Below, piece by piece: positions 1 through 64,000 of a stretch of DNA of 64,000 bases (positions are counted from its first letter, which is position 1; the number at the start of each line of letters is the position of its first letter). Position numbers and translations under genes: made by a program. The stretch comes from Novisyntrophococcus fermenticellae (lineage in GTDB: Bacteria; Bacillota; Clostridia; Lachnospirales; Lachnospiraceae), in the NCBI RefSeq assembly GCF_018866245.1, contig NZ_CP076458.1, forward strand, positions 372,001 to 436,000. Reading direction: 5' to 3'. Under the pieces are notes generated by a model. It had not been told where the DNA came from. It made no database searches and saw only the letters and a program-made list of their open reading frames with translations.

Positions 1-1232
1 GATATCCCCCGATTGACGGTGTGGATCTGGAGGGGAATGAAGTCGTGAGACATTCTTCTGACGAAGAACCTTTCTCCGCTCTGGCATTTAAAATCATGAC
101 AGACCCGTTTGTCGGGAAACTGGCATACTTCAGAGTATATTCCGGTACCATGAACGCCGGTTCTTATGTATACAACTCTACAAAGGGTAAGAAAGAGCGT
201 GTCGGACGTATTCTTCAGATGCATGCGAACAAGAGAGCAGAGCTGGACAAGGTATATTCCGGAGATATTGCAGCGGCAATCGGATTTAAATTCACCACAA
301 CAGGTGATACGATCTGTGATGAGCAGCATCAGGTAATTCTGGAATCCATGGAATTCCCGGAACCGGTTATCGAGCTGGCTATTGAACCTAAGACAAAAGC
401 CGGACAGGGTAAGCTGGGTGAGGCTCTTGCGAAGCTCGCAGAAGAAGATCCTACATTCCGTGCGCATACGAATAAAGAGACAGGACAGACAATTATTGCA
501 GGTATGGGTGAGCTCCATCTGGAAATCATCGTAGACCGTCTGCTCCGTGAGTTCCATGTTGAGGCCAATGTAGGTGCTCCGCAGGTTGCATATAAGGAGA
601 CCATCACAAAAGAGGCAGACGTGGACAGCAAATATGCAAAACAGTCCGGTGGACGTGGACAGTATGGACACTGTAAAGTTAAGTTTGCACCTATGGATGC
701 AAATGCCGAAGAGATTTATAAGTTTGAATCTTCTGTTGTCGGCGGAGCGATTCCGAAGGAATATATCCCGGCAGTAGGCGAAGGTATCGAAGAGGCTATG
801 AAGGCCGGTATTCTCGGTGGATTCCCTGTTGTGGGCATCTCTGCAAATGTATACGATGGTTCCTACCATGAGGTCGATTCATCTGAGATGGCATTTCACA
901 TTGCCGGTTCTCTGGCATTTAAAGAAGCTATGCAGAAGGCGGCTCCGGTTTTGCTTGAGCCTATTATGAAGGTTGAAGTATCCACTCCGGAAGACTATAT
1001 GGGTGATGTTATCGGTGATATCAATTCCCGCCGTGGCCGTATTGAAGGTATGGATGATATCGGCGGTGGTAAGATGATCCGCGGATTTGTGCCGCTGGCT
1101 GAGATGTTCGGATATGCAACAGATTTGCGTTCCAGGACACAGGGCCGTGGTAACTACTCCATGTTCTTTGACAGATACGAGCCGGTTCCCAAGTCTGTAC
1201 AGGAGAAAGTTCTGTCTGCAAAGGCAAAATAA
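1..1232 (+). CDS. fusA: Elongation factor G, 3' part (5' end outside window)
   Basis: Ribosomal translocation GTPase EF-G, cytoplasmic. Only about the last 410 residues are present. The reading frame is open to the left edge (it reads [11 protein letters not shown] before the first GTG), so the gene starts upstream and the GTG at 21 is an internal Val codon, not a start. Visible EF-G landmarks are the domain II stretch starting [12 protein letters not shown], the domain IV motif GGRGQYGHC, and the C-terminal [13 protein letters not shown] region. The GTP-binding domain is missing only because of the window edge. It is followed by tuf, the usual str-operon order. Identification is certain at family level. 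Confidence 0.97.
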
Positions 1233-1244
1233 AGCAAAACATGC

Positions 1245-1273
1245 TTGCAAAACCCTTGATTTTGCAATATAAT
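1245..1273 (+). promoter_or_regulatory. Sigma-A-type promoter of tuf
   Basis: TTGCAA at 1245-1250 and TATAAT at 1268-1273 are separated by exactly 17 nt, a near-consensus vegetative promoter in the fusA-tuf gap. The -10 lies in a perfect 10-bp inverted repeat (ACCCTTGATT at 1252-1261, AATCAAGGGT at 1271-1280). tuf can therefore be transcribed independently of the str operon, with a leader of about 100 nt. Confidence 0.75.
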
Positions 1274-1381
1274 CAAGGGTAGCAGGCTACGAAATAGTGG
1301 AGAGTTTATCTCCTGATGCGGATATCCGCAAAACTAAAAGAGGCCCCATGAGGCACAGATTTATAAGGAGGATTTTTTAAA

Positions 1382-2575
1382 ATGGCTAAGGCTAAATTTG
1401 AAAGAACAAAACCCCATTGTAACATTGGTACCATTGGACACGTTGACCATGGTAAGACAACTTTAACAGCAGCAATCACAAAAACTTTATCCGAAAGAGT
1501 TGCCGGAAACGCAGCTGTAGCTTTTGATAATATCGATAAAGCTCCGGAAGAAAGAGAGCGTGGTATCACTATCTCTACTTCTCACGTTGAATATGAGACA
1601 GATAAAAGACATTACGCACATGTTGACTGCCCAGGCCATGCCGATTATGTAAAGAACATGATCACAGGTGCTGCTCAGATGGACGGCGCTATCCTTGTTG
1701 TTGCTGCAACTGACGGTGTTATGGCTCAGACAAAGGAGCATATCCTTCTGTCTCGTCAGGTAGGTGTTCCTTATATCGTAGTATTTATGAACAAATGCGA
1801 TATGGTAGATGACGAAGAACTGCTTGAACTGGTAGACATGGAGATCCGTGAGCTGCTGAACGAGTATGAGTTCCCGGGAGATGACACACCGATCATTCAG
1901 GGTTCCGCTCTGAAAGCTCTGGAAGATCCTTCAGGAGAGTGGGGCGACAAGATCATGGAACTTATGGATGCTGTTGACAGCTGGATTCCGGATCCTCAGC
2001 GTGCTACAGATCAGCCGTTCCTGATGCCTGTAGAAGACGTTTTCACAATCACAGGCCGTGGTACAGTTGCTACCGGACGTGTTGAGCGTGGTATTCTGCA
2101 TCTGAATGACGAAGTTGAAATTGTTGGTATCAAAGAAGAGACACGTAAAACTGTTGTAACCGGTATCGAGATGTTCCGTAAACTTCTGGATGAGGCTCAG
2201 GCTGGTGATAATATCGGTGCTCTGCTTCGTGGTGTTCAGAGAACTGACATCGAAAGAGGACAGGTACTTTCCAAACCGGGTTCTGTTACCTGCCATACAA
2301 AATTTACAGCTCAGGTTTACGTTTTGACAAAAGACGAGGGTGGTCGTCATACACCTTTCTTCAATAACTATCGTCCTCAGTTCTATTTCAGAACAACCGA
2401 CGTTACCGGCGTTATCAATCTTCCGGAAGGCACAGAGATGTGTATGCCTGGCGATAACGTAGAGATGACAATCGAACTGATTCATCCAATCGCTATGGAG
2501 CAGGGTCTTACTTTCGCTATCCGTGAAGGTGGACGTACAGTTGGATCAGGCCGTGTTGCTACAGTTATTGAGTAA
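1382..2575 (+). CDS. tuf: Elongation factor Tu
   Basis: EF-Tu delivers aminoacyl-tRNA to the ribosome as a GTP complex. The 397-residue length is standard. Seen in the sequence: P-loop GHVDHGKTT near residues 19-27, DCPGHADY (G3) near 81, and NKCD (G4) near 136. The C-terminal half carries [14 protein letters not shown] and ends with the conserved [10 protein letters not shown]. The start ATG follows AAGGAGG with good spacing. It lies 149 bp downstream of fusA behind its own promoter and ends in a strong terminator. Its codon choice is biased as expected for a very highly expressed gene. Confidence 0.99.
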
Positions 2576-2630
2576 TTAAATCTGAATATAGATTCGTACC
2601 GTAAGGTACATTGTGTCCAAGTGTAAGATG

Positions 2631-2667
2631 CCCGTAGAACTTAGGTTCTACGGGTTTTTCTGTTTTT
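2631..2667 (+). terminator. Rho-independent terminator of tuf
   Basis: CCCGTAGAAC (2631-2640), TTAG loop, GTTCTACGGG (2645-2654), then a T-rich tract. A perfect 10-bp stem. It lies between the convergent tuf and collagen-like genes. Confidence 0.9.
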
Positions 2668-2683
2668 TAAAACATTTTGAAAA

Positions 2684-3508
2684 TTAACCCAGTCGGATAA
2701 TCATCAATGAGGCACCCAGGCTGTTACCCAGGAGTGTTGCAGCTCCTGTAATCACGGGAGCATACATTTGTAATCGAATGGTAGTGCCTGCTGACAGACT
2801 CATCTCAATTTCATTATAGAACTGCGATAAGGTGAGAGCGGGAGGAACAATGGATTGTGTTACAATTCCTCCATTGATTACGAGGCGCGTTCCAAGCAAA
2901 ACAGCCGCAGTAGTATTGACATGGTATGAAATACGGTACAATCCGGCAGTATTAACTGTAACCGTAGTATTGCCTCCGGTTAAAGTAATATCCGGTGAAA
3001 ATAGCTGTACATTGGGAAAGGTGATATCTGTACCTCCGAGTAATACTGCAATAAGCCCACCGCTGGTATTTGCTGCAAAGCCGGCTGTAGCAGTAGGCGG
3101 AGGTGTAGATGCTGCGGAGCCGGCAGATCCCATGGGGCCTGTTTCTCCGTCCGGTCCGGTGGGTCCGCCCGCTCCGGAAGGCCCGTCAGGCCCGGCGTGT
3201 CCTGTAGGTCCTGCCATTTCAGATGCAGATAATGCCTGCTGCATTTTGGATTTTAGCAAAAGCTGATTATAGGAGGCGTTTTGTAAAAGATTTTGGATAC
3301 TCTCATTGGTTTTGAGCAAATCATCAATTGTTGCTGCAGGCCCGGTGGCTCCCGGTAGTGTTCCTAAAACATATTGAAGCTTTTCCCCTTCAGCATTAAT
3401 GATATGACTAAGGGACAACTCTTCAAGTGCTATGGATGATAAGATCATCGTCAAAGCCTGTTCCTGTGAAAAATCAGGATTCGGCTCCGGAAATTCAGGC
3501 ATAGACAC
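2684..3508 (-). CDS. Collagen-like protein with BclA/C1q-like C-terminal domain
   Basis: A predicted surface or spore (exosporium-type) glycoprotein of 274 residues. Three parts can be seen. The N-terminal helical region contains IALEELSLSHIINAEGEKLQ, a motif I associate with clostridial collagen-like proteins. A short run of Gly-X-Y triplets (AGPTGHAGPDGPSGAGGPTG and on, about residues 99-131) follows. The last part is a hydrophobic, Thr-rich beta domain like the C1q/TNF-like tail of BclA, with GLYRISYHVNTTAAV near residue 188. There is no signal peptide, as in BclA-type proteins. An AAGGAGGTGATTT ribosome site precedes a GTG start, with an in-frame ATG two codons later as the alternative. 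It stands alone and converges with tuf. Spore localisation is inferred. Confidence 0.8.
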   Translation of the reverse strand: MSMPEFPEPNPDFSQEQALTMILSSIALEELSLSHIINAEGEKLQYVLGTLPGATGPAATIDDLLKTNESIQNLLQNASYNQLLLKSKMQQALSASEMAGPTGHAGPDGPSGAGGPTGPDGETGPMGSAGSAASTPPPTATAGFAANTSGGLIAVLLGGTDITFPNVQLFSPDITLTGGNTTVTVNTAGLYRISYHVNTTAAVLLGTRLVINGGIVTQSIVPPALTLSQFYNEIEMSLSAGTTIRLQMYAPVITGAATLLGNSLGASLMIIRLG

Positions 3509-3614
3509 TAAATCACCTCCTTTTAATAAAATATATGACGAAAGTCTACAAAAAGTGACAAATTTACCCTTTTTTCATTTTGCAAAATTGATGGATGAGA
3601 AAAGCGTGAAGCGA

Positions 3615-3643
3615 TTGACAGTTTAAAATATAAACTTTATACT
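3615..3643 (+). promoter_or_regulatory. Promoter for the rsmH-paralog/nucleoside salvage run
   Basis: TTGACA (3615-3620), 17 nt, TATACT (3638-3643): a near-perfect sigma-A promoter about 60 bp upstream of the methyltransferase start. Confidence 0.75.
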
Positions 3644-3703
3644 TGAAATAGTTAAGTCTTATTTTGAAAGAGGTACCATTATAAATGCATACAGGAAAAA
3701 ACA

Positions 3704-4753
3704 ATGAACGAGAATAAACAAAGCCACAAGCGGAGGGTTCGCTACAAAGGAACCCATCCGAAGAGCTATCAGGAAAAGTACAAAGAGCTGAACCCGGAAA
3801 AGTACCCGGAAACAATTGAGCGGGTAATTCAAAAGGGCGGTACACCGGTTGGGACGCATATTCCAATCTGTGTAAAAGAGATTCTGGAATTTCTACAGAT
3901 TAAACCGGGACAGAAAGGTCTTGATGCGACACTTGGCTATGGTGGGCACAGCAGGGAAATGATGAAGTGCCTTCAGTTTCAGGGACATCTCTACGCGCTG
4001 GATGTTGATGCGGCTGAGATGGAGAAGACCAGAAAACGTTTAGAACAAGCCGGTTTTGGAGCAGAGATATTTACCGCTCTTAACGTAAATTTCGCTGATA
4101 TTGATCAAGTGACGGAAACCACAGGTAAGTTTGATTTTGTATTAGCTGATCTTGGCGTATCATCGATGCAGATTGACAATCCCGAAAGGGGATTTACCTA
4201 TAAAAGAGAGGGCCCCCTGGATTTGCGCCTTAATCAGGCAAAAGGAATTTCCGCGGCCGAACGTCTTAAGCATATTACGAAAGCAGAGCTTGTGGGGATG
4301 CTGACAGAGAATGCGGATGAACCATATGCAGAAGAGATTGCAGCAGCGGTGGCAGCAAGAAACAGAAAAGAGCAGTCCATTCTGACGACTTATGATCTGC
4401 GGAATCTTATCGATCAAACACTGAGATTCGTCCCGGCGGATAAGCGCAAAGATGCTGTCAACAAATCCTGCCAGCGGACCTTCCAGGCACTTCGGATTGA
4501 TGTCAACCAGGAGTTTGAAGTGTTGTATGAATTTCTGCAGAAACTTCCGGGTATACTTAATCCCGGCGGACGGGCAGCAATCCTTACCTTTCATTCGGGG
4601 GAAGACCGGATTGTTAAGAAATTATTCAAAGAGGGCCAAAAAGTGGGTGACTATTCAGCGGTTGCTGCTGATGTGATTCGTCCGTCTGCGGAGGAATGCC
4701 ATAGAAATAGCCGGGCTCGTTCCACGAAGATGCGCTGGGCAATAAAAGCATAA
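3704..4753 (+). CDS. RsmH-family 16S rRNA m4C1402 methyltransferase, paralog with N-terminal extension
   Basis: S-adenosylmethionine-dependent methyltransferase of the RsmH/MraW family, which methylates N4 of C1402 in 16S rRNA. Family signatures: DATLGYGGHS (motif I), LADLGVSSMQ, FTYKREGPLDLRL, and the C-terminal LTFHSGEDRIVK. The 349 residues include about 50 extra basic N-terminal residues (KRRVRYKGTHPKSYQEKY) not found in canonical RsmH. The gene is not beside ftsL/pbp in a division cluster but next to purine nucleoside phosphorylase, so it is probably the second RsmH-like copy found in several Clostridia. The start ATG has only a weak AGGAAA upstream. The exact rRNA target of the paralog is unproven. 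Confidence 0.85.
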   Translation: MNENKQSHKRRVRYKGTHPKSYQEKYKELNPEKYPETIERVIQKGGTPVGTHIPICVKEILEFLQIKPGQKGLDATLGYGGHSREMMKCLQFQGHLYALDVDAAEMEKTRKRLEQAGFGAEIFTALNVNFADIDQVTETTGKFDFVLADLGVSSMQIDNPERGFTYKREGPLDLRLNQAKGISAAERLKHITKAELVGMLTENADEPYAEEIAAAVAARNRKEQSILTTYDLRNLIDQTLRFVPADKRKDAVNKSCQRTFQALRIDVNQEFEVLYEFLQKLPGILNPGGRAAILTFHSGEDRIVKKLFKEGQKVGDYSAVAADVIRPSAEECHRNSRARSTKMRWAIKA

Positions 4754-4769
4754 AAGATAGGAGAACATT

Positions 4770-5603
4770 ATGAATCAGGTATATGAAAAATTAATGAAAT
4801 GCCATGAGAGCCTAAGGGGGCATACGCAATTTGAGCCGGAAATTGCAATGGTACTGGGATCGGGCTTAGGGAGCTTTGCCGATAAGATAAAGGTTGAGGA
4901 TGTATTGGATTACAAGGACATCGAAGGCTTTCCTGTTTCTACCGTGGCGGGGCATAAGGGCCGGTTTGTATTCGGATATATAGGGGATATCAAGGTAGTT
5001 ATTATGCAGGGAAGGGTTCATTATTATGAAGGATATGAGATGTCTGACGTCGTTCTTCCAACCAGACTGATGAAGCTGATGGGGGCCGGAACCCTTTTTC
5101 TGACAAATGCCGCAGGAAGCATTAACTATGGATTTAAAGCGGGGGATTTTATGCTGATCCGGGATCATATTATGAATTTTGTACCGTCACCGCTGATCGG
5201 TCCGAATATTGATGAGCTGGGATGCAGATTCCCGGATATGGCACACATCTATGATGAGTCCTGCCGGCAGGTGATTAAAGACACCGCTCTTGCGGAAGGA
5301 ATTCCACTGAAGGAGGGGATCTATATCCAGCTTTCAGGGCCTAATTTTGAAACTCCCTCAGAAGTAAGAATGTGCCGCATGCTGGGAGCAGATGCCGCCG
5401 GTATGAGTACCGCCTGTGAGGCAGTAGCCGCTCACCATATGGGCATGAAAGTATGTGGAATATCCTGTATGTCCAATGTGGCGGCAGATGCGGCGTTACA
5501 GCCCCTTACCCATGAAGAGGTACAGGAAACCATGGACAAAAAAGAGAAGCAGTTCACCCGGTTAATCACCGCCTGTGTGAGGAACCTTGCGAAAGAGAGG
5601 TGA
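4770..5603 (+). CDS. Purine-nucleoside phosphorylase
   Basis: Trimeric-type PNP that cleaves inosine and guanosine (and analogues) with phosphate to give the base and (deoxy)ribose-1-phosphate. 277 residues is typical. Seen: VLGSGLGSFAD (phosphate loop, about residues 29-39), the AGHKGRFVFG histidine loop, GRVHYYEG, TNAAGSINYGFKAGDFMLI, LSGPNFETPSE, and MSTACEAVAAHHMGM near residue 210. It starts 16 bp after the methyltransferase behind AGGAG and ends 6 bp before the next gene, so the run is translationally tight. In this context it would act on hypoxanthine nucleosides produced by the amidohydrolase at the end of the run. Confidence 0.95.
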   Translation: MNQVYEKLMKCHESLRGHTQFEPEIAMVLGSGLGSFADKIKVEDVLDYKDIEGFPVSTVAGHKGRFVFGYIGDIKVVIMQGRVHYYEGYEMSDVVLPTRLMKLMGAGTLFLTNAAGSINYGFKAGDFMLIRDHIMNFVPSPLIGPNIDELGCRFPDMAHIYDESCRQVIKDTALAEGIPLKEGIYIQLSGPNFETPSEVRMCRMLGADAAGMSTACEAVAAHHMGMKVCGISCMSNVAADAALQPLTHEEVQETMDKKEKQFTRLITACVRNLAKER

Positions 5604-5609
5604 CCATCG

Positions 5610-6542
5610 ATGAAAGCATTAGTTTTTAATGGAAAAGATATAAGCTATACGGAAGACTGCCCGAGGCCGGTGCCCCAGAAAACAGAAAGTCTGGTTAAAA
5701 TCCATTTAGCTGCCATATGCAATACAGATAAAGAAATTCTAAAGGGATACCGCCCTGATTTTAAAGGGGTTATGGGACACGAATTTGTGGGAGAAGTAGT
5801 GGAATCACCGGACAGGAGTCTGATTGGAAAAAGAGTGGTCGGAGAGTTAAACGCCGGGTGCGGACATTGCATTTATTGCACAACAGGAAGAGAAAAACAC
5901 TGTAACGACCGCAGAGTCATTGGCATGGAGAAAAAAGACGGATGCTTTGGCGAATATATGTCAATTGAAACGCATCTTCTTCATGAAGTACCGGATACAC
6001 TAAAAGACGAAGAGGCGATTTTTACGGAGCCATTGGCGGCAGCTGTGGAAATCTTAAGCCAGATTCATATAAAGCCGGAGCAAAATGTAGCGGTTTTAGG
6101 TGACGGACGATTGGCCTATATGATTGCTCAGGTTATCTCTTTGACAGGTGTTGATCTGATAATTGTGGGTAAACACAGCGAAAAGCTGAAGAAGTTTGAA
6201 AAACTGGGAACAACATGCAAGGATACCGGGGAGACTTTTGAAGTTGTAATTGATGCAACCGGTTCACCTACAGGAATCACAAGTGCGCAAAAGCTGGTCC
6301 GGAACCAGGGAACGATTATACAAAAGAGCACATATGCGGGAAAAACGGAAGTTGATCTGAGTTTGTTTGCGGTACATGAGGTGACGCTTAAGGGAAGCCG
6401 CTGCGGTCCGTTTAGACCAGCACTGAATCTGCTGACCAGAGGCTATGTCAGTTTTCCGGAAATTGAATTACATTCTCTGGAGGATTATAAAGCAGCATTT
6501 GAATCCAAGGCTTTTAAAGTTGGATTTGCTGTCAACAGATGA
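5610..6542 (+). CDS. Zinc-dependent medium-chain alcohol dehydrogenase family protein
   Basis: Medium-chain dehydrogenase/reductase of 310 residues, shorter than the usual ~340-350. The GroES-like domain carries the catalytic-zinc set C37 (AAICNTDKE), GHEF near residue 56, and the structural-zinc loop CGHCIYCTTGREKHC. The Rossmann part has VAVLGDGRLAYM in place of the usual GxGxxG. GAGGTGA precedes the ATG. It sits between PNP and an MtnA-family isomerase. In 5'-deoxynucleoside/MTA salvage through the DHAP shunt, an alcohol dehydrogenase reduces the (methylthio)acetaldehyde released by an aldolase, and that is the proposed role here. Polyol or other alcohol oxidation is an equally possible activity from sequence alone. 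Confidence 0.85.
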   Translation: MKALVFNGKDISYTEDCPRPVPQKTESLVKIHLAAICNTDKEILKGYRPDFKGVMGHEFVGEVVESPDRSLIGKRVVGELNAGCGHCIYCTTGREKHCNDRRVIGMEKKDGCFGEYMSIETHLLHEVPDTLKDEEAIFTEPLAAAVEILSQIHIKPEQNVAVLGDGRLAYMIAQVISLTGVDLIIVGKHSEKLKKFEKLGTTCKDTGETFEVVIDATGSPTGITSAQKLVRNQGTIIQKSTYAGKTEVDLSLFAVHEVTLKGSRCGPFRPALNLLTRGYVSFPEIELHSLEDYKAAFESKAFKVGFAVNR

Positions 6543-6575
6543 AAAGGTCTTTCATAACAGACAAGGAGAAGAAGA

Positions 6576-7658
6576 GTGGAAACTGTAGGAATTAATGGAG
6601 CTGATAACGTAAGCTTGTCAAAAGACGGAAAAAAAGTACGGATTATTGACCAGACGTTACTTCCCGGTAAGGAAGAATATCTGGAGCTGGAAACGCTGGA
6701 AGAGCTGTACGATGCGATCTTTGAATTAAAGGTAAGAGGAGCACCTGCCATTGGAATCTGCGCCGGTTTTGGCATCTATATCCTGGCAAATAAAAGCGAG
6801 GCAAAAGATTTTGAACCCTTTTATGCTGAATTTGTAAAAAATAAAGAACATCTGAATTCCTCCAGGCCTACTGCCGTTAATCTGAGCTGGGCCTTAAACC
6901 GGATGGAGCGTGTAGTGACAGAAAACAAAGATCTTCCAGTGGATACAATCAAGGCCTTGCTTCGTCAGGAATGCATCAGAATTCAGGAAGAAGATATTGA
7001 GATGTGCAAAAGAATTTCAGAATATGGCCTTTCCGTATTAAAAGACGGATGGGGAATCCTGACACACTGTAATGCAGGTCCGCTTGCCACATCAAAATAT
7101 GGTACGGCCTTAGGTCCTCTTTTTCTGGGGAAAGAACGGGGAATGAATTTTAAAGTATTTGCAGATGAAACCAGACCACTTCTGCAGGGGGCAAGACTAA
7201 CGGCGTACGAACTGGATAAAGCAGGAATAGATGTATCACTTATCTGTGACAATATGGCAAGCCTTGTTATGAAAAATGGATGGATTAATGCCTGCTTTGT
7301 AGGCTGCGACCGTATTGCGGCAAATGGAGATACGGCGAATAAAATCGGAACAAGCGGGGTTGCTGTTCTGGCAAAGTACTATGGAATTCCTTTCTATGTA
7401 CTGGGACCAAGCTCCACGATTGACCTGGAATGCAAAACAGGGGAGGATATAGAGATTGAGCTGCGGGATGCTGAGGAGATCAGGAGTAAATTCTATAAAG
7501 AACCGATGACCCCCGATGGAGTAAGATGCTATAACCCGGCGTTCGATGTGACAGACCATACGCTGATTACCGGAATTGTTACAGAGGGAGGGATTTGCTA
7601 TCCTCCATTTACAGAGAGCCTGGAAAAGGTTGGCGGGGAAGCCGGAAGAAAAAAATAA
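6576..7658 (+). CDS. mtnA: MtnA-family S-methyl-5-thioribose-1-phosphate isomerase
   Basis: Aldose-ketose isomerase of the eIF2B/MtnA superfamily, converting 5-methylthioribose-1-phosphate to the ribulose-1-phosphate form. 360 residues. The catalytic residues match MtnA: Cys165 in THCNAG and Asp245 in [19 protein letters not shown]. The conserved [10 protein letters not shown] loop spans residues 52-61. The start is GTG, chosen because AAGGAG lies 7 nt upstream and there is no nearer ATG. Relatives in this family act on 5-deoxyribose-1-phosphate or ribose-1,5-bisphosphate, and the sequence does not separate these. Being next to PNP, which supplies pentose-1-phosphates, supports a sugar-1-phosphate substrate. 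Confidence 0.88.
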
Positions 7659-7686
7659 TGCAAATATTTACCTAATCGGTTATAAT
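7658..7686 (+). promoter_or_regulatory. Probable internal promoter before the BMP lipoprotein
   Basis: ATGCAA (7658-7663), 17 nt, TATAAT (7681-7686) in the 61-bp gap after mtnA. The -35 is imperfect. It would allow extra expression of the transporter genes. Confidence 0.45.
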
Positions 7687-7719
7687 AAGCGAAAAGCGAA
7701 CGAACAAGGAGGTTCAGAA

Positions 7720-8883
7720 ATGAAGAAGAAAAGAATATCGGTCTTAGTTGTTGCAGTATTGGTATTGTCCATGGCTTTAGGTGCCTGCGGGAAGAAGCAG
7801 GAGAACAGTAATGATGCCGGCGGAGGAGACAGCGGAAAAGCCGGATTGAAAATCGCTATTGTATCCAGCCCCTCCGGTGTGGATGATGGTTCTTTCAACC
7901 AGAACAATTACGAAGGAATCCAGGATTTTATAGCTGAACACACAGACGAGAACAATACCGTAACTCCGGTAAAAGAAGAGACAGGTGACACGGCGGCAGC
8001 AATCCAGGCAGTTTCCGATATCGTAGCGGATTATGATGTGATTGCCTGCTGTGGTTTCCAGTTTGCCGGAATAGGAACCCTGGCGCAGGATAATCCGGAT
8101 ACGAAATTCCTGTTAATTGATGCCTATCCGACAGATGCGGATGGAAATGAGATAGAGCTTGACAATGTTTATGCCATGCAGTTTAAAGAACAGGAAAGCG
8201 GATTCTTCGCAGGTATTGCGGCAGCGCTCGAGACAAAGACGGGAAAAGTAGCGGTTGTCAACGGTATTGCCTATCCCTCCAATGTAAATTATCAGTATGG
8301 ATTCGAGGCAGGAGTTGCTTATGCTGTAAAAAACCTTGGTGCAGCAGCAGAATGTGTTGAAATCCCTGCATATGCAGGAACGGATGTGACAGGCCAGAAT
8401 GTCGGAGGCAATTATATCGGAGACTTTGCCGATCAGGCAGCCGGAAAGAATGTTGGGCAGGCTCTTCTGACGGAAGGTGTGGATATCATGCTGGTTGCTG
8501 CCGGTGGTGCAGGTAATGGTGTATTTACAGCGGTGAAAGAAGCCGGTGGGGATGCGAAAGTAATCGGATGTGATGTGGATCAGTATGATGATGGGGTTAA
8601 TGGAAATGAGAACATCATTCTGACTTCCGTGTTAAAAGTGATGGGAATGAATGATCAGAAACAGCTGAATGCAATCAGAGAGGATAGCTTTAAAGGAGAA
8701 AATGCTCTTTTAGGTGCAGACTCTGATTCGACCGGCTATGTAAAAGAAGAAGGCAGGCAGCAGCTTTCAAAGGAAACAATCACAAAATTAGACGAGGCAT
8801 ATAAACTTGTTAAAGACGGAACAATTGTTCCACCTGCGAACTTCAGTGAAGGTATTACAGTGGAGGACTTTCCCGGCCTTTAA
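7720..8883 (+). CDS. BMP-family nucleoside-binding lipoprotein
   Basis: Extracytoplasmic binding lipoprotein of the Bmp/Med family, which captures purine nucleosides for an ABC importer. 387 residues from the ATG at 7720, chosen because AAGGAGG lies 7 nt upstream and the protein then begins with a lipoprotein signal, MKKKRISVLVVAVLVLSMAL, and lipobox LGAC (Cys23). Earlier in-frame ATGs would fuse mtnA-overlapping sequence to it. Family features: VSSPSGVDDGSFNQNNYEG near the mature N-terminus, GFQFAG, and VAAGGAGNGVF. It is followed by the ATPase and two permeases. As the binding protein it should need the highest copy number, which fits the hairpin just downstream. Confidence 0.93.
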   Translation: MKKKRISVLVVAVLVLSMALGACGKKQENSNDAGGGDSGKAGLKIAIVSSPSGVDDGSFNQNNYEGIQDFIAEHTDENNTVTPVKEETGDTAAAIQAVSDIVADYDVIACCGFQFAGIGTLAQDNPDTKFLLIDAYPTDADGNEIELDNVYAMQFKEQESGFFAGIAAALETKTGKVAVVNGIAYPSNVNYQYGFEAGVAYAVKNLGAAAECVEIPAYAGTDVTGQNVGGNYIGDFADQAAGKNVGQALLTEGVDIMLVAAGGAGNGVFTAVKEAGGDAKVIGCDVDQYDDGVNGNENIILTSVLKVMGMNDQKQLNAIREDSFKGENALLGADSDSTGYVKEEGRQQLSKETITKLDEAYKLVKDGTIVPPANFSEGITVEDFPGL

Positions 8884-8890
8884 TTAATGG

Positions 8891-8920
8891 AGAGAAACTG
8901 CCACCGGCAGTTTCTCTCTA
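8891..8920 (+). terminator. Intra-operon stem-loop between BMP lipoprotein and ATPase
   Basis: AGAGAAACTGCC (8891-8902), 3-nt loop, GGCAGTTTCTCT (8906-8917): a perfect 12-bp stem followed by only a short, T-poor tail (CTATTT). Probably a partial terminator or mRNA-stabilising hairpin that sets the binding-protein to transporter ratio. Confidence 0.65.
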
Positions 8921-8944
8921 TTTAAAGTAATAAGAGGAGAAAAT

Positions 8945-10492
8945 ATGGCGGAATATATTGTAGAAATGAAGCATATTACAAAGCGCTTTCCGGGAGTTGT
9001 TGCCAACGATGATGTAACGATTCAGGTGAAAGAGGGAGAGATTTATGCCCTTTTGGGGGAAAATGGGGCAGGCAAATCCACGTTGATGAGCATGCTTTTT
9101 GGAATGTATGAGCCGGATGAAGGGGAGATTTTCATACGGGGCGAAAAGGTGAAAATCTCCTCCCCCAATCATGCGGCTAAATTAAATATAGGGATGGTAC
9201 ATCAGCATTTTAAACTGGTACAGAATTATACGATAGCGGAGAATATCGTTATGGGGATGGAACCGGTAAAAAAACTGTTTGGAGTGATTCCGTATGTGGA
9301 TAATAAAACTGCAGAAAGTCAGATTGCCGAACTCTCCAGGCGGTATAAGCTGGATGTGAATCCGGGAAATATGGTAGAAGATGTAGGTGTTTCCGTACAG
9401 CAAAGGGCGGAAATCTTGAAGATGCTTTACCGGGAATCTGAGATTTTGATTTTCGACGAGCCAACCGCTGTTCTGACGCCACAGGAAATAGAATCGCTGC
9501 TGGAAATCATTCGCTCTTTGAGAGAGGATGGAAAAACGATTCTTCTCATTTCACATAAGCTGGAGGAAATAAAACAAGTGGCAGACCGCTGTGCGATTCT
9601 AAACCAGGGAAAGCTGATTGCGGTCAGAGATGTTGCCGATACATCTACAAAAGAGATGGCCAATCTTATGGTGGGAAGAGAGGTTATCTTAAACCTGGAA
9701 AAGAAAGCACCGGATTATAAAGATGTGGTGCTGGAAGTAAAAAATCTGACTGTTCATAATGCGGATAAATTCCCGCTTGTCAAAAACGTCAGCTTTTCCA
9801 TAAGAGGAGGAGAGATCTTTGCAATTGCGGGAGTGTCCGGAAACGGACAGACAGAAATTGCAGATGCCATAGCCGGCATGCTGCCGGTAAAGAAGGGGAC
9901 AATCACCTTAAACGGAAAAGATATTACGGAATACAACATTCGAAGAAGAATGATAGATGGTATTTCCTATATACCGGAAGACCGGCATAACTGCGGACTG
10001 GTATTGGATTTTACACTTGCAGAGAATATTGCCCTGCGCAGTTATTTTAAAGAGCCATTGTCAAAACAGGGAATTCTGCAGAATAAAAAGATAGATGAAT
10101 ATGGGAAAGAGATCATTGAATCCTACGATATCAGAAGCGGAAGGGGAACGAAAACGAAAGTTCGATCCATGAGCGGAGGAAACCAGCAGAAAGCAATTAT
10201 CGGAAGAGAAATAGAACTGCAAAATCCATTGATGATTTTTGTCCAGCCAACCAGAGGTTTGGATATTGGTGCGATCGAAAATATCCAGAAACAGATTTTA
10301 CAGGAACGTGATCTGGGGAAAGCGGTATTACTGGTGTCTTTGGAGCTTGATGAGATTATGGAGCTTGCCGATACCATTGGAGTTGTCTATGGTGGAGAAA
10401 TGCTGAAAATAGCAGATGCCAGAGCTTTAAGCGCCAACGAAGTCGGAGAATTTATGATGGGGGTAAAAACTCATGAAAAAAGTGAAATATGA
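8945..10492 (+). CDS. Nucleoside ABC transporter, duplicated ATP-binding protein
   Basis: Energy-coupling ATPase of a simple-sugar/nucleoside type ABC importer, with two nucleotide-binding domains fused in 515 residues. Domain 1: Walker A GENGAGKST at 38-46 and Walker B LIFDEPTAVL. Domain 2: a degenerate P-loop GVSGNGQTE lacking the Walker Lys, signature MSGGNQQKAI, and FVQPTRGLD. The loss of Lys in the second P-loop is typical of this subfamily. The ATG follows AAGAGGAG. The 3' end overlaps the first permease by 20 bp, indicating coupled translation. It is best assigned to purine nucleosides because of the BMP lipoprotein, PNP and deaminase around it. Confidence 0.93.
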   Translation: MAEYIVEMKHITKRFPGVVANDDVTIQVKEGEIYALLGENGAGKSTLMSMLFGMYEPDEGEIFIRGEKVKISSPNHAAKLNIGMVHQHFKLVQNYTIAENIVMGMEPVKKLFGVIPYVDNKTAESQIAELSRRYKLDVNPGNMVEDVGVSVQQRAEILKMLYRESEILIFDEPTAVLTPQEIESLLEIIRSLREDGKTILLISHKLEEIKQVADRCAILNQGKLIAVRDVADTSTKEMANLMVGREVILNLEKKAPDYKDVVLEVKNLTVHNADKFPLVKNVSFSIRGGEIFAIAGVSGNGQTEIADAIAGMLPVKKGTITLNGKDITEYNIRRRMIDGISYIPEDRHNCGLVLDFTLAENIALRSYFKEPLSKQGILQNKKIDEYGKEIIESYDIRSGRGTKTKVRSMSGGNQQKAIIGREIELQNPLMIFVQPTRGLDIGAIENIQKQILQERDLGKAVLLVSLELDEIMELADTIGVVYGGEMLKIADARALSANEVGEFMMGVKTHEKSEI

Positions 10493-11636
10493 AATAAAAA
10501 AGGGACTTGTTAAGCTGTTGGGCAATGAAAAGACCCAATTTATTGCAATCCCTGTTTTTTCCATCATAATCAGCCTGATTGCGGGCTCTGTTGTCATCGC
10601 CTTAACTGGAGGATCCCCGTTTCATGCTTTTAAAAATCTGCTGCAGGGCTGCGGAATTCTGTCAAAACCTTCTTATGCAGGGTTTAAAAGTCCGCTTACA
10701 GACTTTACCAGTTTTTTAAATGCCATGACTCCAATGCTCTTTGCAGCTCTGGCAGTCTCTCTTGCATTGAAGGCCGGATTATTTAATATCGGGGTTTCGG
10801 GGCAAATGCTGACTGCCGGATTTATAGCCTCAATTACTGTAGGGTACGCAGCCTCTCTGCCTGCACCGCTTGCGAAACTGCTGGTTCTTCTCATCGGCCT
10901 TGCAGTCGGTATGCTGGTGGGCGGATTGATTGGATTTTTAAAGCATAAATTTAATATAAATGAAGTGGTATCCTCCATCATGCTCAATTATATTGCGCAG
11001 TATATCATTGCATTTTTTATTAACACGAAATATGTGGATCCGGTATCAAGACAGTCTAAGGAGGTGACAGATGCTTCCAGACTTACGCTGATGGGAACAG
11101 AAGTGGGAGATTTGAAGATTGATATTCCTCTTGGAATCGCACTTGCGGTAATTGCTGCTTTTCTACTGCGCTTTCTGATTCAAAGAACGACTGCAGGATT
11201 TGAAATTAAGGCAGTGGGAGCCAGTCCGAAGGCGGCAAAGTATGCCGGGATGAATGTTGGGAAAAACATAGTACTGACCATGATGATTTCAGGGGGATTG
11301 GCTGGACTGGCTGGGGTGACGTATTTCCTTGGATATTTTGCATCCATACAGCCCAAGGTATTGCCGTCTACCGGATTCGATGCGATTGCAGTCGCAATTT
11401 TAGGAAATGCGAATCCGATTGGAAATATCTTTTCCTCCTTCCTGATTACAATTTTGAGTAAGGGAAGTACTTACATGAGTTCTGCCGGAGGAGTACAGGC
11501 TGAAATTGCGTCCGTTATCACTGGAATTATCCTACTGTGCAGCGCTTGCGGAGTGTTTATAAGGGATTGGGTTTCTAAAATGAAAGAGGAAATTTCAGAA
11601 GAGGCAAAAGACGCTCAGAAGCAGGAGGTGCACTGA
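10473..11636 (+). CDS. Nucleoside ABC transporter permease 1
   Basis: Integral membrane permease of the BPD_transp_2 family (NupB/YufP type), 387 residues with about ten hydrophobic segments starting IPVFSIIISLIAGSVVIALT. The family region FNIGVSGQMLTAGF is near residue 110, and NEVVSSIMLNYIAQYI and PTSTGFDAIAVAILG-like (LPSTGFDAIAVAILG) follow. A soluble C-terminal tail of about 25 charged residues ends EAKDAQKQEVH. The start lies within the end of the ATPase gene, and one base separates its stop from the next permease start. Confidence 0.92.
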   Translation: MKKVKYEIKKGLVKLLGNEKTQFIAIPVFSIIISLIAGSVVIALTGGSPFHAFKNLLQGCGILSKPSYAGFKSPLTDFTSFLNAMTPMLFAALAVSLALKAGLFNIGVSGQMLTAGFIASITVGYAASLPAPLAKLLVLLIGLAVGMLVGGLIGFLKHKFNINEVVSSIMLNYIAQYIIAFFINTKYVDPVSRQSKEVTDASRLTLMGTEVGDLKIDIPLGIALAVIAAFLLRFLIQRTTAGFEIKAVGASPKAAKYAGMNVGKNIVLTMMISGGLAGLAGVTYFLGYFASIQPKVLPSTGFDAIAVAILGNANPIGNIFSSFLITILSKGSTYMSSAGGVQAEIASVITGIILLCSACGVFIRDWVSKMKEEISEEAKDAQKQEVH

Positions 11637-11637
11637 T

Positions 11638-12597
11638 ATGAACACGATTATTATTGATGGCCTCTCATTTGCACTGCCTTTGTTTATTATGGCAATTGGG
11701 GGAATTTACTGCGAAAAAAGTGGGATTACGAACCTGGCGCTGGAGGGTTTGCAGGGCTTTGGTGCTTTTATCGGTTCCTTATTTGTTGTATTAACTGCTG
11801 ATATATTTCAAGCGGGCTCAATGTCTCAGGTTTTACTCGCACTGCTTTTTGCGATGCTGGGAGGTGCGGCATATTCTCTGCTCCATGCAGCGCTGTGTAT
11901 TAAGTTTAAGGCTGACCAGACGATCAGTGGTGTGGTGCTGAATATTCTGGCGGCAGCGCTTACTACTTTTTTGGTTAAACAGCTGAATCCGATTTTATTC
12001 GGGGCACCGTCTGATAAATTTCAGTTGGGGGTTTCCACTCGGATTACAGTTCCGGGACTGGCGAAAATTCCGCTTCTGGGTGCTATATTCACCCGGCTTT
12101 ATCCCTTTGAGATTGTAATTGTAATTGTGGCTTTTCTTGCATGGTTTGTACTTTATAAAACCAGATACGGGCTTCATTTAAGAGCCTGTGGAGATAATCC
12201 CCATGCAGTGGATGCGGCGGGCATCCGCGTGGGACGGGTCAGACTGGCGGCCGTTTTAGTATCGGGGGCTCTTTCGGGAATAGCCGGTATGTGCTTTGCT
12301 TATTCAATATCCGCAAACTTTTCATCTGCAATTTATGTGGGATACGGCTATCTGGCCATAGCGGCCCTGATATTCGGGAACTGGAAGATACTTCCCACAT
12401 TAGCGGCATGTCTGATCTTTGGTTTTGCAAAGTCAGGAGGAAACCAGCTGGTATTGATCTTAAAGATGCCCAGCGCCTACTCGGATCTTGTAATGACACT
12501 TCCATATATCCTGACGCTTGTTTTGCTGATATTCTTCTCAAAACACAACCATGCGCCACGTGCACTTGGAGAGATCTATGATAAAGGAAAGCGATAA
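11638..12597 (+). CDS. Nucleoside ABC transporter permease 2
   Basis: Second BPD_transp_2 permease (NupC/YufQ type), 319 residues, eight to ten hydrophobic segments. The conserved ITNLALEGLQGFGAFIG replaces the N(I/L)G(x)EG region of permease 1, and LRACGDNPHAVDAAGIRVGRVR forms the cytoplasmic coupling loop (about residues 181-202). Together with permease 1 it makes the membrane channel. The start ATG follows AGGAGGTG inside the previous gene's end. The next gene starts 14 bp downstream, so the deaminase is in the same transcript. Confidence 0.92.
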   Translation: MNTIIIDGLSFALPLFIMAIGGIYCEKSGITNLALEGLQGFGAFIGSLFVVLTADIFQAGSMSQVLLALLFAMLGGAAYSLLHAALCIKFKADQTISGVVLNILAAALTTFLVKQLNPILFGAPSDKFQLGVSTRITVPGLAKIPLLGAIFTRLYPFEIVIVIVAFLAWFVLYKTRYGLHLRACGDNPHAVDAAGIRVGRVRLAAVLVSGALSGIAGMCFAYSISANFSSAIYVGYGYLAIAALIFGNWKILPTLAACLIFGFAKSGGNQLVLILKMPSAYSDLVMTLPYILTLVLLIFFSKHNHAPRALGEIYDKGKR

Positions 12598-12611
12598 AGG
12601 AGGGAAAAGTT

Positions 12612-13889
12612 ATGAGCGTGAGATTCTATAACTGTAAACTGCTGACAATGGCGGATGGTATTAAAACAGAGGACGGTGAACTCTGGGTGGAGGGAAACCG
12701 CATTACCCATGTGGGAGCGGTGAAGGCACAAAGGAACGAAAAGCAGTGGGACAGGGAGCTGGATTGTAAGGGAAATCTGCTGATGCCGGGATTCAAAGAT
12801 GCTCACACGCATTCACCGATGACTTTTTTAAGATCATATGCAGATGACCTGCCGCTGCTCTCCTGGCTGAATGATCAGGTTTTTCCTATGGAAGCCAAAT
12901 TGACGAAAGAAGATGTCTACTGTTTTTCTAAACTGGCAATCATGGAATACCTGACAAGTGGAATCACCTCTAACTTTGATATGTATTACTTTACCGAGCA
13001 AAATGTGCAGGCGTCTGTGGATACAGGGTTTCGAACTGTACTTACTTCAGGGCTCAATGATTTCCAAAGTTCCATAGAGGAGGTAGAAGCGGAGTATCAG
13101 ATCTATAACAATTATCATGAAAGAATCAGCTATAAACTCGGATTCCACGCCGAATACACCACCTCCCGGGCATTGCTGGAAAAATTATCGGATCTGGCAC
13201 ATAAGTATAAGGCGCCGGTCTACACGCATAATTCGGAAAGCCTTTCGGAGGTAGAGCAATGTATCGGGCGCAATGGCATGACGCCTACGGTGTATCTGAA
13301 CAAGCTGGGTTTATTTGAATTTGGCGGAGGTGGATTTCACTGTGTTCATATGTCGGAGGAAGATCTGGAGATTTTCAGGGAGAAAGGGTTATATGTGGTT
13401 ACCAATCCCGGCTCCAATGTAAAATTAGCCAGCGGAATTGCACCGCTTGAGCAGATGCTGGATATGGGAATCGAACTGGGAATCGGAACGGATGGTCCGG
13501 CCAGCAATAATTGTCTGGATATGTTTCGGGAAATGTTCCTGGCAACGGGCCTTCAGAAGCTGAAATATCAGGATGCGTCTGCATTAAAAGCAGAGTCGGT
13601 TTTATATATGGCAGCAAGTGGAGGTGCAAAGGCGATGGGGCTGACAGAGTGTGACGCCCTGGCAGAGGGAAAGCTGGCCGATCTGATTCTGATTGACCTG
13701 AACCAGCCGAATATGCAGCCTGTAAATAATATAGCAAGAAACATTGTTTACAGCGGCAGCAAGAGCAATATAAAATTGACCATGGTCAACGGAAGAATTC
13801 TTTATGAAGATGGAAGATTTAATATAGGAACAGATCCCGGGGATTTATATAGAGAAGCAAATGACCGGGTGAGCAGAATTAAGGGGTAA
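12612..13889 (+). CDS. Amidohydrolase, MTA/S-adenosylhomocysteine (or 5'-deoxyadenosine) deaminase-like
   Basis: Metal-dependent hydrolase of the amidohydrolase superfamily (MtaD/SsnA/DadD-like), 425 residues. Metal ligands visible: DAHTHSPM (HxH, about residues 62-69), the later HAEYTTS and YTHNSES histidines, and the GIGTDGPASNNCLDM aspartate loop. These enzymes convert adenosine-type nucleosides with altered 5' groups to the inosine forms. That would feed the PNP and MtnA-family enzymes at the start of the run. RBS AAAGGAGGG. Guanine or other aromatic deaminases share the fold, so the substrate is inferred mainly from context. Confidence 0.85.
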   Translation: MSVRFYNCKLLTMADGIKTEDGELWVEGNRITHVGAVKAQRNEKQWDRELDCKGNLLMPGFKDAHTHSPMTFLRSYADDLPLLSWLNDQVFPMEAKLTKEDVYCFSKLAIMEYLTSGITSNFDMYYFTEQNVQASVDTGFRTVLTSGLNDFQSSIEEVEAEYQIYNNYHERISYKLGFHAEYTTSRALLEKLSDLAHKYKAPVYTHNSESLSEVEQCIGRNGMTPTVYLNKLGLFEFGGGGFHCVHMSEEDLEIFREKGLYVVTNPGSNVKLASGIAPLEQMLDMGIELGIGTDGPASNNCLDMFREMFLATGLQKLKYQDASALKAESVLYMAASGGAKAMGLTECDALAEGKLADLILIDLNQPNMQPVNNIARNIVYSGSKSNIKLTMVNGRILYEDGRFNIGTDPGDLYREANDRVSRIKG

Positions 13890-13935
13890 TAAAGATACGT
13901 AATACGATTTGTCTTCGCTTTTCGGTGTTCTACTG

Positions 13936-13964
13936 TTGTGCGAACACCAAATTTGAGGTATAAT
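13936..13964 (+). promoter_or_regulatory. Promoter of the DUF1538-PII operon
   Basis: TTGTGC (13936-13941), 17 nt, TATAAT (13959-13964). The -35 lies in an inverted repeat, GGTGTTC (13924-13930) and GAACACC (13942-13948), which could be an operator or the terminator of the upstream run. Confidence 0.55.
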
Positions 13965-13972
13965 AATATAGT

Positions 13973-14014
13973 CTATAAAAATCCGGTCGGCCAAACTTGC
14001 CCGGATTTTTATAG
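13973..14014 (+). promoter_or_regulatory. Stable stem-loop at the 5' end of the DUF1538 transcript
   Basis: CTATAAAAATCCGG (13973-13986), 14-nt loop, CCGGATTTTTATAG (14001-14014): a perfect 14-bp stem beginning within a few bases of the predicted transcription start. There is no T-run of its own beyond the stem. It could be a 5'-protective hairpin or an attenuator. Confidence 0.6.
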
Positions 14015-14068
14015 TAAAAGACAACTGAAGGGAGGCACTATGCACAGAAATGTGTAAACTATGATCTT

Positions 14069-15640
14069 ATGAAGACAATTCGTACATTAAAAGAAACCTT
14101 TGTATCCTCATTACCCCTCGCTGCCGTTATGATTGTGATGTGTGTGTTTGTTGCACCCATGGAAGATGCATTTAACTATGTGAAATTATTCATCGGATAT
14201 GTATCTGTTGTAGTAGGGCAATCATTATTTTTGGTGGGGCTGGATGAAAGTATTCTGCCGATTGGTAAACTGGTGGGAAACTCTCTGGTAAAACTTAAGA
14301 AGACTGTTTTTATTATCACCTTCGGATTACTGTTTGGTCTGCTCTCAACAGTGGCTGAGCCGGCTCTGGCGGTTCTGGCAAGGCAAACCCATATGTTGAT
14401 GGATATTGTTGACGTTACTACGTTTATCTGGATTATGAGCGTAGGAATCGGTGTATTCGTCGGATTTGCATTGTTCCGCATTTTAAAGAATATCAATATT
14501 AAAATCGTATTTGCTGTATTGTATATTGTAATATTCCTGACTGCAATTTTTGTACCGGAAGAGTTTATAGCTCTGGCGTTTGATGGCAGCGGAGCCACCA
14601 CGGGCGATATTTCGGTTCCCTTTATACTGGTTCTGGGCATGGGAGCATCCACGACAATGTCAAAGAGTAAAACAACCGATGATACATTTGGCATTATCGG
14701 AATGGCATCAGTCGGACCGATTTTGGCAGTATTTATTTATGGGATTGTGTTAAAAATCAGGAACGGCGGAGTAGTTCCCCCGGCAAATGCCTATATGCCG
14801 GAAACGACGGAAACGCTGAGAAGCATTCTTCTCGGAAACATATGGGATGTGGCTTTTGCGATTCTTCCGATTGTCCTGGTCTTTCTGGTGTTCCAGTTTA
14901 TCCTGATTAAGCTTCCGGCAAAAGAACTTATCCGGATATTGATGGGGACGATTCCTGTTTATTTCGGGCTTTTAATCTTTCTATCGGGAATTGACTATGG
15001 GTTTGCTTATGCAGCTAAGTATATCGGTGAAATTTTCTTCGATCCGTCCCGTCCGGGCTGGTATAAGTGGCTGCTGTTAGTGGTTGGATTTATTCTTGGC
15101 GTCGCTATTACGCTGTCAGAGCCGGCGGTTACGGTGCTGGGAGATCAGGTGGATGAAATTACCAAAGGGCACATCAAGAAATCCACCATACGGACAACGC
15201 TGGCTATCGGAATTGGATTTGCTGCCTTGCTGAGTATGCTTAAAATCCTTACACAAATCAACATCCTTTATTTTCTGATACCTCTTTATGCAGTGGCAAT
15301 TATCCTGATGAAATTTGCACCGAAGCTCTTTGTAGGGCTTGCATTTGATTCGGGAGGTGTTACCGGCGGGGCACTTACATCCGCGTTTCTCACACCCCTG
15401 ACCCTTGGTGTTGCACAGGCAGTTGCAGCCACGGCAGGTTCCAGGGCACAGTCTGTTTTAACCAATGGATTTGGTATAATTGCTTTTATTTCAGTTACGC
15501 CCTTGATTGCTGTGCAGATTTTAGGTATTATATATGAAGTACGACTGAAAAAGATTAGAAGGGAAACAGTGGAAGAAGAAGTTATGGATCTGGAAAATTT
15601 ATTGGCTGATGATGCGGAGGATGTAGAGTATGAACGGTGA
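14069..15640 (+). CDS. DUF1538 family membrane protein (two-repeat)
   Basis: Polytopic membrane protein of 523 residues built from two DUF1538 repeats. The repeat is plain in the sequence: STVAEPALAVL (about 93-103) matches TLSEPAVTVL (348-357), and LAFDGSGATTGD (169-180) matches LAFDSGGVTGGA (424-435), an offset of about 255 residues. Each half has five to six hydrophobic segments. Glu-Pro and Gly/Thr/Asp motifs inside membrane segments suggest a transporter or channel, but no substrate is established. The start ATG at 14069 has no strong Shine-Dalgarno directly upstream, the nearest being GGGAGG at 14031-14036. The 3' end overlaps the first PII-like gene by 11 bp. Confidence 0.8.
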   Translation: MKTIRTLKETFVSSLPLAAVMIVMCVFVAPMEDAFNYVKLFIGYVSVVVGQSLFLVGLDESILPIGKLVGNSLVKLKKTVFIITFGLLFGLLSTVAEPALAVLARQTHMLMDIVDVTTFIWIMSVGIGVFVGFALFRILKNINIKIVFAVLYIVIFLTAIFVPEEFIALAFDGSGATTGDISVPFILVLGMGASTTMSKSKTTDDTFGIIGMASVGPILAVFIYGIVLKIRNGGVVPPANAYMPETTETLRSILLGNIWDVAFAILPIVLVFLVFQFILIKLPAKELIRILMGTIPVYFGLLIFLSGIDYGFAYAAKYIGEIFFDPSRPGWYKWLLLVVGFILGVAITLSEPAVTVLGDQVDEITKGHIKKSTIRTTLAIGIGFAALLSMLKILTQINILYFLIPLYAVAIILMKFAPKLFVGLAFDSGGVTGGALTSAFLTPLTLGVAQAVAATAGSRAQSVLTNGFGIIAFISVTPLIAVQILGIIYEVRLKKIRRETVEEEVMDLENLLADDAEDVEYER

Positions 15641-15950
15641 TAAACGAAAGAATATTGTCTATCTTATTCTGATTGCGGGGAGGAAGCTGCAAGGTTCTCT
15701 GCTGGATTTTCTTTCGGATGAAGATGCAAAAGTAGTTCATATCCTATATGGAAAGGGTGCGGCATCGGCCAAACCTTCTCTGGTGGAGGCATTCGGGTTT
15801 ACGCCCGAAGAAAATAAGGTGATTATCACCTGTGTTCTTACAAGGGAAAAGGCCGATTATGTGCTGGGACTGCTTGTGAGAAAGTATAAATTTGATAAGC
15901 CAAATACTGGAATCGCGTTTACTATAAGTGTAGACGGGTTATCATTTTAA
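15630..15950 (+). CDS. PII-like protein 1
   Basis: A 106-residue protein with the size and pattern of a PII-type ferredoxin-like fold: a hydrophobic beta-1 (IVYLILIAG), a glycine-rich loop (LYGKGAASAK) where the T-loop would start, and an ending beta strand/turn (KPNTGIAFTISVDGL). The uridylylated Tyr51 region of classical GlnB is not recognisable. Overlap with the DUF1538 gene implies stoichiometric production, as for PII proteins paired with transporters (GlnK-AmtB, SbtB-SbtA). A nucleotide or small-molecule sensor gating the membrane partner is the inferred role. Confidence 0.65.
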   Translation: MNGDKRKNIVYLILIAGRKLQGSLLDFLSDEDAKVVHILYGKGAASAKPSLVEAFGFTPEENKVIITCVLTREKADYVLGLLVRKYKFDKPNTGIAFTISVDGLSF

Positions 15951-15968
15951 TGGTGGAGGAAAAAAGTA

Positions 15969-16271
15969 ATGAAGAATAAAAAAGCCCTCTTTATTGTAGT
16001 GAACAGCGGCTTTGCTGAGGAGATTACCGATATTATCCATGAACAGGGTGCGTGCGGGGCCACGATACTGAATGCCCGTGGTGTAGGACTCAATGTGGAA
16101 AAGATTATGGGTATTACTGTAGGTTATGAAAGAGAGATGGTTCTCAGTATCGTTGACGAAGAGGTAGCTGAGAGAATTATGGCGGCTGTTAAAGAAAAGT
16201 CGGGGATTAAGTCTCCGGCTCATGGAATATGTATGATACTTCCCGTGGACAAGATGATAGAGACTGTTTAG
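15969..16271 (+). CDS. PII-like protein 2
   Basis: A 100-residue P-II family protein. It matches the GlnB-like pattern better than its neighbour: ALFIVVNSGFAEEI, then GARGVGLN-type loop (LNARGVGLNVEKIMGIT), then EREMVLSIVDEEVAERIM, and the C-terminal GICMILPVDKMI. It lacks the full-length T-loop with Tyr51, so it is not a canonical GlnB/GlnK. GGTGGAGGA precedes the ATG. Eighteen bases separate it from PII-like protein 1. No ammonium transporter or glutamine synthetase is nearby, which points to the DUF1538 protein as the partner. Confidence 0.75.
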   Translation: MKNKKALFIVVNSGFAEEITDIIHEQGACGATILNARGVGLNVEKIMGITVGYEREMVLSIVDEEVAERIMAAVKEKSGIKSPAHGICMILPVDKMIETV

Positions 16272-16354
16272 ACGGAAAGAAATTATGGATATATTCCCCT
16301 TAGCGTGGTATCATAGGGTCATAGATTTTTATTTCAATTCAGGAGGATGGGAAT

Positions 16355-17374
16355 ATGAAGGCGGCTGTATATCATGGCAGACAAGATTTGAGAGTAGAAG
16401 AAGTTCCCGAGAAAGAACTCAAAGACAATGAAGTGATGATTCAGGTGAAGTATTGTGGGGTCTGCGGAACAGATATCCATATCTTCAATGGTGATGGCGG
16501 TGCATTCGAGGTGAATCCCCCACTGATTCCGGGACATGAGTTTTCGGGTGTTGTTGTAAAGACAGGTTCGAAAGTTACAGCGGTAAAAGTGGGTGACCGT
16601 GTAAGCGGTGATCCGAATGACACCTGTGGAGAGTGCTATTACTGTAAGACCGGGAAAGAACATTTTTGTACCGGGATGGTTGGCGTTGGTACGACCGTGG
16701 ATGGCGCTTTTGCAGAATATGTTGTCATGCGTGAAAAGCAGGTATACAAGTTTTCAGAAGATTTAAGTTTTATAGAAGCAGCTATGGCAGAGCCCATTTC
16801 CTGCTGTCTGAATGGTATAGATCTCTGTAATATTGAAGTTGGATCCACAGTGCTGGTAATTGGCGGCGGCCCTATCGGGATGATTATGCTACAGCTGGCG
16901 AAGCATGCGGGGGCATCGAAACTGATCCTGTCTGAACCGGTGGAAGAAAAGAGAGAGCAGGCACTAAAGCTGGGAGCCACAAAGGTGATTAATCCGCTGG
17001 AAGAGGATGCCCAGGAGGTTCTGGATGCGTATTGTAAGAATGTAGATGTCGTGATCGAGTGTGTCGGTAACATTCACACTCAGGAACAGGCAGTGCAGCT
17101 GGCAGGAAAGGCCGCAACGGTGATGTTCTTTGGCCTGGCAGCTCCGGAAGACAGCTTTCCGCTGAAACCGGATGATGTCTTTAAAAAAGAATTGAAGATT
17201 ACATCTTCATTTATTAATCCATATACCTTTGAGAGAGCAATCGCCGTATTAGAGTCTAAGTCGATTGATCTGGAGAGCCTGATTACAAATGTTGTTCCGC
17301 TGGAGAATATTGTAGATGTATTTACAAAACCAGAGTATAGGAGAACCGGAAAGGTAATGATTCAGGTATCCTGA
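16355..17374 (+). CDS. Zinc-dependent alcohol/polyol dehydrogenase
   Basis: Medium-chain dehydrogenase of 339 residues, close to sorbitol/threonine dehydrogenase-like enzymes. Catalytic zinc ligands: Cys in YCGVCGTDIH (about 37), His-Glu in GHEFSG, and Glu in AEPISCC. The structural zinc loop is CGECYYCKTGKEHFC. The cofactor site is VLVIGGGPIGMIML. The start ATG follows CAGGAGGATGGG. It stands between the PII-like genes and a strong terminator and is probably a single-gene unit. Substrate unknown. It may also be any secondary-alcohol or sugar-alcohol dehydrogenase. Confidence 0.88.
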   Translation: MKAAVYHGRQDLRVEEVPEKELKDNEVMIQVKYCGVCGTDIHIFNGDGGAFEVNPPLIPGHEFSGVVVKTGSKVTAVKVGDRVSGDPNDTCGECYYCKTGKEHFCTGMVGVGTTVDGAFAEYVVMREKQVYKFSEDLSFIEAAMAEPISCCLNGIDLCNIEVGSTVLVIGGGPIGMIMLQLAKHAGASKLILSEPVEEKREQALKLGATKVINPLEEDAQEVLDAYCKNVDVVIECVGNIHTQEQAVQLAGKAATVMFFGLAAPEDSFPLKPDDVFKKELKITSSFINPYTFERAIAVLESKSIDLESLITNVVPLENIVDVFTKPEYRRTGKVMIQVS

Positions 17375-17385
17375 AATTTACGGAT

Positions 17386-17437
17386 AAACACAAATATGGG
17401 AGACTGCTTTGATTGCAGTGCTCCCATATTTGTGTTT
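17386..17437. terminator. Bidirectional terminator between convergent dehydrogenase and trxA
   Basis: A perfect 17-bp inverted repeat, AAACACAAATATGGGAG (17386-17402) with its complement at 17421-17437, plus an inner ACTGC/GCAGT stem. A/T ends on both strands allow termination from both sides. Confidence 0.85.
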
Positions 17438-17464
17438 TGAGACTTTACGTTTGGAATTTCGAAC

Positions 17465-17782
17465 CTATTTAACAGAATCTATCATATCTTTCAGCTGTTC
17501 CAATGGAATGGCACCAACGCTTTTATTTACCACTTCACCATTCTTCAGAAACAGGAGTGTAGGTACACTCATAATCTGGTATCTCTGAGCCAATTCCATC
17601 TCTTCATCAATATCCACTTTGTAGAATGCCGTATTATTGATTTCCTCAGCAGCCTGCTCAACTACAGGAGCCAGCATCTTACAAGGTCCGCACCAGGTCG
17701 CAAAAAAATCTACCACAACGGTCTTATCTGAAACATTAATTGCTTTATCAAAGTTTTCTTTTGTTACATGAACTACTGACAT
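17465..17782 (-). CDS. trxA: Thioredoxin
   Basis: Small cytoplasmic disulfide reductase, 105 residues from ATG at 17782. This start was chosen because GGAGG lies 8 nt upstream. An in-frame start five codons earlier would absorb the ribosome site. The active site WCGPCKM and the cis-Pro loop MSVPTLLFLKNGE are intact. It is monocistronic and reads divergently from the Xaa-Pro peptidase. Confidence 0.96.
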   Translation of the reverse strand: MSVVHVTKENFDKAINVSDKTVVVDFFATWCGPCKMLAPVVEQAAEEINNTAFYKVDIDEEMELAQRYQIMSVPTLLFLKNGEVVNKSVGAIPLEQLKDMIDSVK

Positions 17783-17842
17783 ATATTTTACCTCCACTTT
17801 ATGAAGAACTTTAATACCGCTCTTCTTTTTATCTAGTATTTC

Positions 17843-17868
17843 TATCTGTGTATAGAATAATACAGATA
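17843..17868. promoter_or_regulatory. Dyad in the divergent trxA-peptidase control region
   Basis: TATCTGTGTAT (17843-17853) and ATACAGATA (17860-17868) form an imperfect palindrome between the divergent genes. It could be an operator for trxA. No matching regulator is recognised. Confidence 0.3.
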
Positions 17869-17985
17869 AAGAAAAAGTTCTGTGAGTTAGTCACACAGAG
17901 AACCTGCCACTGGCAAAAAAATATTCTTTGTGATAAGATAATAGATACAAAGGTCAAAATACCTACAAAAGGAGTACGAAGCGAA

Positions 17986-19047
17986 ATGATGACGAAGACA
18001 GACAATTTATTAAAAGAAAAAGGTATTGATGCATTGTTAATTACAGATCCTTATAATATGCGCTATATAAGTGGATTCAGAGGGGGAGAAGGGGTTCTTT
18101 ATATTTCTATGAATCAACATGTACTCATCACAGACTCCCGATATACGGAAGCGGCTGCCGGCGAAAGTGACTTTACGGTAGCAGAGGAAAACAGGGAGCA
18201 TAGACGTATTGATATCCTGAAGGAGTGTATAGAGCGCGATTATGCAAAGATACTGGGTTATGAAGACTGTTCCATGTTATGCAGTGAATTCGCTAAATAT
18301 AATCAGGAACTGGATGTGGAACACTGGGTTCCGATGGAACAGTCTGTCAATAATTTAAGACAGATTAAGACACCGGAGGAACTGGAATACCTTAGAAAAG
18401 CGGAGAGCATCGGTGATGCCGCCTTTACCGCTATTTTGAATTTCTTAAAGCCTGGGCTGACAGAACTTGAGGTAGCAGCACGTTTGGAATATGAGATGAA
18501 GCAGCATGGAGCAGAAGGATTTTCATTTGATTCGATTATCGCCTCCGGTGTAAATTCTTCTATGCCTCATGCCATTCCGTCAGAAAAGAAGCTGGAAGCC
18601 GGAGACTTTGTTACGATGGATTTCGGGTGTCTCTATAAGGGGTATTGTTCGGATATGACAAGAACAGTAGTGATTGGTAAGGCTGATGAAAAGCAGAAGG
18701 AAATTTATGATGTGGTTCTCCGCTCGCAGGTAGCAGCTCTTGGTGTAATCCGGGCAGGCTTAAAGGGCTGTGAAGTGGACAAGGTGGCAAGAGATCTTAT
18801 TACAGAGGCAGGTTATGGGAAGTGCTTTGGACACGGACTGGGACATAGCGTCGGATTGTTCATCCATGAGGAACCTCGTCTGTCCATCACCGATCAGACA
18901 GTTCTTCAGGTAAATATGATCGAAACTGTGGAACCGGGTGTCTATGTCCCTGGATTTGGTGGAGTGAGAATTGAAGATATGGTCATAGTGACTGAAGACG
19001 GATGCGACAATCTGACACATTCTCCAAAACAGTTAATTGAATTATAG
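17986..19047 (+). CDS. Xaa-Pro aminopeptidase (peptidase M24)
   Basis: Metallo-aminopeptidase of the pita-bread M24B family that removes an N-terminal residue before proline, cytoplasmic. 353 residues from ATG at 17986, after AAAGGAG. The frame stays open for 46 codons upstream, but that part looks non-coding. Metal ligands visible: VTMDFG (Asp), SDMTRT (Asp), GHGLGH (His), ETVEPG (Glu) and RIEDMV (Glu). The N-terminal creatinase-like domain contains DALLITDPYNMRYISGF. The gene precedes glyA but is separated from it by a strong promoter. Confidence 0.93.
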   Translation: MMTKTDNLLKEKGIDALLITDPYNMRYISGFRGGEGVLYISMNQHVLITDSRYTEAAAGESDFTVAEENREHRRIDILKECIERDYAKILGYEDCSMLCSEFAKYNQELDVEHWVPMEQSVNNLRQIKTPEELEYLRKAESIGDAAFTAILNFLKPGLTELEVAARLEYEMKQHGAEGFSFDSIIASGVNSSMPHAIPSEKKLEAGDFVTMDFGCLYKGYCSDMTRTVVIGKADEKQKEIYDVVLRSQVAALGVIRAGLKGCEVDKVARDLITEAGYGKCFGHGLGHSVGLFIHEEPRLSITDQTVLQVNMIETVEPGVYVPGFGGVRIEDMVIVTEDGCDNLTHSPKQLIEL

Positions 19048-19050
19048 GTC

Positions 19051-19079
19051 TTGACATTTTAGTTGTTTTTCCGTATTAT
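19051..19079 (+). promoter_or_regulatory. Promoter of glyA
   Basis: TTGACA (19051-19056), 17 nt, TATTAT (19074-19079), 54 bp before the glyA start. Confidence 0.75.
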
Positions 19080-19132
19080 GTTCATAGTGTGTGCGTCAGA
19101 CACAAACATAAGTATGCCCAGGAGGAACAAAT

Positions 19133-20371
19133 ATGTATTCTTTAGATGAAGTGAGAGTGGTGGATCCTGAAATTGCGGATTTGATTGAGAGAGAGCAGGA
19201 GCGCCAGAACAGCCATATTGAATTGATTGCGTCAGAAAATTGGGTTTCGAAAGCTGTGATGGCGGCTATGGGAAGCGTTCTTACCAATAAATATGCAGAA
19301 GGCTACCCGGGGAAACGATTTTATGGGGGCTGTCAATGTGTGGATGAGGTGGAATCACTGGCCATCAGCCGTGCCAAAGAAATCTTTGGCTGCACCTATG
19401 CCAATGTTCAGCCACATTCCGGAGCACAGGCCAATATGGAGGTGTTTTTTGCATTACTCCAGCCGGGAGACACGGTTATGGGCATGGATCTGGCTCATGG
19501 AGGACATCTCACCCACGGGAGTCCGGCAAACCTGTCCGGTTCCTATTTTCATGTTGTTCCCTATGGTGTGAATGACGAGGGCTTTCTTGATTACGAGGTA
19601 ATAGAACGCCTTGCAAAAGAGAACAGGCCCAAATTGATTATTGCAGGAGCCAGTGCTTATGCCAGAACCATAGATTTTAAGCGCTTTCGTGAAATTGCAG
19701 ATGAGGTAGGAGCATATCTGATGGTGGATATGGCGCATATTGCAGGGCTTGTGGCAACCGGTCAGCATGAGAGCCCGATTCCTTATGCACATGTTACGAC
19801 CACTACCACCCACAAGACGCTGCGTGGACCCCGAGGAGGTCTTATATTATCCAGTGAAGCGTTTGCAAAAGAGCATAAGCTGAATAAAGCGGTATTCCCG
19901 GGGATACAGGGAGGCCCGTTGATGCATGTGATTGCGGCAAAGGCAGTCTGCTTTAAAGAGGCATTAAGCGATGAATTTCAGCAATATGGAAAAGATGTTG
20001 TAATAAACGCAAAAGCGCTTTGCGATGGCTTGATAAAGCGCGGAATTAAAATTGTGTCGGGGGGAACGGATAATCATCTGATGTTAGTTGATCTGGCTGC
20101 GATGGGCAAAACCGGAAAAGAAGTGGAGATACTTCTCGACAGTGTTAATATTACTGCGAATAAAAATACGATTCCGAATGATCCTCAGTCGCCATTCGTA
20201 ACAAGCGGTGTCCGGCTGGGAACACCTGCCGTCACGGCCCGGGGCATGAATTCCGAAGATATGGATAAAATCGCAGAAGCAATTGCGCTGATGCTGCATG
20301 AGGGAGAAGCTGCCCGGGAAAAAGCAAGGGCATTGGTTAAGAATCTCACGGATAAATATCCATTGTCATAA
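19133..20371 (+). CDS. glyA: Serine hydroxymethyltransferase
   Basis: PLP enzyme interconverting serine and glycine with tetrahydrofolate, the main source of one-carbon units. 412 residues, normal length. Seen: [14 protein letters not shown] near residue 24, [14 protein letters not shown], the PLP-lysine region [16 protein letters not shown] (about residues 220-235) and [23 protein letters not shown]. Monocistronic between its own promoter and a 23-bp terminator stem. Confidence 0.98.
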
Positions 20372-20398
20372 AGCTTTGGCCATTGACGCGATATCATA

Positions 20399-20446
20399 CC
20401 CAGTATACAAAAGGAACTGCCGTGGCAGTTCCTTTTGTATACTGGG
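20399..20446. terminator. Long perfect terminator hairpin after glyA
   Basis: A 23-bp perfect inverted repeat (20399-20421 and 20424-20446) with a 2-nt loop. The core is AAAGGAACTGCC/GGCAGTTCCTTT. The TTTT lies inside the stem. Serves glyA and the convergent HAD gene. A related hairpin follows the PFOR gene. Confidence 0.85.
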
Positions 20447-20467
20447 ATATAGAAAGCGCGGTGCGAT

Positions 20468-21157
20468 TTACTTTAACGCATCCAATAAAGGAATCAATTC
20501 ATTTAATAAAGCAATTTCATAATCTGGGAGAATATCAGAGTTATTTATCTTATGTTCCGGATTAAACCAGATGGTTTTAATACCGGCATTTATGCCGCCC
20601 AGGATGTCGGAGGTGAGGCTATCACCCACAATGACAGTACTTTCTTTTTCGAAATCCGGAATTCCGGAAAAACATCGCTCAAAAAACTCCCGGCTTGGTT
20701 TATTAAACCCAATATCTTCGGAGATGAAAATACCCTGAAAATATTTTTCAAGCGCAGCACTTTTGATTCGGCCTGTCTGAACACTCTTTGTTCCATTCGT
20801 AACAATATAGAGACTGTATTGCTCTTGAAGCTCTTTAAGAAGCTTTTCAGCACCATCTATAAAGTAGTGTCCCATACCAAGCATATTCTCATAAATCCTG
20901 GCTGCTTCTTCAGCAGAACAGTCAATCTTATATTCATCAAATAAAAGGCGATAACGGCGAAGTTTAACTTCATTGCGACTGATTTTACCTTGTTCCAGCA
21001 GTTTCCACTGAGCGAGATTCAATTCACTGTATCTGCTTAAAATATGCTCATCCGGTTCTATTCCAAGTTGCTTTAAGGTATTGCTCAGAGCTATACGCTC
21101 CGCCTTGCTAAAATCCAGAAGGGTATTATCTAAATCCAGTAAAATCGTATGAATCAT
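20468..21157 (-). CDS. HAD-superfamily hydrolase, YjjG-like nucleotidase
   Basis: Haloacid-dehalogenase fold phosphatase of 229 residues. Motif I LDLDNTLLD (Asp8, Asp10) forms the aspartyl-phosphate, motif II is IVTNGT, the Lys is in GFNKPSREFF, and motif III is VIVGDSLTSDILGG. The pattern (DLDNTLxDF start and NGxxxxQxxRI) matches YjjG-type pyrimidine 5'-nucleotidases that remove non-canonical nucleotides. The substrate is inferred. It is convergent with glyA and divergent from the betaine transporter operon. Confidence 0.85.
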   Translation of the reverse strand: MIHTILLDLDNTLLDFSKAERIALSNTLKQLGIEPDEHILSRYSELNLAQWKLLEQGKISRNEVKLRRYRLLFDEYKIDCSAEEAARIYENMLGMGHYFIDGAEKLLKELQEQYSLYIVTNGTKSVQTGRIKSAALEKYFQGIFISEDIGFNKPSREFFERCFSGIPDFEKESTVIVGDSLTSDILGGINAGIKTIWFNPEHKINNSDILPDYEIALLNELIPLLDALK

Positions 21158-21271
21158 ATCATAAGTACTCCTTTGTTATTTTTCAATGTGTATGCTTAAC
21201 AGTATAAGATATTTTTAGAAAAAATGCATCAAAAGTTTTTTTCAGTTTGACAGCAAATTTTCTTAAAAAGC

Positions 21272-21300
21272 TTGACATATGATAGAAGTTATTCTATTAT
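21272..21300 (+). promoter_or_regulatory. Promoter of the betaine-type ABC transporter operon
   Basis: TTGACA (21272-21277), 17 nt, TATTAT (21295-21300). The predicted start of transcription (about 21307) sits at the edge of operator A. Confidence 0.75.
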
Positions 21301-21308
21301 TTATATAA

Positions 21309-21326
21309 AAGTTAACACGTTCACTT
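21309..21326. promoter_or_regulatory. Operator A (predicted TetR-family site)
   Basis: AAGTTAACACGTTCACTT, an imperfect palindrome directly downstream of the promoter. It aligns with two other sites in this locus (24054-24071, 24842-24859). Confidence 0.55.
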
Positions 21327-21388
21327 AACGGATTGTAGGCAAAAACCACATAGGTGATGAAAGAAACCCTTGAAGAAATGGAGAAATT

Positions 21389-22255
21389 ATGGAAAAAATT
21401 CAAGTAAAAAATGTTTATAAGGTTTTTGGCCCGTCACCAAAGCAGATGCTTCATTTTCTGGAAGCCGGAGAGGATAAAGCAACTTTGTTTAAGGAGCATC
21501 AACATATTGTCGGCGTTAATAATGCATCCTTTAGCGTCCGGGAGGGTGAGATTTTTGTAATTATGGGGTTATCAGGAAGTGGGAAATCAACCTTGGTCCG
21601 ATGTCTTAACAGGCTTATAGAGCCAACCAGTGGAGAAGTTTACATAGATGGAGAGAATATTGTAGATGCGAACCGGTCCCGGCTGATGGAAATACGCAGA
21701 AAGAAAGCTGCAATGGTTTTTCAGAACTTTGCACTGTTTCCACATCGGAATATTCTTGAGAATGTCGCTTATGGTCTTGAAGTTCAAAAAGTAAATGCGG
21801 TGCAGCGAAATAGGAAAGCAATTGAGATGCTCGAAGTAGTGGGCCTGAAGGGTTATGAATATGCCAAACCTGAGGAACTTTCAGGAGGTATGCAGCAAAG
21901 GGTCGGACTTGCCAGGGCTTTGGCCACAGACGCAGATATCTTACTGATGGATGAGGCTTTCAGTGCACTGGATCCACTAATTAGAAAGAATATGCAGAAT
22001 GAGCTGCTGACACTCCAATCCCGGATAAAAAAAACAATCCTGTTTATTACGCATGATTTGGATGAAGCTTTAAAACTGGGAGATAAGATTGCAATCATGA
22101 AGGATGGCTGTATTATGCAAACCGGAACACCGGAAGAGATTCTTTACAAACCTGCAGATGACTATATCAGGGCATTCACGCAAGACATAAACCGAAAAGG
22201 GGTTGTCTTTAAGTCGACGGTTCTTTTGAAAAATGTGGGAAAGGAGGATGCGTAG
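21389..22255 (+). CDS. Glycine betaine/proline-type ABC transporter ATP-binding protein
   Basis: ATPase of a QAT-type (quaternary amine transport) importer, 288 residues. Walker A GLSGSGKST at 60-68, signature LSGGMQQRVGLARAL, and Walker B ILLMDEAFSALDPLIR. The N-terminal 50 residues (KVFGPSPKQMLHFLEAGEDK) are typical of OpuAA/ProV. Unlike osmotically regulated OpuAA (about 400 residues) it has no C-terminal CBS domains, so it is more likely a nutritional than an osmosensing transporter. That fits the methyltransferase downstream and the TetR operator at the promoter. The stop lies just before the permease start. Confidence 0.92.
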   Translation: MEKIQVKNVYKVFGPSPKQMLHFLEAGEDKATLFKEHQHIVGVNNASFSVREGEIFVIMGLSGSGKSTLVRCLNRLIEPTSGEVYIDGENIVDANRSRLMEIRRKKAAMVFQNFALFPHRNILENVAYGLEVQKVNAVQRNRKAIEMLEVVGLKGYEYAKPEELSGGMQQRVGLARALATDADILLMDEAFSALDPLIRKNMQNELLTLQSRIKKTILFITHDLDEALKLGDKIAIMKDGCIMQTGTPEEILYKPADDYIRAFTQDINRKGVVFKSTVLLKNVGKEDA

Positions 22256-22256
22256 T

Positions 22257-23138
22257 ATGCCTGTTTTCTTAAAAATTCCAATTGGTGATTATGCCGAAAG
22301 AGCCGTTGACTGGCTGACAGCAAATTTTTCCGGGTTTTTCAGAGGAATAAAGGTTGGTCTGGAAAGTATTATTGATGGAATCGACTGGTTTTTGATGCTG
22401 ATGCCTGTAGTCCTGTTTATTATCATCATTATGCTGCTCGCCTGGTGGCTGTCAGGAAAGGGGCTTGCGTTTTTTTCAGGTATTGGCTTATTGTTCATAG
22501 ACAATCTGGAATTATGGAACCCCGCTATGGAAACGCTGAGTCTCGTTCTTACCGCAGCCTTGATAGCCATGGTAATTGGTCTGCCCCTTGGAGTTTTGAT
22601 GTCCCTGAATCACAGGGCGGAAAAAATCCTACGTCCTGTTCTGGACTTTATGCAGACGATGCCGGCGTTTGTTTATCTGATTCCGGCGGTTTATTTTTTC
22701 GATTTGGGTACAGTTCCAGGTGCGGTTTCTACGATTATATTTGCCATGCCGCCGATTATCCGACTGACAAATCTGGGTATCAGAGAAGTATCGAAAGATC
22801 TGGTGGAGGCGGCAAGATCATTTGGTTCCACCACGGCGCAGATGCTTTTTAAGATTCAGATCCCTCTTGCCATGCCGACAATTCTGGCAGGACTCAATCA
22901 GACGATTATGCTTTCGCTTTCGATGGTTGTCATTTCCGCAATGATCGGTGCGGACGGACTTGGTAAAATTGTACTCCAGGGAATTACACAGATGAAGCTG
23001 GGAGATGGTCTGGAAGGTGGGATAGCGGTCGTAATTATCGCCATGATTCTGGACAGGTTAACACAGGAATTGGGAAAGGAGAATAAGAAATCAGGTAGAA
23101 TGTTTGTTAAGCTACGGTTGAAGAAGCGGAATTCTTAA
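22257..23138 (+). CDS. Glycine betaine/proline-type ABC transporter permease
   Basis: BPD_transp_1 permease (OpuAB/ProW type), 293 residues from ATG at 22257. AAGGAGG at 22241-22247 supports this start over one eight codons upstream. About six membrane segments. The EAA-type coupling loop is GIREVSKDLVEAARSFGSTTAQMLFKIQIP, near residues 176-205. The N-terminal amphipathic region IPIGDYAERAVDWLTANFSG is characteristic of ProW. Between ATPase and binding protein in one operon. Confidence 0.93.
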   Translation: MPVFLKIPIGDYAERAVDWLTANFSGFFRGIKVGLESIIDGIDWFLMLMPVVLFIIIIMLLAWWLSGKGLAFFSGIGLLFIDNLELWNPAMETLSLVLTAALIAMVIGLPLGVLMSLNHRAEKILRPVLDFMQTMPAFVYLIPAVYFFDLGTVPGAVSTIIFAMPPIIRLTNLGIREVSKDLVEAARSFGSTTAQMLFKIQIPLAMPTILAGLNQTIMLSLSMVVISAMIGADGLGKIVLQGITQMKLGDGLEGGIAVVIIAMILDRLTQELGKENKKSGRMFVKLRLKKRNS

Positions 23139-23151
23139 GGAGATTATTATC

Positions 23152-24012
23152 ATGGTAAAAAGAATGTTGGCAGCAGTTTTCTCATTATCAATTATTATGA
23201 CCGGGTTGGCAGGATGCGGGAAGGATACAGACCAGGAGAGAAAAACAGTACATCTTGCCTATGTGGACTGGTCTGATTCCGTTGCGATAACGAATCTTGC
23301 AGCGGCTGTTCTGGAAGAAAAGATGGGGTATGATGTGGATATAAAAATGGCAGACATTGCACCCATTTTCACTTCTGTAGCAAGTGGCAACACGGATGCC
23401 TATCTGGATACATGGCTTCCGGTCACGCACAAAAGCTATATTGAGAAATATGGTGATGACATGGTGGATTTGGGGCCGGTTTTTGAAAATGCACTTGTCG
23501 GTTTCGTGGTTCCTGCCTATGTGGATATCGATAGTATAGAGGATCTTAACGATAAAAAAGAACTATTTGATGGTAAGATTATCGGTATTGATGCAGGTGC
23601 GGGAATCATGCTGGCAGCCGAGGATGCCTTGAAGGATTACAACCTGGATTACAAACTCATCAATGGAAGCGCGGCAAGCATGACAGCGGCTCTTGGTAAA
23701 GCAGTCAAGGAAAAAGAGCCCATTATTGTGACAGGATGGACACCTCACTGGATGTTTAAAAAATGGGAGCTGAAGGTGTTGGAGGACCCGAAAGGTGTGT
23801 TTGGTGAAAAAGAGACTGCATATAAATATGCCAGAAAAGGGCTGGAGAAGGATATGCCGGAGGTAAATGCATTTTTCAAAAACCTCCATTTAAGTGAGAC
23901 AGATTTAAACGATCTTATGGACGCAATTGAAGTCAGCGAGGGGGATCCCCTTTCTGCATGCAAAGAGTGGATGCAGAAGCATGAGGATTTGATAAGCAGC
24001 TGGCTTGAGTAA
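23152..24012 (+). CDS. Glycine betaine-type substrate-binding lipoprotein
   Basis: OpuAC-type binding protein anchored by a lipid: signal MVKRMLAAVFSLSIIMTGLA with lipobox LAGC (Cys22). 286 residues. The mature part has YVDWSDSVAITNLAAAVLEEKMGY and DTWLPVTHKSY, which in this family supply tryptophans of the betaine cage (also GWTPHWMFKKWELK). Likely ligands are betaines or related quaternary amines (glycine betaine, proline betaine, carnitine). 14 bp after the permease. Confidence 0.92.
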   Translation: MVKRMLAAVFSLSIIMTGLAGCGKDTDQERKTVHLAYVDWSDSVAITNLAAAVLEEKMGYDVDIKMADIAPIFTSVASGNTDAYLDTWLPVTHKSYIEKYGDDMVDLGPVFENALVGFVVPAYVDIDSIEDLNDKKELFDGKIIGIDAGAGIMLAAEDALKDYNLDYKLINGSAASMTAALGKAVKEKEPIIVTGWTPHWMFKKWELKVLEDPKGVFGEKETAYKYARKGLEKDMPEVNAFFKNLHLSETDLNDLMDAIEVSEGDPLSACKEWMQKHEDLISSWLE

Positions 24013-24016
24013 ATTC

Positions 24017-24045
24017 TTGACGGGTGTATTAAAATAAGATAGTAT
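24017..24045 (+). promoter_or_regulatory. Promoter of the TetR gene
   Basis: TTGACG (24017-24022), 17 nt, TAGTAT (24040-24045). The transcript would start just before operator C. Confidence 0.55.
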
Positions 24046-24053
24046 TGAAAAAT

Positions 24054-24071
24054 GAGTTAATGTGTTCAAAA
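24054..24071. promoter_or_regulatory. Operator C (predicted autoregulatory site)
   Basis: GAGTTAATGTGTTCAAAA. It aligns with operators A and B over its left and central part (AGTTAA, then GT and CA) and is the weakest copy. It lies 38 bp before the TetR start, so autorepression is likely. Confidence 0.45.
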
Positions 24072-24108
24072 AATAATTCAAAAAACATGCAATTGGATAA
24101 TATATAAT

Positions 24109-24792
24109 ATGGCTGTTTATGAAAAAGGGAATGAGACAAAACGTCGTTTAATCCTGTCCATGTACAATAAATTGAAAGAGAAAGATGCTTCAAAGATAAC
24201 CGTGAGGGAAATCGCAAAAGAGAATGGCTGTTCCCCGGCTGCGCTGTACAAGCATTTTGAAAGCCTGGAATATTTGATCGTTCTTGGATCAATAAGATTC
24301 TTTATTGACTATATGATTGAATATGGCCAGCTGATGGACATTGATGATAATCTGATGGATGCTTATATTAGAGGATGGGTGTTATACAACAAGTATGCAT
24401 TCGGGAGACCGGATTTGTTTTACAGACTCTTTTGGGGAGAGTATAATACGATGTTCTCAGATGCATTGATGGAATATTATGAATTGTTTCCGGTGACAGG
24501 ATCCGAACGATATCCGGCTTATTATTATACACTTCTGTTTTCAGATAATGTCATAGAACGAGACTTTCTGATCTTAAGACGAGCTGCAAATTATAACAAA
24601 CTGTCGGATGAAGATGCTGCGTATTTCAGTAAAACAAATACCCTGATTGTAAAGGGAATGCTGGAAATGTATATGGGGCGGGAATTGAAAGAAAGAAGGC
24701 GGGGAGAACAGGAATGTAATCAGCTGCTTCTTAAAAATCTTGAAAAGGTATATGTTCCGGACGAACATAATCCTGGAAGTGAGGAGGGATAG
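24109..24792 (+). CDS. TetR/AcrR-family transcriptional regulator
   Basis: DNA-binding repressor of 227 residues. The N-terminal helix-turn-helix (KRRLILSMYNKLKEK, then ITVREIAKENGCSPAALYKHFESLEYLI, about residues 12-55) is typical TetR. The C-terminal ligand domain is rich in Tyr and Phe (FFIDYMIEYGQLM, YPAYYYTLLFSD), which would suit an aromatic cage for quaternary ammonium ligands. The start ATG has no clear Shine-Dalgarno, so low expression is likely. It sits between the betaine importer and the MFS/TIM-barrel/methyltransferase genes. All three intergenic regions carry the same 18-bp dyad. Confidence 0.88.
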   Translation: MAVYEKGNETKRRLILSMYNKLKEKDASKITVREIAKENGCSPAALYKHFESLEYLIVLGSIRFFIDYMIEYGQLMDIDDNLMDAYIRGWVLYNKYAFGRPDLFYRLFWGEYNTMFSDALMEYYELFPVTGSERYPAYYYTLLFSDNVIERDFLILRRAANYNKLSDEDAAYFSKTNTLIVKGMLEMYMGRELKERRRGEQECNQLLLKNLEKVYVPDEHNPGSEEG

Positions 24793-24841
24793 AGATTCAA
24801 ATTGCATGTCAGTGAGCACATTAGCTTTTTTTGGCTTTAAA

Positions 24842-24859
24842 AAGTGTACACGTTAACTT
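24842..24859. promoter_or_regulatory. Operator B (predicted TetR-family site)
   Basis: AAGTGTACACGTTAACTT. Its reverse complement, AAGTTAACGTGTACACTT, matches operator A at 14 of 18 positions. It lies upstream of the MFS gene. No convincing -35/-10 pair was found around it. Confidence 0.5.
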
Positions 24860-24913
24860 TTTTAATTTAACTGGAGTATAGGAAGAAAATATACTCAAAT
24901 GGAGGAGGATTTT

Positions 24914-26236
24914 ATGGTAATAACAGGGAAAAAACGTTGGTTTGTACTAATTGTAGTATCTTTGATGGCGGGGGTTATGGTATATGTCCCCTTTCTGCGA
25001 TACAGTTATTATGATCAGATGGTTATGCTGTTTTCCGAATATAAACCGGTTGCATCCACAGCGAATGTAAATGAGTTTATCGGGACTTTCAGCTTCTGGT
25101 TTGGATTGATTTGTACGGTTGGATATCCGGTGGGCGGAATTCTGGTGGACAGGTTTGGAGAAAAATGGCTGCTGATTATCGGAGCAGTTATGATGGGAAT
25201 CTGTTCCTTCTGGTTCGGCCTGGTTCCAAATGGTACGTCTATAATTATTATCCATGTTTTATACGGTGTTGGCACCAGCTTTTTCATCTGGAATGCATAC
25301 CTGAAGACGGTGCGTAAGATGGGGAACGCTTCTGAGCAGGGTTCCATGTTTTCAAGTTCTGAATTTGTCAGGGCAATTATGGGTATGCTTCTGGGTTTTC
25401 TAGGTGTCGGATTGCTGAATCGTGCCATTATGCCGGGAAATACAACAGATTTGGCTGTTCTGGGAGCACAGTGGAGAAATATGCTGTTCTTTAACGGTAC
25501 CTTATTCCTGGTATTGGCAGTAATTGTATTTATTGTACTTCCCAACAACATCATTGGTGCAGAAGATGCAGAACTTGCCGAATCCAAAGGCACAATTCCC
25601 ACACAGGAGAAAATGTCCTTTGCCTCAGTGCTCAAAGTATTAAGGATGCCTGGCACATGGCTGTTATCCCTGCTGATTTTTTTCTGCTTTTCCTTTACTT
25701 CGGCTGCAAATGGGTATCTGGGTTCTTATACGGTAAATGTTCTGGGTATTTCTCAGACACAGGCAAGCACCTTTGCGGTTGTTCGTAATTACATAATTGC
25801 AGGCCTTTCTACGCTTGCCATTGGTTTTATTTCGGATAAAATTGGTTACAAAGTAAAGACACTGGGATATTACCTTGCCATCGCAACTGTTTTAACCGTG
25901 GCAGTTCTGTTTACTAAAAATGCAACGATTCTCTGCATTGGCATCACATTTGTATTTGCTGTTGTTTATAGCGGCATGCGCGGCATTTACTTTGCGACTT
26001 TGGGTGAAGTCGGCATTCCGCTTTCACTCACAGGTGTTGCAACCGGTGTTATCTCACTGATTTGTTATCTGCCGGATGTATTCTTTGCAAAACTGGCCGG
26101 TATCTGGCTTGACAAATATGGGAATTTTGGTTATGACCTGATCTGGTACTGGGTCATTGGATGTGGGATTCTCGGGATTCTGGTTTCTTTTGTTTCCGTA
26201 CGTTACGCTAAGAAACTTAAATCAAATAAAGAATGA
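24914..26236 (+). CDS. Major facilitator superfamily transporter
   Basis: Twelve-segment MFS permease of 440 residues from ATG at 24914, chosen because GGAGGAGGA at 24901-24909 is the ribosome site and would otherwise be coding. The inter-helix-2/3 motif GGILVDRFGEKW and its second-half counterpart IGFISDKIGYKVKT are clear. The GlpT/oxalate-formate-like pattern cannot be resolved further by eye. Co-transcribed with the TIM-barrel and methyltransferase genes. In that setting it may import a betaine-like substrate or export a demethylated product. Confidence 0.88.
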   Translation: MVITGKKRWFVLIVVSLMAGVMVYVPFLRYSYYDQMVMLFSEYKPVASTANVNEFIGTFSFWFGLICTVGYPVGGILVDRFGEKWLLIIGAVMMGICSFWFGLVPNGTSIIIIHVLYGVGTSFFIWNAYLKTVRKMGNASEQGSMFSSSEFVRAIMGMLLGFLGVGLLNRAIMPGNTTDLAVLGAQWRNMLFFNGTLFLVLAVIVFIVLPNNIIGAEDAELAESKGTIPTQEKMSFASVLKVLRMPGTWLLSLLIFFCFSFTSAANGYLGSYTVNVLGISQTQASTFAVVRNYIIAGLSTLAIGFISDKIGYKVKTLGYYLAIATVLTVAVLFTKNATILCIGITFVFAVVYSGMRGIYFATLGEVGIPLSLTGVATGVISLICYLPDVFFAKLAGIWLDKYGNFGYDLIWYWVIGCGILGILVSFVSVRYAKKLKSNKE

Positions 26237-26253
26237 AAAAGGAGGATTGGAAC

Positions 26254-27192
26254 ATGAACAACAAAAACAGACCTTTGAGGTTGGGGATGCACACTTATAC
26301 CCTGCATTTTTTTGGATTTGGGGAGAGCTGGGGATTTGGAAAGGATTATTATTTTGAGCAGACGATGTCCCTCTATGAACTGATGGACAAGGCTGTGGAG
26401 TGGGAACTTGACGGACTCCAAATCACAAAAGTGGATCTTCTCACCACTGCAAAGGAAAAGCCTTTTTCGGAGAACAACTTGAAAAAAGTGGCAAAAGCAG
26501 CCGAAGATCATGGCTTATTTCTGGAATTTAACGCTTCTTTTCATGCAGGCAGTGATTCCCGTGTAAACTGTACACCGAAAGAAGCACTTGAGATAGGTCA
26601 TAATCTTGATGCGGAGCTGGTGAAATTCAGCCTTGATATCATCCGCCCGAAAGAATTCTATGGGTCCTGCATGCATCCGCATGTTATGCGTCAGATGGCC
26701 GACAGATATGATGAATTTATGAAAGTAATGCCCTTAATTGAAGCATATGGTATGCAGATTGCAATTGAGAATCATACAGACACTTTCGCCGATGAAATTT
26801 TATGGATTGTAAATAAGTTGAACCATCCATTGATTGGCACCTGCGTAGATACGATGAACTCTCTTCAGGTAATTGAGAATCCTTATTACGCGATGGAGCG
26901 CATGCTGCCTGAAGCATATTGCTGTCATTTCAGCGATGACAAGATCGTGGTTGATCCTCTGGGCGTGCATGATATCGGTGCAGCACATGGACAGGGTTCT
27001 ATGGACTGTCCGAAAATGCTTTCACAGATTCGTGAGAAATCCTGCATGGACAAGATTATTTTTGAAAATGAGATTGCATTCAAGAGTCTGGATGAACCCA
27101 TTGAAGAAGCAAGAGCCAGAGAAATGGAGGCCTGCGAAGAAAGTGTACGTTACTTGCGTGACGTTTTAAAACTTGGTGTAAGAAACAGATAG
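26254..27192 (+). CDS. Xylose isomerase-like TIM-barrel protein (sugar phosphate isomerase/epimerase family)
   Basis: AP-endonuclease-2-type TIM barrel of 312 residues, start ATG 26254 after AAGGAGG. Metal-binding barrel residues visible: Glu in AIENHTDT (about residue 171), CVDTMNSL (Asp), CHFSDDK (His), and a final Glu in IIFENEIAF. Such proteins are isomerases, epimerases or dehydratases on sugars and related polyols. The link to betaine metabolism is only by operon position, between the MFS transporter and the MttB-like methyltransferase. Confidence 0.82.
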   Translation: MNNKNRPLRLGMHTYTLHFFGFGESWGFGKDYYFEQTMSLYELMDKAVEWELDGLQITKVDLLTTAKEKPFSENNLKKVAKAAEDHGLFLEFNASFHAGSDSRVNCTPKEALEIGHNLDAELVKFSLDIIRPKEFYGSCMHPHVMRQMADRYDEFMKVMPLIEAYGMQIAIENHTDTFADEILWIVNKLNHPLIGTCVDTMNSLQVIENPYYAMERMLPEAYCCHFSDDKIVVDPLGVHDIGAAHGQGSMDCPKMLSQIREKSCMDKIIFENEIAFKSLDEPIEEARAREMEACEESVRYLRDVLKLGVRNR

Positions 27193-27223
27193 ACAAATTC
27201 AGTGGAATATGGGAGGTAATTAT

Positions 27224-28612
27224 ATGTCAAGAGAACAGATGATACATGATGCAGCTATGGAGATTATGCGCGATGTGGGTGTTCGAATCCACAATGAAAA
27301 AGCGGCGAAAATTTTAAGGGATCACGGTATTCGGATGGAAGGTGATACTGCATTCTTCACGGAAGAACAGGTCATGCACTGGGTCAGGAAGGCACCAGAA
27401 TCATTTACGCTCTATGCAAGAAACCCCAAATATGACACCGTCATCGGAGGAGATCATATCAATCCGGCAGCTACTTACGGATGCGCTTTCATCGATGATT
27501 GGGATGGAACCCGGCGCCGCGGAACCATGGATGACTATATCAAGTGCTTAAAACTTGTTCAGGCGGAAGACAGTTATTCCATAAACGGAGGTATCATGAT
27601 TCAGCCCGGAGACATACCGGAAGAAACTGCAGCAGTCGAATTGTTCTATACGGCACTTTTACATTCCGATAAAGCGATCATGCTGCCCACAGGTTTTAAA
27701 AAAGAAATGGAGCTGATTGTAGAAGCAGGCTGCGAGCTCTTCGGTGGCAAGGATGCTTTCATAGAAAAACCAAGAATGATTGCTCTGATCAATACCGTTT
27801 CTCCGCTGACACTGGATGAGAGAATGCTGGACTGCCTGATGATACTCGCCGAGTATGGACAGCCGGTGATTGTTTGTCCTGCGGCCATGCTGGGTGCAAC
27901 AGGATCTCTTTCTATGGCAGGAACAATTGCCAGTGGTGCAGCCGAGAGTCTTGCCGGAATTGTGCTGGCGGAGATGATCCGACCCGGAACACCCGTTGTG
28001 TTCGGAATTCAGTCAACAGCAGCAGATATGAGAGGTGGTATCACATTTGCATGTGCGGCACCCGAAGGAACTCTTATGCAGGGATTTGCCGCAAATCTGG
28101 CAAAATTTTATGGACTTCCTTCAAGAGGAGGCGGATGCCAGACGGATGCACCTGTCATTAACTGTCAGGCCGGATATGAATCGATGCTTACATTTTCTTC
28201 CGCATACCGTCATGGAATTAATCTGATTATGGAAGCCGGTGGAGTCATGGATAGTGTAAATGCAACATCATTTGAAAAAATGATTGTCGACTTCGAAATC
28301 ATCCGTCAGGTGAAAGCATCTTTTACACCGATTGAAGTGAATGAGGAGACCTTGAATCTGGAGGAAATCAAAGAAATCGGACATGATGGCAGCTTTGTTA
28401 CCTCAGACTATACATTGGAAAATTACAGAGATTTGTATTCGCCCCATGTCGGACCACGTAATGGAAAAGGTGAAGCATATTTTAAGAGCAGCATAGATGT
28501 AGAAATTGACAGGCTGCTGAAGAAATATGAAAATGATAAGCCGGAACTGGACAGCGAACTAAAAAACAAGGTAAAAGCAGTATTGGAAAAGTCTGGACTT
28601 AATCTGGATTAA
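27224..28612 (+). CDS. Trimethylamine methyltransferase (MttB) superfamily protein, non-pyrrolysine
   Basis: MttB superfamily TIM barrel of 462 residues, start ATG 27224 after GGGAGG. These enzymes move a methyl group from a (quaternary) amine to a corrinoid protein. Characteristic stretches are GVRIHNEKAAKILRDHGI near the start, the CPAAMLGATGSLSMAGT barrel loop, and GGGCQTDAPVINCQAGYES. The frame has no internal UAG, so it belongs to the non-pyrrolysine branch whose known members demethylate glycine betaine, proline betaine or carnitine. No corrinoid protein or MtrH-like partner is in the window. The upstream betaine importer makes a quaternary amine the best substrate guess. Confidence 0.87.
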   Translation: MSREQMIHDAAMEIMRDVGVRIHNEKAAKILRDHGIRMEGDTAFFTEEQVMHWVRKAPESFTLYARNPKYDTVIGGDHINPAATYGCAFIDDWDGTRRRGTMDDYIKCLKLVQAEDSYSINGGIMIQPGDIPEETAAVELFYTALLHSDKAIMLPTGFKKEMELIVEAGCELFGGKDAFIEKPRMIALINTVSPLTLDERMLDCLMILAEYGQPVIVCPAAMLGATGSLSMAGTIASGAAESLAGIVLAEMIRPGTPVVFGIQSTAADMRGGITFACAAPEGTLMQGFAANLAKFYGLPSRGGGCQTDAPVINCQAGYESMLTFSSAYRHGINLIMEAGGVMDSVNATSFEKMIVDFEIIRQVKASFTPIEVNEETLNLEEIKEIGHDGSFVTSDYTLENYRDLYSPHVGPRNGKGEAYFKSSIDVEIDRLLKKYENDKPELDSELKNKVKAVLEKSGLNLD

Positions 28613-28703
28613 CTTGCTTGACCTCTTCTCCTTTGCGATTTAAAAATAAATTTAAATCTTGGAGAGGCAGGAGAGGTCAGCAGGAATTTAAATAGAATCA
28701 GTA

Positions 28704-28732
28704 TTGACTTTTAAAGTGAACTGTGCTATTTT
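28704..28732 (+). promoter_or_regulatory. Promoter of the ZTP-riboswitch operon
   Basis: TTGACT (28704-28709), 17 nt, TATTTT (28727-28732), placing the start at about 28740, right at the aptamer. Confidence 0.6.
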
Positions 28733-28740
28733 CTATATAG

Positions 28741-28840
28741 TTATACGACTGACGGAAGTGGAATTGACCACAGGAAGTATAATTTATGAAAAGGCCGACC
28801 GTCTGGGCAGAATGTCTGGATTGGTGTGTGGTCTTTTTTT
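28741..28840 (+). ncRNA. ZTP (pfl) riboswitch with terminator, upstream of IMP cyclohydrolase
   Basis: P1 pairs TTATAC (28741-28746) with GTATAA (28777-28782). Inside it a GTGG/CCAC hairpin follows the GACTGACGG segment. Then comes the conserved CCG...CTGGGCA loop (CCGACCGTCTGGGCA, 28796-28810), which forms the pseudoknot in the 10f-ZTP motif. The expression platform ends in GGTC plus seven T (28830-28840). ZTP signals 10-formyl-THF shortage, which fits control of AICAR transformylase. Confidence 0.85.
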
Positions 28841-28871
28841 GTTTACTTATTTTCGTATAAAGGAGATTCTT

Positions 28872-29585
28872 ATGGAATTGTTATCATTGGAAAAGGAATT
28901 AAGAGGAAATTCTTATCCCGGCAGAGGCATTATCATCGGGCGGTCTCCGGATGGAAAATCGGCGGTGGCAGCTTATTTTATCATGGGTAGAAGTGAAAAC
29001 AGCCGGAATCGCATCTTTGTGGAGCAAGGGGAAGGGATTCGTACCCAGGCCTTTGATGATTCAAAGATGGAAGACCCCAGCCTGATTATCTATGCACCTG
29101 TTCGTGTGCTTGGCAACAAAACAATTGTGACGAATGGGGACCAGACGGATACAATTTATGAGGGCATGGATAAGCAGCTCACCTTTGAGCAGTCTCTGCG
29201 GTCTCGTGCGTTTGAGCCGGATGCTCCGAATTATACACCTCGTATTTCCGGAATCCTACATGTGGAACATGGAAGCTTCAGCTATGCGATGTCAATCTTA
29301 AAAAGTAACAATGGAAATCCTGCTCAATGTAACCGTTATACCTTTGCATATAACAACTGTGTTGCCGGAGAAGGACATTTTATCCATACCTATATGCAGG
29401 ATGGGGACCCGCTGCCAAGCTTCGGGGGAGAACCGAAACCGGTGGACGTTTCCAATGATATCGATGCATTCACAAGTCTTTTATGGAGCGCGCTGAATGA
29501 GGAGAACAAAGTCTCGCTGTTTGTGCGTTATATCAATATTGAAACAGGGAAGTATGTGACGAGAATCGTAAATAAACATCAATAA
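28872..29585 (+). CDS. IMP cyclohydrolase (stand-alone)
   Basis: Final enzyme of purine biosynthesis, closing FAICAR to IMP. It is a PurO/IMP_cyclohyd-type protein of 237 residues from ATG at 28872 (AAAGGAG 8 nt upstream). An upstream in-frame start at 28704 would run through the riboswitch and is rejected. Seen: the N-terminal NSYPGRGIIIGRSPDGKSAV and, near residue 55-60, SRNRIF, followed by TNGDQTDTIY and YTPRISG. It precedes the separate AICAR formyltransferase gene by 39 bp under one ZTP riboswitch. Confidence 0.9.
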   Translation: MELLSLEKELRGNSYPGRGIIIGRSPDGKSAVAAYFIMGRSENSRNRIFVEQGEGIRTQAFDDSKMEDPSLIIYAPVRVLGNKTIVTNGDQTDTIYEGMDKQLTFEQSLRSRAFEPDAPNYTPRISGILHVEHGSFSYAMSILKSNNGNPAQCNRYTFAYNNCVAGEGHFIHTYMQDGDPLPSFGGEPKPVDVSNDIDAFTSLLWSALNEENKVSLFVRYINIETGKYVTRIVNKHQ

Positions 29586-29624
29586 GCTGCGGATGAAAGT
29601 ATATTTGGAAAAGAGGAGAGCATT

Positions 29625-30803
29625 ATGAAAGAACTGGAATTGAAATATGGCTGTAACCCAAATCAAAAGCCTTCTAAGATTTATGTGGCTGACGGCAGTA
29701 ATCTGCCGATTACCGTACTTTCCGGTAAACCCGGCTATATTAACTTTCTGGATGCGTTTAACGGATGGCAGCTTGTAAGAGAGTTGAAGCAGGCGACAGG
29801 TCTGCCGGCTGCTGCTTCCTTTAAACATGTTTCTCCTGCAGGGGCGGCTGTCGGTCTTCCTATGGATGAGACACTCCGTAAGATTTATTGGGTGGATGAT
29901 ATGGGAGAACTCTCGGCACAGGCTTGCGCATATGCCAGAGCACGCGGGGCAGACCGCATGTCATCCTTTGGGGATTTTATTGCACTGTCTGACGTATGCG
30001 ATGCGGATACTGCCTCTTTGATAAAACGTGAGGTTTCGGATGGTGTAATTGCGCCGGGCTTTACGGAGGAGGCGTTAGAAATATTAAGACAGAAGAAAAA
30101 GGGTGGATATTGCGTGATTCAGATGGATGAAAATTACAAACCGGCCCCCCTTGAGCATAAAGAAGTCTATGGTGTGACTTTTGAGCAGGGACGTCAGGAG
30201 CTTTCGATTGATGACGCACTGCTTTCCAATATTGTGACTCAGAATAAATCTCTTCCTGAAGATGCAGTGAGAGATATGAAAATTGCCCTGATTACCTTAA
30301 AATATACACAGTCAAATTCAGTATGCTTTGTAAAGGACGGACAGGCCATCGGTGTAGGTGCAGGTCAGCAGTCCCGTGTACATTGTACGCGCCTCGCGGG
30401 ACAAAAAGCTGATAACTGGTTCCTGCGCCAGTGTCCTAAAGTTCTGGGCCTTGAATTTGTGGATGGAATCCGCCGGGCGGACCGTGACAATGCAATTGAT
30501 GTCTATATTGGAGAAGCGTATATGGATGTATTGGCTGATGGTGCCTGGGAAAAGATTTTCAAGGTAAAACCTGAGGTCTTTACAAGAGAGGAAAAACGTG
30601 CATGGCTGGACCAGATGTCCGGTGTAACCCTTGGTTCAGATGCATTTTTCCCTTTCTCCGATAACATTGAAAGAGCATATAAAAGTGGAGTCTCATATGT
30701 TGCGCAGCCGGGAGGATCTGTTCGTGATGATGCTGTGATCGACTGCTGCAATAAGCATCATATGGTTATGGCCTTCACTGGAATCCGGCTGTTCCATCAC
30801 TGA
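29625..30803 (+). CDS. AICAR formyltransferase (PurH-like, without cyclohydrolase domain)
   Basis: Transfers formyl from 10-formyl-THF to AICAR, the step before IMP closure. 392 residues, against about 510-530 for bifunctional PurH: the N-terminal MGS-like cyclohydrolase domain is absent. Diagnostic AICARFT motifs are LKYGCNPNQKP at the start, FKHVSPAGAAV (catalytic Lys-His), DRMSSFGDFIALS, KYTQSNSVCFVKDGQAIGVGAGQQSR and QPGGSVRDD near the end. AGAGGAG precedes the ATG. Paired with stand-alone IMP cyclohydrolase just upstream. Confidence 0.95.
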   Translation: MKELELKYGCNPNQKPSKIYVADGSNLPITVLSGKPGYINFLDAFNGWQLVRELKQATGLPAAASFKHVSPAGAAVGLPMDETLRKIYWVDDMGELSAQACAYARARGADRMSSFGDFIALSDVCDADTASLIKREVSDGVIAPGFTEEALEILRQKKKGGYCVIQMDENYKPAPLEHKEVYGVTFEQGRQELSIDDALLSNIVTQNKSLPEDAVRDMKIALITLKYTQSNSVCFVKDGQAIGVGAGQQSRVHCTRLAGQKADNWFLRQCPKVLGLEFVDGIRRADRDNAIDVYIGEAYMDVLADGAWEKIFKVKPEVFTREEKRAWLDQMSGVTLGSDAFFPFSDNIERAYKSGVSYVAQPGGSVRDDAVIDCCNKHHMVMAFTGIRLFHH

Positions 30804-30872
30804 ATTTCGGGAACTATCATCCAATTCCTGTTTAAGGGCTGTCAGGGGCCAGGGTACACTATAATCCTTCAG

Positions 30873-30909
30873 AAAAGGCACTGCTGCAGATTTCTGCACA
30901 GTGCCTTTT
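30873..30909. terminator. Bidirectional terminator between AICARFT and M42 peptidase
   Basis: AAAAGGCACTG (30873-30883) and CAGTGCCTTTT (30899-30909), with an inner TGCAGA/TCTGCA stem. Serves two convergent genes. Confidence 0.85.
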
Positions 30910-30914
30910 CCCGT

Positions 30915-31949
30915 CTAAAAGCCCGTCTCAATATAACCCATAACCAGTTGAAAGGTTGCCTGCAATCCTTTTTCATGGGTTCGCTCAATTCCATGTGAAG
31001 CATGGACACCCTGTCCGATCAGGGCTCCCCGGATATTGCTGCCGCCCCGTAGTGCAGCGGAAACGTCGGAACCGTAATGGGGAAAGATATCTATGGCATA
31101 ATTAATACCTTTTTCCTGAGCAATTTTAATCAGGCGGTTTGTCAATTCATAGTCATAGGGTCCGGAGGAATCCATAGCACAGATGGATACCGTATACTCA
31201 TCGCCGTTTAGATCCGCTCCGATGGCACCCATGTCCACGGCCAGGAATTCTTTTATCTCCGAAGGAATATAAGAGGAGCCATGACCGATTTCTTCATAAT
31301 TACTGATTACAAATTTCAATGTATTCTTCGGAACACTTCCCTGATCCGAAAGACTTTTCAAAACGCCCAGAAGGACTGCCACAGATGCCTTATCGTCGAT
31401 GTGGCGGGATTTGATGAACCCGCTTTCAGTATGAACAAAGCAAGGGTCCAGACTGATAAAATCACCGGATTGAACGCCCAGATTTAACACATCCGCTTTA
31501 TTACTGACACATTCATCAATGGTTACAATCATATTCTTGGGGACACGTTCCAGAGTCCTGGCATCATCATAGGTATGGACGGAGGGCATGGTCGTGGAAA
31601 TTGTTCCGGTGTAGGTTCTGCCGTCTCTTGTGTGAACGTTACAATAGGTTCCTTCTATGGCCTCCATCATATAACCACCGATTGGCAGAAGATTTAAAGT
31701 CCCGGCTTCGTTGATGGAGCGGACCATAGCTCCCAGCGTATCAATATGGGCGCTTAACCCCAGCGTATCATCACTTTTTCCGGGAACAGTAATAATCAAT
31801 CCCCCTTTTTCTGTCTTTTCACAGGAATAACCGAAAGAGAGTGCCTCTTTTTTCACGTATTCGATTGAACTCTGTGTAAAACCTGACGGGCTTGGAATAT
31901 TTACCAGAGCCTCGAAAGTGTCAATGATGTATGCTAAATCCTGAGTCAT
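30915..31949 (-). CDS. M42-family metallopeptidase
   Basis: Di-zinc aminopeptidase of the M42 (glutamyl aminopeptidase/FrvX/YsdC) family, 344 residues, cytoplasmic. Zinc ligands visible: LSAHIDTLG (His-Asp), SRHIDDKAS (Asp), NYEEIGHGSS (catalytic and metal Glu), AVDMGAIG (Asp) and the C-terminal GVHASHGIERTH (His). AAAGGAAAC before ATG. The gene lies 18 bp downstream of thiT on the same strand, so it is probably transcribed from the TPP-riboswitch promoter although no thiamine role is known for the family. Confidence 0.93.
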   Translation of the reverse strand: MTQDLAYIIDTFEALVNIPSPSGFTQSSIEYVKKEALSFGYSCEKTEKGGLIITVPGKSDDTLGLSAHIDTLGAMVRSINEAGTLNLLPIGGYMMEAIEGTYCNVHTRDGRTYTGTISTTMPSVHTYDDARTLERVPKNMIVTIDECVSNKADVLNLGVQSGDFISLDPCFVHTESGFIKSRHIDDKASVAVLLGVLKSLSDQGSVPKNTLKFVISNYEEIGHGSSYIPSEIKEFLAVDMGAIGADLNGDEYTVSICAMDSSGPYDYELTNRLIKIAQEKGINYAIDIFPHYGSDVSAALRGGSNIRGALIGQGVHASHGIERTHEKGLQATFQLVMGYIETGF

Positions 31950-31967
31950 TATAAAGTTTCCTTTCTA

Positions 31968-32636
31968 TCAATCTTCCAATGCAATTCGTTTTACCTGATT
32001 CAAAGCTTTTGAAACAGCCGGGATTGAGATAAATATGACAGTCATGGCACCTTCCACGAGGATATAGCTATAATTGTAGATAATCGGATATAAACTGGCC
32101 AGTGCCTGTGGAAAATTATCAGGCATATAATCCATCCAGTACAAATAGCCGCCGAGAGAATGAAATGCACCTCTCAGTAAAATCGCTACAAGATAGCCTT
32201 TTACTAATCCATGTTTCTGATTACGGAAGAATCCTGCGGCACCCAGAGCGGCAAAGGCCAGTATATAATCGCAGCAGACCTGAAAGAAGGAAAGCACGTA
32301 GGGTTCCTGTATAAATTGCAGGATTCCATAGGCAAGTCCAACCAGAATCCCGGTTTTGGCACCATACCAGTATGCGATCAATACAATGAATAACATGGAG
32401 AACAAAGTGACCGTGCCTCCAAACGGCATATGGATCAGCTTAATATAGGATGTCAGGAATGCAAGGGCAATACCCATGCCGCAAAAGGCAGTCTGTTTTG
32501 CAGAAACCGACTTTTTCCCGGCTTTTTTTCCGGTCAGAAAAGCCCCCGCCAGAAATAATACAATTATCCCGATAATACAAACCACATACCCGGCGGTTGT
32601 AAGACCACCCTCTGTATTAATCATAAAATCAAACAT
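31968..32636 (-). CDS. thiT: Thiamine ECF transporter S component
   Basis: Energy-coupling-factor substrate-binding membrane protein of the ThiT/YuaJ family, 222 residues with six hydrophobic segments. Characteristic: MPFGGTVTLFSMLFIVLIAYWYG near residue 70 and YGILQFIQEPYVLSFFQVCCDYILAFAALG, which in ThiT contain thiamine-binding aromatic residues. An extra N-terminal membrane segment (GYVVCIIGIIVLFLAGAFLTG) precedes the ThiT core. A TPP riboswitch immediately upstream confirms the assignment. The shared EcfAA'T module is not in the window. Confidence 0.93.
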   Translation of the reverse strand: MFDFMINTEGGLTTAGYVVCIIGIIVLFLAGAFLTGKKAGKKSVSAKQTAFCGMGIALAFLTSYIKLIHMPFGGTVTLFSMLFIVLIAYWYGAKTGILVGLAYGILQFIQEPYVLSFFQVCCDYILAFAALGAAGFFRNQKHGLVKGYLVAILLRGAFHSLGGYLYWMDYMPDNFPQALASLYPIIYNYSYILVEGAMTVIFISIPAVSKALNQVKRIALED

Positions 32637-32664
32637 AAAAAACCTCCTTCATATGTATATACGC

Positions 32665-32785
32665 AGGAGTTACCTCATCGAAATTGCTTCCTTACGCCGG
32701 TATTATCCGGTTCAAGTGATAAGGGTCAGCGGTCACCCCGCATTCTCAGCTATAAAAGCACCCCTAGCGTATTGTTTTGTTGTGG
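32665..32785 (-). ncRNA. TPP riboswitch controlling thiT
   Basis: Read on the minus strand, the THI-box landmarks occur in order: CTAGGGGTGC (32767-32758), AGCTGAGAATGCGG, GACCCTT, GAACCGGATAATACCGGCGTAAGGAA. After the aptamer AACTCCT can pair with the AGGAGG ribosome site just before thiT (32641-32650), which suggests translational control. No T-run terminator is seen. Confidence 0.95.
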
Positions 32786-32789
32786 GTTA

Positions 32790-32818
32790 AGTATAAAACA
32801 ATTCATATGAACTGTCAA
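32790..32818 (-). promoter_or_regulatory. Promoter of the thiT operon
   Basis: On the minus strand TTGACA (32818-32813), 17 nt, TATACT (32795-32790), just upstream of the TPP aptamer. Confidence 0.8.
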
Positions 32819-32916
32819 CAATTCATTATAAAAAGCCGTCATGCCGGCATTTACATTTGGGGGGATAGATGATAAACTAATGTACAGTGACAGGTAAGGA
32901 ATAAGGATTGGAGCGC

Positions 32917-33651
32917 ATGGATAAGCTATATGTGATAATTCCGGCTTACAATGAAGAAGCCAATATTGAACAGGTGATAAAGCAGTGGTACCCTATTGTG
33001 GAAGATTATAATGGGCAGATGGTGATCATCGATGATGGAAGTACGGACCGTACCTATGACATATTAAGACACAAGGAGAAAGAATGCCCTCTTTTGACTG
33101 CAATTTCCAAAAGGAATGGAGGACACGGAGCAACAATTCTATACGGCTATCAATATGCTCTGGAACACCATGCCGATTATATTTTCCAGACGGATTCAGA
33201 TGGACAGACTCTTCCGGAGGAATTTGAAGCATTTTGGGAAAACAGAAGAAAGTTCGATATGGTAATCGGATTCAGAAAACACCGCGAGGATGGGTTTTCA
33301 AGGATTGTTGTAACCAGAGTATTGAGGGTGGTGACAGGAGTCTGTTTTCGTGTGCGTATACCTGATGCGAATACGCCGTACCGCCTTATGAAAGGCCAGA
33401 CATTGGCCAGATATATACATCTTATTCCTGAAAAATTCAACCTGACTAATGTATTGATAACTGTGATACTGGTTAAAAAAGGATGCAGGGTGAAGTGGCT
33501 TCCGGTGACCTTCCGGGCAAGGCAGGGCGGGGAAAATTCTATGAATATGAAAAAGATATTTAAGATCGGTCTGCAGTCGGTGATAGATTTTCGCAGGATG
33601 AATCAAATACTGCAAAGAAAAGGTGAGTGTATTGAGAAGGATGGAGTTTAA
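32917..33651 (+). CDS. Family 2 glycosyltransferase (DPM1-like)
   Basis: GT-A fold glycosyltransferase of 244 residues, cytoplasmic or membrane-associated but with no transmembrane segment. VIIPAYNEEANI at the N-terminus, metal/nucleotide motif IIDDGSTDRT (about residues 38-47), RNGGHGATILYG and the second acidic motif QTDSDGQ. It resembles polyprenyl-phosphate sugar synthases without the membrane domain. Start ATG 32917 with AAGGA 9 nt upstream. A TTG three codons earlier is an alternative. First gene of a run through to mrp. Confidence 0.85.
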   Translation: MDKLYVIIPAYNEEANIEQVIKQWYPIVEDYNGQMVIIDDGSTDRTYDILRHKEKECPLLTAISKRNGGHGATILYGYQYALEHHADYIFQTDSDGQTLPEEFEAFWENRRKFDMVIGFRKHREDGFSRIVVTRVLRVVTGVCFRVRIPDANTPYRLMKGQTLARYIHLIPEKFNLTNVLITVILVKKGCRVKWLPVTFRARQGGENSMNMKKIFKIGLQSVIDFRRMNQILQRKGECIEKDGV

Positions 33652-33652
33652 G

Positions 33653-33871
33653 ATGGAGAGGCAGGGATTGCTGGAGGTGGAGCAGGAAGTAACTGTAACA
33701 GAAAGCCAGCTTCCGACTTCTTTTTATTATACGATTGTGCCTGCTGTAGCTATGAGCAAGAACTATCCAGCTTATGAGCGCCTCCAATCAAAAAAGGGAA
33801 TTGTCAAAGAAATTAATCAGACAAGCAGGGGGTTTTATGCAATTGTTGCATTCGATGAAGAAGACATATGA
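33653..33871 (+). CDS. Small hypothetical protein
   Basis: A 72-residue acidic protein I do not recognise (MERQGLLEVEQEVTVTESQL...). It has a central hydrophobic/aromatic stretch FYYTIVPAVAMSKNYPAY and no signal peptide or Cys motif. It starts one base after the glycosyltransferase stop, with GGAG 6 nt upstream, and its end overlaps the glycosylase start, so it behaves as a translationally coupled gene. Two in-frame upstream starts (33623, 33641) would overlap the glycosyltransferase. Confidence 0.6.
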   Translation: MERQGLLEVEQEVTVTESQLPTSFYYTIVPAVAMSKNYPAYERLQSKKGIVKEINQTSRGFYAIVAFDEEDI

Positions 33872-34361
33872 CGGTTTTTTTCAGGAGCACGAAATCCCTC
33901 CTGTGTATGACCGGAATTCAAGAATATTAATATTGGGCAGTTTTCCTTCTGTAAAGTCCCGGGAGACCGGTTTTTTCTATGGACATCCACAGAATCGCTT
34001 CTGGAGGGTTCTGTCCGGAATCTGTGGGTGCGAGATTCCGGAGACGGTGAGTGAGAAAAAGAGATTTTTACTGGATCAAAGAATTGCAGTATGGGACGTG
34101 ATCGCGTCATGTACCATCGAGGGATCCAGTGACAACAGTATACGGGATGTGATTCCCAACGACCTGGGACGGATTTTAAAGACTGCAGATATCAGGCAGA
34201 TTTTTACCAATGGTACAGCAGCCGATAAGCTGTATCATAAATATATTGAAAACACTACGGGCATGAAAGCGGTGAGACTGCCCTCTACCAGTCCGGCCAA
34301 TGCGGCATGGTCTGTGGAGCGGCTGAGGGAATCCTGGGAGAAAATTCAGGCTTTTCTCTAA
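33837..34361 (+). CDS. DNA-deoxyinosine glycosylase (UDG family 6)
   Basis: Base-excision repair enzyme that removes hypoxanthine from DNA. Family 6 signature: LILGSFPSVKSRETGFFYGHPQNRFW (about residues 25-50) with the catalytic Asn, IAVWDVI, and LPSTSPANA near the C-terminus. 174 residues if the ATG at 33837 is used (weak AGGGGG upstream). ATG 33855 would give 168 residues. Both overlap the small upstream gene in another frame. Single-domain enzyme of normal length. Confidence 0.88.
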   Translation: MQLLHSMKKTYDGFFQEHEIPPVYDRNSRILILGSFPSVKSRETGFFYGHPQNRFWRVLSGICGCEIPETVSEKKRFLLDQRIAVWDVIASCTIEGSSDNSIRDVIPNDLGRILKTADIRQIFTNGTAADKLYHKYIENTTGMKAVRLPSTSPANAAWSVERLRESWEKIQAFL

Positions 34362-34389
34362 AGGTGAATCATGCAGAACGGAGGCTAGT

Positions 34390-34734
34390 ATGGAAGAGCA
34401 TATATCACACGAAAAACACAGCCATGTATTGGAAGATGGAACGGTAATCGAACATAAGCATGACCATGTACATGCACATACGCAGACAAAGGCTGTGCTG
34501 AATCGTCTGTCCCGTGCAATCGGTCATCTGGAATCTATAAAACGTATGGTAGAGGATGGACGGGACTGCAGCGAGGTGCTGATTCAGCTTTCAGCGGTAA
34601 AATCTGCAATTAATAATACAGGGAAGGTCATACTACAGGATCACATTGAGCACTGTATTGTGGATGCGGTGGAAAGCGGAGATACAGAAGCGCTGGAAGA
34701 GTTGAATAAAGCGATTGACAGATTTATAAAGTAG
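34390..34734 (+). CDS. CsoR-family copper-type repressor with His-rich N-terminus
   Basis: All-helical DUF156/CsoR regulator of 114 residues. The Cu(I) ligand set of CsoR is present with exact spacing: Cys60, His85 and Cys89 (25 and 4 residues apart, as C36-H61-C65 in the classic protein). The core begins LNRLSRAIGHLESIKRM. An extra 33-residue N-terminal tail contains eight or nine histidines (HISHEKHSH, HKHDHVHAH), which may buffer metal. No copper ATPase or chaperone is adjacent. The following gene is the Fe-S carrier Mrp, 15 bp downstream. Confidence 0.9.
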   Translation: MEEHISHEKHSHVLEDGTVIEHKHDHVHAHTQTKAVLNRLSRAIGHLESIKRMVEDGRDCSEVLIQLSAVKSAINNTGKVILQDHIEHCIVDAVESGDTEALEELNKAIDRFIK

Positions 34735-34749
34735 AAAGGAAGAATTACA

Positions 34750-35580
34750 ATGGCTAAAGAATGCAGCAGTACATCCTGCAGCAAAGAAAGTTGTGAAGGA
34801 TGTCCAAGTAAGGTAAAACCGGATTTCCATGTGGATATGAATCAGTATTCAGATGTAAAGCATGTGATAGGTGTAGTAAGTGGTAAGGGAGGCGTGGGAA
34901 AATCTTTTGTTACTGCATCTCTTGCGAATCAAATGGCAAGAATGGGCTATCAGGTGGGAATTATGGATGCGGATATTACAGGTCCCTCCATTCCAAAGAT
35001 GTATGGAATTCATGATTCGGCCAGAGGTGATGATCAGGGGCTGCGTCCCAGCGAGACGATGAATGGTATTAAAGTCATGTCTGTCAACCTGCTGCTGCCC
35101 AATGAAGAAGACCCTGTCATCTGGAGGGGACCTGTTCTGGCTAACATGGTGAAACAATTCTGGAGTGATGTGAACTGGGGAGAACTGGATTATCTGTTCG
35201 TAGATATGCCGCCTGGAACCGGAGACGTACCGTTGACTGTGTTCCAGTCACTTCCGGTAGAAGGTATTGTGATTGTTTCGTCACCGCAGGATCTGGTTCG
35301 TATGATTGTGACAAAGGCCTATAAGATGGCTCAGATGATGAACATTCCTGTTCTTGGAATCATCGAGAATTACAGTTATATCCGGTGTCCTGACTGTGGG
35401 AAGGAGATGCATATCTTCGGAGAGAGCCATATTGATGAGATTGCAGGGGAATTGGGAACAAGGGTACTTGGCAAGATGCCGATTCGGACAGACTATGCAG
35501 AGGCGGCAGATGCAGGAAACTTTGGACAGGTTTTGAATGAATATATAGATGACGCCTTGGAAGCACTTTTAGGGAAATAA
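34750..35580 (+). CDS. mrp: Mrp/NBP35-family P-loop ATPase (Fe-S carrier)
   Basis: ApbC/Mrp-type ATPase that carries Fe-S clusters to apo-proteins, 276 residues. Deviant Walker A SGKGGVGKS near residues 44-52, YLFVDMPPGTGDVPLT, and the cluster-bridging C-x-x-C in YIRCPDCGKE. The N-terminus is Cys-rich (Cys5, 10, 15, 18) like NBP35. RBS AAAGGAAG. Coupled with the CsoR gene, linking metal sensing to Fe-S protection, since copper damages Fe-S clusters. Confidence 0.93.
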   Translation: MAKECSSTSCSKESCEGCPSKVKPDFHVDMNQYSDVKHVIGVVSGKGGVGKSFVTASLANQMARMGYQVGIMDADITGPSIPKMYGIHDSARGDDQGLRPSETMNGIKVMSVNLLLPNEEDPVIWRGPVLANMVKQFWSDVNWGELDYLFVDMPPGTGDVPLTVFQSLPVEGIVIVSSPQDLVRMIVTKAYKMAQMMNIPVLGIIENYSYIRCPDCGKEMHIFGESHIDEIAGELGTRVLGKMPIRTDYAEAADAGNFGQVLNEYIDDALEALLGK

Positions 35581-35650
35581 TACAACACAAAATCATACAC
35601 ATTGTTGTAAAAAAAATAAAAAAATCCAGTAATCATGTATATTATGCCGG

Positions 35651-35679
35651 TTGACGGATAGTTGTTAAGATGCCATAAT
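35651..35679 (+). promoter_or_regulatory. Promoter of the HPr-like gene
   Basis: TTGACG (35651-35656), 17 nt, CATAAT (35674-35679). Confidence 0.6.
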
Positions 35680-35739
35680 AAATCATACACTTATTAGTAT
35701 AGTAGGTGTTTTCGAGTGCTTTTAGAAAGGGTGATTGTG

Positions 35740-35967
35740 ATGGCAGAAAGCAAAATCAGGTTAACAAGTGCAAAAGCCGTTGAAGAATTCGTAAACGCAG
35801 CAGCCAGGTGTGACTTTGATATTGATATATTTTACAATAGGTTTATAATTGATGCGAAATCAATTCTCGGCATATTGAGCATGGACTTAACAAGGACACT
35901 GACCGTTCACTACTATGGTGAGGATCAGGAATTTAAGCGCACATTACAGAAGTTTGCAGTGGCTTAA
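35740..35967 (+). CDS. HPr-like protein lacking the catalytic histidine (Crh-like)
   Basis: A 75-residue HPr-fold protein from ATG at 35740 (GAAAGGGTGATTGTG upstream). The regulatory-serine region is conserved (IDAKSILGILSMDL; Ser in AKS corresponds to Ser46 of HPr). The HPr active-site loop GLHARPA is absent: the aligned part reads LTSAKAVEEFV with no histidine. It therefore cannot accept phosphate from Enzyme I but could be phosphorylated on serine, as Crh of Bacillus is. Monocistronic, with its own promoter and terminator. Confidence 0.8.
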   Translation: MAESKIRLTSAKAVEEFVNAAARCDFDIDIFYNRFIIDAKSILGILSMDLTRTLTVHYYGEDQEFKRTLQKFAVA

Positions 35968-36001
35968 ATTAGAATGTTTCAGGAAGATAGAAATATAAAG
36001 G

Positions 36002-36044
36002 AAGGACATAATGGGTACCTAAAACCTGCTATGTCCTTTTTTTA
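36002..36044 (+). terminator. Terminator after the HPr-like gene
   Basis: AAGGACATA (36002-36010) pairs with TATGTCCTT (36030-36038), followed by TTTTT. Confidence 0.8.
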
Positions 36045-36064
36045 CTGATATATGGAGTGATACT

Positions 36065-38458
36065 ATGGAGACGATACAGATTTCTGTACGTGCCCTGGTC
36101 GAATTTCTGCTGCGCAGCGGAGACCTGGATAATAGAAGGGGAGGCTGGGCTGATAAGGAAGCGATGCAAAAAGGCAGCCGGATACACAGAAAAATACAGA
36201 AACGAATGGGATCAGGGTATATGGCGGAATATCCTCTGATTTACGAAAAACAATTTGAACATTATATCCTTAAAATTGAAGGCCGGGCGGACGGAATTTT
36301 TTCTGAGGACGGAATGGATGTAATCGATGAAATCAAGAGCACTTATGCGCCTTTAGAACATCTGGAAGAGCCGCTACCTGTTCATATAGCTCAGGCCAAA
36401 TGCTATGCCTATATTTATGCTCTGCAGAAACATAAAAAACAGATGCGGGTTCAGATGACCTACTGTAATCTGGAAACAGAGGATATCAGGCGTTTTCAGG
36501 AAGAGTATACGATGGAAGAACTGGACAACTGGTTTACGGATTTGACAAATCAGTATCATAAGTGGGCCGAATTTCAATACCAGTGGAGGCTAAAGCGGGA
36601 TGCATCCATGCAGGGGCTGGAATTCCCTTATCCATATCGGGAAGGACAGAAGAAGCTGGTGTCGGATGTTTACCGGACGATCCTTCGAAAAAAGGAGTTA
36701 TTTGTTAATGCACCGACCGGTGTGGGGAAAACTTTGTCAACTTTGTTTCCGGCTGTGCGAGCCGTAGGCGAAAAAAAGGGTGATAAGATTTTCTATCTTA
36801 CTGCGAAAACAATTACCAGAACTGTAGCCGAAGAAGCTTTTACTACTTTAAAGCTTCACGGCTTGGTTTATAAAGTTATAACACTGACCGCTAAGGAAAA
36901 GATGTGTGTCTGCGAAGAAATGGAATGCAATCCGGAAACTTGTGAAAGGGCAAAGGGTCATTACGACAGGGTCAACGATGCCGTCTTTGAGCTCCTGAAC
37001 AACTGTGATACCTTTTCACGGGATATCTTGCTGGAGGCAGCCCAAAAAGCTGAAGTCTGCCCTTACGAATTCCAACTCGATCTGGCAACCTGGGCAGATG
37101 CGGTAATTTGTGATTATAATTATGTGTTTGATCCGGTGGTTCATCTGCGCCGCTTTTTTGGGGAAGGTACGGGAAAAGGTGAACATCTCTTTTTGATCGA
37201 TGAGGCCCATAATCTGGTGGAGCGGGGCAGGGAGATGTACAGTGCTTCCGTGTTCAAGGAGGACTTTCTGGAAATAAAGCGTATTATAAAGCCATATACA
37301 CTGCATAAGAAGCTTACCAATGCGCTGGAGAGATGCAATCGACAACTCTTAGGATATAAAAGGGAGTGTAGTGAAACGTGTCTGGAGTTGACCAACGTGG
37401 GCGAATTTGTTATTTCAATGATGAACCTGCTGGGGGAGCTGGAAAAGTTTCTGCAGGATTATAAAGAAGGTGCGCATAGAAAAAAGATTCTGGAGTTTTA
37501 CTTTTCTGTGAGATCATTCGTGAATATCTATGAATTGCTGGATGAAAATTATATGATTTATGCCATGCATACAGAGGAGGGCAGGTTTATGCTGAAACTC
37601 TTCTGCGTCAACCCTGCGGCCAATCTTCAGGAATGTCTGAATAAGGGGCGGAGTGCAGTATTCTTTTCTGCAACACTTCTTCCCATCAAATATTATAAAA
37701 AACTGTTCTCGACCAATACGGATGATTACGCGGTTTATGTGGGTTCCCCTTTTGAACCGGGGAATCGGAAACTGATTCTGGGGAGGGATGTGAGTACAAG
37801 GTATACCAGACGAGGGATGGAGGAATATACGAGAATTGCTTCTTACATCAGTCAGACAGTGAAACAGAAAAGGGGAAATTATATGGCGTTTTTCCCCTCT
37901 TACCGTATGATGGAGGATGTGTACCATATTTTTTGTGAATCCTTCCTTCCGGGACTGGAGGAGGATGGGAAGGTGGAGACGCCGCTCCAGTCTTCAGGTA
38001 TGAACGAGCGTGAACGGGAAGAGTTTCTGGATGCATTTTCCGGGAATGGTGGGCAGGGTGAGAGCCTGATCGGATTTTGCGTCATGGGGGGTATCTTCTC
38101 AGAGGGAATTGATTTGGATGGAGAACAACTGATTGGCGCAATTGTGGTGGGAACCGGGATTCCCCAGCTGAGCGTGGAAAGAGAACTGTTAAAGAAATTC
38201 TATGACAGAAGAGGGGAAAATGGTTTTGACTATGCTTACCGCTATCCGGGTATGAATAAGGTTCTCCAATCGGCGGGACGCGTCATCCGTACGGCACAGG
38301 ATAAAGGCGTGGTAGTGCTTTTGGATGAACGGTTTCTACATCGGGAATACTTGAATCTGTTTCCTACAGAATGGAGTAATTACACAGCATGCAGCCTCAG
38401 AACAGTAGCGGGTGAAGTAAGACAGTTCTGGGATGGGGAGACTGGCTGCGCTACTTAG
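36065..38458 (+). CDS. PD-(D/E)XK nuclease fused to DinG/Rad3-type Fe-S helicase
   Basis: A 797-residue superfamily 2 (XPD/DinG-like) DNA helicase with an N-terminal nuclease domain. Nuclease residues: GSRIHRK (His41), GRADG (Asp76), DEIKS (Glu89-Lys91) and the Cas4-like QAKCYAY near 110. Helicase: Walker A APTGVGKT (216-223), DEAH (379-382), and the Fe-S cysteines C281, C283, C288, C293 and C332 between them. The C-terminal motif VI region QSAGRVIRT is intact. Likely role: processing of branched or single-stranded DNA ends in repair. TGGAGTG before the ATG. The stop is only 5 bp from the repeat array. Confidence 0.9.
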   Translation: METIQISVRALVEFLLRSGDLDNRRGGWADKEAMQKGSRIHRKIQKRMGSGYMAEYPLIYEKQFEHYILKIEGRADGIFSEDGMDVIDEIKSTYAPLEHLEEPLPVHIAQAKCYAYIYALQKHKKQMRVQMTYCNLETEDIRRFQEEYTMEELDNWFTDLTNQYHKWAEFQYQWRLKRDASMQGLEFPYPYREGQKKLVSDVYRTILRKKELFVNAPTGVGKTLSTLFPAVRAVGEKKGDKIFYLTAKTITRTVAEEAFTTLKLHGLVYKVITLTAKEKMCVCEEMECNPETCERAKGHYDRVNDAVFELLNNCDTFSRDILLEAAQKAEVCPYEFQLDLATWADAVICDYNYVFDPVVHLRRFFGEGTGKGEHLFLIDEAHNLVERGREMYSASVFKEDFLEIKRIIKPYTLHKKLTNALERCNRQLLGYKRECSETCLELTNVGEFVISMMNLLGELEKFLQDYKEGAHRKKILEFYFSVRSFVNIYELLDENYMIYAMHTEEGRFMLKLFCVNPAANLQECLNKGRSAVFFSATLLPIKYYKKLFSTNTDDYAVYVGSPFEPGNRKLILGRDVSTRYTRRGMEEYTRIASYISQTVKQKRGNYMAFFPSYRMMEDVYHIFCESFLPGLEEDGKVETPLQSSGMNEREREEFLDAFSGNGGQGESLIGFCVMGGIFSEGIDLDGEQLIGAIVVGTGIPQLSVERELLKKFYDRRGENGFDYAYRYPGMNKVLQSAGRVIRTAQDKGVVVLLDERFLHREYLNLFPTEWSNYTACSLRTVAGEVRQFWDGETGCAT

Positions 38459-38463
38459 ATATT

Positions 38464-39023
38464 GCCTGGCATTAGGAATTACTACAGTTCAGCCAGGCTC
38501 GATTCCGCTGCGCTTCAGCTCGCTTTGGCAGAGCGCCAAATAACATCAAAATAGTGCAGTCATACGAAAGCAAGCTTTCTCCTGCCTGCATTATTTTAAT
38601 GTTGCCTGGCATTAGGAATTACTACAGTTCAGCCAGGCTCGATTCCGCTTGGCTTCAGCTCGCTTTGGCAGAGCGCCAAATAACATCAAAATAGTGCAGT
38701 CATACGAAAGCGAGCTTTCTCCTGCCAGCATTATTTTAATGTTGCCTGGCATTAGGAATTACTACAGTTCAGCCAGGCTCGATTCCGCTGCGCTTCATCT
38801 CGCTTTGGCAGAGCGCCAAATAACATCAAAATAGTGCAGTCATACGAAAGCAAGCTTTCTCCTGCCAGCATTATTTTAATGTTGCCTGGCATTAGGAATT
38901 ACTACAGTTCAGCCAGGCTCGATTCCGCTTGGCTTCATCTCGCTTTGGCAGAGCGCCAAATAACATCAAAATAGTGCAGTCATACGAAAGCAAGCTTTCT
39001 CCTGCCAGCATTATTTTAATGTT
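38464..39023. repeat. Tandem array of four 140-bp structured repeats
   Basis: Four near-identical 140-bp units start at 38464, 38604, 38744 and 38884. Each begins with a hairpin (GCCTGGC ... GCCAGGC, first copy 38464-38498) and ends with an AT-rich hairpin (AACATCAAAATAGTGCAG with CTGCATTATTTTAATGTT, 38542-38603). Units differ at a handful of sites, mainly GCTGCGCTTCA versus GCTTGGCTTCA. The array fills the space between the helicase and LysR genes and has no coding potential. Confidence 0.95.
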
Positions 39024-39043
39024 GCCTGGCTGAACTGTAGTAA
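38479..39043. mobile_element. MITE-like element containing the amplified repeat, with 20-bp terminal inverted repeats
   Basis: TTACTACAGTTCAGCCAGGC at 38479-38498 is the exact inverse of 39024-39043. Taking away the extra tandem copies leaves a single element of about 145 bp, close in size and layout to the solo element at 46284-46420. The right terminus lies inside the LysR coding region. No transposase is encoded; mobility is inferred. Confidence 0.6.
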
Positions 39044-39904
39044 AAATTCTTTTGCTGCCTGAGGGATGGGGAGATGGGCGTTGTGGGCGATTACCAGTTG
39101 TCTGGTGGGCAGGTCTTCGGCGATTTGAACCTGAAAAAGGTTCTGGGAATTTTTTATGCAGTAGTCAGGGACAAATGCGATTCCTAAACCGATATTAGCC
39201 AGATCAATCAGCAGGTCATTACTTCCCAGCTCGATTTCCGGCACCAGATCCAGCTGATGCTGTTGAAAGAGGTTGTGCAGAAACTCACTGGTTGTACTTT
39301 TTCGATCCAGCATCAGAATGGGGTGCTCCAATAATTCTTTAAGATGAATCTTCCGGCCTGTCAGCTGAGAAAAATAGTCCCGGTTTGCGATAAAGACATC
39401 CTGAAATTCATAGATAGGAATGGTTGTCATCCTGCTGGGCAGCCTGGAGTTGGGGAAGTTAGTCACAATCAGATCCACTTGCCCGGATTCCAGGAGATCG
39501 ACACATCGGGTAGAAGTTTGATTGGTTACCTTTATATGGACGTTGGGATAACTTTTATGAAACTTTTGCAGGTAAGAAACCAGATAATAGCGGCAGATGG
39601 TATCGCTGGCACCGATACGCAGCTGACCGCCGCCCAGAGTGCTGGACTCCATAATCTGAGCTTCTCCCCGCTGAATCAGATTGACTGCCGGCTCAATGTG
39701 ACGAAGTAGTGTTTCTCCTTCCGGGGTGAGCTGCACCTTCTTTGTACTGCGGATGAAGAGACTGATTCCCAGTTTTTTTTCCAGAACTTTGATGGACTGG
39801 CTGACTGCAGACTGAGAGATAAACAACTGCTTTGAAGCCTCGGAAAAACTGAGCGAGACAGCAACATAATAGAATACTTTATATAATTCATAATTCACAT
39901 CCAT
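39011..39904 (-). CDS. LysR-family transcriptional regulator
   Basis: LysR-type regulator of 297 residues. N-terminal winged helix: YEVFYYVAVSLSFSEASKQLFISQSAVSQSIKVLEKKLG-like pattern (residues 6-45, with VSQSIKVLEKKLGISLFIRS visible). The C-terminal effector domain follows (GASDTICRYYLVSYLQKF, VDLIVTNFP). The last ten residues (LLQFSQATLK) and the stop are encoded by the palindromic repeat element, so the native C-terminus may have been replaced. It lies downstream of, and on the same strand as, the phosphatase gene, and there is no divergent target gene, so its regulon is unclear. RBS AAGGAGG. Confidence 0.92.
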   Translation of the reverse strand: MDVNYELYKVFYYVAVSLSFSEASKQLFISQSAVSQSIKVLEKKLGISLFIRSTKKVQLTPEGETLLRHIEPAVNLIQRGEAQIMESSTLGGGQLRIGASDTICRYYLVSYLQKFHKSYPNVHIKVTNQTSTRCVDLLESGQVDLIVTNFPNSRLPSRMTTIPIYEFQDVFIANRDYFSQLTGRKIHLKELLEHPILMLDRKSTTSEFLHNLFQQHQLDLVPEIELGSNDLLIDLANIGLGIAFVPDYCIKNSQNLFQVQIAEDLPTRQLVIAHNAHLPIPQAAKEFLLQFSQATLK

Positions 39905-39924
39905 AATAACCTCCTTTTTTCCAA

Positions 39925-39962
39925 TCCAAAAATATTCGAATTCCGCCCTGCCGGGCTGTTTA
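39925..39962. repeat. Short intergenic repeat, copy 1
   Basis: CCAATCCAAAAATATTCGAA followed by TCCGCCCTGCCGGGCTGTTT. The same sequence with small changes is at 61181-61213 (ACAATCCTAAAAACATTCGAA, CCGCCCTATCGGGCT). Lies in the gap between the phosphatase and LysR genes. Confidence 0.6.
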
Positions 39963-39970
39963 TCTCTGCA

Positions 39971-40687
39971 TTATCCTTGAAAAGGTTCCGTAAAGGAAGC
40001 ATAGATGGAAACTGGTTCGTGGTTCATAAGCAAATGAGAAGTATCTCCCATTACCTGGCAGCGGAAATAAGATTCGCCTGTTTTGCGTTCTTCAGTACCT
40101 AAAATGGTTACAGAGGTAGGGGCAAGGCAAAAACCCTGCCATAACTGGTGTGGAGTGGTGTTAATCAGATGGGAAATAAGTGCGCAGGTAATTCCCAGAT
40201 GACAAAAGCAGACGATTACATCATCACGATGTGTTTCGCCGTTCGTGCGATAATAATATCCCTCTCGATTGTAGCCATACCCTGCGAGCAAAGTGTCTAA
40301 TTCTCCAGTTACATACTCATAGTTTCCTTTCAGATGTCCGGCCGCCATATCAGGATTTTGGTGCCACGCATGTAAGTCAAACAGCTCTGGATGCTGGTTG
40401 AGATAAGCAGGCATCAGATCCCAGGGGATTCCCTTTTCGCCGGTCTCAGGATTTATTACAGGTGCATTAAATTCCCGAAGCCAGTCACAGATGGCCGCCT
40501 CCCGGTTCAGCTTTTTTAATGTGGCAGAAGCGGTATCTCTGGCACGGCCAAGAGGAGAGCAGTAGATATCGGTAATATCCCAGCTGCTTGTTCTTTGGGA
40601 GAGGTATTCGGCCTCGCGCCAGCCTTTTTCAGTGAGCGAGTCTATTTCGTAATTGGGTTCCCCATGTCGTATAAAAATTAATTTCAT
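39971..40687 (-). CDS. Histidine phosphatase family protein (phosphoglycerate mutase-like)
   Basis: Branch-1 histidine phosphatase, 238 residues. The phosphohistidine motif LIFIRHGEPNYE is at residues 3-14. CSPLGRARDTA carries the second Arg and VIVCFCHLGI the second His. The family includes cofactor-dependent mutases and broad phosphatases. The sequence does not show which. The Trp/His-rich middle (LFDLHAWHQNPDM) may be a substrate-selecting insert. Followed by LysR on the same strand after a 66-bp gap holding a short repeat. Confidence 0.85.
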   Translation of the reverse strand: MKLIFIRHGEPNYEIDSLTEKGWREAEYLSQRTSSWDITDIYCSPLGRARDTASATLKKLNREAAICDWLREFNAPVINPETGEKGIPWDLMPAYLNQHPELFDLHAWHQNPDMAAGHLKGNYEYVTGELDTLLAGYGYNREGYYYRTNGETHRDDVIVCFCHLGITCALISHLINTTPHQLWQGFCLAPTSVTILGTEERKTGESYFRCQVMGDTSHLLMNHEPVSIYASFTEPFQG

Positions 40688-40817
40688 CTACAGTATCCTT
40701 TCCTGAATAAAGATATATTATATTCTATTCTATAGGAATACTCGTGGATAATCAACAAGGACGTTTGATAAAATCTTAACGAGAATCTCACAAGATGGAT
40801 GGCAATCCGTATATATT

Positions 40818-40888
40818 GGGTCAAAATAGTAACAGTTCAGCCACCGCTTCCGCATGGCTGAACTGTTACCCAAAATACCTTTTGACCC
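40818..40888. repeat. Palindromic intergenic element (short form)
   Basis: An inner perfect 15-bp inverted repeat, GTAACAGTTCAGCCA (40829-40843) and TGGCTGAACTGTTAC (40855-40869), lies inside an outer repeat, GGGTCAAAA (40818-40826) and TTTTGACCC (40880-40888). The CAGTTCAGCCA core is shared with the 140-bp array and, as ATTCAGCCA, with 46284-46420. Confidence 0.75.
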
Positions 40889-40989
40889 CGGCATAATAAA
40901 TATGGTATCTTAGTAGAGAATTAGACTCCCACTTTTTTTGGCGGGGAGTTTGTGGAAAGTTGGAAATAACCCATAGAAAGGACGAGCAG

Positions 40990-41049
40990 ATGTCGAGTAT
41001 TAGAGATATTGCAGCCTATCACAGAGCAAAGAATGCAGCAGAAAAGTAA
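40990..41049 (+). pseudogene. Possible remnant of a LacI-type regulator start
   Basis: A 19-codon reading frame, MSSIRDIAAYHRAKNAAEK, with AAAGGA upstream. The first nine residues look like the start of LacI-family regulators (SIRDIA), which often sit beside GH32 genes, but the helix-turn-helix that should follow is missing. It may be a deletion remnant or a chance match. The rest of the 40688-41076 gap holds only the palindromic element. Confidence 0.3.
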
Positions 41050-41076
41050 ACAGAGTTGATATTTGGAGGAGAGGCT

Positions 41077-42465
41077 ATGAGCACAAAAGGCAACAGGGAT
41101 TTTAGACCGGAAATTCATTTTACACCGCCCGATATGTGGATGAATGACCCAAATGGAATGGTATACATCGATGGTGTCTATCATCTGTTTTATCAGAAAT
41201 ATCCATATGATACTGTGTGGGGTCCTATGTATTGGGGGCATGCTGTCTCCAGAGATTTGTTGAAATGGAAACACATGCCAATTGCACTCCATCCGGATGA
41301 ACTGGGTTATATTTTTTCCGGAAGCTGTGTTTATGATGCGGACAACACATCGGGGTACGGAACAAAGGAGAACCCACCTGTTATTGCGCTTTTTACCAGT
41401 CACGACAGCGAGACAGGTCTGGAACAGCAGAGTATCGCCTATAGCACGGATGGAGGGAAGCATTTCGAAAAATCATATCGGAATCCGATTATTTCAAATC
41501 CGGGGATTTCAGACTTCCGGGATCCTAAGGCTTTTTGGAATCCCCTGAAAAAGTGCTGGAGTCTTGTACTGGCGGCCTGCGACAGGGTGCAGTTCTACGC
41601 ATCAAAGGACTTGAAAGAATGGACAAAAACCGGTGAGTTTGGCACCTGTGAAAATCATGCTTCTGGCGTGTTTGAATGCCCGGATTTATTCCCTGTACAT
41701 GTGGATGGCAAGGTACTTTGGGTATTGCTGATCAGCATGACGACAACGGTAGAGGACGGTAAAAGCAGAACGCAGTATTTTGTGGGCGATTTTGACGGAG
41801 ATACCTTTACCTGCACGTATTCTGCCGATGAACCTTTATGGGTGGATTTTGGATTTGACAATTATGCCGGTGTGACCTTCCAAAATTATGATGAGCCTTT
41901 GTTTATCGGCTGGGCACAGAACTGGGGCTATGCTGCCGAAGTACCTACAAACGAGTTCTGCGGACAGATGACTCTGGCCAGAAAGCTTTCGCTGAAAATG
42001 ACAGGTGTGGGCTATCGCTTATGTGGAAAACCGGAAGGCCTTAAGCAAAACGGTGCATCTGCATATCCAATAGAAAGCGGAGCGCATATTGCTTCAGAAA
42101 CATTTGGTATTCGGATGCATGGGAGTGGGGATGCAATGCTTTACCTGAAGAACTGCAAGGGGCAGAGACTTACTTTGGAAGTAAAAGAAGGCCGGATATC
42201 CGTTGACAGAGGGCTGGCAGGGAAGCGTGATTTCCATGAGCAGTTTATGACTGAGCAATACTCCAAAGCAGAGATGAAACGGCTTGCGGCTGGGGACTAT
42301 GACATAGAATTGATATTTGATGTCTCTGTTCTGGAGGTATTCGCAGATGATGGTCTGGAGATGTGCACGATGGTAGTTTACCCGGAGGCTCCGTATGACA
42401 AAGTGAAGTGGCAGGGAGACTTGAAAGTAGAATTTTATACGATTGGTACAGGCCTGCATGCCTGA
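41077..42465 (+). CDS. Glycoside hydrolase family 32 (sucrose-6-phosphate hydrolase/fructosidase)
   Basis: GH32 enzyme cleaving terminal beta-fructosides such as sucrose, sucrose-6-phosphate or fructo-oligosaccharides. 462 residues from ATG at 41077 (TGGAGGAGAG upstream). Catalytic nucleophile Asp24 in MWMNDPNG, transition-state motif DFRDPK, and acid/base Glu in FECPDLF are all present. A C-terminal beta-sandwich ends the protein. There is no signal peptide, so it is cytoplasmic. No PTS, ABC transporter or fructokinase is adjacent, so it is an isolated catabolic gene. Confidence 0.95.
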   Translation: MSTKGNRDFRPEIHFTPPDMWMNDPNGMVYIDGVYHLFYQKYPYDTVWGPMYWGHAVSRDLLKWKHMPIALHPDELGYIFSGSCVYDADNTSGYGTKENPPVIALFTSHDSETGLEQQSIAYSTDGGKHFEKSYRNPIISNPGISDFRDPKAFWNPLKKCWSLVLAACDRVQFYASKDLKEWTKTGEFGTCENHASGVFECPDLFPVHVDGKVLWVLLISMTTTVEDGKSRTQYFVGDFDGDTFTCTYSADEPLWVDFGFDNYAGVTFQNYDEPLFIGWAQNWGYAAEVPTNEFCGQMTLARKLSLKMTGVGYRLCGKPEGLKQNGASAYPIESGAHIASETFGIRMHGSGDAMLYLKNCKGQRLTLEVKEGRISVDRGLAGKRDFHEQFMTEQYSKAEMKRLAAGDYDIELIFDVSVLEVFADDGLEMCTMVVYPEAPYDKVKWQGDLKVEFYTIGTGLHA

Positions 42466-42505
42466 AAAATACGTCCGTCCGGAGTATCCGGGCGGGCGTT
42501 TTGCT
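42466..42505 (+). terminator. Terminator after GH32
   Basis: AAAATACGTCCGTCCGG and CCGGGCGGGCGTTTT (42488-42502) form an imperfect GC-rich hairpin with a 5-nt loop and a T-rich end. Confidence 0.75.
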
Positions 42506-42561
42506 TACAAAATTTTCTCATAAACAATACAATTTTTAACAAAATTTCTATTTTCATACTG

Positions 42562-42591
42562 ACATAGGTTTACAGGATTCTCACATACTAA
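42562..42591 (+). promoter_or_regulatory. Possible sporulation (sigma-E-like) promoter of cotJABC
   Basis: ACATAGG (42562-42568), 15 nt, CATACTAA (42584-42591), resembling the sigma-E pattern (ATA at -35, CATACA-like at -10). The match is by eye and the -35 is weak. cotJ is under sigma-E in Bacillus. Confidence 0.35.
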
Positions 42592-42633
42592 CCTTGTAAC
42601 TATTGACACTGAAAAATAGAAAGGAGATGCGGT

Positions 42634-42822
42634 ATGGAGAATACTGTAATTGGTGCAAAAGGTGAATCTTTTAAGCAGCCTTGTGAATGTGTCCTTGGTA
42701 TTGGGGCAGTGCCGGTCCAGCGATTTGGAGCTGTTTATGAACCTGAAACAGCTCTTAAGCGTGGAACGGTTTTTCCTGACTTGGATTTCCCATTTTTTGG
42801 AGGTGAAAGTCATGGAGAATAG
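42634..42822 (+). CDS. cotJA: Spore coat protein CotJA
   Basis: A 62-residue spore-coat associated protein, first gene of the cotJ operon. The family core is the short Pro/Tyr-rich part VPVQRFGAVYEPETALKRGTVFPDLDFP. The upstream AAAGGAG is 8 nt from the ATG. Overlaps cotJB by 11 bp. Confidence 0.85.
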   Translation: MENTVIGAKGESFKQPCECVLGIGAVPVQRFGAVYEPETALKRGTVFPDLDFPFFGGESHGE

Positions 42823-43117
42823 ACAGGAGCTTTTACAAAAAATCAATGAAATCAGTTTTGCAGTAAATGATCTGACTCTTTATCTGGATACTCACCCGAC
42901 AGATATCCAGGCATTGGAAAAATTTGATTTCTATGCCGGGGAGCGGAAAAGACTGATGAGTGAATATGAAATGAAATTTGAACCATTGACAATTGATTGT
43001 GTAAAAGCAAATACGATACACGACCACGAATACTGCCCTTACCCACAACAGAAACATTTTACCTGGGTTGACGGACCGGCAGCCTGGGAAGGGGGACTCT
43101 ATAATGTGGGCATATGA
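42812..43117 (+). CDS. cotJB: Spore coat protein CotJB
   Basis: 101 residues from ATG at 42812, selected because GGAGGTGAAAGTC lies directly upstream and the longer frame only overlaps cotJA. Family features: LLQKINEISFAVNDLTLYLDTHP at the N-terminus and the Pro/Trp-rich end CPYPQQKHFTWVDGPAAWEGG. Overlaps cotJC by 14 bp, so all three proteins are made together. Confidence 0.88.
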   Translation: MENRQELLQKINEISFAVNDLTLYLDTHPTDIQALEKFDFYAGERKRLMSEYEMKFEPLTIDCVKANTIHDHEYCPYPQQKHFTWVDGPAAWEGGLYNVGI

Positions 43118-43718
43118 AAAAAGACTACAATTTCCGGTTAAAATCACAAAAACATGTCCGAAGACTGCTCAGCTGGTTATCAGTCAGTTCGGCGGACCTG
43201 ATGGAGAATTGTCTGCGTCTATGAGATATCTTTCCCAAAGATACACCATGCCATGCAGAGAAATTGCTGGTTTGCTGACAGATATCGGTACCGAAGAACT
43301 GGCGCATATGGAGATGATTTGCGCAATTGTTTATCAGCTTACAAAGGACATGAGTGCAGAGGATGTGAAAACTGCAGGATTTGACGCTTATTATATTGAC
43401 CATACAAGTGCTTTGTGGCCGCAGGCTGCCGGTGGAATACCCTTTAATGCCTGCGAGTTTCAGTCAAAAGGAGATGCTATCACTGACCTGTTTGAAGATC
43501 TTGCCGCAGAACAGAAGGCACGGACTACCTATGATAATATCCTGCGAGTCGTGAAAGATCCTGAGGTGCAGGCGCCGATCAAATTCCTGAGAGCAAGAGA
43601 AATCGTGCATTTCCAGAGATTTGGCGAAGCCCTGGAAAAGATGAAGGGTAAATTAGATGAAAAGAATTTCTACTATTTTAACCCGGAGTTCGATAAACAG
43701 TTTATAAAATCCCCTTGA
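43104..43718 (+). CDS. cotJC: CotJC, manganese-catalase-like spore coat protein
   Basis: Ferritin-like di-metal protein of the Mn-catalase family, 204 residues from ATG at 43104 (GGGGGA upstream). Metal ligands visible: the ExxH in GTEELAHMEMI (about residues 72-82), EDLAAEQKARTTYD, and REIVHFQRFGEAL. It is part of the coat assembled with CotJA and CotJB. Peroxide-protection of the spore is the usual proposal. Its stop codon overlaps the -35 of the thrS promoter. Confidence 0.92.
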   Translation: MWAYEKRLQFPVKITKTCPKTAQLVISQFGGPDGELSASMRYLSQRYTMPCREIAGLLTDIGTEELAHMEMICAIVYQLTKDMSAEDVKTAGFDAYYIDHTSALWPQAAGGIPFNACEFQSKGDAITDLFEDLAAEQKARTTYDNILRVVKDPEVQAPIKFLRAREIVHFQRFGEALEKMKGKLDEKNFYYFNPEFDKQFIKSP

Positions 43719-43742
43719 CAACGATATCTGGCGTGTTATACT
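43715..43742 (+). promoter_or_regulatory. Promoter of the thrS T-box transcript
   Basis: TTGACA (43715-43720), 16 nt, TATACT (43737-43742). Confidence 0.75.
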
Positions 43743-43747
43743 ATAGG

Positions 43748-43983
43748 CAAATAAACGAACACGTTGAAAAGACGAGTAAACCGCGGAACTTTACAGAGAG
43801 AGATGCATATGCTGGAAGTATCTTATAGGGAGCCGGTTGAAAACTACCTTTGAGTGGCCCCAATCCGGTCCGGTGATACCGTTATAATCAGGAATGAGTG
43901 GTTTTTATAACAATTAGGGTGGAACCGCGAATGATACAGATTATTCGTCCCTTGCAGCTTTTAAAAAGCTGCAAGGGATTTTT
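43748..43983 (+). ncRNA. T-box leader of thrS
   Basis: A tRNA-sensing leader. The T-box sequence AGGGTGGAACCGCG is at 43916-43929, and the terminator CCCTTGCAGCTTTT (43949-43962) with AAAAGCTGCAAGGG (43964-43977) plus TTTTT follows. In stem I the threonine specifier codon is probably ACC at 43846-43848 (inferred from position near the 3' side of the stem). Uncharged tRNA-Thr would stabilise the antiterminator. Confidence 0.93.
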
Positions 43984-44009
43984 GTCGTGGTAAGAGAGGA
44001 GAGAAATAT

Positions 44010-45914
44010 ATGATTATTACATTGAAAGATGGATCACAAAAAGAATATGCACAGGCGATGTCTGTGCTTGATATTGCAAAGAACATCAGTGAAGGACTCG
44101 CCAGGATGGCGACCTGCGGCGAGGTTGATGGTGAAGTCAAAGACTTGCGTTGTGTTGTGGATAAGGATTGTACCCTGAGTATTCATACAGCATCCGATCC
44201 GGAAGGGCTGGCAGCCTACCGCCATACGACTTCGCATATCATGGCTCAGGCGATAAAGAGACTGTACCCGGAAGTGAAACTTGCGATTGGACCGTCTATT
44301 GCAGATGGCTTCTATTATGATATTGACAGCGAAACACCGATTACAGCAGACGATCTGGAGAAGATTGAAGCTGAGATGAAGAAAATTGTTAAGGCGGATT
44401 ACCCGATTTCCAGATTCACAAAGCCAAGGAATGAAGCCATTGCATTTATGAAGGAACGCAAGGAACCATACAAGGTAGAGCTGATTGAAGATTTACCGGA
44501 AGATTCGGAAATCAGCTTTTATGAGCAAGGAGAGTTTGTGGATCTCTGCGCAGGCCCGCATTTGATGAGCACCAAATCTGTGAAAGCTTTTAAATTGACA
44601 AGTCTGGCTGGTGCTTACTGGAGAGGTGACGAGCATAATAAAATGCTAACCCGTATCTATGGCACTGCATTTCCTAAAAAGGCAGAACTGGAAGAATATC
44701 TGACTATGATGGAAGAGGCTAAAAAGAGGGACCACAGAAAACTGGGCCGTGAACTGGGCTTGTTTATGATGAATGAGGCCGGACCTGGATTTCCATTCTT
44801 CCTGCCAAATGGTATGGTACTAAAGAATAATCTGCTGGACTACTGGCACAAACTTCATGCTATGAATGATTATCAGGAGATATCCTCTCCTGTCATCCTG
44901 AACAGGGCACTTTGGGAGACCTCCGGACACTGGGATCATTATAAAGATAATATGTATACCACAGTGATTGATGATCAGGATTTTGCAATTAAGCCTATGA
45001 ACTGCCCAGGCAGCATCCTGGTTTACGAGTCGGAGCCCCGCTCTTACCGTGATCTTCCGCTTAGGCTGGCAGAGCTTGGTCTTGTTCACCGTCATGAAAA
45101 ATCGGGACAGCTGCATGGTTTAATGCGCGTACGATGCTTCACACAGGATGATGCGCATATTTTCCTTGCCCCGGAACAGATTAAAGATGAAATAACAAAA
45201 GTAGCGAAATTAATTGATGAAGTTTATAACCAGTTCAGATTCAAGTATCATGTGGAGCTTTCTACCCGTCCGGAGGACAGCATGGGCAGCGATGAAGATT
45301 GGGAACTGGCGACCGAAGGGCTGCGGGGAGCCCTGGATGAGATGGGCTTGCCTTACGTTGTGAATGAAGGAGACGGTGCCTTTTACGGACCTAAGATTGA
45401 TTTTCACCTGGAGGATTCCATTGGAAGGACCTGGCAGTGCGGTACAATACAGCTGGACTTCCAGCTGCCGATGCGATTTAATCTGGAGTATACCGGAGCA
45501 GACGGTGAGAAGCACAGACCGATTATGATTCACCGTGTTGCATTTGGATCGGTGGAACGTTTTATCGGTATCCTGATTGAACATTTTGCGGGTGCATTCC
45601 CGACATGGCTCGCACCGGTTCAGGTGAAGGTGCTGCCGATTTCCGACAAGTATGCAGAATATGGAAAAAAAGTACAAAGTGCTTTGAAAGAAGCCGGTAT
45701 TCGGGCAGAAATTGATACACGCTCTGAAAAAATCGGTTATAAAATTCGTGAGGCCCAAACACGAAAGATTCCATACATGCTTGTCGTAGGTGCAAAAGAG
45801 GAAGAAGAAGGTCTAGTGTCTGTAAGAAGCCGCAAGGAAGGTGATCTCGGACAGAGACTTCTGGATACATTTATAAAAGATGTAAAAGAAGAAATCCGTA
45901 TAAAAGCAAATTGA
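44010..45914 (+). CDS. thrS: Threonyl-tRNA synthetase
   Basis: Class II synthetase, 634 residues. TGS domain (residues 1-60, MIITLKDGSQKEYAQ start), editing domain with HTTSHIMAQAIKRLYP (HxxxH) and DLCAGPHL, then the catalytic core with the zinc Cys in MNCPGSILVY, VHRHEKSGQLHGLMRVRCFTQDD (motif 2) and RVAFGSVERFIGILIEHFAG (motif 3), and a C-terminal anticodon-binding domain. AGAGGAGAG before the ATG. Controlled by the T-box upstream. Confidence 0.98.
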   Translation: MIITLKDGSQKEYAQAMSVLDIAKNISEGLARMATCGEVDGEVKDLRCVVDKDCTLSIHTASDPEGLAAYRHTTSHIMAQAIKRLYPEVKLAIGPSIADGFYYDIDSETPITADDLEKIEAEMKKIVKADYPISRFTKPRNEAIAFMKERKEPYKVELIEDLPEDSEISFYEQGEFVDLCAGPHLMSTKSVKAFKLTSLAGAYWRGDEHNKMLTRIYGTAFPKKAELEEYLTMMEEAKKRDHRKLGRELGLFMMNEAGPGFPFFLPNGMVLKNNLLDYWHKLHAMNDYQEISSPVILNRALWETSGHWDHYKDNMYTTVIDDQDFAIKPMNCPGSILVYESEPRSYRDLPLRLAELGLVHRHEKSGQLHGLMRVRCFTQDDAHIFLAPEQIKDEITKVAKLIDEVYNQFRFKYHVELSTRPEDSMGSDEDWELATEGLRGALDEMGLPYVVNEGDGAFYGPKIDFHLEDSIGRTWQCGTIQLDFQLPMRFNLEYTGADGEKHRPIMIHRVAFGSVERFIGILIEHFAGAFPTWLAPVQVKVLPISDKYAEYGKKVQSALKEAGIRAEIDTRSEKIGYKIREAQTRKIPYMLVVGAKEEEEGLVSVRSRKEGDLGQRLLDTFIKDVKEEIRIKAN

Positions 45915-45957
45915 AAGGTGCATACTATCTCCAAATGAAAAAAAGGAGGTAGCAAAT

Positions 45958-46272
45958 ATGACAGTATTAAGCTGTTCAGCAATAACATGCGCATATAATA
46001 AAGACGAACTTTGCTCAAAGGGAGACATCAAGGTAGGTGGAAGTAATGCACACGAAGCAGACCAGACCTGCTGTGAAAGCTTCATAGAGCGCAAGGACGG
46101 CTCTATGAGCGACAGTACAGGATCCGGATGCTCTACAATTGGCATTGACTGTGTCGCTGAAAGCTGCGTTTACAATGAAAGACGTGAATGTGTTGCCGGA
46201 GCAATTAATGTGGGCGGCAACCAGGCCTGTTCAAGTGACGAGACCAGATGCAGCACTTTCCGTATGGAATAA
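45958..46272 (+). CDS. DUF1540 protein with two Cys-rich repeats
   Basis: A 104-residue protein of two DUF1540 units joined by a Ser/Gly-rich linker. Each follows the pattern SCxxxxCxYN...LCxxGxIxVGGxxA...TxCxxF: CSAITCAYNKDELCSKGDIKVGG and CVAESCVYNERRECVAGAINVGG. The paired cysteines suggest metal binding. Function is unknown. AAAGGAGG before the ATG. Small conserved genes of this type are common in Clostridia. It is followed by a palindromic element. Confidence 0.85.
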   Translation: MTVLSCSAITCAYNKDELCSKGDIKVGGSNAHEADQTCCESFIERKDGSMSDSTGSGCSTIGIDCVAESCVYNERRECVAGAINVGGNQACSSDETRCSTFRME

Positions 46273-46283
46273 AATGACTTAAT

Positions 46284-46420
46284 GTTACTATTCAGCCACA
46301 AGCTCGATTACGCTGCGCGGCATCTCGCTTGAGCTAAGCGCCCTATGCAAAAAGCCCAGTCTTTAACAAGCGAGCTTGCATGGGCCAGGCTCTGCTTTTT
46401 GCGCATGGCTGAATAGTAAC
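46284..46420. mobile_element. Solo MITE-like palindromic element (137 bp)
   Basis: Perfect 15-bp terminal inverted repeats, GTTACTATTCAGCCA (46284-46298) and TGGCTGAATAGTAAC (46406-46420). The interior GCTCGATTACGCTGCGC...CATCTCGCTTGAGC...AGCGCC parallels the interior of the 140-bp array units (GCTCGATTCCGCTGCGC...CTCGCTTTGGCAGAGCGCC). No coding capacity. No clear target-site duplication was found by eye. Confidence 0.7.
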
Positions 46421-46430
46421 AAAAAACAGC

Positions 46431-46459
46431 TTGACGAATCAGTGGAAACGTGATATTGT
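46431..46459 (+). promoter_or_regulatory. Promoter of the infC-rpmI-rplT operon
   Basis: TTGACG (46431-46436), 17 nt, TATTGT (46454-46459). Confidence 0.6.
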
Positions 46460-46465
46460 ATTAGA

Positions 46466-46606
46466 GTATGAAAACAAAGAAGAGTATCCACTCTCACCTT
46501 AGCGCATATGGCGACTAACGGTTAATATAGCGATTAGAACAGCAGATGTGAGGTCTGTGTTGTGATGACGTGTATGGTGGATAGTCGGATTTGACTATCC
46601 TTTTTC
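46466..46606 (+). ncRNA. L20-type ribosomal protein leader with terminator
   Basis: The 230-nt leader before infC ends its structured part in GGATAGTC (46579-46586), a short loop, GACTATCC (46593-46600) and TTTTT. In low-GC Gram-positives L20 binds such a leader and triggers termination. Position and terminator support this, but the L20-binding structure itself was not folded here. Confidence 0.7.
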
Positions 46607-46696
46607 ATTGTTTAGGGAAATTGGTATATTTCCCGGGATGGAATTTCATAGTAAGGAAGCGATTAACAAGGAAAATTACCATGGAGGTGTACTACT

Positions 46697-47203
46697 ATTA
46701 GCGATTTAATGATCAACGAGCAGATTCGTGACAGAGAAGTCCGTCTGGTCGGTAAAGATGGGGAACAGCTGGGCATTATGTCCGCAAAGGAAGCATATGC
46801 CAAGGCACAGGAAGCGGAGATGGATCTGGTTAAGATTGCTCCGACTGCAAAACCGCCGGTTTGTAAGATTATCGATTACGGTAAGTACAAGTATGAACTT
46901 GCGCGTAAGGAAAAGGAAGCAAAGAAAAAGCAGAAAACAGTTGATGTGAAAGAAGTGCGCTTATCACCCAATATCGATATGAATGATTTAAACACGAAAG
47001 TAGGCGCAGCCAGAAAGTTCATCTCCAAAGGGGATAAGGTAAAGATTACTTTACGTTTCCGTGGTCGTGAGATGGCACATATGAACAGCAGCAGACATAT
47101 CCTTGACGAATTCGCCGAAAAGCTGTCAGATATCGCGGTAGTTGAGAAGGCTCCAAAGGTAGAAGGCAGAAGCATGACCATGTTTTTAACAGAAAAGCGT
47201 TAA
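46697..47203 (+). CDS. infC: Translation initiation factor IF-3, AUU start
   Basis: IF-3 keeps subunits apart and checks the initiation codon. 168 residues if begun at the ATT at 46697, which lies 8 nt after GGAGGT (46683-46688). The first in-frame ATG (46709) is 20 nt from that site, too far. An AUU start is the known autoregulatory feature of infC. Family motifs: [41 protein letters not shown] and, in the C-domain, [16 protein letters not shown]. First gene of the infC-rpmI-rplT operon. Confidence 0.95.
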
Positions 47204-47235
47204 AAGATACGTATTTTTTAAGGAGGAAATTAACA

Positions 47236-47433
47236 ATGCCAAAAATGAAGACAAACAGAGCGGCTGCAAAGCGCTTTAAAGTAACAGGAACAGGGAAGAT
47301 CGTTAGAAATAAAGCATATAAAAGCCATATCTTAACCAAGAAATCTCAGAAAAGAAAGAGAAATCTTAGAAAACCTACTGTTCTTGATGAAACAAATGTA
47401 AAGAACATGAAGAAAATTTTACCATATTTATAA
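47236..47433 (+). CDS. rpmI: Ribosomal protein L35
   Basis: 65-residue basic 50S protein: [20 protein letters not shown] start and [17 protein letters not shown] are diagnostic. AAGGAGG before ATG. Between infC and rplT. Confidence 0.99.
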
Positions 47434-47460
47434 GATAGATTTCAAGGAGGAATATGAGAG

Positions 47461-47820
47461 ATGGCAAGAATTAAAGGCGGCATGAACGCTAAGAAAAAAC
47501 ATAACAGAACATTAAAGCTGGCAAAAGGCTACAGAGGAGCCAGAAGTAAACAATATAGGGTAGCAAAGCAGTCCGTGATGAGAGCACTTACATCTGCATA
47601 TGCAGGAAGAAAGCAGAAAAAGCGTCAGTTTCGTCAGCTGTGGATTGCACGTATTAACGCAGCAGCGCGTCTGAATGGGCTGTCTTACAGCAAGTTTATG
47701 TATGGCTTGAAGCTGGCAGGCGTTGAGTTGAACAGAAAAGTTCTGGCTGACATGGCAATCAATGACAAAGACGGTTTCGCTACACTGGCTGAGCTGGCAA
47801 AGGCAAAGATCGCAGCATAA
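47461..47820 (+). CDS. rplT: Ribosomal protein L20
   Basis: 119-residue 50S assembly protein and the autoregulator of this operon through the leader RNA. Diagnostic: [43 protein letters not shown] and [11 protein letters not shown]. It is last in the operon and is followed by a terminator. Confidence 0.99.
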
Positions 47821-47827
47821 GGTAATA

Positions 47828-47868
47828 AGCTCTGGAAATCCCTTTACGGTTTTTCGGGGCTTTTTTTG
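47828..47868 (+). terminator. Terminator of infC-rpmI-rplT
   Basis: AGCTCTGGAAATCC and GGTTTTTCGGGGCT form an imperfect hairpin that runs into TTTTTTT (47861-47867). The next gene's ribosome site starts immediately after. Confidence 0.7.
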
Positions 47869-47880
47869 GAGGTGCTTGTT

Positions 47881-48819
47881 ATGAGAATGAATACTGTGGC
47901 CCTTATAGGACTTGGCTCGATAGGTGTATATTTTGCACCTCGGATGGAGCAGTATCTCGGCAGTGAGAACTTCTGTGTGATTGCTGACGGGAAGAGAAAA
48001 GAACGCCTGGAATCACAGGGAGTGACTGTCAATGGTGAAAATTACAGGTTTCAAGTCTGCGCTCCGAAAGACGGAAAAGAGACAGACCTGATTATCATGG
48101 CTGTGAAAGACATGGCACTTACGCAGGCGATTGCCGATATAAAAAGGTTTGTCGGAAAAAACACCCAGATACTCTGCGTTATGAATGGTGTGGTAAGCGA
48201 GGAAAAAGTGGCGGCCGTCTATGGCTGGGAACATGTTCTGTATTCCTATATCCGGGTATCTATCGCATTGCAAGACGGAAAGGCAGACTTTAATCCCCAT
48301 GGAGGAAAGATTTACTTCGGAGAAGCACACAATGAGATTTTGACAGAGCGTGTTCTGGCGGTAAAGGATCTGATGGAGCGGTGCGATATACCTTACGTTA
48401 TACAAGAAGATATGATCAGGGGAATCTGGTATAAGTTTATGACAAATATAGGCGAGAATATGACTTGTGCACTCCTCGGAATTCCTTATGGAGCCTTTCA
48501 AAAGAGCACCTATGCAAATGAAATCCGCATGGCTGCCATGAAGGAAGTGCAGGCAATTGCACAGAAGAAAGGAATTATCCTTACAGATGAAGACATGGAA
48601 AATCAAAGCCGGGCAATTATGAATATTCCCTTTCATAACAGACCCTCTACCCTGCAGGATTTGGAAAACCAAAAAAAAACAGAGGTTGAGATGTTTGCGG
48701 GAACAGTTGTAGATATGGGGAAAGAATTGGGAGTCCCAACACCTGTTTCATGGATGTTCTATCATGGAATCAAAGTTCACGAAGAAAAAAATGCGGGACT
48801 CTTATGTACTAGTCCATAA
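47881..48819 (+). CDS. Ketopantoate reductase family protein (PanE/ApbA)
   Basis: NADPH-dependent 2-dehydropantoate 2-reductase-like enzyme of 312 residues, start ATG 47881 after GGAGGT (an earlier in-frame ATG would consume the ribosome site). Nucleotide-binding VALIGLGSIGVYFAP at residues 5-19, the catalytic Lys region GIWYKFMTNIGENMTCAL, and Asn/Ser loops RPSTLQDLENQKKTEV follow PanE. No panB, panC or panD nearby, so it may supply pantothenate alone or reduce another 2-oxo acid. The 3' end overlaps the convergent XRE gene by 11 bp. Confidence 0.88.
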   Translation: MRMNTVALIGLGSIGVYFAPRMEQYLGSENFCVIADGKRKERLESQGVTVNGENYRFQVCAPKDGKETDLIIMAVKDMALTQAIADIKRFVGKNTQILCVMNGVVSEEKVAAVYGWEHVLYSYIRVSIALQDGKADFNPHGGKIYFGEAHNEILTERVLAVKDLMERCDIPYVIQEDMIRGIWYKFMTNIGENMTCALLGIPYGAFQKSTYANEIRMAAMKEVQAIAQKKGIILTDEDMENQSRAIMNIPFHNRPSTLQDLENQKKTEVEMFAGTVVDMGKELGVPTPVSWMFYHGIKVHEEKNAGLLCTSP

Positions 48820-49135
48820 TCTTTGCCAGACCTTTTCCATAGGCCATCAAAATCTTTTTATCGTCCTTGGACAAACGTTGAAAGACTTCGAGAAGTTCCT
48901 GCTGCCCTCTTGTCAATCGGAAGTCCTCTACCTTGTCCAGAAAGAAATCGGATAAAGTAATTCCGAATGCATCGCACATCTTTTGCAAGGTGGGAATTGT
49001 CGGAATGTTGGTTCGGTGAATCATGTTGTTAATCGTCGAGTAAGGAAGCTCTGATTCCTTTGCCAGCCGGTAGTACGTCCAGCCACGTTCCTTACAGAGA
49101 CCTGTGATATGTTCAATAACATCTGTATCTCTCAT
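48809..49135 (-). CDS. XRE-family helix-turn-helix regulator
   Basis: 108-residue protein with an N-terminal Cro/CI-type HTH: IEHITGLCKERGWTYYRLAKESELPYSTINNMIHR, continuing PTIPTLQKMCDAFGITLSDFF (about residues 8-65), then a short helical tail rich in Lys and Leu. There is no sensor domain, so it is probably a small DNA-binding regulator of unknown target. The tail end is convergent with panE and overlaps it. Confidence 0.88.
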   Translation of the reverse strand: MRDTDVIEHITGLCKERGWTYYRLAKESELPYSTINNMIHRTNIPTIPTLQKMCDAFGITLSDFFLDKVEDFRLTRGQQELLEVFQRLSKDDKKILMAYGKGLAKIMD

Positions 49136-49381
49136 TATCTTCTACCCCGTTCTTTTTATTTATGGTAATTATCAGTACCAAGTGCCCCTCAACACATATC
49201 CGGCACTATGTAAAAAACCTGATTTCTATATGTATATTGTAATTGACAGGATTACAAACGATAGATGTTAATAGGAGTCATACAATATACCTTAAAAAGA
49301 ATATAATAAAAGTTAACTGATAAGTATAGCATTTTTGGCAAAAAAGCATTTGAATTATGTGAAGAAAATAACAATTTAACA
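49136..49381. other. AT-rich intergenic region, no feature recognised
   Basis: Together with the malic enzyme promoter this gap is 324 bp. It is AT-rich, has no long reading frame, hairpin or riboswitch motif I could recognise, and must contain the minus-strand promoter of the XRE gene. Confidence 0.5.
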
Positions 49382-49410
49382 TTGCAATTCCCTTCCAAAA
49401 GAGGTATGAT
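49382..49410 (+). promoter_or_regulatory. Promoter of the malic enzyme gene
   Basis: TTGCAA (49382-49387), 17 nt, TATGAT (49405-49410). Confidence 0.6.
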
Positions 49411-49459
49411 AACAAACGAAAGGTATGATATATGTGATAAGTACAGAGAAAGGAGCATT

Positions 49460-50635
49460 ATGATGGACGTTAAAGAAAAGGCATTACAGCAGCATGAAGC
49501 ATGGAAAGGCAAAATTGAAGTTATCAGCAGAGCAGAGTTAAAGACACCTGAGGATTTGTCGATTGCATACACACCAGGGGTAGCAGAACCCTGTCTGCGT
49601 ATTTCGGAGGATGTGGATCTTTCCTATAAATACACACGCCGCGGTAATATGGTGGCGGTTATTACTGATGGTACCGCGGTACTTGGACTTGGTGACATAG
49701 GACCGGAGGCAGGAATGCCGGTCATGGAAGGAAAGTGTGTCCTGTTTAAAGAATTTGGTGATGTGGATGCATTTCCGCTTTGCGTACGTACCAAGGATGT
49801 TGATGAGATTGTCGATACAGTTGCTCTACTGGCGGGCAGCTTTGGAGGTGTAAACCTTGAAGATATCTCGGCCCCCAGATGTTTTGAAATTGAGAAGAAA
49901 TTAAAAGAACGCTGTGACATTCCGATTTTCCATGATGACCAGCATGGCACTGCTGTAGTGACTGCGGCCGCCATGATCAATGCCCTGAAGCTTGTAGGAA
50001 AAGATATCAGTGAAATCAGCGTTGTAACTTCAGGAGCTGGCGCCGCCGGTATAGCCATTATCAAGCTTCTTGTAAGTCTGGGTCTGAAAGAAGTAATCAT
50101 GTGTGACCGTCAGGGTGCAATTTATGAAGGCAGAGATGGCCTGAATCAGGAAAAACAGGAGATGGCTAAGATCTCCAACCTGAATAAGAAAAAAGGCAGC
50201 CTGGCAGATATGCTTGTCGGTGCGGATGTATTCATCGGAGTTTCTGCTCCTGGAACAGTGACGGAGGAGATGGTTAAGACTATGGCTCCAAACCCGATTC
50301 TTTTCCCAATGGCTAATCCGGTGCCGGAGATCATGCCTGACCTGGCTAAAGCTGCAGGGGCTGCAGTGATAGGAACGGGAAGAAGTGATTTTCCGAATCA
50401 GATAAACAATGTTCTGGCATTCCCTGGAATCTTCCGTGGGACTCTGGATGTACGTGCGAAAGACATCAACGATGAGATGAAAGTAGCAGCAGCTTATGCA
50501 ATTGCAGGATTGATTGATGAAAAAGATTTGACGGCTGAATATATTATACCAAACCCATTCGATAAACGAGTGGCTAAGGCTGTAGCAGAAGCTGTATCAA
50601 GGGCAGCAAGAGACACTGGAGTAGCCCGCATCTGA
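49460..50635 (+). CDS. NAD(P)-dependent malic enzyme
   Basis: Oxidative decarboxylation of malate to pyruvate. 391 residues, the short bacterial form without the phosphotransacetylase domain. Start at one of two adjacent ATGs (49460 or 49463) after AAAGGAG. Seen: DLSIAYTPGVAEPC, the catalytic Lys/Asp part GLGDIGPEAGMPVMEGKC, HDDQHGTAVV, the dinucleotide site VTSGAGAAGIAI and MANPVPEI. Cytoplasmic. It feeds pyruvate to the PFOR encoded 5 kb downstream. Confidence 0.96.
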   Translation: MMDVKEKALQQHEAWKGKIEVISRAELKTPEDLSIAYTPGVAEPCLRISEDVDLSYKYTRRGNMVAVITDGTAVLGLGDIGPEAGMPVMEGKCVLFKEFGDVDAFPLCVRTKDVDEIVDTVALLAGSFGGVNLEDISAPRCFEIEKKLKERCDIPIFHDDQHGTAVVTAAAMINALKLVGKDISEISVVTSGAGAAGIAIIKLLVSLGLKEVIMCDRQGAIYEGRDGLNQEKQEMAKISNLNKKKGSLADMLVGADVFIGVSAPGTVTEEMVKTMAPNPILFPMANPVPEIMPDLAKAAGAAVIGTGRSDFPNQINNVLAFPGIFRGTLDVRAKDINDEMKVAAAYAIAGLIDEKDLTAEYIIPNPFDKRVAKAVAEAVSRAARDTGVARI

Positions 50636-50664
50636 TTATTGGAGCTGTACGTCAAATACTTGTG

Positions 50665-50717
50665 CATAAAGTCTGGAAGGAGTCAGCAGGATTACCTTTC
50701 AGGCTTTATGATTTTTG
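50665..50717 (+). terminator. Terminator of the malic enzyme gene
   Basis: CATAAAGTCTGGAAGG (50665-50680) pairs with CCTTTCAGGCTTTATG (50695-50710), followed by ATTTTTG. Confidence 0.85.
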
Positions 50718-50747
50718 TAGTTGGCATTCAGACCGTGGAGTGAATTT

Positions 50748-51881
50748 ATGAAATCAAAAGTAGTTTTGATCCCTGTAAGCACCTATGAAAACAGTGAACT
50801 GTACCCGGCCGTAAAGAAAGGTCTGGAACTTTTGGGAGGCCTTGGATACTTTATCAGAAAAGAGGAAAGAATACTCCTGAAACCAAACCTGGTCCGGGAT
50901 GCCGAAGTGGACAGGGCGGTCATCACGCATCCGGCAGTTATGGAGGCTGTTGCCCGCTGCCTGGCTGAGGAAGGTTTTACCAGACTGTCATGCGGGGACT
51001 CCTGCGGTGTCGGTTCCTCCACTAAGATTATGAAGAACAGTGGCATGGCCGGGAAGATGGAGCCGTATGGTGTGATAACAAAAGAGTTTGCCGAGGCAGA
51101 GCCTGTACAGAGTGAATTCGGTGGGCGAAAGCGTACATTTATGCTGGCAAAGGATGTTTTGGAAGCCGATGCGCTCATCAGTATCAGTAAGATGAAAACC
51201 CATGCTCTGGAGCATATTACGGGGGCGGTAAAAAATCAGTATGGCTGCATCTGTGGATTCCATAAAGCTAAGGGACATACCCAATATCCCAATGCGGAAA
51301 GCTTTGCCCGGATGCTGATCCATCTGAATCAGTATATCAGACCCCGCCTCTATATCATGGATGGAATCACCGCTATGGAGGGTAATGGTCCCACATCGGG
51401 TGATCCTGTTTCCATGGGTGTTCTTCTGATATCTGCGGATCCGGTTGCACTGGATAGCACATTCTGCCATCTGGTGCATCTGAATCCGGAATATGTACCT
51501 ACGAATATTCATGGACAGAAGATGGGGCTAGGTACATGGCAGGAATCCGAAATAGAGATTTTGACACCGGAAGGTACGATTTCTATGGAGGAGGCTGTTT
51601 CCCGGTTTGGGAAAAAAGATTTTAAAGTGGAACGGGATCCTTCAAAAGGCAAAGGAATTTTGGGCAGAATCGGATTTTTAAGGGTATTTCAAAAAAGACC
51701 ATATATTGAGCCGGAGAAATGCAGAAAGTGCGGCGTGTGCGTGGAAAGCTGTCCTGTGGAGGGGAAGGCTGTAAACTTTAAAAATGGAAGGAAAGCCCCC
51801 CCTGTGTATGACTATAAAAAGTGTATCCGGTGTTTTTGCTGTCAGGAAATGTGCCCCTATAAGGCAATAAAAGTGAGATGA
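50748..51881 (+). CDS. DUF362 protein with C-terminal 2x[4Fe-4S] ferredoxin
   Basis: 377 residues from ATG at 50748 (GTGGAG upstream). The N-terminal DUF362 domain has LLKPNLVRDAEVDRAVITHP and SKMKTHALEHITGAVKNQYG. The last 60 residues are a ferredoxin domain with two clusters, CRKCGVCVESCP and CIRCFCCQEMCP. An Fe-S electron carrier or enzyme of unknown substrate, likely cytoplasmic. 18 bp before the yqeY gene. Confidence 0.88.
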   Translation: MKSKVVLIPVSTYENSELYPAVKKGLELLGGLGYFIRKEERILLKPNLVRDAEVDRAVITHPAVMEAVARCLAEEGFTRLSCGDSCGVGSSTKIMKNSGMAGKMEPYGVITKEFAEAEPVQSEFGGRKRTFMLAKDVLEADALISISKMKTHALEHITGAVKNQYGCICGFHKAKGHTQYPNAESFARMLIHLNQYIRPRLYIMDGITAMEGNGPTSGDPVSMGVLLISADPVALDSTFCHLVHLNPEYVPTNIHGQKMGLGTWQESEIEILTPEGTISMEEAVSRFGKKDFKVERDPSKGKGILGRIGFLRVFQKRPYIEPEKCRKCGVCVESCPVEGKAVNFKNGRKAPPVYDYKKCIRCFCCQEMCPYKAIKVR

Positions 51882-51899
51882 TTTTGGAGGGTATAAGAT

Positions 51900-52337
51900 A
51901 TGGAATTGGAAAAGTTAAGAGCAGACATGGTAGCGGCGATGAAAGCAAAAGATAAGCCCAGAAAAGAGGCCATCTCTTCACTGGTATCCGCTGTGAAAAA
52001 GATTGCAATCGACGAAGGGTGCAGAGAGGATGTACCGTCCGAACTTGTTGACCGGGTGATTTTGAAAGAACTAAAGACTGCAAAAGAGCAGATTGATACC
52101 TGCCCTGAAGCAAGAAAAGATTTATTAGCTGAGTACCAGTTCCGTTATGACGTAATCGATGCATATGCACCCAGACAGATGAGCCCGGAGGAAGTAAAGG
52201 CCTATATAGATGAAAAATTTGCGGATATAATCGCTTCCGGGAATAAGGGAATGATCATGAAGAACGTCATGGCAGAGATGAAGGGAAAAGCGGATGGAAA
52301 AATAATTAATCAAGTAGTATCGGATCTTTGCAAATGA
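51900..52337 (+). CDS. GatB/YqeY domain protein
   Basis: 145-residue YqeY-type protein: the N-terminal LEKLRADMVAAMKAKDKPRKEAI, central DTCPEARKDLLAEYQ and the C-terminal MKNVMAEMKGKADGKIINQVV match the GatB C-terminal tail domain that binds tRNA in amidotransferases. The free-standing form's role is unproven. TTGGAGGG before the ATG. The stop overlaps the ATG of the ABC-F gene (ATGA), showing coupled translation. Confidence 0.9.
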   Translation: MELEKLRADMVAAMKAKDKPRKEAISSLVSAVKKIAIDEGCREDVPSELVDRVILKELKTAKEQIDTCPEARKDLLAEYQFRYDVIDAYAPRQMSPEEVKAYIDEKFADIIASGNKGMIMKNVMAEMKGKADGKIINQVVSDLCK

Positions 52338-54178
52338 ATATACTGACAATTGAACACCTTACAAAAGCATATAGTGAAAAAACTTTGCTGGATGAAGCCT
52401 CATTCAGCCTTCAGGAAGGCGAGAAGGTTGGAGTCATTGGTATAAACGGAACCGGAAAGTCTACACTTTTGAAAATAATTGCAGGCGTAGAGGACCCGGA
52501 TGCAGGAGAGGTTACTATGGGCAGCAATGTGAAGATTGGATATCTTTCGCAGACTCCTGTTTTTGAGAAAAACCAGACTATAATGGAAGTCGTTCTGGAG
52601 GGAACGCTGGAGGACCCTGAGGATTTTATAAATGAAAGTGAGGCCAAGGCCATGCTTACTTCTTTGGGATTTCAGGATTTGAATCAGCCGGTAGGAGAGC
52701 TGTCCGGGGGACAGAAGAAGCGGGTGGCACTGGTTGCTGTATTGTTGAAACCTGTGGATATACTTGTGTTGGATGAGCCTACGAATCATCTGGATAATCA
52801 GATGTCTGACTGGCTGGAGAAAACGTTGATTCAGTATCGGGGAACACTGGTTATGGTAACGCATGACAGATACTTTCTGGACCGGGTTGCCACGCGGATT
52901 GCCGAAGTGGATCAGGGGAAGATATACAGCTGCCAGGGCGGTTATTCCAAATATGTAGAGAAGAAAGAGCAGCGGCTGGATATAGAACTGGCATCAGAGC
53001 GAAAGCGCCGCAGTATCCTTCGAACCGAACTGGAATGGCTGTCCAGAGGTGCAAGAGCCCGTTCCACCAAGCAGAAGGCGCATATACAAAGAATTGAGGA
53101 GATGCAGAAAATTAATGCTCCTGTCACCTGCGGTCAGGTGGAATTATCTTCCGTAACCTCCCGGATGGGCCGGAAAACCATAGAAGTGGACAGCCTTAGT
53201 AAAATTTATGGCAATAAGGTTTTGTTTCGGGATTACAGTTACACCTTCCTGAAGGGTGAACGCATTGGAATTATCGGCCCAAATGGATGTGGGAAAAGTA
53301 CTTTTTTGAAAATTATCTGTGGGGATGTGAAGCCTGACAGTGGAATAGTTGAAATCGGACAAACCGTGAAAATAGGATATTTTTCACAGGAGAGTGAATC
53401 ACTGGATGAAACAATGAAGGCCATCGAGTACGTGAGGGAAGGTGCTGAATACATTCAGACCAGCGAGGGGCAGATTACGGCCTCTGCCTTGATGGAACGC
53501 TTTCTGTTCGACGGAACTATGCAATGGACCACCATAGGCAAACTTTCAGGAGGGGAGAAACGAAGACTATACCTCCTGAGAATCCTGATGGATGCTCCGA
53601 ACGTGTTAATCCTGGATGAGCCTACCAATGACCTTGATATCCAGACACTGACAGTTCTGGAGGATTATCTGGATACATTTGATGGAATTGTGGTTGTTGT
53701 TTCTCATGACCGTTATTTTCTGGACAGAGTGGTCCGGCGTATTCTGGCTTTCGAATATGACGGAAAGATACAGCAGTATGAAGGCGGTTACAGTGACTAT
53801 CTGCTGGCTTATGACCTCCGCCATCCCGACAACGGCGGCGCTGATGCCGGAAAGCAGGCCGGGGCTGCAGACGGTACAGCCACAAAAAGAAAGGCGGAGA
53901 AACCAAAAGGTCAGCAAAAACTCAGGTTCACATTCAAAGAACAAAGAGAATACGAAACAATCGATGATGATATTGCACTTTTGGAAGAAAAAATAGCGGA
54001 GACAGAAGAAGAAATTCTGAAGGCCGCCACAGATTTTGTAAAACTGAATGAGCTGTCAGTCAGAAAAACTGGGTTGGAACAGGAACTGGAAGAGAAAATG
54101 GAACGGTGGATATATTTGAACGAGCTGAATGAGAAAATTCAGGCCGGCATACGGACCGATGAAAAAACCCAAAAGTGA
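52334..54178 (+). CDS. ABC-F family ATPase (Uup-like)
   Basis: Soluble twin-ATPase of 614 residues that works on the ribosome rather than in transport. Walker A GINGTGKST (about 38-46) and GPNGCGKST. Signatures LSGGQKKRVALVAVLL and LSGGEKRRLYLL. Walker B LVLDEPTNHLD and LILDEPTNDLD. The inter-domain linker (GARARSTKQKAHIQRIEEM) and a C-terminal charged coiled coil (ALLEEKIAETEEEILKA) after a low-complexity spacer indicate the Uup-type subgroup. ATG 52334 is used; a TTG two codons upstream is not needed. Confidence 0.9.
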   Translation: MNILTIEHLTKAYSEKTLLDEASFSLQEGEKVGVIGINGTGKSTLLKIIAGVEDPDAGEVTMGSNVKIGYLSQTPVFEKNQTIMEVVLEGTLEDPEDFINESEAKAMLTSLGFQDLNQPVGELSGGQKKRVALVAVLLKPVDILVLDEPTNHLDNQMSDWLEKTLIQYRGTLVMVTHDRYFLDRVATRIAEVDQGKIYSCQGGYSKYVEKKEQRLDIELASERKRRSILRTELEWLSRGARARSTKQKAHIQRIEEMQKINAPVTCGQVELSSVTSRMGRKTIEVDSLSKIYGNKVLFRDYSYTFLKGERIGIIGPNGCGKSTFLKIICGDVKPDSGIVEIGQTVKIGYFSQESESLDETMKAIEYVREGAEYIQTSEGQITASALMERFLFDGTMQWTTIGKLSGGEKRRLYLLRILMDAPNVLILDEPTNDLDIQTLTVLEDYLDTFDGIVVVVSHDRYFLDRVVRRILAFEYDGKIQQYEGGYSDYLLAYDLRHPDNGGADAGKQAGAADGTATKRKAEKPKGQQKLRFTFKEQREYETIDDDIALLEEKIAETEEEILKAATDFVKLNELSVRKTGLEQELEEKMERWIYLNELNEKIQAGIRTDEKTQK

Positions 54179-54218
54179 CAGAATTCGTGTATTTTTCGTG
54201 ATACAACGTCATGAAACA

Positions 54219-54247
54219 TAGACAATTCATCCAGAGGATGCTATAAT
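54219..54247 (+). promoter_or_regulatory. Promoter of the PFOR gene
   Basis: TAGACA (54219-54224), 17 nt, TATAAT (54242-54247), giving a leader of about 155 nt. Confidence 0.6.
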
Positions 54248-54257
54248 TTACTATAAG

Positions 54258-54352
54258 CCTGTGCCGGGTGTGCAAATCCGGCATGAAAAAGGGCAGAGAC
54301 AGACCAATGTAGTTCATAAATGCCCTCACCGGAAGCGAATTTTCAGGTGACG
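54258..54352 (+). promoter_or_regulatory. Structured 5' leader of the PFOR mRNA
   Basis: Three successive potential stems: TGCCGG (54262-54267)/CCGGCA (54278-54283), GGGCA (54291-54295)/TGCCC (54321-54325), and TCACC (54326-54330)/GGTGA (54346-54350). No known riboswitch motif is recognised. Confidence 0.4.
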
Positions 54353-54408
54353 ACTTAATTAAAGCCATTTGATCACATTGTCATATCTATGTAAGGAGGA
54401 TTATTATA

Positions 54409-57400
54409 ATGGCAAGAAAGATGAAAACCATGGATGGTAATCATGCTGCAGCACATGCATCTTATGCATATTCGGATGTTGCGGCTATTTACCCGATTAC
54501 ACCATCATCTGTTATGGCAGAGGCCACAGATGAATGGGCAACCCAGGGAAGGAAGAACATTTTCGGACGCGAGGTTCGTGTGACAGAGATGCAGTCTGAA
54601 GCAGGTGCGGCAGGTGCAGTACACGGAGCCTTATCCGCAGGTGCTCTTACCACAACCTATACAGCTTCTCAGGGATTACTCCTGATGATTCCGAATCTGT
54701 ATAAGATTGCTGGTGAGCAGTTACCGGGTGTTATTAACGTATCCGCACGTGCAATTGCAAGCCATGCACTGTCGATTTTTGGCGACCACTCTGATATCTA
54801 TGCCTGTCGTCAGACCGGATGTGCGATGCTTTGTGAGTCCAGCGTACAGGAAGTTATGGATCTGACACCGGTTGCGCACTGTTCAGCAATCAAGGGCAAA
54901 GTTCCGTTCATTAATTTCTTTGATGGATTCCGTACTTCCCACGAGATTCAGAAGATTGAAACCTGGGATTATGAGGATCTGAAAGATATGGTGGATCTGG
55001 ATGCGATTAATGATTTCAGACATAATGCACTGAACCCAAGCCACCCGGATCACAGAGGTTCCGCACAGAACCCTGATATCTTCTTCCAGGCAAGAGAGGC
55101 ATGTAATACTGCTTACGATGCGCTTCCGGCTGTCGTACAGAACTACATGGACAAAGTAAATGAAAAAATCGGCACCAACTATAAACTGTTCAACTACTAT
55201 GGTGCCCCGGATGCAGAGCACGTAATCGTAGCGATGGGTTCTGTCTGTGAAACCATTGATGAGACAATTGATTACCTGATGGCAGCCGGAAAGAAAGTTG
55301 GTGTTATCAAGGTTCGTCTTTACAGACCATTCAGCGTGTCCGCATTTGTTGAGACAATTCCGGATTCTGTAAAGCAGATTTCTGTACTGGACAGAACAAA
55401 AGAACCCGGTTCTATCGGAGAGCCGCTGTATCTGGATGTTGTAGCAGCTCTTAAAGGAAGCAAATTTGAGAACACTCCAATATTCACTGGCCGTTATGGC
55501 TTAGGCTCTAAAGACACAACACCTGCACAGATCGTTGCTGTATATAATAATACAGAAAAGTGCAGATTCACAATTGGTATTGTGGATGATGTCACACACC
55601 TTTCACTGGATACAGAGGAAGGCCTGATTACAACGCCGGAAGGAACAATTAACTGTAAGTTCTGGGGTCTTGGATCGGATGGAACAGTCGGTGCAAACAA
55701 GAATTCCATTAAGATTATCGGCGATAATACAGACATGTATGCTCAGGCATATTTTGACTATGACTCAAAGAAATCCGGCGGCATTACGATGTCTCACCTG
55801 CGCTTTGGGAAAGAGCCGATTAAATCTACTTACCTGATCCGCAAAGCCAATTTTGTGGCCTGTCACAATCCTTCTTATGTGGATAAGTACAACATGGTTC
55901 AGGAACTGGTAGACGGGGGAACATTCCTGCTGAACTGCCCATGGGATATGGAAGGTCTTGAGAAGCATCTTCCGGGACAGGTAAAGGCATTTATTGCAAA
56001 CCACAATATCAAGTTCTATGTGATTGATGGTGTTAAGATCGGTATTGAAACCGGCATGGGACCAACACGTATCAATACGATTCTGCAATCTGCATTCTTT
56101 AAGCTGGCCAACATCATTCCGGAGGAAAAGGCGATCGAGCTGATGAAAGCAGCAGCGAAAGCCACTTACGGACGTAAGGGTGATGATATTGTTCAGAAGA
56201 ACTGGGCAGCGATCGACGAAGGTGCAAAGCAGGCTGTTGAAATTCAGGTTCCGGAAAGTTGGAAAGATGCGGCGGATGAAGGTCTGAATATGACACATGC
56301 GGAAAGCGGAAGAAAAGATGTTATTGATTTCGTTAACAACGTTCAGGCAAAAGTAAGTGCACAGGAAGGTAATTCATTGCCTGTATCCGCATTTATGGAT
56401 TATGTGGATGGTTCCACACCGTCTGGATCTTCTGCATATGAGAAACGTGGTATTGCGGTTAATATACCTATATGGAATCCGGATAACTGTATTCAGTGTA
56501 ACAGATGTGGGTATGTTTGTCCGCATGCTGTAATCCGTCCGTTTGCCATGACAGATGAAGAAGTGGCGGCTGCTCCGGAAGGAATGAAGACACTGCCGAT
56601 GATCGGCATGCCGGAATATAAGTTCACAATCTCTGTTTCTGCCCTTGACTGTACAGGATGCGGTTCCTGTGCGAATACCTGTCCGGGTAAGAAGGGCGAG
56701 AAGGCTCTTGTTATGCAGAATATGGAAGAGAACGTGGGTACCGGAAAATACTTCGATTATGCAGTAGAGCTTCCGGAAAAACAGGAAGTTATTGATAAAT
56801 TTAAAGTAAACACGGTTAAGGGAAGCCAGTTTAAGAAACCTCTGCTTGAGTTCTCAGGTGCTTGTGCAGGATGTGGTGAGACACCTTATGCAAGACTGAT
56901 TACGCAGTTGTTTGGTGACAGAATGTATATTGCCAATGCAACAGGATGCAGCTCTATCTGGGGCAACTCTTCACCGTCCACACCATATACAGTAAATCCC
57001 CAGGGACATGGTCCCGCATGGTCCAATTCTCTGTTTGAGGATAATGCGGAATTTGGTTATGGTATGTTACTGGCTCAGAAAGCCTTAAGAGCCGGATTAA
57101 AAGATAAGGTTGAAACTGTTCTGAACAGTGACGAGGCTTCTGAAGAAGCTAAGACTGCATGCAAAGAATATCTGGATACCTTTGAAAACGGCGCTTTGAA
57201 CGGCGATGCCGCGAATAAGCTGGTTGCTGCTCTGAAGGGATGCGACTGTGATGCATGTAAGGAGATCGTATCGAATGAAGACTTCCTTGCCAAGAAATCT
57301 CAGTGGATCTTCGGCGGTGACGGATGGGCTTATGATATCGGATTCGGTGGTCTGGATCATGTTCTTGCAAGTGGACAGGATATTAACATCATGGTATTTG

Positions 57401-57954
57401 ATACGGAAGTTTATTCCAATACCGGCGGCCAGTCCTCCAAGTCGACACCTACAGGTGCTGTTGCACAGTTTGCGGCGGGTGGTAAGGATGTCAAGAAAAA
57501 AGACCTTGCAGGTATCGCTATGAGCTATGGTTATGTATATGTTGCTCATATTGCTATGGGTGCTGATTTCAATCAGACTGTAAAGGCAATTACAGAGGCT
57601 GAGGCATATCCGGGACCATCACTGATTATTGCTTATGCTCCATGTATCAACCATGGAATCAAGATGGGTATGGGTAAATCTCAGATGGAAGAAGAAAAAG
57701 CGGTTAAAACAGGATATTGGCACAACTACCGTTTTAATCCTGCTTTGAAAGAAGAAGGAAAAGCAGCATTTATTCTGGACAGCAAGGCTCCGACCGAGAG
57801 CTATCAGGATTTCCTGGAAGGAGAGGTACGTTACAATTCACTGAAACGTGCAAATCCGGAAAAAGCTGAAAAACTGTTTGCAAAAGCAGAGCAGGATGCT
57901 AAGGAAAGATATGAATATCTGAAGAGACTGGTTACACTCTACGGAGAAGAATAA
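54409..57954 (+). CDS. nifJ: Pyruvate:ferredoxin (flavodoxin) oxidoreductase
   Basis: Homodimeric PFOR oxidising pyruvate to acetyl-CoA and CO2 with reduction of ferredoxin. 1181 residues, full length. N-terminal domain: YAYSDVAAIYPITPSSVMAE (pyruvate-binding). Ferredoxin domain: CIQCNRCGYVCPH and CTGCGSCANTCPG near residues 690-770. TPP domain: ACAGCGETPYARLITQLFGD, ANATGCSSIWG and GDGWAYDIGFGGLDH. The proximal-cluster cysteines (CAGCGE and one later) are visible. AAGGAGG before ATG. Monocistronic. Located opposite to the hydrogenase maturation genes that use the same electron carrier pool. Confidence 0.98.
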   Translation: MARKMKTMDGNHAAAHASYAYSDVAAIYPITPSSVMAEATDEWATQGRKNIFGREVRVTEMQSEAGAAGAVHGALSAGALTTTYTASQGLLLMIPNLYKIAGEQLPGVINVSARAIASHALSIFGDHSDIYACRQTGCAMLCESSVQEVMDLTPVAHCSAIKGKVPFINFFDGFRTSHEIQKIETWDYEDLKDMVDLDAINDFRHNALNPSHPDHRGSAQNPDIFFQAREACNTAYDALPAVVQNYMDKVNEKIGTNYKLFNYYGAPDAEHVIVAMGSVCETIDETIDYLMAAGKKVGVIKVRLYRPFSVSAFVETIPDSVKQISVLDRTKEPGSIGEPLYLDVVAALKGSKFENTPIFTGRYGLGSKDTTPAQIVAVYNNTEKCRFTIGIVDDVTHLSLDTEEGLITTPEGTINCKFWGLGSDGTVGANKNSIKIIGDNTDMYAQAYFDYDSKKSGGITMSHLRFGKEPIKSTYLIRKANFVACHNPSYVDKYNMVQELVDGGTFLLNCPWDMEGLEKHLPGQVKAFIANHNIKFYVIDGVKIGIETGMGPTRINTILQSAFFKLANIIPEEKAIELMKAAAKATYGRKGDDIVQKNWAAIDEGAKQAVEIQVPESWKDAADEGLNMTHAESGRKDVIDFVNNVQAKVSAQEGNSLPVSAFMDYVDGSTPSGSSAYEKRGIAVNIPIWNPDNCIQCNRCGYVCPHAVIRPFAMTDEEVAAAPEGMKTLPMIGMPEYKFTISVSALDCTGCGSCANTCPGKKGEKALVMQNMEENVGTGKYFDYAVELPEKQEVIDKFKVNTVKGSQFKKPLLEFSGACAGCGETPYARLITQLFGDRMYIANATGCSSIWGNSSPSTPYTVNPQGHGPAWSNSLFEDNAEFGYGMLLAQKALRAGLKDKVETVLNSDEASEEAKTACKEYLDTFENGALNGDAANKLVAALKGCDCDACKEIVSNEDFLAKKSQWIFGGDGWAYDIGFGGLDHVLASGQDINIMVFDTEVYSNTGGQSSKSTPTGAVAQFAAGGKDVKKKDLAGIAMSYGYVYVAHIAMGADFNQTVKAITEAEAYPGPSLIIAYAPCINHGIKMGMGKSQMEEEKAVKTGYWHNYRFNPALKEEGKAAFILDSKAPTESYQDFLEGEVRYNSLKRANPEKAEKLFAKAEQDAKERYEYLKRLVTLYGEE

Positions 57955-57962
57955 GCAGATAA

Positions 57963-58060
57963 GATACAAAGGAATTGCCAAGTGGCAGTTCCTTTTGTAT
58001 CCTTTGGCATTTAAAAATCAGGCGAAAATCTTCCGTTAGGAAGGTCTTCCCCTGATTTTT
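57963..58060. terminator. Two hairpin terminators between PFOR and TM1266 genes
   Basis: First: GATACAAAGGAATTGCC (57963-57979), AAGT loop, GGCAGTTCCTTTTGTATC (57984-58001), related to the hairpin after glyA. Second: AAAAATCAGG (58013-58022) and CCTGATTTTT (58051-58060) with an inner CTTCC/GGAAG stem. Together they isolate convergent genes. Confidence 0.8.
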
Positions 58061-58088
58061 GGGCTTAACAGGAAATTTTTTAATATGA

Positions 58089-58334
58089 TTATAGGCTTGA
58101 GTAGGCAGTTTTAACTGTAACTCCCTTCAGACGTCCGATTTTACCTGTCATGGCGTTTATAATATCCTGAGGTGCATCCATGGCAAGGCTGATGATGGAG
58201 ATACTACGTTCCCGGTAGGGGATACCCATTCTGCCTATGATGTACTGCCTGTATTCATGCAGCAGTTCATTCAGTGGAGTTACAGAATCAGGTTTTTCCA
58301 CGATAATTGCTGCAACCGCAACTCTGTTTTCCAT
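58089..58334 (-). CDS. TM1266-family iron-only hydrogenase system regulator
   Basis: 81-residue ACT/NikR-like ferredoxin-fold protein found with hyd genes. Pattern: RVAVAAIIVEKPDSVTPLNELLHEY, GRMGIPYRERSISIISLAMDAP, GKIGRLKGVTVKTAYS. It has no HTH, so it may act as a small-molecule or protein-binding partner. It is 42 bp downstream of hydF. Confidence 0.9.
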   Translation of the reverse strand: MENRVAVAAIIVEKPDSVTPLNELLHEYRQYIIGRMGIPYRERSISIISLAMDAPQDIINAMTGKIGRLKGVTVKTAYSSL

Positions 58335-58376
58335 AAAATCTTCCTTTCATTTCTTAAATCCATATCGTTCCACAAA

Positions 58377-59576
58377 TCAGGTTTCAAGTTCTTTTAGCAG
58401 CTGCGGGAAAATCTCCAGGCATCTTTTTAGAATTCCATGCATATGGGCAATTGCAATTCCATAGTTGGTAAATGGTATGCCGCCGTCCACAGCACATTTC
58501 ATCCGGTACCGGACTTCTCTTTCACCCAGCATACAGCCGCCGCAGTGGATGATGAGGGAATAGGGGCTTAAATCTTCCGGGTATTCAGTGCCGGAGGATG
58601 TTTCGATAATCAGTTTTTTAGCAGTATACTGGCGCAGCCAGCGGGGAAGCTTTACCGTTCCGATGTCATCGCACTGACGGTGATGTGTACATCCCTCGGC
58701 AATCAGGATTTTATCTCCCTCTTTCAAGAAATCGAGGGCATGAACACCACGTACAGAAGTATCCAGGAAACCCTTATAGCGTGCCATAAGGATGGAAAAA
58801 GAGGTAAGCGGTATCTCGGGTGGCACTTCTTTCGATACTCTGCCAAACACCTGACTGTCCGTGATAACGAGGGCAGGCCGCTTGCCCAAATACTCTAATG
58901 TATTTTTCAGTTCATTTTCTTTAACAACGATAGCGGAAGCATCCGCTTCCAGAATATCCCGAATCGTCTGCTGCTGCGGCAGAATCAATCTGCCCTTTGG
59001 AGCTGCAGAATCAATGGGAACAACTAATAACACAAAATCGGACGGTTGGATGATATCCCCTACAATATGGAGCTTTTCATCATCGATGCTGACCATTGTT
59101 CCAATCTTTTCCTTGAGCTTTTGGATACCTTGTCCGGTTTTCGTGCTTACCAGAAGTGAACCTTCTGGTGCTGCTATGTCGATCTGATCCGCCTTGTTGA
59201 AAACCTCCAGGTATGGAATTTCCTTTTTTCGGATTAATGAGAGCAGTTCCTGATCCCTTTGGGATTTTCCGGAGCAACCATCAATTACAAGAATAGCGAT
59301 ATCGGTCTTATTAAGTACTTGCCTGGTCTTTTTTATGCGCAGTGTTCCAAGGGTTCCAGTGTCATCAAATCCCGGAGTGTCTATAATCATAACCGGTCCC
59401 AGAGGCAAAAGCTCCATGGATTTGTATACAGGATCCGTAGTGGTGCCTTTTGTATCGGATACAACTGCCAGGTCCTGACCGGTTACAGCATTTACCAGGC
59501 TGGATTTACCGGCATTCCTCTGGCCAAAGAAAGCAATATGCAGCCGGTTTGCGGAAGGTGTGTCATTTAATCCCAT
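58377..59576 (-). CDS. hydF: [FeFe]-hydrogenase maturation GTPase HydF
   Basis: Scaffold that carries the 2Fe subcluster to the apo-hydrogenase. 399 residues. GTPase domain: GQRNAGKSS (18-26), TTTDPVY, DTPGFDD, NKAD. C-terminal Fe-S site: CTHHRQCDD near residue 300 and HCGGCM near 350, the conserved CxH...HCxxC set. Start ATG 59576 with AGGTGA upstream. It is 8 bp after hydG. hydE is not in the window. Confidence 0.96.
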   Translation of the reverse strand: MGLNDTPSANRLHIAFFGQRNAGKSSLVNAVTGQDLAVVSDTKGTTTDPVYKSMELLPLGPVMIIDTPGFDDTGTLGTLRIKKTRQVLNKTDIAILVIDGCSGKSQRDQELLSLIRKKEIPYLEVFNKADQIDIAAPEGSLLVSTKTGQGIQKLKEKIGTMVSIDDEKLHIVGDIIQPSDFVLLVVPIDSAAPKGRLILPQQQTIRDILEADASAIVVKENELKNTLEYLGKRPALVITDSQVFGRVSKEVPPEIPLTSFSILMARYKGFLDTSVRGVHALDFLKEGDKILIAEGCTHHRQCDDIGTVKLPRWLRQYTAKKLIIETSSGTEYPEDLSPYSLIIHCGGCMLGEREVRYRMKCAVDGGIPFTNYGIAIAHMHGILKRCLEIFPQLLKELET

Positions 59577-59584
59577 GGTATCAC

Positions 59585-61030
59585 CTAAAAGCGGAAATCC
59601 CGGATGCCCTGTTCAATCTTTTCCAGATGATCCTCACAGATTTCCCGCGTCCTTTCTCTTGGGATATTTTCCAGTTCGCTCAGAATCAGGGCCTCACCAA
59701 TCCTCTTCGTCTCTGGTCCGGCATAGTCCGTCAGATATTCTTTCAAAGTCATAAGAGCATTGGGATGGCAGCAGTTCTGAATCTGTCCTGTCTTGCAAAG
59801 TGCCATAAAACGGTCTCCGGTTCTTCCTTCCCGGTAGCACGCGGTACAAAAGGAAGGAATATAGCCCATGTTCATGAGCCAGTGGACGACTTCGTCCAGA
59901 CTGCGCTGATCAGAAACATCAAACTGCTCCGTATCCGTAGGGCGCACCTCTTCGGCATAACCGCCTACAGATGTGCGTGAGCCGCCGCTGATCTGGGATA
60001 CCCCCAGACGGATGACCTTTTCACGGACTGCCTGACTTTCCCGGGTTGAAATAATCATACCGGTATACGGTACGGCGATACGGATTAAAGCACAGATCTT
60101 TGCAAAGATTTCATCACTGATACCGTTGTCAAACGTGGTGGGATCAATATCATCTGCCCGCTTTATACGAGGTACGCTAATGGTATGTGGGCCTACACCG
60201 TGAACAGTCTCCAGATGCTCTGCATGCATCAGCAATCCGGCGAACTCGTAGCGATACAGCTCGAGACCGAAAAGAACACCCAGTCCAACATCATCGATGC
60301 CGCCTTCCATCGCACGGTCCATGGCCTCTGTATGGTAGTTGTAATCATGCTTGGGGCCTGTTGGATGAAGGTTCAGATAACTGGCTTTGTGATAAGTTTC
60401 CTGAAACAGAATATAAGTGCCGATTCCGGCTTCCTTCAGCTTCCGGTAATTTTCCACCGTGGTAGCGGCAATATTCACATTTACACGGCGGATTGCCCCA
60501 TGTTTATGCTTAATGGAATATATAGTATTAATACATTCCAGCACATATTCGATGGGATTCATCAAAGGATCTTCTCCAGCCTCGATGGCAAGTCTTTTAT
60601 GTCCCTGATCCTGCAGTGCGATGACTTCTGCGGCTACCTCCTCCTGGGTTAGTTTTTTCCGTTCGATATGTTTGTTCTTCTGGTGGTAAGGGCAGTAGAC
60701 GCAGCCGTTCACACAATAGTTGGAGAGATAAAGAGGTGCGAACATGACGATGCGGTTGCCATAGAATGCTTTCTTGATTTTCTCAGCCAGATCGTACATT
60801 TCCTGGATTTTTTCCGGAATTTCACAGGCCAGCAGAACGGATGCTTCCCGGTGAGACAGTCCCGAACAGACAGTCTTTCCTTCGGCAATCCGGGGACGTG
60901 CTTTTTCCAGAATACGGTCAATCAAAGGGATGTTGTCCTTGTTCTCTTCTGCATACTTCAGTGTGTCCAGAATTTCTTCGTGATTGATAAATTCATCGGC
61001 ACACAGTGATTTGGGATCATAATTATACAT
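59585..61030 (-). CDS. hydG: [FeFe]-hydrogenase maturase HydG (radical SAM tyrosine lyase)
   Basis: Cleaves tyrosine to p-cresol, CO and cyanide for the H-cluster. 481 residues. Radical SAM cluster CVNGCVYC (Cys106, 110, 113). The auxiliary C-terminal cluster region has CTACYREGRTGDRFM followed by CKTGQIQNCCHPNA. Other family stretches: YLSNYCVNG, LFQETYHKASY and VGVGLGVLFGLELYRYEF-like (DVGLGVLFGLELYRYEF). Leads the hydG-hydF-TM1266 transcript. RBS GGAAGGGAA. Confidence 0.97.
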   Translation of the reverse strand: MYNYDPKSLCADEFINHEEILDTLKYAEENKDNIPLIDRILEKARPRIAEGKTVCSGLSHREASVLLACEIPEKIQEMYDLAEKIKKAFYGNRIVMFAPLYLSNYCVNGCVYCPYHQKNKHIERKKLTQEEVAAEVIALQDQGHKRLAIEAGEDPLMNPIEYVLECINTIYSIKHKHGAIRRVNVNIAATTVENYRKLKEAGIGTYILFQETYHKASYLNLHPTGPKHDYNYHTEAMDRAMEGGIDDVGLGVLFGLELYRYEFAGLLMHAEHLETVHGVGPHTISVPRIKRADDIDPTTFDNGISDEIFAKICALIRIAVPYTGMIISTRESQAVREKVIRLGVSQISGGSRTSVGGYAEEVRPTDTEQFDVSDQRSLDEVVHWLMNMGYIPSFCTACYREGRTGDRFMALCKTGQIQNCCHPNALMTLKEYLTDYAGPETKRIGEALILSELENIPRERTREICEDHLEKIEQGIRDFRF

Positions 61031-61336
61031 AGTTCCCTTCCTTTCTTTCGGGTCAGTACACGACTTTCCCGTTAGTTGGGGGTTTTGCCCCTGTCAAATT
61101 CATGTTTTTTCATGCGAGCATGAAACACATGACCTTTTGACCCCCATGCTACTAAGGATTGTTCCGCACTTTGTGCTCCCACAATCCTAAAAACATTCGA
61201 AATCCGCCCTATCGGGCTACTTTCTCATGTTTTGCGGGTCCCAAATTCATGTTTTTTCATGCAAGCATGAAACACATGACTTTTTGACCCTAGTATCATT
61301 ATATTACTGTAAATTTTGTTGTCAAGAAATGTATAG
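61031..61336. repeat. Repeat-rich intergenic region upstream of hydG
   Basis: Two 49-bp copies (61095-61143 and 61242-61290, 47 of 49 identical) of a palindromic unit: TTTCATGC/GCATGAAA stem within CATGT/ACATG, ending TTTTGACCC. Between them is AGGATTGT/ACAATCCT (61155-61188) and the copy of the ATTCGAA-TCCGCCCT repeat also found at 39925-39962. No coding region. Confidence 0.8.
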
Positions 61337-61365
61337 TTTACCAGTCTTTTCATTTATGTTATACT
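61337..61365 (+). promoter_or_regulatory. Promoter of the SseB-like gene
   Basis: TTTACC (61337-61342), 17 nt, TATACT (61360-61365). Confidence 0.5.
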
Positions 61366-61400
61366 TAAAAACATCAGAAGAAAAGTTGAGGCGTGAAAAA

Positions 61401-62192
61401 ATGACGGTCGATAATACATTTATGATTAAGAAACTGCAAAGACTAGAAGAGATGCTGGTAGTCTTCTCGCAGTTTACAAGGATGCCATTTGCAGAATGTG
61501 ACGAGGAGACCTTTGATGATCAGATTCATATTTTTACAGATGAGACAAAGGCTCAGGAGTTTGCCAAAGCTTATCTGGACAAGAAAATTCTGCTCGTGGC
61601 GGTGAAAGTTACGAAAAACCAGATGAAGGGATTCTATGTTTCACTGTATTCCATGGGTATCAATGCGGTGCTGTTTCATGAAGGAAATTCTGCGACCAGA
61701 ATTCAGTTGGAAGAGTTGGAGAAAAAGCCGGATATAGAGGCGCTTGGCAAGGAAAAGATTCCTGTTATCAATTCATCCTTACAGTTGAGTGCAATCTATT
61801 TCATTCAGGAACTTCGCAGACCTGCAGAACACGATATGAAACATCTGCACGATTTGGAGGAAGAGATGATTGCAAACTTTGCCAAATCCAAATTTATCAT
61901 AGGTATGGAAGTGGTGAAGGAGAAGGAAACGGATAAGGAGCAGGTCCGGATTCCTTATGTGAAGGACAAAGAGGGGAATATTTTTCAGCCGGTATTCACA
62001 GATTTTGCGGAATTTCAGAAGCATTATAAGAAAAATGCCGTCGGGATGAAGATGGCGCCGCTTACGATTTTTCAGCTTCCACAATATATGGTGAAAGAGT
62101 CCAAGGGTTTTGTGATAAATCCTTCCGGTTTTAATCTGCAGCTTTCCAAAGAGCAGATAGAGGTAATTATTAAGGCGTTTCCGGAAGCGTAA
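61401..62192 (+). CDS. SseB-like N-terminal domain protein
   Basis: 263 residues from ATG at 61401 (weak GAGG upstream). A longer frame opens at 61227 inside the repeat region and is rejected. The pattern (KKLQRLEEMLVVFSQFTRMPF, then MGINAVLFHEGN, and a C-terminal VINPSGFNLQLSKEQIEVII) resembles SseB N-terminal/DUF-type proteins of Firmicutes. No signal peptide or membrane segment. Function unknown. Leads into the peptidase gene 21 bp downstream. Confidence 0.7.
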   Translation: MTVDNTFMIKKLQRLEEMLVVFSQFTRMPFAECDEETFDDQIHIFTDETKAQEFAKAYLDKKILLVAVKVTKNQMKGFYVSLYSMGINAVLFHEGNSATRIQLEELEKKPDIEALGKEKIPVINSSLQLSAIYFIQELRRPAEHDMKHLHDLEEEMIANFAKSKFIIGMEVVKEKETDKEQVRIPYVKDKEGNIFQPVFTDFAEFQKHYKKNAVGMKMAPLTIFQLPQYMVKESKGFVINPSGFNLQLSKEQIEVIIKAFPEA

Positions 62193-62213
62193 CAAGGGAT
62201 AGGAGGTTGCTTT

Positions 62214-64000
62214 ATGACTAAAGCTTACGAATTATTAAAAGAAGAAGTGATCCAGGATATTCATGCAAAAGGATATCTTTATAAGCATAAGAAAAGTGGA
62301 GCCAGGGTGATGCTGCTGGCCAATGACGATGAGAATAAGGTGTTTAATATTGCGTTTCGTACCCCGCCGGCAAACTCTACCGGAGTGGCACATATCATAG
62401 AGCATTCGGTACTTTGCGGATCTGATAAGTTTCCTTTGAAGGATCCTTTTGTAGAGCTTGTCAAGGGTAGTTTGAACACCTTTTTAAATGCTATGACTTA
62501 TCCGGATAAGACGATGTATCCGGTAGCCAGCTGTAACGATAAGGATTTCCAGAATCTGATGGATGTGTATCTGGATGCGGTATTTCATCCGAATATATAT
62601 AAGAATGAAAAGATATTCCGGCAGGAGGGATGGCATTATCATCTTGAACAGATATCCGATCCTCTGACCTACAACGGAGTGGTTTATAATGAGATGAAGG
62701 GAGCGTTTTCCTCTGCAGATGAAGTTCTGAACCGGGAAGTTTTCAATACGCTGTTTCCGGATACAGCTTACGGTGTGGAATCCGGCGGAGATCCGAAAGT
62801 CATTCCTTCCCTGACTTATGAAGAATTCCTGGATTTTCATAAAAAGTATTATCATCCGTCCAACAGCTACATCTATCTGTATGGTAATATGGACATGAAG
62901 GAGAAGCTGGATTGGCTGGACAAGGAGTATCTGAGTAAATATGATGCAATCTTTGTGGATTCTGAAATTAAATTTCAGGAACCATTTGCTGAAAGAAAAG
63001 ATGTATGTTTTTCTTATCCGATTCTGGACCAGGATGAAGAGGAGAACAATACGTATCTCTCCTACAATGTGACGGCTGGAACAGCCCTGGATCTGAAGCT
63101 GTGTGTGGCCTTTTCTGTATTGGAGTATGCACTTTTAGATGCGCCGGGAGCCCCGGTAAAGCAGGCGCTTCTGGATGCTGAGATTGGAAAGGATATTGTG
63201 GGCTCTTATGAGGACGGAATCCTGCAGCCTTATTTCCAGATTGTGGCGAAGAATGCGAATGCACCTGATAAAGAGCGGTTTTTAAACGTTATTTACGATA
63301 CCTTGCAAGGTATTGTGAATCAGGGGATCGATAAAAAGTCGCTTCTTGCAGGAATTAACTTTTTTGAATTCCGCTTCCGGGAGGCGGACTTTGCATCTTA
63401 TCCCAAGGGTCTGATTTATGGGATTGATGCATTTGACAGCTGGTTATATGAGGATGAAAAGCCATGGCTGCATTTGCAGCAGCTGTGGGTCTTTGAGGAA
63501 CTGAAGAAAGAGGTGGAGAACGGTTATTATGAGGGTCTGGTTCGGAAATATCTGTTGTCGAATCCTCATGCCTCCATCGTAACGCTTGTACCTGAAAAGG
63601 GTCTGGCGGAGAAGGAAGATAAGAAGACAGGAGAGAAGCTGGCCGCTTATAAGGCTTCGCTTTCTAAGGCAGAACTGGAACAGCTGGTGGAGCAAACCAG
63701 GGCCTTAAAGGAATTTCAGGAAACGGAAGACAGTGAACAGGCGAAGGAGTGCATCCCGCTTTTGAATCGCTCAGATATTACCAGGGAAGCTGTAAAGCTG
63801 TATAATGAAGAACACCACCAGGGGAATACTGTTCTTTTGCACCATAATCTTTTTACTAATGGAATCACCTATGTGGATCTTTTGTTCGATACAAAATATG
63901 TACCGGATGAATTAATCCCATATATGGGTATTCTGAAATCTGTTCTCGGATATGTCAGTACGGAGCATTACAGCTACAGTGAATTATTCAACGAGATTAA
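62214..64000 (+). CDS. M16C insulinase-family (PreP-like) metallopeptidase, 3' truncated by window
   Basis: Zinc peptidase of the M16C/presequence-protease group. 595 residues are present and the frame is open at the right edge, so the full protein (about 970 residues in the family) continues outside. The inverted zinc motif HIIEH is near residue 60 in STGVAHIIEHSVLCGSDKFP, with the second Glu in NGVVYNEMKGAFSS. AGGAGGT precedes the ATG. No signal peptide, so it is likely cytoplasmic and degrades peptides. In the same run as the SseB-like gene. Confidence 0.93.
   Translation, partial: MTKAYELLKEEVIQDIHAKGYLYKHKKSGARVMLLANDDENKVFNIAFRTPPANSTGVAHIIEHSVLCGSDKFPLKDPFVELVKGSLNTFLNAMTYPDKTMYPVASCNDKDFQNLMDVYLDAVFHPNIYKNEKIFRQEGWHYHLEQISDPLTYNGVVYNEMKGAFSSADEVLNREVFNTLFPDTAYGVESGGDPKVIPSLTYEEFLDFHKKYYHPSNSYIYLYGNMDMKEKLDWLDKEYLSKYDAIFVDSEIKFQEPFAERKDVCFSYPILDQDEEENNTYLSYNVTAGTALDLKLCVAFSVLEYALLDAPGAPVKQALLDAEIGKDIVGSYEDGILQPYFQIVAKNANAPDKERFLNVIYDTLQGIVNQGIDKKSLLAGINFFEFRFREADFASYPKGLIYGIDAFDSWLYEDEKPWLHLQQLWVFEELKKEVENGYYEGLVRKYLLSNPHASIVTLVPEKGLAEKEDKKTGEKLAAYKASLSKAELEQLVEQTRALKEFQETEDSEQAKECIPLLNRSDITREAVKLYNEEHHQGNTVLLHHNLFTNGITYVDLLFDTKYVPDELIPYMGILKSVLGYVSTEHYSYSELFNEI

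Follow-up and report, generated by a model that had tools for sequence, protein, structure and literature searches.

The window, i.e., the whole stretch of 64 kb that was analysed, carries a tandem array of four 140-bp units (38464-39023, 97-99% identical). To the left of the array a plus-strand ORF ends at 38458, and from the right the last codons of a minus-strand ORF (39011-39904) extend into it. Tandem Repeats Finder (TRF) returned one array at 38462-39030 with a period of 140, 4.1 copies and 97% matches, and this result together with the comparison of the units confirmed the four units and the 140-bp period described in the first-pass annotation. The outer arms, 38479-38498 and 39024-39043, form the perfect 20-bp inverted repeat that it had also reported, and the second of them is contained in the 3' end of the minus-strand ORF. 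Apart from this 3' end, no ORF of at least 80 aa overlaps the array. The features considered here are as follows:

38462-39043, minus (this being the strand that folds): whole array, made up of four 140-bp units and the closing arm
38464-38603, minus: unit 1, the most distant from ORF 39011-39904
38604-38743, minus: unit 2
38744-38883, minus: unit 3
38884-39023, minus: unit 4, a complete element together with 39024-39043; scored highest in the array with the model (145 bits at 38898-39044)
39024-39043, minus: 5' strand of the outer stem P1 of the complete element, within the 3' end of ORF 39011-39904
38962-39023, minus: P3, long stem with a sequence that varies between loci, apex GAAAGCTTGCTTTC
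38944-38960, minus: P2, TTTGGC-GCTCT-GCCAAA hairpin
38919-38943, minus: P4, hairpin with opposed GA/GA steps (GC-GA-GAT..ATC-GA-GC)
38899-38918, minus: 3' strand of P1 of unit 4
38462-38470, plus: first of the five TTGCCTGGC junction repeats
40829-40869, unstranded: short derivative with the P1 palindrome only, flanks identical in 7/8 bp; minimal form of the same element
46283-46421, minus: the same element as a solo copy, with perfect outer arms of 16 bp
61147-61298, minus: Clostridiales-1 RNA (RF01699), 133 bits; proposed distant relative
61082-61143, minus: partial copy of positions 9-70 of the preceding feature, 3 nt past its 3' end, 88.7% identical

The 9-mer TTGCCTGGC marks all five unit boundaries (38462, 38602, 38742, 38882, and 39022) at a spacing of exactly 140 bp, and these five are its only matches in the 64-kb window, with 0.68 expected. 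The units differ from one another at only five positions (47, 48, 55, 109, and 124). The variant sites GCTGCGC/GCTTGGC and CAG/CAT combine differently in each unit, as had been noticed earlier, and all four combinations are present across the four units. The stepwise duplication derived from this pattern is too simple, since all four combinations at sites 7-8 bp apart need recurrent change or gene conversion as well.

The array folds with a z-score of -13 against 20 shuffles. The scan for promoter-like sites returned four (38525, 38665, 38805, and 38945; 9/12 matches; 0.8 expected), one in each unit and all on the plus strand, which is opposite to the fold. The minus (folded) strand of the array had none, and this speaks against transcription of that strand from within. 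The search of the array for Rho-independent terminators, i.e., a GC-rich hairpin followed by a T run, gave one site against 1.0 expected by shuffling, and the suggestion of a terminator bank was dropped. No Rfam family matched the array above threshold; only eukaryotic miRNA and snoRNA models appeared, below their gathering scores. The window also has TPP (32672-32775, minus) and ZMP/ZTP (28735-28815, plus) riboswitches. Of the open-licence PubMed Central papers listed in literature searches, none was recognised as describing the element.

Copies of the element and their mobility

Search of the host genome with the covariance model gave 42 matches at E<=1, antisense and partial ones included. 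A lack of other copies in the genome, which the first-pass annotation had named as refuting, is thus not what was observed: further arrays and solo copies are present. The other tandem arrays lie at 92.3 kb, 114.0 kb and 2.882 Mb, the one at 114 kb being found by the covariance model and having a quite different P1. At 1.819 Mb a full copy has a partial neighbour, whereas the full-length copies at 418 kb (46283 in the window) and 1.285 Mb are solo. The array at 2.882 Mb lies between what we take by eye to be the 3' end of uvrB and a CIRCE-like operator; the names LysR-type and DinG-like helicase for neighbouring genes are likewise our assumption, given by eye. Lone outer arms near gene ends, with no evident partner, were seen at positions 3281164, 2438603 and 2500958 of the same genome and are perhaps remnants of deletions.

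Of the 397 genomes sampled from the family of the host, own genome included, 168 were matched by the model at E<=1e-6, with at most seven candidates per genome scored under stricter filters; 41 aligned copies were inspected singly. In one genome of the same genus, two contigs start inside copies with the same P3 stem; arrays may thus break assemblies. A weak match of 33 bits, at 1944451 of another genome, is situated between genes that by eye we presume to encode 5S and 16S rRNA.

Intact copies begin with GTAAC(W)(R)TTCAG and end with its complement (GTAAC..GTTAC). Exact flanking repeats of 8 bp, i.e., target-site duplications, border 17 of the 41 copies, with 0.3% expected by chance, and no exact flanking repeats of 5, 6, 7 or 9-12 bp were found in these 41. 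In genome G046, perfect outer ends numbered 48 against 0 for the reversed pattern. The 8-bp duplications and the end counts imply that the element family transposes; judged by its sequences, it is mobile. It is also MITE-like, having terminal inverted repeats, a target duplication of fixed length in the family, and a short body without coding capacity. No clean 8-bp target repeat was found at the array itself. A search for an autonomous parent in G046, G139 and G059, the three genomes with exact ends, did not reveal any two such ends that face inward at a distance of 1-5 kb.

The conserved fold and its strand

Six diverged full-length copies of the host genome share one fold, in which the outer stem P1 encloses the hairpins P3, P2 and P4; each unit of the array thus has three hairpins within an outer stem and not the two counted before. 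The element is about 143 bp long. P3, the first hairpin, has a locus-specific stem sequence and a conserved apex (GAAAG-CTTG-CTTTC type), P2 is a short hairpin of the GGGC-GCTCT-GCCC type, and the stem of P4 is interrupted by the opposed GA/GA steps. Changes on both sides were observed in 27 of 53 pairs among the six loci. In an alignment of 35 rows (34 loci, two of which gave two rows each; the near duplicates L263 and L271 as well as L242 and L132 omitted), 94.5% of the cells were paired and 50 of the 53 pairs had two-sided changes, although this alignment was fitted to the covariance model and leans towards structure. Its covariation score was 0.719, compared with 0.09-0.12 for versions with slid partners.

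The same alignment gave information on the strand. G-U outnumbered A-C by 48 to 12 (p 3e-6), and by 142 to 61 in 82 rows (p 1e-8), p-values that are overstated because the cells of related copies are not independent. The GA/GA steps, which read TC/TC on the opposite strand, are present in 34 of the 35 rows. Both the G-U excess and the GA/GA steps suggest that the strand that would fold, as RNA or as single-stranded DNA, is the minus strand in window orientation. A structured RNA, one of the options raised in the first-pass annotation, gained support from covariation, with single-stranded DNA beside it.

Such conservation might mean that the element is a regulatory or structural RNA selected for a benefit to the host, e.g., protection of mRNA 3' ends or a role as sRNA, with arrays raising the dose. 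We consider this doubtful. The pairing of P1 kept through two-sided changes in 16 of 17 pairs (35 rows), the GA/GA steps and the excess of G-U over A-C speak for it. The neighbouring genes were compared at 116 loci (36 high-scoring ones from the first sets and 80 among the 397-genome matches listed, with several loci from one genome). There, 26 of the 59 upstream ORFs co-directional with the element end between -12 and +10 bp from it, which would suit such an RNA, but the GTAAC end may itself supply the stop codon of the adjoining ORFs. Co-directional upstream ORFs did not significantly exceed the others (59 vs. 43, p 0.14), and the lack of a significant orientation bias argues against a general read-through RNA role. 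The target repeats are AT-rich with no evident gene preference (by eye), and a closely related genome lacks the element at this locus.

The perfect stems could alternatively be maintained by quasipalindrome correction, i.e., arm-to-arm copying during replication, rather than by selection on the fold. The arms reach into locus-specific sequence, for 20 bp here and, with one mismatch, for 24 bp at 92 kb (by eye), and wobble pairs are few overall (48 of 1784 cells in the 35 rows), as this process would predict. A strand-neutral process would not be expected to leave G-U over A-C at 4 to 1 in the 35 rows, but in 17 copies located by their ends and not by the model the excess is smaller, 35 vs. 21. 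The conservation of the unpaired GA/GA steps and of the apex (by eye) also stands against correction as the source of the stems, and we regard this explanation as improbable to about the same degree as a selected host RNA.

One-sided neighbours and the Clostridiales-1 RNA

The first-pass annotation did not mention on which side of the element the extra copies lie. At each of the 116 loci the best-scoring copy was compared with up to 400 bp on either side (the left, or 5', side was testable in 115, the left flank of L271 being too short at 37 nt, and L444, L407 and L445 had less than 150 nt on one side). Direct repeats of part or all of the element were found beside 36 of the 116, in 36 cases on the 3' side of the folded strand and in 0 on the 5' side. 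Random 150-bp segments of the first 36 loci, used as a control, had any repeat in 1 of 108. The first added copy starts within 30 nt of the end of the element in 31 of the 36 cases, and at 45, 66, 71, 168 and 183 nt in the others. Inspection of the junctions at 26 loci showed the first copy to be complete; a spacer derived from the local flank follows, and then come copies that start anywhere from P1 to P4, the last one often being 3'-truncated.

Among 19 copies whose target repeats agree in at least 7/8 positions, only one had neighbouring copies, compared with 35 of 97 others (Fisher p 0.006), and the 17 copies located by their ends had none on either side. Since a copy with good target repeats hardly ever has neighbours, arrays seem, from these comparisons, to grow after insertion. 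The direction of the replication fork was considered as a cause of the polarity and rejected. Position 1 of the host genome carries what we take by eye to be dnaA-like and dnaN-like genes, and the sign of the GC skew switches in the interval from 1.55 to 1.72 Mb (with the samples at 180 kb and 2.06 Mb, two of 20, off the pattern). Two arrays (92 kb and 114 kb) run with the inferred fork and two (410 kb and 2.882 Mb) in the opposite direction; this split makes it unlikely that fork direction sets the polarity, as far as four arrays of one genome tell.

A comparable polarity was observed for the Clostridiales-1 RNA, which a table of Weinberg et al. 2010 (PMC2864571) grades as probably an RNA and probably not cis-regulatory. 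Its cut-off was passed in 177 of the 397 genomes, many of which had at least seven matches. Neighbouring repeats were present at 5 of 30 Clostridiales-1 loci (L480-L509), five on the right (3') side, which was testable in 29 (the right flank of L489 is 2 nt), and none on the left. The copy in the window at 61147-61298 likewise has no upstream repeat and only a partial repeat of the first hairpin downstream. When Clostridiales-1 was extended to the next hairpin, exact direct repeats of at least 6 bp flanked 12 of 25 copies, compared with 10 of 600 mismatched pairs, under an end rule that was set after the sequences had been viewed; the first rule gave 5/16 exact at 6 bp and 3/16 at 7 bp. In the count of 25, five of the 30 loci had been dropped as lacking a 3' hairpin end, and the ends of L496 and L502, visibly misplaced by the rule, were scored as misses. 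With its 3' polarity and target duplications of 6-7 bp, Clostridiales-1 looks in sequence like a transposable element.

The element family of the array is probably a distant relative of Clostridiales-1 and not a member of it. RF01699 was not among the matches to the array up to E=10, so that its gathering score of 48 was not reached there; of 20 relatives, three matched below this score (44.5, 35.9, and 34.2), and none of 20 others matched at gathering level. By eye, both have an outer stem around a long first hairpin with the apex GCUUGC, and the Clostridiales-1 hairpins with AUGaAG../CGGAaU internal loops were counted as a further likeness. Both are multi-copy in the same bacterial family, with neighbours only on the 3' side and with target duplications. 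However, Clostridiales-1 has the ends TGATG..CATC, duplications of 6-7 bp and an extra 3' hairpin, whereas the element has GTAAC..GTTAC, 8 bp and no such hairpin.

Origin of the array

A close relative (L081) has 0 units at this locus, and the 5' strand of P1 is followed there by a near-identical 9-mer and the end of the downstream gene. This site is either an original P1-like site or the product of loss of the element by exchange between the 9-bp repeats; on the sequence both would fit, and the alignment with a more distant relative (L108) favours neither. The 9-mer bounds the unit in both cases, and 0 vs. 4 copies fits slippage or unequal exchange between short repeats. In L108 (Candidatus Pelethocola), the sequence past position 2230, beyond the same gene end, contains a hairpin that by eye resembles the first hairpin of Clostridiales-1.

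Altogether, we explain the array, with a probability of about 0.77, as a non-autonomous MITE-like element which inserted at the 3' end of ORF 39011-39904 and multiplied in place by slippage or unequal exchange. This agrees largely with the first-pass annotation, which saw a dispersed MITE-like palindrome related to 46284-46420 and amplified in situ. The target-site duplications, the covariation and the matches in 168/397 genomes bear it out, as does the copy-number comparison it had called for, with 0 units in the close relative and four here; the terminator bank did not hold, and the one-sided placement of copies is added.

In the proposed course of events, the element of about 143 bp would have been moved in trans by a putative transposase into the 3' end of the minus-strand ORF, and transcription of the folded strand, if any, would come from read-through. 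The fold might be kept for a role in the single-stranded form of one strand, i.e., RNA or single-stranded DNA in transposition or replication. After insertion, synthesis of the folded strand would overrun the 3' foot of P1, mostly by less than 30 nt, slip back to a short match inside the element, which at this locus would be the 9-mer, and recopy a part or all of it. Later unequal exchange could then turn one partial copy into an array. Slippage alone does not account for the polarity of 36 vs. 0. Strand-specific template switching is our first choice of mechanism for it, and reverse transcription is the bolder one.

Reverse transcription would imply RNA-templated growth, i.e., that a read-through transcript is reverse-transcribed and the often truncated cDNA joined just downstream of its template, which would lead to copies only on the 3' side. 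The polarity in two families (36/36 and 5/5, plus the Clostridiales-1 copy of the window), the even split of the host arrays relative to the inferred fork, the many added copies that start inside the element, and the fact that only a single strand would exist as RNA are in line with it. We nevertheless find this quite unlikely, as it would call for a putative reverse transcriptase, many end copies are 3'-truncated as well, the promoter-like sites all face the opposite way, and plain tandem duplication at short repeats (9 bp here) is compatible with several arrays.

The weakest proposal is that the element derives from an IS66 transposon and is mobilised by IS66 transposase. IS66 transposons have GTAA ends and 8-bp duplications, and this likeness, together with one IS66 remnant ending in GGCTGAATTGTTAC, a half copy of the element's end (L289/L350, G088), made the parentage look promising. 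It was weakened by the different ends of the nearest relatives of this remnant, which are 89-90% identical and end in GCGTTTAC. The inner end of the element was clearly matched in only 1 of 36 IS66 loci, that broken remnant, by a rule-based test that took the longest ORF per locus as a proxy for the transposase, which in some loci it may not be. A one-mismatch end match in L339 lies inside the end of its ORF, and IS66 matches were absent from 4 of 12 element-rich genomes tested (G046, G050, G108, and G169). The derivation from IS66 is thus very improbable.

According to PMC3049150, BOX and RUP of Streptococcus pneumoniae are interspersed repeats of small size; their terminal inverted repeats are paired in the predicted RNA, they have target duplications, and BOX has tandem internal modules. 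In action, the pneumococcal BOX would be the nearest known analogue of the MITE-like element at this locus. BOX repeats an internal module, whereas the element has its additional copies, whole or partial, past the 3' foot, and the likeness is one of description.

The ordinary part of the finding is an interspersed repeat amplified at a short direct repeat. The unusual part is a large mobile family that is absent from the Rfam copy used; its single-strand fold is strongly conserved, and it shares its one-sided growth with a catalogued RNA family. It is tempting, if speculative, to see in Clostridiales-1 and the present family a class of mobile elements defined by a folded single strand and by strand-specific growth, which would place copies only past the 3' end; such growth, RNA-templated or on folded single-stranded DNA, would yield whole or partial copies.

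A curated Rfam small-RNA family and its unlisted relative thus appear to be transposable elements, and this apparent nature means that covariation alone is no proof of a host gene for the "conserved RNAs" of gut bacteria. The one-sided extra copies provide a testable clue to the amplification of small structured repeats, and the locus itself is a natural 0/4 copy-number marker.
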